IMG/VR virus record: IMGVR_UViG_3300043567_000482
Location: 1-21,284 of that record
DNA length: 21,284 nucleotides
From: a virus
Strand: one strand, 5' to 3'
Every line of letters begins with the position of its first letter. Position 1 is the first letter of the stretch. Made by a program: the position numbers and the translations under genes. This document shows positions 1 to 21,284 of the stretch, in pieces. A model generated the notes under the pieces. It saw nothing but the letters and a program-made list of their open reading frames with translations, ran no database searches and was not told the origin of the DNA.

Positions 1-218
1 ACCAAGAGATGATACAATTGATTTACTATGAAAGAAAGTCATTCCAAGAAGCAGCAAAAGAACTTGGGTTAAACGCCAAGTCGTATGCTTGGCGTAAAAC
101 AAAAGCGTCAGTAGAAAAGTTTGCCGAAGCATTAAAACAGAAACCAGAAATTATGGAATTAATAAACGAAAAATACGGATTAGGAGAAACAGATGAAACA
201 TTACCACAAAACATTTGA
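1..218 (+). CDS. Helix-turn-helix (sigma region 4-like) protein, 5' end cut by window
   Basis: The frame is open to the left edge of the window. The first ATG (position 9) has no usable ribosome site at proper spacing, so this is probably the C-terminal part of a longer gene. From that ATG the product is 69 residues. The segment LIYYERKSFQEAAKELGLN followed by an Arg/Lys-rich stretch (residues about 4-45) resembles the helix-turn-helix of sigma-70 region 4 (bulky aromatic pair, then E-A-A-x-x-L-G as helix 2, then a basic recognition helix). A DNA-binding role in phage transcription is inferred from that pattern only. The stop lies inside the next gene (26-base overlap), so the two are translated from one message. 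It could equally be a short phage DNA-binding protein unrelated to sigma factors. Confidence 0.55.
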   Translation, partial: QEMIQLIYYERKSFQEAAKELGLNAKSYAWRKTKASVEKFAEALKQKPEIMELINEKYGLGETDETLPQNI

Positions 219-699
219 TGATGCTGCCGCAGCAGCATTAAGCAAAATAACCAAAACATCAGAAATTACATTAGGCGATAGAAACAAGTTTAAGCCGATA
301 GAAACATTCCTCACAAAATGGATTAACACATTACATCGTGGCGTGGACGACATGGAATCAGACATTGAACTAGCCACATCCGTAATAGAACGGGCTGGAG
401 TGGAAGCATTAAACTGGTTCAAAGAAACCAACACACCATTCAACAACGAAGAAATGTTAAAACTGTTATGCTACAAACAACACGACTACGGTCATAAGAA
501 CATAACCAATTTTGGCACAATCGGTGTAGCAATCCGCATCTGCGACAAAATCGCCAGAATAGAAAACCTAGAGAAAACTGGCACAATAAAAAACGAATCG
601 CTATTAGATTCATATTTGGACATTATCGGCTACGCAATTATAGCAATAATGTTAAACGAAGATTCATTCCAACTACAACTAAAAACTCAACAGGTATGA
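193..699 (+). CDS. Nucleotide modification-associated protein (DUF1599/Nmad1-like)
   Basis: 168 residues. The start ATG is preceded by a good site (AGGAGA, six bases upstream), which decides it although it lies inside the previous gene. The C-terminal half carries the pattern I associate with the DUF1599/Nmad1 family of phage nucleotide-metabolism proteins: K-Q-H-D-Y-G at 95-100, then G-x-x-G-V-A-I-R-I-C-D-K-I-A-R-I-E-N-L at about 108-126, and D-S-Y-L-D-I-I-G-Y-A-I-I-A at about 139-151. These acidic helical motifs resemble those of all-alpha (MazG-like) nucleotide pyrophosphohydrolases, where Asp/Glu residues bind magnesium. A role in processing deoxynucleotides in the cytoplasm is inferred; no substrate can be read from the sequence. 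The N-terminal 85 residues are not recognised. The gene ends in an ATGA overlap with the next one. Confidence 0.75.
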   Translation: MKHYHKTFDDAAAAALSKITKTSEITLGDRNKFKPIETFLTKWINTLHRGVDDMESDIELATSVIERAGVEALNWFKETNTPFNNEEMLKLLCYKQHDYGHKNITNFGTIGVAIRICDKIARIENLEKTGTIKNESLLDSYLDIIGYAIIAIMLNEDSFQLQLKTQQV

Positions 700-854
700 C
701 ACCATCAAACAAACTCAATATGAAAGAACTACAACACCAACTGTTATTGCTGAAAAAAGAATTACAGCAAGCAGGTGCGCCCGTCAGCCTAATTAGGCGC
801 ACAGAAGAAATGGAACTACCAATCAAATATGTTAAAGAAAAGAAAAAGAAATGA
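696..854 (+). CDS. Small 52-residue basic protein, translationally coupled
   Basis: A 52-codon frame joined on both sides by four-base ATGA overlaps: its ATG (696-698) overlaps the TGA of the previous gene, and its TGA (852-854) overlaps the ATG of the next. No clear ribosome site precedes it, so translation by coupling is likely. The product starts MTPSNKLNMKELQHQLLLLK. It has a Leu/Gln-rich helix at residues about 9-26, a short proline-containing hinge (GAPVS), and a very basic tail (KYVKEKKKK). An internal ATG at codon 9 is possible but has no ribosome site. I do not recognise a family; a short helical or nucleic-acid-binding accessory protein fits the composition. The two-sided stop/start overlap is the main evidence that it is real. 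Confidence 0.75.
   Translation: MTPSNKLNMKELQHQLLLLKKELQQAGAPVSLIRRTEEMELPIKYVKEKKKK
775..802 (+). other. Inverted repeat inside the 52-residue gene
   Basis: The 7-base arms GTGCGCC (775-781) and GGCGCAC (796-802) enclose a 14-base loop that itself contains the palindrome TAATTA flanked by GCC/GGC. It lies inside a coding region and has no T-run after it, so it is not a convincing terminator. Some such arms are expected by chance. Confidence 0.3.
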
Positions 855-1102
855 GCGAAGAAGGATTTGACCCAGAGGACATAAGCGAACTAGACGGAAT
901 TTTTATGAGTATGATAGCCGACAACGACAACGGCTACTTAATGGAGTTCGGCATATCTGTCCTTGCTGCCAAAGAACTAATAGAGTTATGGGAACAGGCT
1001 GAATCTGGAAACTTCATTGCCAGAATTAAATCTTGGGGTGAATACACCAAGATTATAAATGAACTACAAAAAGTTGTTTACCCTCAGGAATTTAATCCTT
1101 AA
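851..1102 (+). CDS. Acidic 83-residue hypothetical protein, last gene of the rightward operon
   Basis: The product starts MSEEGFDPEDISELDGIFMS and is strongly acidic in its first 30 residues. The rest looks helical (VLAAKELIELWEQAESGNF). There is no transmembrane segment, cysteine motif or recognisable domain. Its ATG overlaps the stop of the 52-residue gene, so it belongs to the same message. The stop TAA (1100-1102) lies beyond the stop of the opposite-strand gene (1092-1094), so the two genes overlap by 11 bases tail to tail. Function unknown; small acidic proteins of this kind in phages are often inhibitors or accessory factors, but nothing here shows that. Confidence 0.75.
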   Translation: MSEEGFDPEDISELDGIFMSMIADNDNGYLMEFGISVLAAKELIELWEQAESGNFIARIKSWGEYTKIINELQKVVYPQEFNP

Positions 1103-4100
1103 ACTTTTCTTTTGCTTTCAAACTTTCTTGTAACTTTTTCAACTGTTTGTCAAAATCTTTTACTTCAAACTGTCGCCTAATAACTTCAGCCTTCTCTTGT
1201 GTGGCACCCACACCCTGATAAGGTATACCAAACCAAGAAGAAACAGATGACAACCAGCGTTCGTTTAATGTTTCTTTACCACCAGTGAAACCGCCAGTTA
1301 AACGATTGATTTGCGCCAAAGGCGGCAAAGCCTGTTCAATAATATAACTAAGTTGCTGCGGCATAATATAATCCCCAGTTTCTTTATCTATTGAAACATA
1401 CTGATAATCGGTTAACAATTTCATCAACTTAGCAACATACACCTCATACCCTCGTGCCTGAGTTGGCTTAAAGGGTCCAACTTCAATTCCAAGTTGCCTA
1501 CCCTTCCACAACTCAAATGGAACCTTAATAATCGGGTTTGCTTGACCAGCCAATTTGTTTGGTGACAAAAACGCAGACATCTGTTGCCCCAACCTGAGAT
1601 GAGGCAACTCTGGTCTAAGTAGACTTCCAGCACCAACACCCAATGCTTTATATGGGCGTAACCAAGCAGGAAGAATCATTCCTTCTTTTGCTTTAGTTGT
1701 CGGGTCGTCCTCAACAATAGGAAACTGCTCTCTAAGTTTTTCGTAATTGTAATACGCCTTAGGGCGATTCATCATCTGAGTTAACTGTAACGGTATGTTT
1801 CGGGTTGTCCAAATCCAAAACGGAATAACCCGTTTTGCTTTTTCATCTAATGCTGACAAATCAGAATAATCAAAATGCACTCTGTTAATACGAGCAATTG
1901 CTTCATCAACTGTTTGACCAGAACGAATAGAATCCAAAGCCATAGGAATACGAACGGCACGCTCAACAGCATCGTTCTTGGAAGAAAAAGCCCGCAGGTA
2001 AGGGTTGTCACCCAAATGCCAAGGCTTTGTATACCTGTTCTTATCTAATGCTTTTGTTACACGCCACCGCTTAACAACGGGGACAGCGTTATCGGTTGAC
2101 GAACCACGACCAGTTGCATAAACAACTTGCATAACCTTATTTGCTTCTTCAACAGCATCAGGGTCGGTGATGTCAATGCCAGCGCGTTCCATCCAATTGT
2201 TATAAGACTTACCGCCTCTAGCCCTAGCCTTGGTTGTTTGAATTAAACTTGACTGAACACCAGCCCACTTTATTCCTTCCATAATGTGTTCGTTTGTTAC
2301 GCCATCGGCGTAATCCATAAATATTGCGCTATAACCGTTTCTTACAGCAAAACCAACAGTGGCTGTAACATAACGCTTCCAATAATCTTGAACTCGTCCC
2401 AACGATTTCATAAACCGCAACGATTCATTTTTGTCTTGTAGTTTGCGCAAATTAGGCAACCATTTATCAACAACCTCTGTTGGCATTTGAACACCCAACA
2501 TTTGTATTGCCTCCCAACCTTTTTCTGCTTCTTCGTAAGCAAACTTTCCAATTACACCAGCCTCAGCCAAAGTTAAATCACCAGTAGCCTGAAGAAGTTC
2601 ATTGTCAACTTTTGCTAAAGCAACTTGGTCGGCAAGCATAATCTTAACAACCTTATCGTAAGCATCACGAACAGCAGGTTCGTTAATCAAAGCAGAGTTA
2701 GCCAACAATTTTTCGGTTTCCCTAACCCAAGCAGCATTAGCACCACGAGTGGCACCAGCGTCAGGTATACGATTAAGATGTAATACCATTTCAGCAACAT
2801 CGTCAATGACTCGTTGCTCAAAATCTGGTGTCCAATCATTCAAAGCATCAGAGTTTCTGAAAGCAATAGTTAAATTATCTCGCTCATCACGGACACGAGC
2901 CAAAATATCTTCTTCGCTTAAACCAAACTCTTTAACAGTTGATTCAAGAACCTCATCATCAATTTCTTTATAATTCTGCTCAATTTTGTTTTCAATACGA
3001 GCAGCCTTACTGCGAGCCACATACTCAGGGTATTGTTTGCCCTCAATTGTAACCATTCGTTCATCAAGTCGCTTTGACTTGGCACGAATCTTTGTCCCCG
3101 CCAACATTCTCTGAACATCCTTGATTTCTTTTTCAAGTTGAACACGAGCAGATATCAATGTTTCAATTTCAATACCAGCCTTACCAAGTTCATCGGCATG
3201 TTCAAACAACGCCAACTGAGAACTCTCAGTTGTGTTATCCAAAATATTAGAAACCAACGGATTGTCTTTAACAAACTGAACATTGTCTGTATACTTAGTG
3301 CCGACCTTCAACGGACGGGTTGCTTCTGGCAACAAAACAGCCCACTCACCATCTGGTGAATCGGGCAAAATTGTTCTCATAGGAACAATTGTGCCACCCA
3401 AACCACTTTCAGAAGCATCATCAGTTATCCGACCCAACCAACGCATCATAATGTTAGCAGCAACATCATCTGAGTTATCTGGGTCAATAGCAGCAATGAC
3501 AGACTGATTGGCTGCTTTCAGCCAATCAAAAAAATCAAACACTTGTTGGTCAAGTAGGTCCTCACCAAGTTCTGCTGCTTGCAAAACTTGGTCACGGAAC
3601 ATCAAAAAGCCATCTATCAGAAATGCTTTTTGTGGTTCAATTTGGAAATACAAATCGTCAACACGACCATTTTCATAAGCGTTTTCAACAACTCTATTCC
3701 AAGTTAAATCTGGAACACCCATAGAAGCCCATTCATCACCCAAAGACATAATTGTTTCTGGGTTATCAACCATATTTAACATATGTTCAGTTGTTCTAAA
3801 GTCAACCAAATCTTCCTCTGGTATAGCGTGAATCATTAACGCATCATCCATTTGACGATACGCACCATCATAATCATCTGGTGCCACAGTAGTCCAAAGT
3901 TTAAACGGAACTGGCTCACCAGAAGGGTTATCAGCGAAACCAAACAAAACACCACTACGACTATAAGACGCATACTCTCTGGCATCATCAATTTCTCTCT
4001 GACCATCCATCAAACTGCGAACACTTTCCAACTCGGAATTTATCGCATCCAACGCCTCTTCGTTCTCAGCAATTTTAGGTGTAGCATCAGCGCGAGCAAG

Positions 4101-6380
4101 CAACTCCTGTTCCCTGTCCTGTAGCAGACGGATTTCACGAGTAGAAAAAGTTTTTCCATCGTTAACAGCACGGTCAACCTGTTCAGCAAACCATTCCAAA
4201 CTGCGACCAGCAGATTCTGTACCAGAGTTATGTGGATAAGAAGCCGCATAAAGCGCCTTAGCCTCCTGCATAGCAAGAAAACGCTCACCATTACCACTCA
4301 TCAACGCTTCACGATAATTGTTTAACTCAACAAACAAAGCCATATGGGTGTCGGCAAATTGTTGACGCTTATCAAAAGTCAAAGTATTAGCATACTTTTG
4401 TACATCTTTCAATTTGATAATTAAAGAATCTATTTTGTCAACAATTTCTAAAATTTCATTATCAATAATGGTGCGTTTCCTAAAACGACCATCTAAAATA
4501 TCGCTAATAAAATCGGTTGCAACCCTTAACTCTGCGCCGACATCAGCCTTAATTTTTGCGGTACCAATACCCCTACGAACCCGACCCTTGAGACGCAACT
4601 GTTGACCAATCAAACCATCAACAATGGTGGTTAAATCAGCAACCAATTTATCATCTTTAACAGTGTAAGAAATTAAAGGTTTTACAAAACTTGGACCGAA
4701 CTCCATAGCCCGACCAACATAAGCAATACGACCCTCTAAGCGTGCAATACTGGCTTTATAACCATGCGAAATAATACGCAAATCTGTTTCAAAAAAGTCG
4801 TAATCAACTTTCATTTCTTTACGGAAAATTTCGTTTATTTCAGCAATAGTACCTTTAGCCAAGGTTTTACCCATAAAGGTTTCACCCTTGGTGTATTTTC
4901 TGAAACTAGCAGTTCCAGAACCCTCAATGATATCGTTTGCTGTTAAATTAAAAAAGGTTCTAGCCTTACCACCTTTACTAAATATATCTTGTTTGGCGTT
5001 AAGTGTTAACTGGTGATAAATGTGGTTATCCAAAACCGACAAATCATTAATGTCAATACCCCAACGGTTACCCAAAGCCTGCAACTTGTCATTAACACGA
5101 GAGTATGCGTTTGCTGTCCACGCAGTAAATTTGTCTGCAAGGTCACCAGCAATCGGACTCAAACTGCTACGCAGTGTTGGGTCCTCAATGGCGTTAACAA
5201 CATTAGCCGCACCAAGAGGAACATCGCCCTGTCGTTCAGCAACATCAAGAATACTTATATGGTCAAGTTCTTCTGCACTAAGAACTGCCATACCATTACC
5301 AATAGTTCCCTTAGCATATAGGCTGGCGGAACGCTCAGCCATTGCGCTAATAAAATCATTGTTAATAGTGTTCATTGAACCAGCACGGAAAATACCTGAC
5401 GCAATTGCTGGCTTCATACTTTTCTTAGCGACAGCCAATGCAACATCTGGACCAACCATTTTAGAAAAAGCATCACCAATGTCAGCACGGACAGAACCAC
5501 CAGTGTTACGCCAAGCCGCAGCCAAACCATCTGTGTAAGCAATTTCTTTACCAAAGAATTTAACGCCGCTAAAAATTCCTTCAGCCTCACGAATATAGGG
5601 AGGAATTTCTGTTGCACCAAATCTAGCAACATTACCCAACCTGCTAGCCATTTCAGGATACTTTGTTAACATTTCTTTTGTAGCAAAACGGGTTGACAAA
5701 GCCAATCGTCCAGCCTTAGACGCGGTGCTAGCACCCAATGTGAGATATGTTGTTGGGTCAAACAAAACTTCTGTTCCAAAGGTTAACGCTTTACCAAAGT
5801 TTCCTTCAACATAATACTCTGAACCTTCAGCAAAAGTACGATATCTTTTTGTTGTAGCATTTTCAACAAACCTATCCCAACTTGGTGTGTCTTCTGATTC
5901 AAAAGCCAAATTTTGTTTAGCCTTAATAGCCTCAGTTAAAGCCGCGTTACCAGTGCTAAGCCAAGGGTCAATAACATAATCAAGTGATTTAAGAATAGAG
6001 TTACTAACATCGTTGCCGCTTTTAATAAACGCCCTACCAACAGCACCAACAGCACCACCAAAAGCGTTACCAACAGTTGTTCCAACACCACCCTTATTAA
6101 TGTTAAACAACTCTTCTGTTAAAGCAGTATTATATTTGTAATCGTATTTGTTGCGTGCAACATCCCTAGATGTTGAACGCACATCAGATTGAAGTTCCCG
6201 CAACGCCTTATCTCGTTCCCTAGCAGCATCATTAGCCTTACCAGTTGCACTACCAGTAGCCCATTTAATAACTGTTACACCACCAAAAGAGTCCGTGTTA
6301 ATAGTGTTTCCGTCAGCGTCAATGCTAATACCAGTAGGTTTTTTTCCACCCATTGGAGAGAACTGTACTCCCGTTGCCAT
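1092..6380 (-). CDS. Giant 1762-residue presumed internal virion (ejection) protein
   Basis: By far the largest gene in the window and the last of the leftward late operon. Its ATG lies two bases past the TAA of the 399-residue gene, with GGTAAGAAG just upstream. The N-terminal 70 residues are polar and basic. A Gly/Ala/Val-rich, potentially membrane-active stretch follows at about 100-120. The centre is long, charged and largely helical (for example the region rich in E, R and K around 900-1150). Around residues 1490-1560 there is a segment with HFDYSDLSALDEKAKR and PFWIWTTRNIPLQ. I associate this type of segment with very large phage polyvalent or internal virion proteins; that is recall, not a search. 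Size and last-place position match the large ejection proteins of podoviruses such as T7 gp16, but I see no lytic-transglycosylase motif. It probably travels in the capsid and enters the cell with the DNA. Confidence 0.7.
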   Translation of the reverse strand: MATGVQFSPMGGKKPTGISIDADGNTINTDSFGGVTVIKWATGSATGKANDAARERDKALRELQSDVRSTSRDVARNKYDYKYNTALTEELFNINKGGVGTTVGNAFGGAVGAVGRAFIKSGNDVSNSILKSLDYVIDPWLSTGNAALTEAIKAKQNLAFESEDTPSWDRFVENATTKRYRTFAEGSEYYVEGNFGKALTFGTEVLFDPTTYLTLGASTASKAGRLALSTRFATKEMLTKYPEMASRLGNVARFGATEIPPYIREAEGIFSGVKFFGKEIAYTDGLAAAWRNTGGSVRADIGDAFSKMVGPDVALAVAKKSMKPAIASGIFRAGSMNTINNDFISAMAERSASLYAKGTIGNGMAVLSAEELDHISILDVAERQGDVPLGAANVVNAIEDPTLRSSLSPIAGDLADKFTAWTANAYSRVNDKLQALGNRWGIDINDLSVLDNHIYHQLTLNAKQDIFSKGGKARTFFNLTANDIIEGSGTASFRKYTKGETFMGKTLAKGTIAEINEIFRKEMKVDYDFFETDLRIISHGYKASIARLEGRIAYVGRAMEFGPSFVKPLISYTVKDDKLVADLTTIVDGLIGQQLRLKGRVRRGIGTAKIKADVGAELRVATDFISDILDGRFRKRTIIDNEILEIVDKIDSLIIKLKDVQKYANTLTFDKRQQFADTHMALFVELNNYREALMSGNGERFLAMQEAKALYAASYPHNSGTESAGRSLEWFAEQVDRAVNDGKTFSTREIRLLQDREQELLARADATPKIAENEEALDAINSELESVRSLMDGQREIDDAREYASYSRSGVLFGFADNPSGEPVPFKLWTTVAPDDYDGAYRQMDDALMIHAIPEEDLVDFRTTEHMLNMVDNPETIMSLGDEWASMGVPDLTWNRVVENAYENGRVDDLYFQIEPQKAFLIDGFLMFRDQVLQAAELGEDLLDQQVFDFFDWLKAANQSVIAAIDPDNSDDVAANIMMRWLGRITDDASESGLGGTIVPMRTILPDSPDGEWAVLLPEATRPLKVGTKYTDNVQFVKDNPLVSNILDNTTESSQLALFEHADELGKAGIEIETLISARVQLEKEIKDVQRMLAGTKIRAKSKRLDERMVTIEGKQYPEYVARSKAARIENKIEQNYKEIDDEVLESTVKEFGLSEEDILARVRDERDNLTIAFRNSDALNDWTPDFEQRVIDDVAEMVLHLNRIPDAGATRGANAAWVRETEKLLANSALINEPAVRDAYDKVVKIMLADQVALAKVDNELLQATGDLTLAEAGVIGKFAYEEAEKGWEAIQMLGVQMPTEVVDKWLPNLRKLQDKNESLRFMKSLGRVQDYWKRYVTATVGFAVRNGYSAIFMDYADGVTNEHIMEGIKWAGVQSSLIQTTKARARGGKSYNNWMERAGIDITDPDAVEEANKVMQVVYATGRGSSTDNAVPVVKRWRVTKALDKNRYTKPWHLGDNPYLRAFSSKNDAVERAVRIPMALDSIRSGQTVDEAIARINRVHFDYSDLSALDEKAKRVIPFWIWTTRNIPLQLTQMMNRPKAYYNYEKLREQFPIVEDDPTTKAKEGMILPAWLRPYKALGVGAGSLLRPELPHLRLGQQMSAFLSPNKLAGQANPIIKVPFELWKGRQLGIEVGPFKPTQARGYEVYVAKLMKLLTDYQYVSIDKETGDYIMPQQLSYIIEQALPPLAQINRLTGGFTGGKETLNERWLSSVSSWFGIPYQGVGATQEKAEVIRRQFEVKDFDKQLKKLQESLKAKEKFKD

Positions 6381-6382
6381 AT

Positions 6383-7582
6383 TTACTTCTTACCCTTACC
6401 AAATGCTTTAGCCAAAGCAGGAAACGCATCAACAGCAGTTTTCCCAGCAGTCTTAGGATTAAAATTAGGATTCAAAGCCTTAACAGCCTGACCAAAATTT
6501 GCGTACTGTGTTGGCGCAAGAGCAACCTGTTCTTTTCTGCTAGCAGCAGAACCAACCACTGGTGTAGTACCAACCTCAACTACTGTGTTTGCCCTAATTT
6601 TTGCTGCTTCATCAAGTAAGGCATCAATTTCTTTTTGAGAAGTACTTCTAGCCTCTGATTCTTTGGTTTCTAAATCAGAAATATTTGTTTGATAAGATTT
6701 CTGGAAATCAGCAGCAACCTGCGGTTTGCGCTGAGCCAAACCTTGCAAACTAGCAGCCATAGCAGCCCGACCAGCATTGAGTGTAGCGGAATCATAATTT
6801 TGTTGCTGAGTATTCAACTGAGCAATAGCCCACTTCTCTAAATCGGAAGTTGCTTTAGATGTTTGCCTAGACAGTTCCGTAGCAGCATCAACCTCTTCTG
6901 TTCCAGCACCCTGCTGTTGAAGCGAAGCCAACAAAGGATTAGATTCAACAGACAACTGAGAAATAGGAACACCCTGATATGATGTTCCAGCCCTAAAGTC
7001 CTTTTGAAACCGTTCACCTTCAGCACCAACAGCAGTAGCAGCGTTCTGAAAATCTGTTTCCATATTGGCTAAAATTTCATCTAACATAGTTTTTTGACTA
7101 GCCTTTAAACCACCATACAGTTCGTTAATACGCTTTTCGTTTTCTTTACTTCTTGTCCCCGCAGTTGTTTCCAAATAGGTTGCAGCCTGCTCACCAGCCT
7201 GACGCTTCCGTGCCTCTTCACGAAGCCTATCTTCCTCTTTCTTTAAATCATCTTTAATCTTATCCGCACGAGCCTGCTGCGCTGCTGCTTGTTGCATTGC
7301 TTTTGTTTCTTTAGCCAACGCCAATGCGTTGTCGGAATCAATTTTGTCTTGAATTTGTTTGTTCTGAGAAAGAGCCAAAGTAATACGATTGTTGTAACCA
7401 GAAAAATCAAAAGGATTATCTGCTTTATCCTCTGGTGTTTGGTTAGCATTTTGCCAAGCGGCATACGCCTTGTTGTACTCGTTATACAAGGCACCAACAT
7501 CAATTAACCCACCAGCACCAGCACCAGTTTGTGGTTGCTGCCTCCACTGAAATTTGCCGTTAGAATTTAATACATAAGACAT
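6383..7582 (-). CDS. 399-residue Gln/Ala-rich coiled-coil protein, presumed internal virion protein
   Basis: The start ATG has a strong ribosome site (AGGAG, seven bases upstream). A glycine-rich N-terminus (QTGAGAGGLIDVGAL, about residues 19-33) precedes a long helical region. Residues about 75-155 are a highly charged Lys/Glu/Arg/Gln coiled coil. A second Gln/Ala-rich helical part spans about 215-330, and a basic C-terminus ends FPALAKAFGKGKK. There is no signal peptide, membrane helix or enzyme motif. It sits between a smaller helical protein and the giant 1762-residue protein, the place and composition expected of podovirus internal core or ejection proteins. This assignment rests on context; a chaperone or fibre-assembly role is an alternative. 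Confidence 0.6.
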   Translation of the reverse strand: MSYVLNSNGKFQWRQQPQTGAGAGGLIDVGALYNEYNKAYAAWQNANQTPEDKADNPFDFSGYNNRITLALSQNKQIQDKIDSDNALALAKETKAMQQAAAQQARADKIKDDLKKEEDRLREEARKRQAGEQAATYLETTAGTRSKENEKRINELYGGLKASQKTMLDEILANMETDFQNAATAVGAEGERFQKDFRAGTSYQGVPISQLSVESNPLLASLQQQGAGTEEVDAATELSRQTSKATSDLEKWAIAQLNTQQQNYDSATLNAGRAAMAASLQGLAQRKPQVAADFQKSYQTNISDLETKESEARSTSQKEIDALLDEAAKIRANTVVEVGTTPVVGSAASRKEQVALAPTQYANFGQAVKALNPNFNPKTAGKTAVDAFPALAKAFGKGKK

Positions 7583-7591
7583 AAGTTACTC

Positions 7592-8029
7592 CTAATACGA
7601 ACCATATTGTTTTAAAGCGCTTGCGGTGTTATAGATATTTTGTGATTTTAACAAATCAAGATTTTTTAAATACGCATCAAGTTCAGCATTTTGGTCTGCT
7701 TCATTTCTGATATATGTATTCATTTCATTTTGCAAATTTTCGGTTGCCCCACCCAAAGTTTCCTGCATATTCGCCGCATACCTAGACAAACCAGCACGCT
7801 GAATACCAGATTGAACATTAGGACCAGCAACACCACGCGCACCAAACTTCTCCATTTCAGGTCTAAAACCTTCTATAAATTGTCTACGCAATTTAGAAAT
7901 GTCACGCTCACCACGCTTCTGCCCAAGCGTAGCCGACAATGTGTTTGCTATTGATTGTTGGCTGCGCCTCCGCCTTGCGGTAGCGGCAGCCATACCGTAA
8001 TCACCGTAATTAGCGTCTGCTAAACTCAT
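7592..8029 (-). CDS. 145-residue helical protein, presumed internal virion protein
   Basis: The product begins MSLADANYGDYGMAAATARR, with a run of four arginines at 19-22, and is then almost wholly polar and helical. A central Gly/Pro region (FGARGVAGPNVQSGIQRAG) separates two helical halves. The start lies one base beyond the stop of the 48-residue gene (TAATATG) with no clear ribosome site, so translation is probably coupled. The next gene begins ten bases further on. Position and composition match the smallest member of a podovirus internal-protein set (145, 399, 1762 residues). No family is recognised by sequence. Confidence 0.6.
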   Translation of the reverse strand: MSLADANYGDYGMAAATARRRRSQQSIANTLSATLGQKRGERDISKLRRQFIEGFRPEMEKFGARGVAGPNVQSGIQRAGLSRYAANMQETLGGATENLQNEMNTYIRNEADQNAELDAYLKNLDLLKSQNIYNTASALKQYGSY

Positions 8030-8030
8030 A

Positions 8031-8177
8031 TTAGTATGCCGTCACTTCTTTAATTTTCTTTAATTCAGATATTTCTTTATTAAGTTTTTCTATTTCTTTT
8101 TGCAAAGAAACAAAAATAGTTTGCAAAGCATCCTTATCAGAACCAGCCAGCAAGGACAAGTTGGGTATGGTCCACAT
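8031..8177 (-). CDS. Small 48-residue coiled-coil protein
   Basis: A 48-codon gene fitted exactly between its neighbours: its ATG (8177-8175) overlaps the TAA of the fibre-like gene (TAATG), and its TAA (8033-8031) is followed after one base by the ATG of the next gene. The product starts MWTIPNLSLLAGSDKDALQT. From about residue 18 it has a heptad-like pattern of L, I and V among Lys/Glu residues (SLQKEIEKLNKEISELKKIK), typical of a short coiled coil. It is likely a trimer- or dimer-forming helix that assembles with the adjacent tail or internal proteins; that role is inferred from context. The coding reading is supported by the exact spacing, not by homology. Confidence 0.75.
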   Translation of the reverse strand: MWTIPNLSLLAGSDKDALQTIFVSLQKEIEKLNKEISELKKIKEVTAY

Positions 8178-8422
8178 TATCCAAACACCTGACTGCTCAA
8201 AATTGACTGGTCGCTTGTCGCACCTGTAGCAATAGCGGTGTTGACAATACTGTCAACAGCAGCAGTAGCCAAAGAAGCATATGTTATAGCCCCAGCGTCA
8301 ATGTTTGTCCCCGCTGCCAATGCTTGAACAAATGTTTTAACATCGGCAAAGTTGTCGTTAACTTGCGATGCGACAGCAGCGGTAGATGGAATAAATGTAT
8401 GTGATATATTTAAAGTAGCCAT
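8177..8422 (-). CDS. Short fibre-like virion protein, 81 residues
   Basis: The product starts MATLNISHTFIPSTAAVASQ and continues with VNDNFADVKTFVQAL. This combination (T-F-x-P-S-T, then V-N-x-N-F-x-x-V) is one I associate with N-terminal segments of phage tail-fibre and similar trimeric structural proteins. The remainder is Ala/Thr/Ser-rich, as expected for a beta-structured or trimeric stalk. It directly follows the nozzle-like gene (TAATTATG junction) and overlaps the start of a small coiled-coil gene, which suggests the two act together at the tail tip. At 81 residues it is too short for a full receptor-binding fibre and may be an anchor or remnant. Confidence 0.55.
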   Translation of the reverse strand: MATLNISHTFIPSTAAVASQVNDNFADVKTFVQALAAGTNIDAGAITYASLATAAVDSIVNTAIATGATSDQSILSSQVFG

Positions 8423-8424
8423 AA

Positions 8425-10029
8425 TTAACCTTTGGTGTTCCTAGCCTGATATTTGTAACCGATACTATTAAGTCCCCACTTTTGTCCAACTGGACCAGTA
8501 AATTCTATTTGAACAGTTCTTGCCAACCCAAGATTGTTTCCAGTTAAAACAATAGAACTAACCGCACCCGCAGCCCATTCCTCACCCCAGTTTCCGTTGT
8601 TCCAAACAAGATAATCAACATTGGGGGTTTGGGTAACATTAAAAGTTCTTCGGTGCTGACCCTCTCCTTCAGCAAAATCGTGATAAACTTTTACAGCGAT
8701 ACTGGTGGAAGATATAGTTTCTTTAACAACGAAATCAGGACGGCGCCACATCTTCTTTTGAACATAGTTACCACCATCCTGCCACTTAGTTTTATAATAA
8801 CTCGCAAACGAAACATCAGTTGCTTCTGTCCTATCTGAATTTTCTTCATACAAATCAACAATAATAACTCTAGGCAAAGTAGGGTGCATCATAAGCCGAT
8901 AATCGTTATCGGCGTTATCTGTCCACTCGCAACCAGAAACCAAACCCTTATCATCCTGATGTCTAAACAAAGTGTAAGAACCATTATTGATTGACGGGTC
9001 AAAAACAAAATTTGTTGTAGAATTAGATTCAGTACCAGAAGAAGTAGTTGAATACGGCAAAGACAACCAAATTCGTTGACCAACCCAAGACAAAGAAATA
9101 GATTCTATATTAGAATTATTAACATAATTCGCATCAAAAATTGGTTTAATGTTTTCAAACAAATACTCTAAAGAAGAACCGTTATAAAAATATATTCCCT
9201 GTTTACGAACATAAAAGAAAATACCTTTTTCCGTTACCGCAACATGCCTTTTGCTGTCAACGCCAAGGGTTGTTGATAATTCAACAACCTGAAAATTGGC
9301 TGTACTGTAACCAAACAAAACATAAATAGCGTTAGGTTTAAAAATAACTAAGTTACCAGAAACAACAGCCAAAGCAGTTATGCCCTCGCCACCACCCTGA
9401 ATATCAATATAGTCATCTTCATCCCACGAAGCAGGACCATTCTCAATAGACCATCTCAACCTGTTGGGGTAAGAAACAGAATCCTCATTTGTTGAGGCAA
9501 CAAACATTTTGTTTGCGTGAACAATAATGTGGTCAGATTTAGGTATATGTGTTTGGGTGGAAACATTGGTCTGCCAATGACCATGAGCATTAGCGGTTAA
9601 AGCGGTAGCATATGTGTCCGTAGTTTCCCACTTGTAACCAACACTTGAAGAACCGTTAACAATATATAATGTTTTACCCCATTGAGCCACATCCGCACCC
9701 TTGCCAGAAGAACAAGTAATATCGTTACCAGATGAATACTGTAAAGTGGAAAAAGAATCAGAAGTGCAACGATACAACTTTGTTGCTGTAGCCAACATCA
9801 AAGTTGGCGTGCCACCATAAAAAGGAACTAACCTTTTAGGTGCCCAAGTACCAGAAATAGCAGTACCATTCAAACTGCGTTGACCACCCCTAGAGAATAC
9901 TCCACCACGAGGGTCAATTTCCACATTTAACATATCAGGAGATTCGTTATCTTTTAACTGAAATTGGTCCGCACGAAAGTTAAGTCCGCCAGTAAAATCT
10001 TTAATTTCACGAACCTTAACTTTAGCCAT
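8425..10029 (-). CDS. Tail nozzle / stabilisation-like protein, 534 residues
   Basis: A longer frame opens at 10071, but the true start is most likely the ATG at 10029-10027, which shares one base with the upstream TAA (TAATG) and follows AAAAGAAAA. The product starts MAKVKVREIKDFTGGLNFRA, followed by D-N-E-S-P-D-x-L-N-V-E-I-D-P-R-G-G-V. This opening (GGLN, then D-x-E-x-x-x-x-x-N-v-x) is characteristic of podovirus tail tubular B / stabilisation-type proteins. The rest is rich in aromatic residues, Ser/Thr and short beta patterns consistent with a beta-propeller-like fold. It follows the adaptor-like gene, the same order as tail tubular A then B in T7-like phages. The role is to form the short tail nozzle below the adaptor. 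The assignment rests on the opening motif and gene order. Confidence 0.65.
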   Translation of the reverse strand: MAKVKVREIKDFTGGLNFRADQFQLKDNESPDMLNVEIDPRGGVFSRGGQRSLNGTAISGTWAPKRLVPFYGGTPTLMLATATKLYRCTSDSFSTLQYSSGNDITCSSGKGADVAQWGKTLYIVNGSSSVGYKWETTDTYATALTANAHGHWQTNVSTQTHIPKSDHIIVHANKMFVASTNEDSVSYPNRLRWSIENGPASWDEDDYIDIQGGGEGITALAVVSGNLVIFKPNAIYVLFGYSTANFQVVELSTTLGVDSKRHVAVTEKGIFFYVRKQGIYFYNGSSLEYLFENIKPIFDANYVNNSNIESISLSWVGQRIWLSLPYSTTSSGTESNSTTNFVFDPSINNGSYTLFRHQDDKGLVSGCEWTDNADNDYRLMMHPTLPRVIIVDLYEENSDRTEATDVSFASYYKTKWQDGGNYVQKKMWRRPDFVVKETISSTSIAVKVYHDFAEGEGQHRRTFNVTQTPNVDYLVWNNGNWGEEWAAGAVSSIVLTGNNLGLARTVQIEFTGPVGQKWGLNSIGYKYQARNTKG

Positions 10030-10745
10030 TACTGATTTTCTTTTAGATTCTGACCCAGACGAGTCATCCAACCATTAAAGGTTGGACGGCGCTTAGTTTG
10101 ACCAGCAGACAACACCATATGCGCATGGCTGGAAGGCTTAGAAATGTTTTTAGTAGCAAGGACAACAGCCTCATCAAAAGACCTCTTATACTCCGCAGCC
10201 ATAACAGTGTCCTCAAGACGCTGATAAATACGGCTACAAGCGTAATAAACTAAAGCAAAATGTAAGTTGGCACTAGCATCAACAGCATCACCCTCAGTAA
10301 TCCAATCCTCAGGTTCACGATAACCACGAACCTTTAAAGTGCGAACATTATTGGGCTTAGGAAACAAATGAATTTTGCCTTCCCAAATGGCATAAAACAA
10401 AGGGTCACCAGAAGTATCATATGCGCCAACATAAGTTGTCTCAGCCATATCAAAAGGAACCATATCCAAACTTAAACCAATACCAGATTCATCTATGACG
10501 GAAACAATCTGGCTCATAGGGTCGGCAGTAAAAGCACTAATAGTGTACGCCCGTTGCTCGGCAACGGTATTAAAAGTAAAAGACTTTTCTAGGAAAACCC
10601 AACGCTTTTCCAAATCCAAAATACGGTAATAGCCATCACGCAAATAAAGATTTAGCAACGAATCTGGCAAATCTTCAGTATCCAAATCGGTAATATCACG
10701 GACAGTGCTACGCAATGCAGAAGCGGTCATAGTTTGATAAGCCAT
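10029..10745 (-). CDS. Head-to-tail adaptor-like protein (tail tubular A-like), 238 residues
   Basis: The start ATG is preceded by AAGGAG at good spacing. The product is helical at the N-terminus (LRSTVRDITDLDTEDLPDSL, then LNLYLRDGYYRILDLEKRW), with a central beta part containing FYAIWEGKIHLFPKPNN and LKVRGYREPEDW. It ends with a long helix (HFALVYYACSRIYQRLEDTV) that carries basic residues. This arrangement of an N-terminal helix pair, a beta insertion with y-x-i-w-g-x-i-x-l-f-P-x-P, then a C-terminal helix is typical of phage adaptors that sit between portal and nozzle. It is followed with a one-base overlap by the nozzle-like gene, as tail tubular A is followed by B in T7. It would act in the virion at the connector. 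Confidence 0.65.
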   Translation of the reverse strand: MAYQTMTASALRSTVRDITDLDTEDLPDSLLNLYLRDGYYRILDLEKRWVFLEKSFTFNTVAEQRAYTISAFTADPMSQIVSVIDESGIGLSLDMVPFDMAETTYVGAYDTSGDPLFYAIWEGKIHLFPKPNNVRTLKVRGYREPEDWITEGDAVDASANLHFALVYYACSRIYQRLEDTVMAAEYKRSFDEAVVLATKNISKPSSHAHMVLSAGQTKRRPTFNGWMTRLGQNLKENQ

Positions 10746-10747
10746 AA

Positions 10748-10996
10748 CTACTCCTTATCTTTCATTGTTTCAGAAATTTGCTCAATGCTTTTAGCCTGCT
10801 TCAAATGCCCAGCACACAGTTCTTGTCCACGCACCTTATTGGCACCACAAGTATCATCATTACCTGAACACTTATCACCACGACCCACATAAGGCGCGCT
10901 GGCTGTAGCCAAGCGTGCATCATTAGTGGCGGCAAGACGAACATCAGAAACAGGTTTACCATAAAACGCATACGCTGGACGAGAATTTTGTGCCAT
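10748..10996 (-). CDS. 82-residue protein with C-x6-C-x10-C-x2-H metal-site motif
   Basis: The N-terminus is YAFYGKPVSDVR with repeated Ala/Arg. From residue 39 there is G-R-G-D-K-C-S-G-N-D-D-T-C, then R-G-Q-E-L-C-A-G-H-L. Cys43, Cys50, Cys61 and His64 form a C-x6-C-x10-C-x2-H pattern, well suited to one structural zinc. The C-terminus is helical and charged (SIEQISETMKDKE). I recall similar short C-C-C-H proteins in phages of Actinobacteria but cannot name a family with certainty. It lies between the 226-residue protein and the adaptor-like gene, inside the virion-assembly block, so a small assembly or virion role is likely. The ribosome site is weak. Confidence 0.65.
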   Translation of the reverse strand: MAQNSRPAYAFYGKPVSDVRLAATNDARLATASAPYVGRGDKCSGNDDTCGANKVRGQELCAGHLKQAKSIEQISETMKDKE

Positions 10997-10998
10997 AA

Positions 10999-11679
10999 CT
11001 AATTACCTAATTTCCCTATAATATTTTTTAAAGACTTAATACCTTTGGAACCACCCTTAATTGTTGCTTTAGCAATTTTAGTGCCAAACAAATCAGCAAC
11101 AGCAGAAGCCATGTCTCCCTTGGAAGCCTGACCAGTTAAAACATCTTCCCAGTCGTTAGCAAAAGATGCCAACAAATTGTTTTTCCTACCAGCACCATCA
11201 TTACCCATACCATTACCACGAAAAGCGGAAGCAGGACCCAACGGCGAAAGCAAAAACTTTGGGTCAAACTTTATGTTAGGAGTAATAGCATCCTTAATAG
11301 TTCTAACAAGCCAAGGATTTAATGTTCCACCAACCATACCCAAAGCGTTCATGTTAGCACTCATTTCAGCAGCCATAGGATTCAAAACACCTTTGCCACC
11401 TATTGCTGGTGGTGCCCCAAATTTTGTTCTAGCATCATAAGCACTAGCAATACTTTGCTTATCTAAATATTTGGCGTACTCTTGCAAAGCCTTCATACCA
11501 GTAAAAGTTTTACCATCCTTATCGGTATACTCGGCAGCAGATTTATCTTTAAACCTTTGTTGAATACTCCAAGGGTCGGTAACTTTAGGTGTTCCAGCGG
11601 AAGGAGAGGGAGGTGGGACCTCCCGCTGGAACGGAACTTGTTTGGGTTTGGTGCCCTGAGGTTTAGTAAACCTTGGCAT
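10999..11679 (-). CDS. 226-residue basic protein with proline-rich N-terminus, unknown virion-block gene
   Basis: Residues 1-35 are basic and proline-rich (QREVPPPSPSAGTPK). A polar helical stretch follows (about 38-85), then a Gly/Met/Ala-rich centre (GGKGVLNPMAAEMSANMNAL). The C-terminus contains WEDVL at 177-181 and the basic amphipathic segment KIAKATIKGGSKGIKSLKNI at 201-220. That last segment resembles the IAK-x-x-x-K-G segments near the N-termini of the 164- and 168-residue neighbours, but here it is at the C-terminus. No enzyme motif or membrane helix is visible. It is probably a head-associated or ejected protein, from its place between capsid and adaptor genes. The first 90 bases contain a strong inverted repeat (11591-11632). 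Confidence 0.6.
   Translation of the reverse strand: MPRFTKPQGTKPKQVPFQREVPPPSPSAGTPKVTDPWSIQQRFKDKSAAEYTDKDGKTFTGMKALQEYAKYLDKQSIASAYDARTKFGAPPAIGGKGVLNPMAAEMSANMNALGMVGGTLNPWLVRTIKDAITPNIKFDPKFLLSPLGPASAFRGNGMGNDGAGRKNNLLASFANDWEDVLTGQASKGDMASAVADLFGTKIAKATIKGGSKGIKSLKNIIGKLGN
11591..11632 (-). other. GC-rich hairpin inside the start of the 226-residue gene
   Basis: The outer arms GTTCCAGC / GCTGGAAC (11591-11598 and 11625-11632) are 8 of 8 complementary. The inner arms GGGAGGT / ACCTCCC (11608-11614 and 11618-11624) form 7 more pairs over a 3-base loop, with 9 unpaired bases on one side. The structure lies 47-89 bases after the start codon and encodes the proline-rich stretch. There is no U-run after it, so it is not a standard terminator. 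It could slow or regulate early elongation, or be a by-product of Pro/Gly codons. Confidence 0.5.
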
Positions 11680-11682
11680 AAA

Positions 11683-13158
11683 TTATTTCTTTTCTAAAAC
11701 TAGTTTGCCATCTTTGTCACGAACCCATTTACGACCCTTAAGTTGTGATTTAGGAAGTTCTGCTGGAATAAATTCTGTTGAATAACCTTCACCAGCCCTA
11801 GTTGTAAAACCTTTACCATATTTTTTTTCCAACATAGCAATTCGTTCTGCTTCTCGTGCCGCTTTAGAAGCCTTGGTTGATTCTGCCGCTTTTTCAACAC
11901 GAGCAATATCTTGAGGTGTCTGCGCTTTACCAGTAATTTTCGGTACACCCTTAAGCAATTCCAAATACTTTTCTTTGGTAATAGCACCACGACCATAATC
12001 TTTGGTAATTTTTTCTAAAGCCTGTTTGGCAGCAGGACTCTTTGATTCCGCTGCCGCCCTCTTGGCTCCTTCAATAATGTTCTTTTCTTGCGCGGACAAC
12101 AACTTGGCACCAGTACCATCATCCGTAACATTTTTTGATTTAGATTTACTAGTAACAGTTTGGTCAACATCCTCATAAACATAAGGTTTGCCATCCGCTG
12201 TTTTCAACTTAGGAACTCTAACTTCTTTACCGTCACGAATAATTGTTTCGTAAACAGTTTTGCCATTTTCGTCTTTAACTTGTTCCAAAGAATCTACCTC
12301 TTTTGCTTTAAACTTCTTATCAGCAGTTATACGCTTAGCCCGTTCAGCAGCAGTCTCATACTGAGGAACCTGCCTACCACCAATTTCTTTAAAGATTTGC
12401 TCACCCTCAGCGTTTTTAATTGGATACAAAGTTTTGTCATCCAAAACAGACATCGCTTTATCTCTTGCACTTCCAGCACCCTCACGAATAGCCTTTTTGT
12501 CCAAAGCATCCAAACCAGCCCTAGCACCAGACATCTTAGCCTTCTCTGGTGTCATAGCCTTAAGGTTTGTTACACGAGTGGTTAAACCTTGTTCAGCAGA
12601 TTTTGCTATTTGCTGGAACTGTTTGCCAACTTCAATAATTTCTTCTGCGATAAGTTTATCTAATTCATTTTGGGTAAATTTTTTGCCAGCAGCAGTAGCC
12701 TCTTCAACTTTTTTGGCAACACGCTTTTCGGCAACCTGTTCAATTTTGTTGGTAGTAGCCAAATCCATTTTAGCAAAAGTTGCATCCAACTGTTTTTCAA
12801 ATCCTTTTTCAGCCAAACGAGTTTTACCACTCTCAGAAAAAACTCCTTCAACAATTTTTTCATCCCTTTTAATAAACTCATCAGCGTTAGCCAACCCTCT
12901 TTCAGCCCTAGAAAGCATAGACTTTTCTGCTTGAACAGCCTGATTAGCCTTGTTGGCAGCCTTATTGGCTGCCTTCTGAGCAGACTTATCAAGAATACCA
13001 GAAACCTTAGGTGCAGCATCAGCAACAGCAGCCTTGGTTACAGCAGCCGCTTCGTCCCCGCCACCACGAGCAGCCTTAATAGCGGCTTCAATAACATCAT
13101 CGGTTTTGCCCAACTCTTTTAATGCCTTTTTTAAAAGGTCTTCCCAAGGTAAAGCCAT
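11683..13158 (-). CDS. 491-residue Ala/Lys/Glu-rich coiled-coil protein, unknown virion-block gene
   Basis: The ATG has AAGGAAG nine bases upstream. Residues 1-45 (MALPWEDLLKKALKELGKTD, then D-V-I-E-A-A-I-K-A-A-R-G-G-G-D-E-A) align without gaps with the N-terminus of the upstream 168-residue protein, including G17, D20, I23, K28 and GGxDEA at 32-37. Residues about 55-220 are continuous charged helix. Two related segments of beta character follow: 247-270 (IKNAEGEQIF...VPQYETA) and 294-321 (VKDENGKTVY...VPKLKTA), a likely internal duplication. More helix spans about 355-445, and the end has RKWVRDKDGKLVLEKK. There is no recognised family. A packaged head protein or an assembly factor fits the context. 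Composition is typical of podovirus internal proteins, although the gene lies before the adaptor rather than after it. Confidence 0.6.
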   Translation of the reverse strand: MALPWEDLLKKALKELGKTDDVIEAAIKAARGGGDEAAAVTKAAVADAAPKVSGILDKSAQKAANKAANKANQAVQAEKSMLSRAERGLANADEFIKRDEKIVEGVFSESGKTRLAEKGFEKQLDATFAKMDLATTNKIEQVAEKRVAKKVEEATAAGKKFTQNELDKLIAEEIIEVGKQFQQIAKSAEQGLTTRVTNLKAMTPEKAKMSGARAGLDALDKKAIREGAGSARDKAMSVLDDKTLYPIKNAEGEQIFKEIGGRQVPQYETAAERAKRITADKKFKAKEVDSLEQVKDENGKTVYETIIRDGKEVRVPKLKTADGKPYVYEDVDQTVTSKSKSKNVTDDGTGAKLLSAQEKNIIEGAKRAAAESKSPAAKQALEKITKDYGRGAITKEKYLELLKGVPKITGKAQTPQDIARVEKAAESTKASKAAREAERIAMLEKKYGKGFTTRAGEGYSTEFIPAELPKSQLKGRKWVRDKDGKLVLEKK

Positions 13159-13160
13159 AG

Positions 13161-13667
13161 TTATCTTCCTTCGTTTTTCTTTTTAATCATCTCTTTGTAT
13201 TCACGCTGTTTCCTCAACGCCTCCGCCCGAGCCTCGGGCGTACGGGTAGCAGCATGAGCAGCCTTGTTTTCTGCTTTTTCTGCCGCCTTTTTTGCACGAC
13301 CAGCCTCAGTTAACTTTTCAGTATTCTTAGCGTGGACAAAGCGGTTGTACGCAGTTTTAACTTGTGCCGCGTCCATTTCATCAAAGGTAGATGGCTCAAT
13401 AAAATCAGAATACTTAAAGTTTTCAAAAGCAATAGAATTATACTCTGGCTTAACGAGTTTTGGTTTAGTTATTTTGGTTCTCGGCAAACCTTCGTTTGCC
13501 TGAACCAGTTTAGGTGCCGACTTTGTTTCGTCAAGATTTTTTAAAACAGGTGTAACAGCCTCGTCTGTGCCACCCATCAAACCTTTAACAATTTTGGCAA
13601 TGCTAACATCGTCCAAACCGTTATCAACAAGATTTTTTACAATCTTGCCAATATCAAGTGGGTCCAT
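13161..13667 (-). CDS. 168-residue basic protein, tandem relative of the 164-residue protein
   Basis: The N-terminus MDPLDIGKIVKNLVDNGLDD is followed by VSIAKIVKGLMGGTDEA (21-37), then NEGLPR at 58-63, KPEYNS at 73-78 and Y-S-D-F-I nearby. The C-terminal third is a Lys/Ala/Arg-rich helix (AKKAAEKAENKAAHAATRTP). GLPR occupies exactly residues 60-63 here and in the protein encoded just upstream, and IAK-x-x-K-G plus the KP-x-x-Y segment also recur, pointing to a tandem duplication. The GGxDEA at 32-37 matches the downstream 491-residue protein at the same positions. The start shares one base with the upstream stop (TAATG) with no strong ribosome site, so translation is coupled. Function unknown; presumed head-associated. 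Confidence 0.6.
   Translation of the reverse strand: MDPLDIGKIVKNLVDNGLDDVSIAKIVKGLMGGTDEAVTPVLKNLDETKSAPKLVQANEGLPRTKITKPKLVKPEYNSIAFENFKYSDFIEPSTFDEMDAAQVKTAYNRFVHAKNTEKLTEAGRAKKAAEKAENKAAHAATRTPEARAEALRKQREYKEMIKKKNEGR
13224..13240 (-). other. Hairpin near the 3' end of the 168-residue gene
   Basis: The perfect 7-base arms CGCCCGA and TCGGGCG enclose a 3-base loop. It lies in the coding region for T-P-E-A-R-A-E-A, about 60 bases before the stop, and is much richer in GC than its surroundings. A few 7-base hairpins are expected by chance in a window this size, so significance is modest. Confidence 0.3.
13483..13500 (-). other. Hairpin over the GLPR codons of the 168-residue gene
   Basis: The perfect arms GGCAAAC and GTTTGCC (7 pairs) enclose a 4-base loop that reads GAAG on the coding strand. 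The arms code for the A-N-E-G-L-P region. The related codons of the 164-residue gene (13985-13998) form a smaller hairpin, CCAAA / TTTGG over CGAA, at the equivalent protein position. Confidence 0.35.
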
Positions 13668-14161
13668 TATCGTCTGCCTGAACGAACCTTCTTAGGGTCC
13701 ATTTTGAGGAACTTTTTAACAAAATCTGCCTCTGGACCAGCAGCAACAAAACCATACCTTTTCTTGTCCTTGTTAACAATTGCTTCTGCTTTGCGAGCAG
13801 AGTTGTATTCCGTTGCACGCCTTTTGCGTGCAGCATCATACTTGTTAACATCCTTCAAAGATTTATCTTTAATCTTTGCAGCACGAATAGCATCCTTATA
13901 TTCCGAGGTGCCCTTCATATATGTTTCGCTATAATTCTTTGGCTTAGAACTAATTACTAATTTTTGTCTTACACGAGGCAAACCAAATTCGTTTGGTACA
14001 ATTACTTGTTTTGATTTTGGGGGTGTACGAGGTGGTATTTTGTTTACTGTAACCGATTTAGGTTTGTTAAATAACCGAGCAGCAGACTTAGCGCCCTTAA
14101 TAACGCCTTTAGCGATATCATCAATACCTTGTGGTTGCAACTCAATAGCAGGTTTACGCAT
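13667..14161 (-). CDS. 164-residue basic protein, first of the duplicated unknown family
   Basis: A GTG at 14218 opens the same frame, but it lies in a long hairpin. The ATG at 14161-14159, preceded by AAAGGATAATGTA, is the better start and gives MRKPAIELQPQGIDDIAKGV. Residues 13-24 (IDDIAKGVIKGA) form a short amphipathic basic helix. A Pro/Lys-rich linker (IPPRTPPKSK) precedes NEFGLPR at 57-63 and KPKNYSET at 73-80. The rest is highly basic and helical and ends KKVRSGRR. There is no enzyme motif. Strong positive charge suggests contact with DNA or with acidic capsid surfaces. It is the first gene after the decoration hairpin and may be a head-internal or ejected protein (inference). Confidence 0.6.
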   Translation of the reverse strand: MRKPAIELQPQGIDDIAKGVIKGAKSAARLFNKPKSVTVNKIPPRTPPKSKQVIVPNEFGLPRVRQKLVISSKPKNYSETYMKGTSEYKDAIRAAKIKDKSLKDVNKYDAARKRRATEYNSARKAEAIVNKDKKRYGFVAAGPEADFVKKFLKMDPKKVRSGRR

Positions 14162-14180
14162 TACATTATCCTTTATATAA

Positions 14181-14224
14181 ATATATGTAGGGAAGGGCGG
14201 GCAGCGCCACTTCCCCACATATAT
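14181..14224 (-). terminator. Long hairpin between decoration gene and the 164-residue gene
   Basis: Coding-strand arms ATATATGT / ACATATAT (8 pairs) continue into GGGGAAG / CTTCCCT (7 pairs, one G-T). After one unpaired base, GGCG / CGCC (4 pairs) closes a 5-base loop: about 19 pairs in 44 bases. It starts 8 bases after the decoration gene stop (14232) and ends 19 bases before the ATG at 14161. The 3' side is followed by TTATATAAAGG, not a good U-run, so it may be a partial terminator, or an RNA-stabilising or processing structure that shields the capsid/decoration message. Confidence 0.6.
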
Positions 14225-14231
14225 GTTTTAA

Positions 14232-14651
14232 TTATGCTCGGTAAATTGAAACCGTGTTTGCGGCAGTGAACACTGCAACATAGGTAGCAGATGACGCTGC
14301 TGCAACCGAAAAGGTTGCTGCAACACCAACAAGCGTTACACCAGAAGCACCAGCAGTTACCACGATTGGGTGGGTTGCTGCGGCGGCATTGACAACGGTG
14401 AATTGGAAACTTGAACCAACACCCTCATCTGTGAACGCTGCACCAAGTTCCGCACCAGTTGGTGTGGTCAAGGTACGGCTTGCCGTTGGGGTCATTGTGT
14501 ACAGTGTGCGTGCTGCACCAGCAAGAGTCGCTGCTGTTTGTACGGTTGCTGCGTCAGTTGCTGCAACTACTGTTACCAACTCTTCCTTGGCTACCCAAGC
14601 GGCGAGTCGTGTACGGTCAATTGCACCATTGTCGTTTGATTTTAGTGGCAT
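14232..14651 (-). CDS. Ala/Thr/Val-rich 139-residue beta protein, capsid decoration candidate
   Basis: The ATG follows AAAGGAAAAAAA. After a polar N-terminal helix (TRLAAWVAKEEL, 14-25) the product is almost entirely small residues and beta-branched amino acids: VVAATDAATVQTAATLAGAA, then strands such as SSFQFTVVNA, HPIVVTAGASGVTLVG and ATYVAVFTA. This is typical of head-decoration or head-fibre proteins. It lies immediately after the major capsid gene and is bracketed by two strong hairpins, an arrangement that suggests very high expression. Its base composition is GC-richer than the downstream genes. It most likely binds the outside of the capsid and stabilises it; a short tail-associated protein is the alternative. 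No named family is recognised. Confidence 0.6.
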   Translation of the reverse strand: MPLKSNDNGAIDRTRLAAWVAKEELVTVVAATDAATVQTAATLAGAARTLYTMTPTASRTLTTPTGAELGAAFTDEGVGSSFQFTVVNAAAATHPIVVTAGASGVTLVGVAATFSVAAASSATYVAVFTAANTVSIYRA

Positions 14652-14690
14652 TTTTTTTCCTTTAGTTAAATTTTGTTTATATTAATAATT

Positions 14691-14710
14691 GTGGGGGCTT
14701 TCGCCCCCAC
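14691..14710 (-). terminator. GC-rich GAAA-loop hairpin after the major capsid gene
   Basis: On the coding strand GTGGGGGC pairs perfectly with GCCCCCAC (8 pairs, six of them GC) around a stable GAAA tetraloop. It begins 15 bases beyond the capsid stop (14725) and ends 39 bases before the decoration gene ATG. The 3' side is AATTATTAATATAAAC, which is AT-rich but not a run of U. A partial terminator or an end-protecting hairpin that makes a stable, abundant capsid message fits the position. It is the clearest RNA structure in an otherwise nearly gapless operon. Confidence 0.7.
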
Positions 14711-14724
14711 TATTACATTTGTTA

Positions 14725-15663
14725 CTAGGCGGTCTTAGCCGTCAGTTTGCCCTGCTTGGAACGGTTACGGCAAGTCAAGTTACCGTAGCACATGATAAGC
14801 GCATAACGAGCATCCAAGTCTTCTGGACGAACGAAAGCAGTTTGGGTAAACCATTTACCAGAGTGTCCAACCAAGGTCAGATACTTGCTGTTAATGAAGA
14901 ACATTGTTCCTGCTGGAGCAGCGGCATCATAAACAACTGGAGCAGCCTTGAACAACAAGTTCTGGAAACCAGAATCCGCTGTCTTGGTGTCGGTGTAACG
15001 CAACTGTGGTTGCAACAAACCTTCATACTTTTCAAACAAGGTTTGGCTTGTAAGAACCATGTCTGGGTGGTCGTTACCAACAGAAATGCTGTTGTATGCG
15101 GTAGCCATTTGAGCAAGAGTCAACGCTGTTGCGGTGTTCTCCTCGTATGAACGCCAGTATTCGTTGCCAGCAGTAGCGGAGTTAATTCCACCAACAGTGT
15201 TACCTGATTCAATCAAGTTTCCAAGACCGTTCCAGTCCTTGCTACTGTTTCCAGTACCATCGGAATAGAACATTGCGTTGAAACCTTCACGCATAGACTC
15301 TTCAGCCTGCATGATTTTGGCTTCCAACAGGTTAATGATTTCCTGTTCGCCGTTGTTCTTGGCTTCTTCAATACCGCTAATTGCGATAGAAGCAGCGTAC
15401 TGCTTCCATTCGTATTCGGCAGCCGTGATGCCAGTTTGTGCGGTCAAAGCAATTGAATCGTAACCTGAGTACGAAGCAACCGTGGTGTTCTGACCGTAGA
15501 TGAGTGGTTCAACAATTTTCGTGCCACCGTTAAGCATACGAATACGACCTTTTTGCATAAGGTGGTTCGTAAGAACGCGGTCCGAAAATACGTTGTCCGT
15601 GAGTTGGTCACGGTAATTTGCGAGAGTTGTTGATAGCAACAAATCAAAGTTTGGGTTAGACAT
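14725..15663 (-). CDS. Major capsid protein (HK97-fold type)
   Basis: 312 residues; the ATG follows AAAAGGAAAATA. The product begins MSNPNFDLLLSTTLANYRDQ. It then has the features expected of HK97-fold capsid proteins: an N-terminal arm with V-F-S-D-R-V-L-T-N-H-L, a beta region around GGTKIVEPLIYG (46-57), a long spine helix rich in Glu/Gln (SGIEEAKNNGEQEIINLLEA), then YSDG-T-G-N and N-G-L-G-N-L-I, and a C-terminal domain with HPDMVLTSQTLFEKYEG and GTMFFINSKYLTL. It assembles into the shell around the scaffold and holds the DNA. It follows the scaffold gene and is followed by a strong hairpin and the decoration candidate. Codons look more GC-rich than in neighbours, consistent with high expression. 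No protease gene is seen. Confidence 0.88.
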   Translation of the reverse strand: MSNPNFDLLLSTTLANYRDQLTDNVFSDRVLTNHLMQKGRIRMLNGGTKIVEPLIYGQNTTVASYSGYDSIALTAQTGITAAEYEWKQYAASIAISGIEEAKNNGEQEIINLLEAKIMQAEESMREGFNAMFYSDGTGNSSKDWNGLGNLIESGNTVGGINSATAGNEYWRSYEENTATALTLAQMATAYNSISVGNDHPDMVLTSQTLFEKYEGLLQPQLRYTDTKTADSGFQNLLFKAAPVVYDAAAPAGTMFFINSKYLTLVGHSGKWFTQTAFVRPEDLDARYALIMCYGNLTCRNRSKQGKLTAKTA

Positions 15664-15697
15664 TATTTTCCTTTTAGAAAACTAGGGGGGTTGTTAA

Positions 15698-16498
15698 TTA
15701 GTTTGCACCCATTTGACGCTTAGCCTCTGCCCAAGCCTCAGCAACAGAAGTAATAGGGGTAAAAGTTTCACTAGTTGTAGTGGCGGTAGCGGATGAGCCA
15801 CCATTAACCACACTTGCTACCCGCTTAGACTGCATAACAGATTTCTCTATTTCTGCTCGTCTTTGCTGACCAAGTTCTTCTAGTTCTCTTTGAGCCATCA
15901 TTTTATCAAATGCTAACTGCTTGTAAGTGCCTTCCAAATCGGTTGTTCCACGCTGGATTGCCAGCGTCACAACTTCTTTGACATCAAAATCACCGTACTT
16001 AGATTGCAAACCCTGAATTTCACGCTCAATTAATTGTTGATTCTGGGCTTCCTCAAACTGTGCTATTCGTTTATCTAGTTCACGGTACTTTTGTTCCGTG
16101 GGGTCTAGATACTCTGGTTCTACATCTTGAACCATTTCCGCAGCAGCCTTTCGGCTGATACCATAATGGGAAGAAAGCATATCAATAGTTTTGGCAGGGT
16201 CAGACTCCAAAGCCGCTGAAAGCGCTGTAGCAAATTGAACTTCTTCTCTTTGCTGACTTAACTCTTGCGTTTTTCGGGTATAATCTGCTTGGCGTTGATA
16301 ACCAGCAATAGCCTCAGATAAAGGAACTTGCAATTCCTCACCATCAAGTTTAATTGGTACACGATAATTCGCGTACTCATCTAATTCCAAGATGGGTGTA
16401 TCGGGTGCTTCGGTATAATAATCGTTATATTCGTCTGCGAATTCAGTTGACCCAGTATCGGGTTCCATTTCGGCAAACTCTGCGAGTTCCTCACTCAT
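15698..16498 (-). CDS. Capsid scaffolding protein
   Basis: 266 residues; the ATG is preceded by AGGAG. The N-terminus is very acidic (MSEELAEFAEMEPDTGSTEF and onward). At about 50-82 it has the segment LDGEELQVPLSEAIAGYQRQ followed by A-D-Y-T-R-K-T-Q-E-L. This v-x-l-x-E-a-i-x-G-Y-x-R-q-x-D-Y-T-r-K-t pattern is familiar from scaffolds of podovirus-like environmental phages. A Gln/Glu/Arg-rich coiled coil fills about 125-225, and a short Ser/Thr-rich linker leads to a C-terminal helix (TSVAEAWAEAKRQMGAN) likely to bind the capsid protein. The order portal, scaffold, capsid is standard. It directs shell assembly and then leaves the head. Confidence 0.8.
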   Translation of the reverse strand: MSEELAEFAEMEPDTGSTEFADEYNDYYTEAPDTPILELDEYANYRVPIKLDGEELQVPLSEAIAGYQRQADYTRKTQELSQQREEVQFATALSAALESDPAKTIDMLSSHYGISRKAAAEMVQDVEPEYLDPTEQKYRELDKRIAQFEEAQNQQLIEREIQGLQSKYGDFDVKEVVTLAIQRGTTDLEGTYKQLAFDKMMAQRELEELGQQRRAEIEKSVMQSKRVASVVNGGSSATATTTSETFTPITSVAEAWAEAKRQMGAN

Positions 16499-16546
16499 TA
16501 TTTTTTCTCCTAGAGTCCTATAATGGTTGCTCTATATATAAACTGG

Positions 16547-16556
16547 GCGTTCCCTA
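16547..16556 (-). repeat. TAGGGAACGC motif at the portal stop codon (copy 2)
   Basis: On the coding strand the portal gene ends in TAG followed by GGAACGC, giving TAGGGAACGC. The same ten bases occur at the end of the terminase gene (18760-18769), again with the stop TAG as their first three bases. Similarity continues for several more bases (14 of 17 positions agree) and both copies run into an AT-rich stretch (TATATA here). It is a candidate regulatory element of unknown type. Confidence 0.35.
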
Positions 16557-18314
16557 AGCAGGTGGCGCACCCTGTCCTTGCTGTAGCATCGCAACAATCT
16601 CAGGTGGCAAAGATGACTCAGGACCCGCTGGAGAGCCTCCAGCGGCTTGTGGAGCCGTCTGAGGGGATTGTGGTGGCATACCCATCTCACCCTCAGCAGG
16701 GACAGGAGGGGGTGGTGATTGTAGGAACTCGTCAGGGTTTTTGACCCCGAAACCAAACTGTAGCACATATGCCGCAAGTTTTTGCATATTAACAATTCCA
16801 GCACCAGCAAATGGTGACATAGCATCAACCATTTGCAAAGCCATCTGGCGTTTAAAAGATTCGTTATGTGGTTGAGTTGAACCAGCAGCAACTTCAAAGT
16901 CAAAGTCACCAGCCAAATAATCTCGGTCAAAAGTAACCCACATTGGTTCACCGTCTTTGCCAGTTACACGAGCAACTTGTTCACCAGTCATATACTGTTG
17001 AGCCAAAGCCATCATTCTACGACCAACTTCAGCAATAGCCTGTTCAACTACAGCCAACTTATCTGAGGTGCGAGCGTTAGCAGCATCTTGTAGCAAAGAC
17101 GACTCTGTTGCTGTACGGCGAATTTCAGAAACAGCACCACGCTGAAACTCTGACACACCAGAAATACGGTCAATGTCACCAATAATCATATTGGACTGAT
17201 TATAAAACTCTGGTGGGTTAATTACTGCTGGGAAAGCAGTAACAACACCAGCGATTGGTTCATCAGACATAACAGGAACCATAACATTATCGTCATCTGA
17301 TTCTAGGGCTGAACGACCAAGTTGGTCAAAAGCAGATTCCTTATACAGATATTTGCGACTAAACTTTTTACGATGATTCATCATCTGGCTACGGGTTTCA
17401 TTAAGTTCCCGTTGCAAAGGTTCAATTGATTCTAGGTCACCAATAGGGTAAAACATGTCTGGAACATCATAGTTGCGCAACATAACAAATGGTTGCCCAA
17501 ATGAATAAGGCATTTTGGTTGGTTTGACCAGAAACTGGTCTGATGTTTCACAAAAAATAGACATGCTTCCGTTAGCAATGTCGTAATATTCCCAAATTTC
17601 TGCGTAACCCATATTTTTGTCGTGTACCTTTTTACGGCTTGGGTCATCAGAGTATTTACTTACGGCAACAACCTGAACTTTTTCTCGTGCCGACTTGATG
17701 TAACGCTTATCGTTTTTGATTTCGTTGATTGGTCGGCGGATACGCTGAGCAATCCATTTGATGTCCCTCATACTTGTGGCATCTGGGTCAACAAAAACAT
17801 CGTGAACAGATACCCGTTCAGCAAACGGTGTGTCCTCACGAATAACGGTATTTGTTGTTGACTCTCCGCCTTCAACATCATCCGAATATTCTTCATCGGT
17901 GTCAATTGATTCTTCTTCAACGAAACGGTAACCTACTTTAATCCAACCATGACCAAAAGAAAGCATGTCTTTAACTGAACGCCTGAACTCTGAGCGAACA
18001 TCCCGTTTTTTCCACCAATAGTTTACAACAGCCTCAGCAATAACAGCGTTGGCAGCGTTTTTTGAATCTACAGCATTGACAGTTATCTTAGGGTAGTTTA
18101 CAGATATGCTTGGTGAAATAACATTGATAGTGGAGAAAGCAATGTTGACCAACATTTGGTCCTCAGCCTTGTAGTCGTCAAAATGACGACCACGATACAT
18201 GTCTCTTAGCCGTTGCCAAGTCCCATCATAGCCATCGTCTTTGCGCCATTTACGACTGGCTTCAACACTCATTTTCATTTTCTTCAAATAGTCGGCAGAT
18301 GATTTCCTAGCCAT
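16554..18314 (-). CDS. Portal protein
   Basis: 586 residues. The ATG shares one base with the preceding TAA (TAATG) and follows GGAAAAGAGAA. The N-terminal part (MARKSSADYLKKMKMSVEAS, then DGTWQRLRDMYRG and LVNIAFSTINVISPSISVNY) is the conserved opening of a large portal family of podovirus-like phages. The centre includes HDVFVDPDATSMRDIKWIAQ. The stem/crown part has the helical PLQRELNETRSQMMNHRKKF typical of portals, with RISGVSEFQRGAVSEIRRTA downstream. The C-terminal 60 residues are Pro/Gly/Gln-rich and probably flexible. The length fits the family. It forms the dodecameric vertex through which DNA is packed by the terminase and to which the adaptor attaches. A 9-pair hairpin (16625-16645) lies in its 3' end. 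Confidence 0.87.
   Translation of the reverse strand: MARKSSADYLKKMKMSVEASRKWRKDDGYDGTWQRLRDMYRGRHFDDYKAEDQMLVNIAFSTINVISPSISVNYPKITVNAVDSKNAANAVIAEAVVNYWWKKRDVRSEFRRSVKDMLSFGHGWIKVGYRFVEEESIDTDEEYSDDVEGGESTTNTVIREDTPFAERVSVHDVFVDPDATSMRDIKWIAQRIRRPINEIKNDKRYIKSAREKVQVVAVSKYSDDPSRKKVHDKNMGYAEIWEYYDIANGSMSIFCETSDQFLVKPTKMPYSFGQPFVMLRNYDVPDMFYPIGDLESIEPLQRELNETRSQMMNHRKKFSRKYLYKESAFDQLGRSALESDDDNVMVPVMSDEPIAGVVTAFPAVINPPEFYNQSNMIIGDIDRISGVSEFQRGAVSEIRRTATESSLLQDAANARTSDKLAVVEQAIAEVGRRMMALAQQYMTGEQVARVTGKDGEPMWVTFDRDYLAGDFDFEVAAGSTQPHNESFKRQMALQMVDAMSPFAGAGIVNMQKLAAYVLQFGFGVKNPDEFLQSPPPPVPAEGEMGMPPQSPQTAPQAAGGSPAGPESSLPPEIVAMLQQGQGAPPA
16625..16645 (-). other. Nine-pair GC-rich hairpin in the 3' end of the portal gene
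   Basis: The perfect arms CCGCTGGAG and CTCCAGCGG (9 pairs) enclose a 3-base loop, about 70 bases before the portal stop. It encodes part of the Gly/Ala/Pro-rich tail. Part of the arm (CCGCTGGA) recurs in the hairpin at 11591-11632. There is no U-run, so a terminator is unlikely; message stability or attenuation between portal and scaffold is possible. Confidence 0.4.
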
Positions 18315-18517
18315 TATTTATTCTCTTTTCCATCATGCCAACCAATATGGTTGTCCAATTTAGTAGCAACTTTATCAACTTTGTTTCCTATGAGTTTCAG
18401 TAGGATTCTGGCTTCCGCATGTTGGTCGGTATTTTCTTTGCGAAGTTTTTGTAATACCACAACGACTGGTCCCATAATGATTGCGACAATGATTGGGACC
18501 CATACGGATGAAAACAT
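18314..18517 (-). CDS. Small membrane protein with one helix and charged tail (DUF2746-like)
   Basis: 67 residues. A single transmembrane helix at about 4-24 (SVWVPIIVAIIMGPVVVVLQ) is followed by a charged helical tail: KLRKENTDQHAEARILLKLI, then N-K-V-D-K-V-A-T-K-L-D-N-H-I-G-W-H-D-G-K. The tail pattern (R-K-E-N-x-x-Q-H-A-E-A-R, then K-V-D-K-V-x-x-K-L-D-x-H-I-x-W-H) is one I associate with small membrane proteins of actinobacteriophages, often labelled DUF2746; this is from memory. An N-out/C-in or C-out single-span protein of this size could be a holin or lysis regulator, but the nearest lysis genes are three genes upstream. It lies directly against the portal gene and is co-translated with it. 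Confidence 0.65.
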   Translation of the reverse strand: MFSSVWVPIIVAIIMGPVVVVLQKLRKENTDQHAEARILLKLIGNKVDKVATKLDNHIGWHDGKENK

Positions 18518-18523
18518 GACTCA

Positions 18524-18748
18524 TTACATCCAGTTCGTAACTGGCTCTGCGGTAATGCCATTAATTTTAGCCTGTTCCACAGTTTGACGCTGACGCTCAC
18601 GAATAGTAGGACCGTGAAAATCTTCTTGACCGTAAGTGAACCCAAGACGAACTCCTTTAATGTGGCATTTAAAACAAATAGAGCCGCGATGGGGCATTTG
18701 TTCCGAAAAGAACAATTTTTGGCAAGTTTCACACAATAATTCCATCAT
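18524..18748 (-). CDS. Zinc-finger-like 74-residue protein
   Basis: The product starts MMELLCETCQKLFFSEQMPH. It carries two CxxC pairs (Cys6/Cys9 and Cys25/Cys28) separated by 15 residues, the classic arrangement for one structural zinc in a ribbon or treble clef. The second half (GVRLGFTYGQEDFHGPTIRE) is conserved-looking and ends in a helical part (QRQTVEQAKINGITAEPVTN). Two ATG codons lie in tandem and there is no clear ribosome site; the start is 18 bases after the terminase stop. It lies between large terminase and portal genes, the usual place for small packaging factors. A packaging or DNA-contact role is possible but unproven. No small terminase subunit is recognised elsewhere in the window. 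Confidence 0.65.
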   Translation of the reverse strand: MMELLCETCQKLFFSEQMPHRGSICFKCHIKGVRLGFTYGQEDFHGPTIRERQRQTVEQAKINGITAEPVTNWM

Positions 18749-18759
18749 AATAAGATTGT

Positions 18760-18769
18760 GCGTTCCCTA
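18760..18769 (-). repeat. TAGGGAACGC motif at the terminase stop codon (copy 1)
   Basis: The first of two identical ten-base sequences whose first three bases are the TAG stop of a packaging gene (terminase here, portal at 16547-16556). The next seven bases agree at four positions, and an AT-rich TTATTATG follows, running into the start codons of the zinc-finger gene. A role in promoter activity, RNA processing or pausing can only be guessed. Confidence 0.35.
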
Positions 18770-20371
18770 TTGTAGAAAAGGTGTCCTTTGCCGAACATTA
18801 TGTGCCCCAATAAAGGTTTTACCGATAGGTTTTTCGTCATAAATGTGCTGTTCCCACCAAAGCAAACTGTTTTGTGGAGGTGGAGCATCCTGACGATACT
18901 CAGGCAACCAAACATATTTCAACATTTGGTTACAAATAGCCAACGAAATAACCCTGTCATCATGCGGGCTACCCGTTGTACGACCATTTTCTTTGCGGAC
19001 AAAGGTCCGCAATTCCGCAATAGTTAAACGGTCATAAACCTCAATGTCGTTATCACGCAAAGCAGCAGATAACTCGTCAATCATCAACGGTTTACTAGTA
19101 GCACTGGTTCTCCAACCCAAAATTTCTGTTGCCTCAGGACGAACACGAGCCAATTTTCGTTGTCTAAACAGGTTTTTGTAACCATGTTTTTGAGCAGCCT
19201 TAAGAGTAGTCAAACCGTGGTTGTTATTTTCAATACCCAACAAAGCATTATTGTACCACCAACCCAATTCCGCTAATAAGTCACCAAACAAGTCTGGTTC
19301 AATACGACCATGCCAAGTTGCAACAACCATACCACTGTTAGCCTCAATAATGTGGGCAGAACTAAAGTCACCATAAGATAAACCTTCAGCGACATCGGCT
19401 CCAATAACATAAACCGATTCCACTCTAGGGAAATCCCAAACCATCATCTCACCCTCGGGCGTATGTCTAAACTCACCATTACCATCAGAATACAAATGAT
19501 AGTATCCACGGCTAGGTTCAACCAAAGTCATATCATCCAACATTTGTGTATCAAAAACTGGGTTACCAGATTTGATAAATGCTTCCTCGGCGTATGTTGG
19601 GTACTCTTGATGCAACTGCCAAGGGTTCATGTTTTTGGCTTTTGAATCATACCAATCTTGTCCACGCTCACCATCAGCAGACCACGGAAAAAAGATTCCT
19701 TTAAATTTGTTGGCACCCGTTTGGGAGCCAACCCATAACTGGTGATAAAAGTTTCCTGAACCGTTAGCGGTGGACAAGCCAATCACACGACCGCCGACAT
19801 CGGCTACAGGTTCAATAGAAGCCCACGCTTCCTCAGCATTAGGCAAAAACGCCCATTCGTCCACAATAACCAAATATACAGACTCACCACGAGCAGGGTC
19901 ATTACTGGAAGGTAATGACTCAATCGCAGATTCGTTATCAAAAACCATTTTTAGTTGATGTTCCGTAACCTGTTTTGGTCCCCTTTCACGCATCCATAAT
20001 GGCAAAAATCTGTAACCATATTTTGCTTTACCAAGTAACTTAACTGATTCTCGTTCCGTACGACTTAACATAACAATAAAACGGTCATTAACAAAATATG
20101 CTAACCAAAAAGCATATGCGGCTGCTAATGTGGAAAACCCAATCTGTCTAGCCTTAAGAACAATACTGTATCGTTCACTCATCCAAACCTTAATGGTTTC
20201 AATTTGTGCGTTACGCAACTCTAAGTTTATACGACCCTTTTCTGGGTGTTTAATAAACCAATAATTAGAACAAAAATATTCAAACGCTACCATTTGTTCT
20301 TCTAATGTTCCGTTAATTGGACCGCGACATTTCCTCCACTCGGATTCGTTTTTTAACTCCCTTAAATCCAA
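18767..20371 (-). CDS. terL: Large terminase subunit (packaging ATPase and nuclease), TTG start
   Basis: 534 residues. The first possible start is TTG at 20371-20369; an in-frame TGA lies just two codons upstream. It overlaps the upstream lysin gene by 10 bases. Starting at the first ATG (codon 27) would remove the conserved opening region that runs into WFIKHPEKG (38-46). ATPase domain: Walker A-like KARQIGFST (73-81), Walker B YLVIVDE (166-172) and a coupling segment GLSTANG (198-204). Nuclease domain: Asp326 in VIGADVAEG, Glu381 in GIENNNHG, and Asp471/Asp472 in SPHDDR, the expected RNase H-like acidic triad. It cuts concatemeric DNA and pumps it through the portal encoded two genes on. 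The small subunit is not recognised; the adjacent zinc-finger gene is one candidate. Confidence 0.92.
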   Translation of the reverse strand: MDLRELKNESEWRKCRGPINGTLEEQMVAFEYFCSNYWFIKHPEKGRINLELRNAQIETIKVWMSERYSIVLKARQIGFSTLAAAYAFWLAYFVNDRFIVMLSRTERESVKLLGKAKYGYRFLPLWMRERGPKQVTEHQLKMVFDNESAIESLPSSNDPARGESVYLVIVDEWAFLPNAEEAWASIEPVADVGGRVIGLSTANGSGNFYHQLWVGSQTGANKFKGIFFPWSADGERGQDWYDSKAKNMNPWQLHQEYPTYAEEAFIKSGNPVFDTQMLDDMTLVEPSRGYYHLYSDGNGEFRHTPEGEMMVWDFPRVESVYVIGADVAEGLSYGDFSSAHIIEANSGMVVATWHGRIEPDLFGDLLAELGWWYNNALLGIENNNHGLTTLKAAQKHGYKNLFRQRKLARVRPEATEILGWRTSATSKPLMIDELSAALRDNDIEVYDRLTIAELRTFVRKENGRTTGSPHDDRVISLAICNQMLKYVWLPEYRQDAPPPQNSLLWWEQHIYDEKPIGKTFIGAHNVRQRTPFLQ

Positions 20372-20772
20372 GGTTCACCACCCCAAGGCTGCCAACCAGC
20401 ATAATTATAAATAGCCATAAACGCTTTAGCGTTTACACTAGGAATATAAAGTTCGGAACAATCATCTAAAATTCCTTGCTGTTGCAACCATCCTTTTTTA
20501 GAGAACTGTGACGGTTGACACCAGTAACCATTAATTTGAAACAAACCATAAGACCCACCATTGGGGTCTTTGGGATTATGTGCAACTTGACGGCAGCGTG
20601 ACTCACGCCACATAATGTAATCAACTTGAAAAATCATTTTACGGTTATCAGAAACACTACGAATAAGATGCTCTCTAGAACCACATTTTAAATCAAGTGT
20701 CTTACCAGCCGAAACTGGAGAGACAAATAAAACCGTATACAGTAAAACAAACACAAAAATAATTTTACTCAT
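20362..20772 (-). CDS. Exported lysozyme-like transglycosylase (SLT/goose-lysozyme type)
   Basis: 136 residues. The start ATG is preceded by AGGATGG. The N-terminus is a clear Sec signal (MSKIIFVFVLLYTVLFVSPV) with likely cleavage after VSA, around residue 22. The mature part has the lysozyme/transglycosylase pattern: W-R-E-S at 55-58 with catalytic Glu57, then G-S-Y-G-L-F-Q-I-N at about 73-81, and A-I-Y-N-Y-A-G-W-Q-P-W at about 120-130. Four cysteines (30, 60, 85, 105) could form two disulfides outside the membrane. The enzyme would cleave glycan strands of peptidoglycan. A signal peptide means it can reach the wall through the host Sec system without a canonical holin. It lies between the M15 peptidase gene and the terminase gene, in a two-gene lysis cassette. 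Confidence 0.85.
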   Translation of the reverse strand: MSKIIFVFVLLYTVLFVSPVSAGKTLDLKCGSREHLIRSVSDNRKMIFQVDYIMWRESRCRQVAHNPKDPNGGSYGLFQINGYWCQPSQFSKKGWLQQQGILDDCSELYIPSVNAKAFMAIYNYAGWQPWGGEPWI

Positions 20773-20784
20773 AAGACCATCCTA

Positions 20785-20800
20785 GATGACTACTGTCATC
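20785..20800 (-). other. Small inverted repeat between the two lysis genes
   Basis: The arms GATGAC and GTCATC (6 pairs) around a 4-base loop occupy part of the 39-base gap between the peptidase stop and the lysozyme start, just before its ribosome site (AGGATGG). The stem is short and AT-containing; it may tune translation of the lysozyme, or be chance. Confidence 0.25.
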
Positions 20801-20811
20801 AATCGGGGATA

Positions 20812-21267
20812 TTACTTGAACAAAGCCTTAAAAGACTCATGGACCTTTTTAGGGTCATCTGCAAATTCTGGAGACAATTCTAGGTGGTACCAGTCACCAT
20901 TAGGCGAACCCGCCAAAGTTGCTTTACTATATTTAGACCATCCCTTACGAGTACATTTATAACCCCGACCATACGGCTTAGGGAAATAATCCAGCACCAT
21001 TTCAACACCCAACGCATCAGCGTTGGCAACAATCATTTCAATAACCTTATTAGCCTCTTGTCGGGACTTACCACGCCAACTCAAGTCCATAGCCCTACCA
21101 GTAGAATGAACACTAAGGTATTGAGGTTTTCCTTTAATTGGGCGAACGCCCCAAGTCCCATTATTCCAAAGATTACCCTTAGACAATAGTGAGACATGTT
21201 TCACAAAGGCTTCGGTGCCTTTGCGTTTACCTTTGGCTATCCCATCGGATGTGCCAGTATACTTCAA
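20812..21267 (-). CDS. M15-type zinc peptidase (D-Ala-D-Ala carboxypeptidase-like), endolysin candidate
   Basis: 151 residues from a TTG start at 21267-21265 preceded by GAGGA nine bases upstream. The frame also stays open to the window edge, so a longer form cannot be excluded. The sequence K-Y-T-G-T-S-D-G-I-A-K-G and LWNNGTWGVRPIKGK lead to the zinc site: His54 and Asp61 in S-V-H-S-T-G-R-A-M-D, with His128 in D-W-Y-H-L-E-L (130 is Glu). This H-x6-D ... H pattern is that of the VanY/M15 peptidases, which cut peptide stems or cross-links of peptidoglycan. There is no signal peptide or separate cell-wall-binding domain, so export or a holin would be needed. It precedes the exported lysozyme, giving two complementary wall hydrolases. 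Confidence 0.8.
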   Translation of the reverse strand: MKYTGTSDGIAKGKRKGTEAFVKHVSLLSKGNLWNNGTWGVRPIKGKPQYLSVHSTGRAMDLSWRGKSRQEANKVIEMIVANADALGVEMVLDYFPKPYGRGYKCTRKGWSKYSKATLAGSPNGDWYHLELSPEFADDPKKVHESFKALFK

Positions 21268-21269
21268 AA

Positions 21270-21284
21270 CTATTCGTCCTCGCT
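21270..21284 (-). CDS. Possible C-terminal codons of an upstream gene cut by the window edge
   Basis: On the coding strand the last bases read AGC GAG GAC GAA TAG, that is S-E-D-E-stop, in a frame different from the peptidase. The stop lies two bases before the TTG of the peptidase gene, the same close spacing seen throughout this operon. Only five codons are visible, so this is a suggestion that supports the TTG start rather than a demonstrated gene. Confidence 0.3.
   Translation of the reverse strand, partial: SEDE

Follow-up and report, generated by a model that had tools for sequence, protein, structure and literature searches.

A short amphipathic N-terminal segment recurs on otherwise unlike proteins in a hypervariable island of the head operon of a podophage-like virus

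Background

What purpose might be served by a short N-terminal segment that recurs, in neighbouring genes of a phage head operon, on proteins that are otherwise unlike one another? The question is raised by a stretch of viral DNA (here termed 'the window', and analysed over its whole length of 21,284 bases) that corresponds to IMG/VR record IMGVR_UViG_3300043567_000482, is classed as linear, and is probably a fragment of an uncultivated podophage-like genome. All of its virion genes lie on the minus strand, in a block that encodes a terminase, a P22/SU10-type portal, a scaffold, the major capsid protein and a 139-residue protein, then proteins of 164, 168, 491 and 226 residues, and then an 82-residue Cys/His protein, a head-tail adaptor, tail proteins and a 1762-residue protein. 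An initial annotation of this DNA had described the 164-, 168- and 491-residue proteins as sharing an N-terminal module, placed a related segment in the 226-residue protein, and suggested that a short amphipathic segment had been duplicated onto different bodies, for example as a signal for loading cargo proteins into the procapsid.

The coordinates, lengths and quoted residues given for that cluster were correct. The four reading frames are consecutive on the minus strand and separated by intergenic gaps of -1 to 3 bases, and because the same spacing continues from the 164-residue gene to the adaptor gene, these genes are assigned to one late operon. The features concerned are listed below, with the shared N-terminal segment termed the 'tag', the stretch between capsid and adaptor genes termed the 'island', and relatives of the window phage designated by L or G numbers.

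16554..18314, minus strand: portal protein of the P22/SU10 type (PHROG/Pfam profile searches)
15698..16498, minus strand: acidic scaffolding protein, -0.094 per residue (phrog_3927, E 7.4e-11)
14725..15663, minus strand: major capsid protein, the fixed upstream border of the island (phrog_9953, E 4.7e-76)
14232..14651, minus strand: 139-residue Ala/Thr-rich protein adjoining the capsid gene, found in 18 of 82 islands (sequence, island comparison) and, from its position, probably a capsid decoration protein
13667..14161, minus strand: basic protein of 164 residues (net charge +0.165 per residue), its tag being RKPAIELQPQGIDDIAKGVIKGAK at residues 2-25 (homologues in L236 and L012)
14087..14158, minus strand: tag segment of the 164-residue protein, residues 2-25 (sequence; profile match with other tagged families)
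13161..13667, minus strand: 168-residue protein with a two-helix tag, PLDIGKIVKNLV plus NGLDDVSIAKIVKG (homologues in L008 and L011; profile comparison)
13557..13664, minus strand: tag segment of the 168-residue protein, residues 2-37 (an in-frame deletion in L236 starts after the tag)
11683..13158, minus strand: 491-residue, mainly helical protein with tag LPWEDLLKKALKELG followed by KTDDVIEAAIKAA (family consensus MARAWDDILKAVLKRLG)
13048..13155, minus strand: tag segment of the 491-residue protein, residues 2-37 (alignment, profile comparison)
10999..11679, minus strand: 226-residue island protein, tag not detected (no profile match)
10748..10996, minus strand: 82-residue Cys/His protein, the conserved right border, in 78 of 82 islands (island comparison)
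10029..10745, minus strand: head-tail adaptor of 238 residues, the fixed downstream border of the island (PHROG 399 match)

The adaptor assignment is further supported by a match to Pfam SU10_adaptor in the equivalent protein set of a relative.

A hypervariable island between the capsid and adaptor genes

Searching IMG/VR for the capsid protein yielded more than 500 relatives, from which 82 distinct capsid-to-adaptor stretches were retained once duplicates had been removed. At the first 80 loci the capsid protein has 85-100% identity to the query, and the islands differ almost completely. Across the 82 islands, size ranges from 0.3 to 4.0 kb and content from one to nine reading frames, the smallest, in several relatives, consisting of a Cys/His gene of 70-82 residues alone. 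With the Cys/His and decoration-like proteins left out, these islands encode 221 distinct proteins that fall into 55 families by similarity of their bodies. Most families carry a net charge of +0.15 to +0.3 per residue, a range that includes the 164-residue protein; the 168- and 491-residue proteins are weakly basic, at +0.04. Like the ip locus of T4, the locus is hypervariable and dispensable, and its genomic place differs from that in T4. A comparable basic island was absent from the more distant capsid relatives (40-45% identity and below), including the Mx8, Ruegeria, Stenotrophomonas and Bradyrhizobium phages and the spring phage MW202803.

Several occupants of the island show features of their own. 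The 226-residue protein belongs to a fast-evolving family, which is the usual occupant of this slot. In 77 of 78 copies of the 82-residue protein (window 10748-10996, minus strand) a Cys is followed by D[TS]C and further on by C-x-G-H, and the protein is probably metal-binding; its gene always stands directly before that of the adaptor, and is kept where the remainder of the island has been lost. C-terminal ends of the form [KR]GA[KR] were found on 13 of the 221 island proteins, in seven families (for example in L039, L042 and L199), when 0.16 were expected by shuffling, and represent a possible second shared terminal signal. A further shared N-terminus, MPxxYxILDNG or MPVKYSILSSHADA, occurs on basic island proteins that carry no DD tag (for example in L073, L030, L040 and L135), as does a small N-terminus of the GKEFPYTAKGKAAA type. 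In a near-identical relative (L235:8001-9404, corresponding to window 11683-13158), a 23-residue in-frame deletion lies within the helical part of the 491-residue protein.

A search for the host in a genome collection returned only distant or probably mis-binned contigs. One contig labelled as a Euryarchaeota MAG (L114, PAYF01000019.1) bears a capsid gene 56% identical to that of the window phage, and is itself probably a mis-binned phage contig.

The shared N-terminal tag

The tags of the three window proteins read RKPAIELQPQGIDDIAKGVIKG (164 residues), PLDIGKIVKNLVDNGLDDVSIAKIVKG (168 residues) and LPWEDLLKKALKELGKTDDVIEAAIKAA (491 residues). Local alignment of the N-terminal 60 residues from the window alone gave p ~0.01 for the 168/491 pair and 0.05-0.09 for the other two pairs, and since these values were too weak to decide the matter, the case was carried to relatives. 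Homologues of the 164-residue protein measure 165 residues in L236 and 110 residues in L012, and homologues of the 168-residue protein start KLPFDDIIKAMVEAGTSVDDIAKTL (L008) and PPIEDVIKALVNAG (L011). The N-terminal profile-profile comparison that the initial annotation had proposed was carried out with hhalign on 45-residue profiles, each set against 25 column-shuffled controls, and yielded scores of 24.2 for the 164/491 pair (shuffled maximum 12.7), 19.1 for 164/168 (13.1) and 16.9 for 168/491 (10.3). The same procedure linked these three families and three further tagged families in every pair, all above shuffled controls; because one of the further profiles had been picked by its DD pattern, the pairs drawn from the window families offer the cleaner comparison. 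The claim of a module common to the N-termini of these three proteins was thereby borne out, and a blind motif search, described below, agrees with it.

The precise extent of that module proved to be different from what had been described. The tetrapeptide GLPR does occupy residues 60-63 in both small window proteins, but is not conserved in their homologues: the closest homologue of the 164-residue protein (in L236) reads GLYRP, a homologue of the 168-residue protein (in L006) reads GLPS, and in the 168-homologue of L236 the entire GLPR linker is missing. The KPxxY segment said to follow it reads KP-x-Y in the 168-residue protein, rather than KP-x-x-Y, and is likewise not conserved. The N-terminal IAKxxxKG and IAKxxKG pieces are present. 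A gap-free register of the 168- and 491-residue proteins up to residue 37 was found in the window, where 12 of 37 residues are shared, but fails in other genomes, across which the conserved part of the two N-termini is the first DD-type helix. Finally, the C-terminal KIAKATIKGG of the 226-residue protein, which had been put forward as a related segment, is not kept in relatives, and the N-terminal profile of that family matched none of the other families in hhalign, its scores not exceeding those of shuffles.

When the island proteins were considered together, the tag took the form (G)-[IL]-D-D-[ILV]-x-[KR]-x-h-h-x-K, located within residues 1-32 at the start of an amphipathic helix. The pattern D-[DE]-[ILVWFTM] was present within those residues in 89 of 221 island proteins (approximately 40%, against 8.0 expected by shuffling), and further in was found in 17 of 201 proteins at residues 33-64 and in 8 of 158 at residues 65-96. 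A blind EM motif search, given one N-terminus per body family, converged on the DD-type helix start with a log-likelihood of 215, as against 154 +/- 8 for shuffled N-termini; for 38 longer proteins it reached 191 with their N-termini and 128-166 with their own internal segments. The 164-residue protein scored 23.7 bits against the EM motif. Alignment of 60 distinct tags on the DD pair gave G-[IL]-D-D-[ILV]-[IAGV]-[KR]-x-[ILV]-[AVLI]-K-x-[ALV], of which a common form with a longer lead reads [KR]KPAIE(S/A)RVGHxxGIDD. The helical hydrophobic moment of the aligned tags was twice that of shuffles; calculated from residues not used in selection it was 0.498 (shuffles 0.294 +/- 0.018), and with one tag per family 0.465 against 0.280, a value reached by none of 2000 shuffles.

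In 42 of the 82 islands no protein meets the tag definition, and since the proteins encoded there are basic as well, the tag is not required for the island as such. Tag carriage tracks phage lineage, with at least 7 changes on the capsid tree against 27 when shuffled, and for that reason a correlation with scaffold residues cannot identify a docking partner. Associations of tag presence with residues of the scaffold, portal, adaptor or capsid were set aside as confounded by lineage.

Placement of tagged genes and constraint on the tag

Across ten near-complete relatives, a strict form of the tag is carried by 14 of 65 genes in the zone immediately downstream of the capsid gene, as against 5 of the 514 genes located elsewhere (Fisher p ~1e-10). 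One of those five encodes an 88-residue tagged protein directly before the portal gene, and the remaining four look like chance matches. The 88-residue protein (MASKKRGIDDIVRPIKG..., L244:2748-3014, plus strand, in relative G004) lies outside the main island and still within the head operon. The extended tag was also written as a DNA pattern, which, run against 2.9 million viral contigs, matched 36 stretches, all from the clade of the window phage and, wherever the flanks were visible, all with the capsid or 139-residue gene on one side and the adaptor gene on the other. In another relative, a 67-residue protein starting MATQKRKPAIQLSNDD (L250:15710-15910, plus strand) is encoded near opposite-strand genes for DUF5872-like basic proteins, far from the island, and marks a possible second site for such genes.

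Where one island encodes two tagged neighbours, these often show synonymous differences at 3-8 of 14 codons, with their residues kept, which indicates that the tags are not recent DNA copies of each other; no rate ratio is claimed for these codons, because the search pattern fixes most of the residues. Gene order also varies, being 168-164-491 in L236 and 164-168-491 in the window. In the 168-homologue of L236 the linker between tag and body, GLPR included, has been lost exactly and in frame, joining the module to the body. The possibility that this homologue is a broken gene was ruled out, as it is intact, has a GTG start and bears an in-frame deletion. The blind motif, its positional enrichment, the profile comparisons, the amphipathicity and the near-confinement to the island together uphold the earlier suggestion that different bodies carry a common short amphipathic segment at their N-terminus.

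Searches for known domains and homologues

No Pfam or PHROG family matched the 164-, 168-, 491- or 226-residue protein, and searches of 84 island proteins with Pfam, PADLOC and PHROG returned no significant or convincing enzymatic, defence or counter-defence domain. With respect to ejection-protein families of the P22 type, there was no PHROG or Pfam match among the four window proteins and none that was convincing among the 84 island proteins. Searches of 50,697 phage records returned nothing relevant by tblastn with four tagged proteins (those of 164, 168 and 491 residues and one more), and no annotated record that matched the 7.5 kb region at the DNA level by blastn; in the open-access literature no description of the island or the tag was found. 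AlphaFold models of the 491- and 226-residue proteins were of low confidence (mean pLDDT 60 and 43, respectively).

No prohead protease was found between the portal, scaffold and capsid genes of the window, nor among the 25 Pfam/PHROG families listed for two relatives. In the early operon of a phage of approximately 37 kb, a 194-residue protein (L243:4352-4933, minus strand; also in G011) appears to correspond to Pfam Proteasome, with a match to the ATP-dependent protease family phrog_4871.

A possible capsid-targeting role and its alternatives

The reading that we favour, with somewhat more belief than doubt, is that the tag acts as a capsid-targeting signal, by which variable cargo (probably DNA-binding or host-acting proteins) would be loaded into the procapsid; the procapsid-loading signal given as an example in the initial annotation is thus the reading that fits best, and it has counterparts demonstrated by experiment in the T4 internal proteins and in DarB of phage P1. 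At the start of the tag an acidic helix cap (G-I/L-D-D in most cases) would lead into an amphipathic helix that has Ile, Leu or Val on one face and Lys or Arg opposite, and this helix would bind a common site within the procapsid during assembly, most likely on the acidic scaffolding protein. Any body fused to the tag would then be co-assembled into the head, where basic bodies may remain with the packaged DNA, be ejected together with it, and act on DNA compaction, host take-over or host defence. If only the tag must be kept, then bodies, gene number and gene order would be expected to turn over rapidly, giving rise to a hypervariable island of the kind found between the capsid and adaptor genes. 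Against this proposal stand the untagged islands, the weak basicity of the 168- and 491-residue proteins, and the lack of any convincing enzymatic or anti-defence domain in the island proteins.

A less likely alternative is that the island proteins all belong to a single paralogous family of DNA-binding proteins inside the head, diverging fast, in which the N-terminal helix would be the conserved core (for oligomerisation or DNA contact), the bodies would be disordered Lys/Ala-rich tails whose differences reflect sequence drift, and the proteins would serve as DNA condensers or counter-ions, with no addressing involved. The extreme basicity of most island proteins, their low-complexity bodies and the tandem arrangement of their genes are all in keeping with such a family, as are the excess of [KR]GA[KR] C-termini and the likeness of certain other C-terminal segments (88% over 35 residues for a pair of proteins from L061 and L071). 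Body lengths, however, range from approximately 70 to more than 450 residues, some bodies (the 491 family) are well defined and not disordered, the 168- and 491-residue proteins are not strongly basic, and the tag is also present on the protein that precedes the portal gene.

We regard it as improbable that the helix targets the host membrane or another intracellular site, on late accessory proteins that never enter the virion. An amphipathic helix of 10-14 residues would suit that role, membrane binding and protein binding being indistinguishable by sequence; against it, the motif starts with a DD pair, early host-acting genes are without the tag, and tagged genes lie inside the head block and almost nowhere else in the genome. 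Still less credible, and disfavoured here, is the notion that the shared N-termini are footprints of DNA-level recombination, used for gene shuffling and devoid of a selected protein function: the island is indeed mosaic, with a variable gene order, but tags of the same island differ at many synonymous positions while their residues are kept, and distant families have only the residue pattern in common, as found by profile comparison. Chance likeness of Lys/Ala-rich sequences, to which the weak pairwise scores within the window and the unconserved GLPR match might have pointed, is refuted by the controls, in that the signal is reproduced neither by shuffles that preserve composition nor by internal segments or column-shuffled profiles.

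Returning to capsid targeting, a broader and distinctly tentative suggestion is that a widespread lineage of small podophage-like viruses independently evolved a modular capsid-targeting code, in which a short and probably uncleaved amphipathic GIDDI helix, borne by dozens of unrelated families and possibly operating without a prohead protease, loads fast-changing proteins into a head of small size. Should the tag prove to be a capsid address, sequence alone would suffice to list the proteins that this phage group delivers to its hosts, much as the internal proteins of T4 were found by their leader, and the list would supply many candidate effectors and DNA-packing proteins without known domains. 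The combination of a leader with variable cargo would also have arisen outside the T4-like phages, in genomes of approximately 40 kb, and a portable tag this short, suited to a small head, could help to load proteins into particles.

Comparison with known systems

P22-type phages possess internal proteins (gp7, gp16 and gp20) that are ejected with the DNA (PMC8402733). The window phage resembles them in its P22-like portal, but its island proteins, unlike gp7, gp16 and gp20, match no known ejection-protein family; its own ejection proteins are likely to be the 399- and 1762-residue products encoded further downstream. In the giant phages SPN3US and phiKZ, many head-internal ejection proteins have N-terminal parts that are thought to target the prohead (PMC5694885), a proposed role like that of the tag; those propeptides often exceed 100 residues and are cut by a prohead protease, in genomes of more than 200 kb (PMC5694885). 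A parallel in position and length is provided by DarB of phage P1, in which a signal within the 30 N-terminal residues carries a reporter into the head (PMC9024508); the island tag may be able to do likewise. DarB is a single protein of 250 kDa, and no common N-terminal consensus was found among the P1 Dar proteins (PMC9024508), in contrast to the widely shared consensus of the island tag.

The internal proteins of T4 are small and basic, with N-terminal leaders of 10-19 residues that target the head (PMC9026906); their homology is confined to the leader, and defence nucleases are among their targets of inhibition (PMC12373910). Used as a positive control, they behaved accordingly in the alignment test: the N-termini of IpII and IpIII, and of IpI and IpIII, were alike (p below 0.001), and the body of IpIII was unlike both others (p 0.94 with IpII and 0.75 with IpI), with net charges of +0.02 to +0.05 per residue. 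Like IpI, IpII and IpIII of the polymorphic T-even ip locus, the island proteins have a short N-terminal segment common to unrelated bodies, and the two loci also have in common small basic proteins, variable non-essential genes, and the substitution of basic proteins between related phages (PMC9026906, PMC12373910). The two differ in that the window tag is an amphipathic helix of the GIDDI type and the T4 leader reads MKTYQEF (MKTYQEFIAE type), and in nine comparisons the window tags did not align with T4 leaders better than shuffles did (p 0.04-0.66). They also belong to different types of phage; the island has its place within the head operon, flanked by the genes for capsid and adaptor, and encodes up to four tagged proteins per phage, drawn from many more families. 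A protease of the gp21 type, which removes the T4 leader, was not seen in the head block, and there is accordingly no sign that the tag is removed. Not a member of the T4 family by sequence, the tag system may nonetheless work in the way that the T4 system does.
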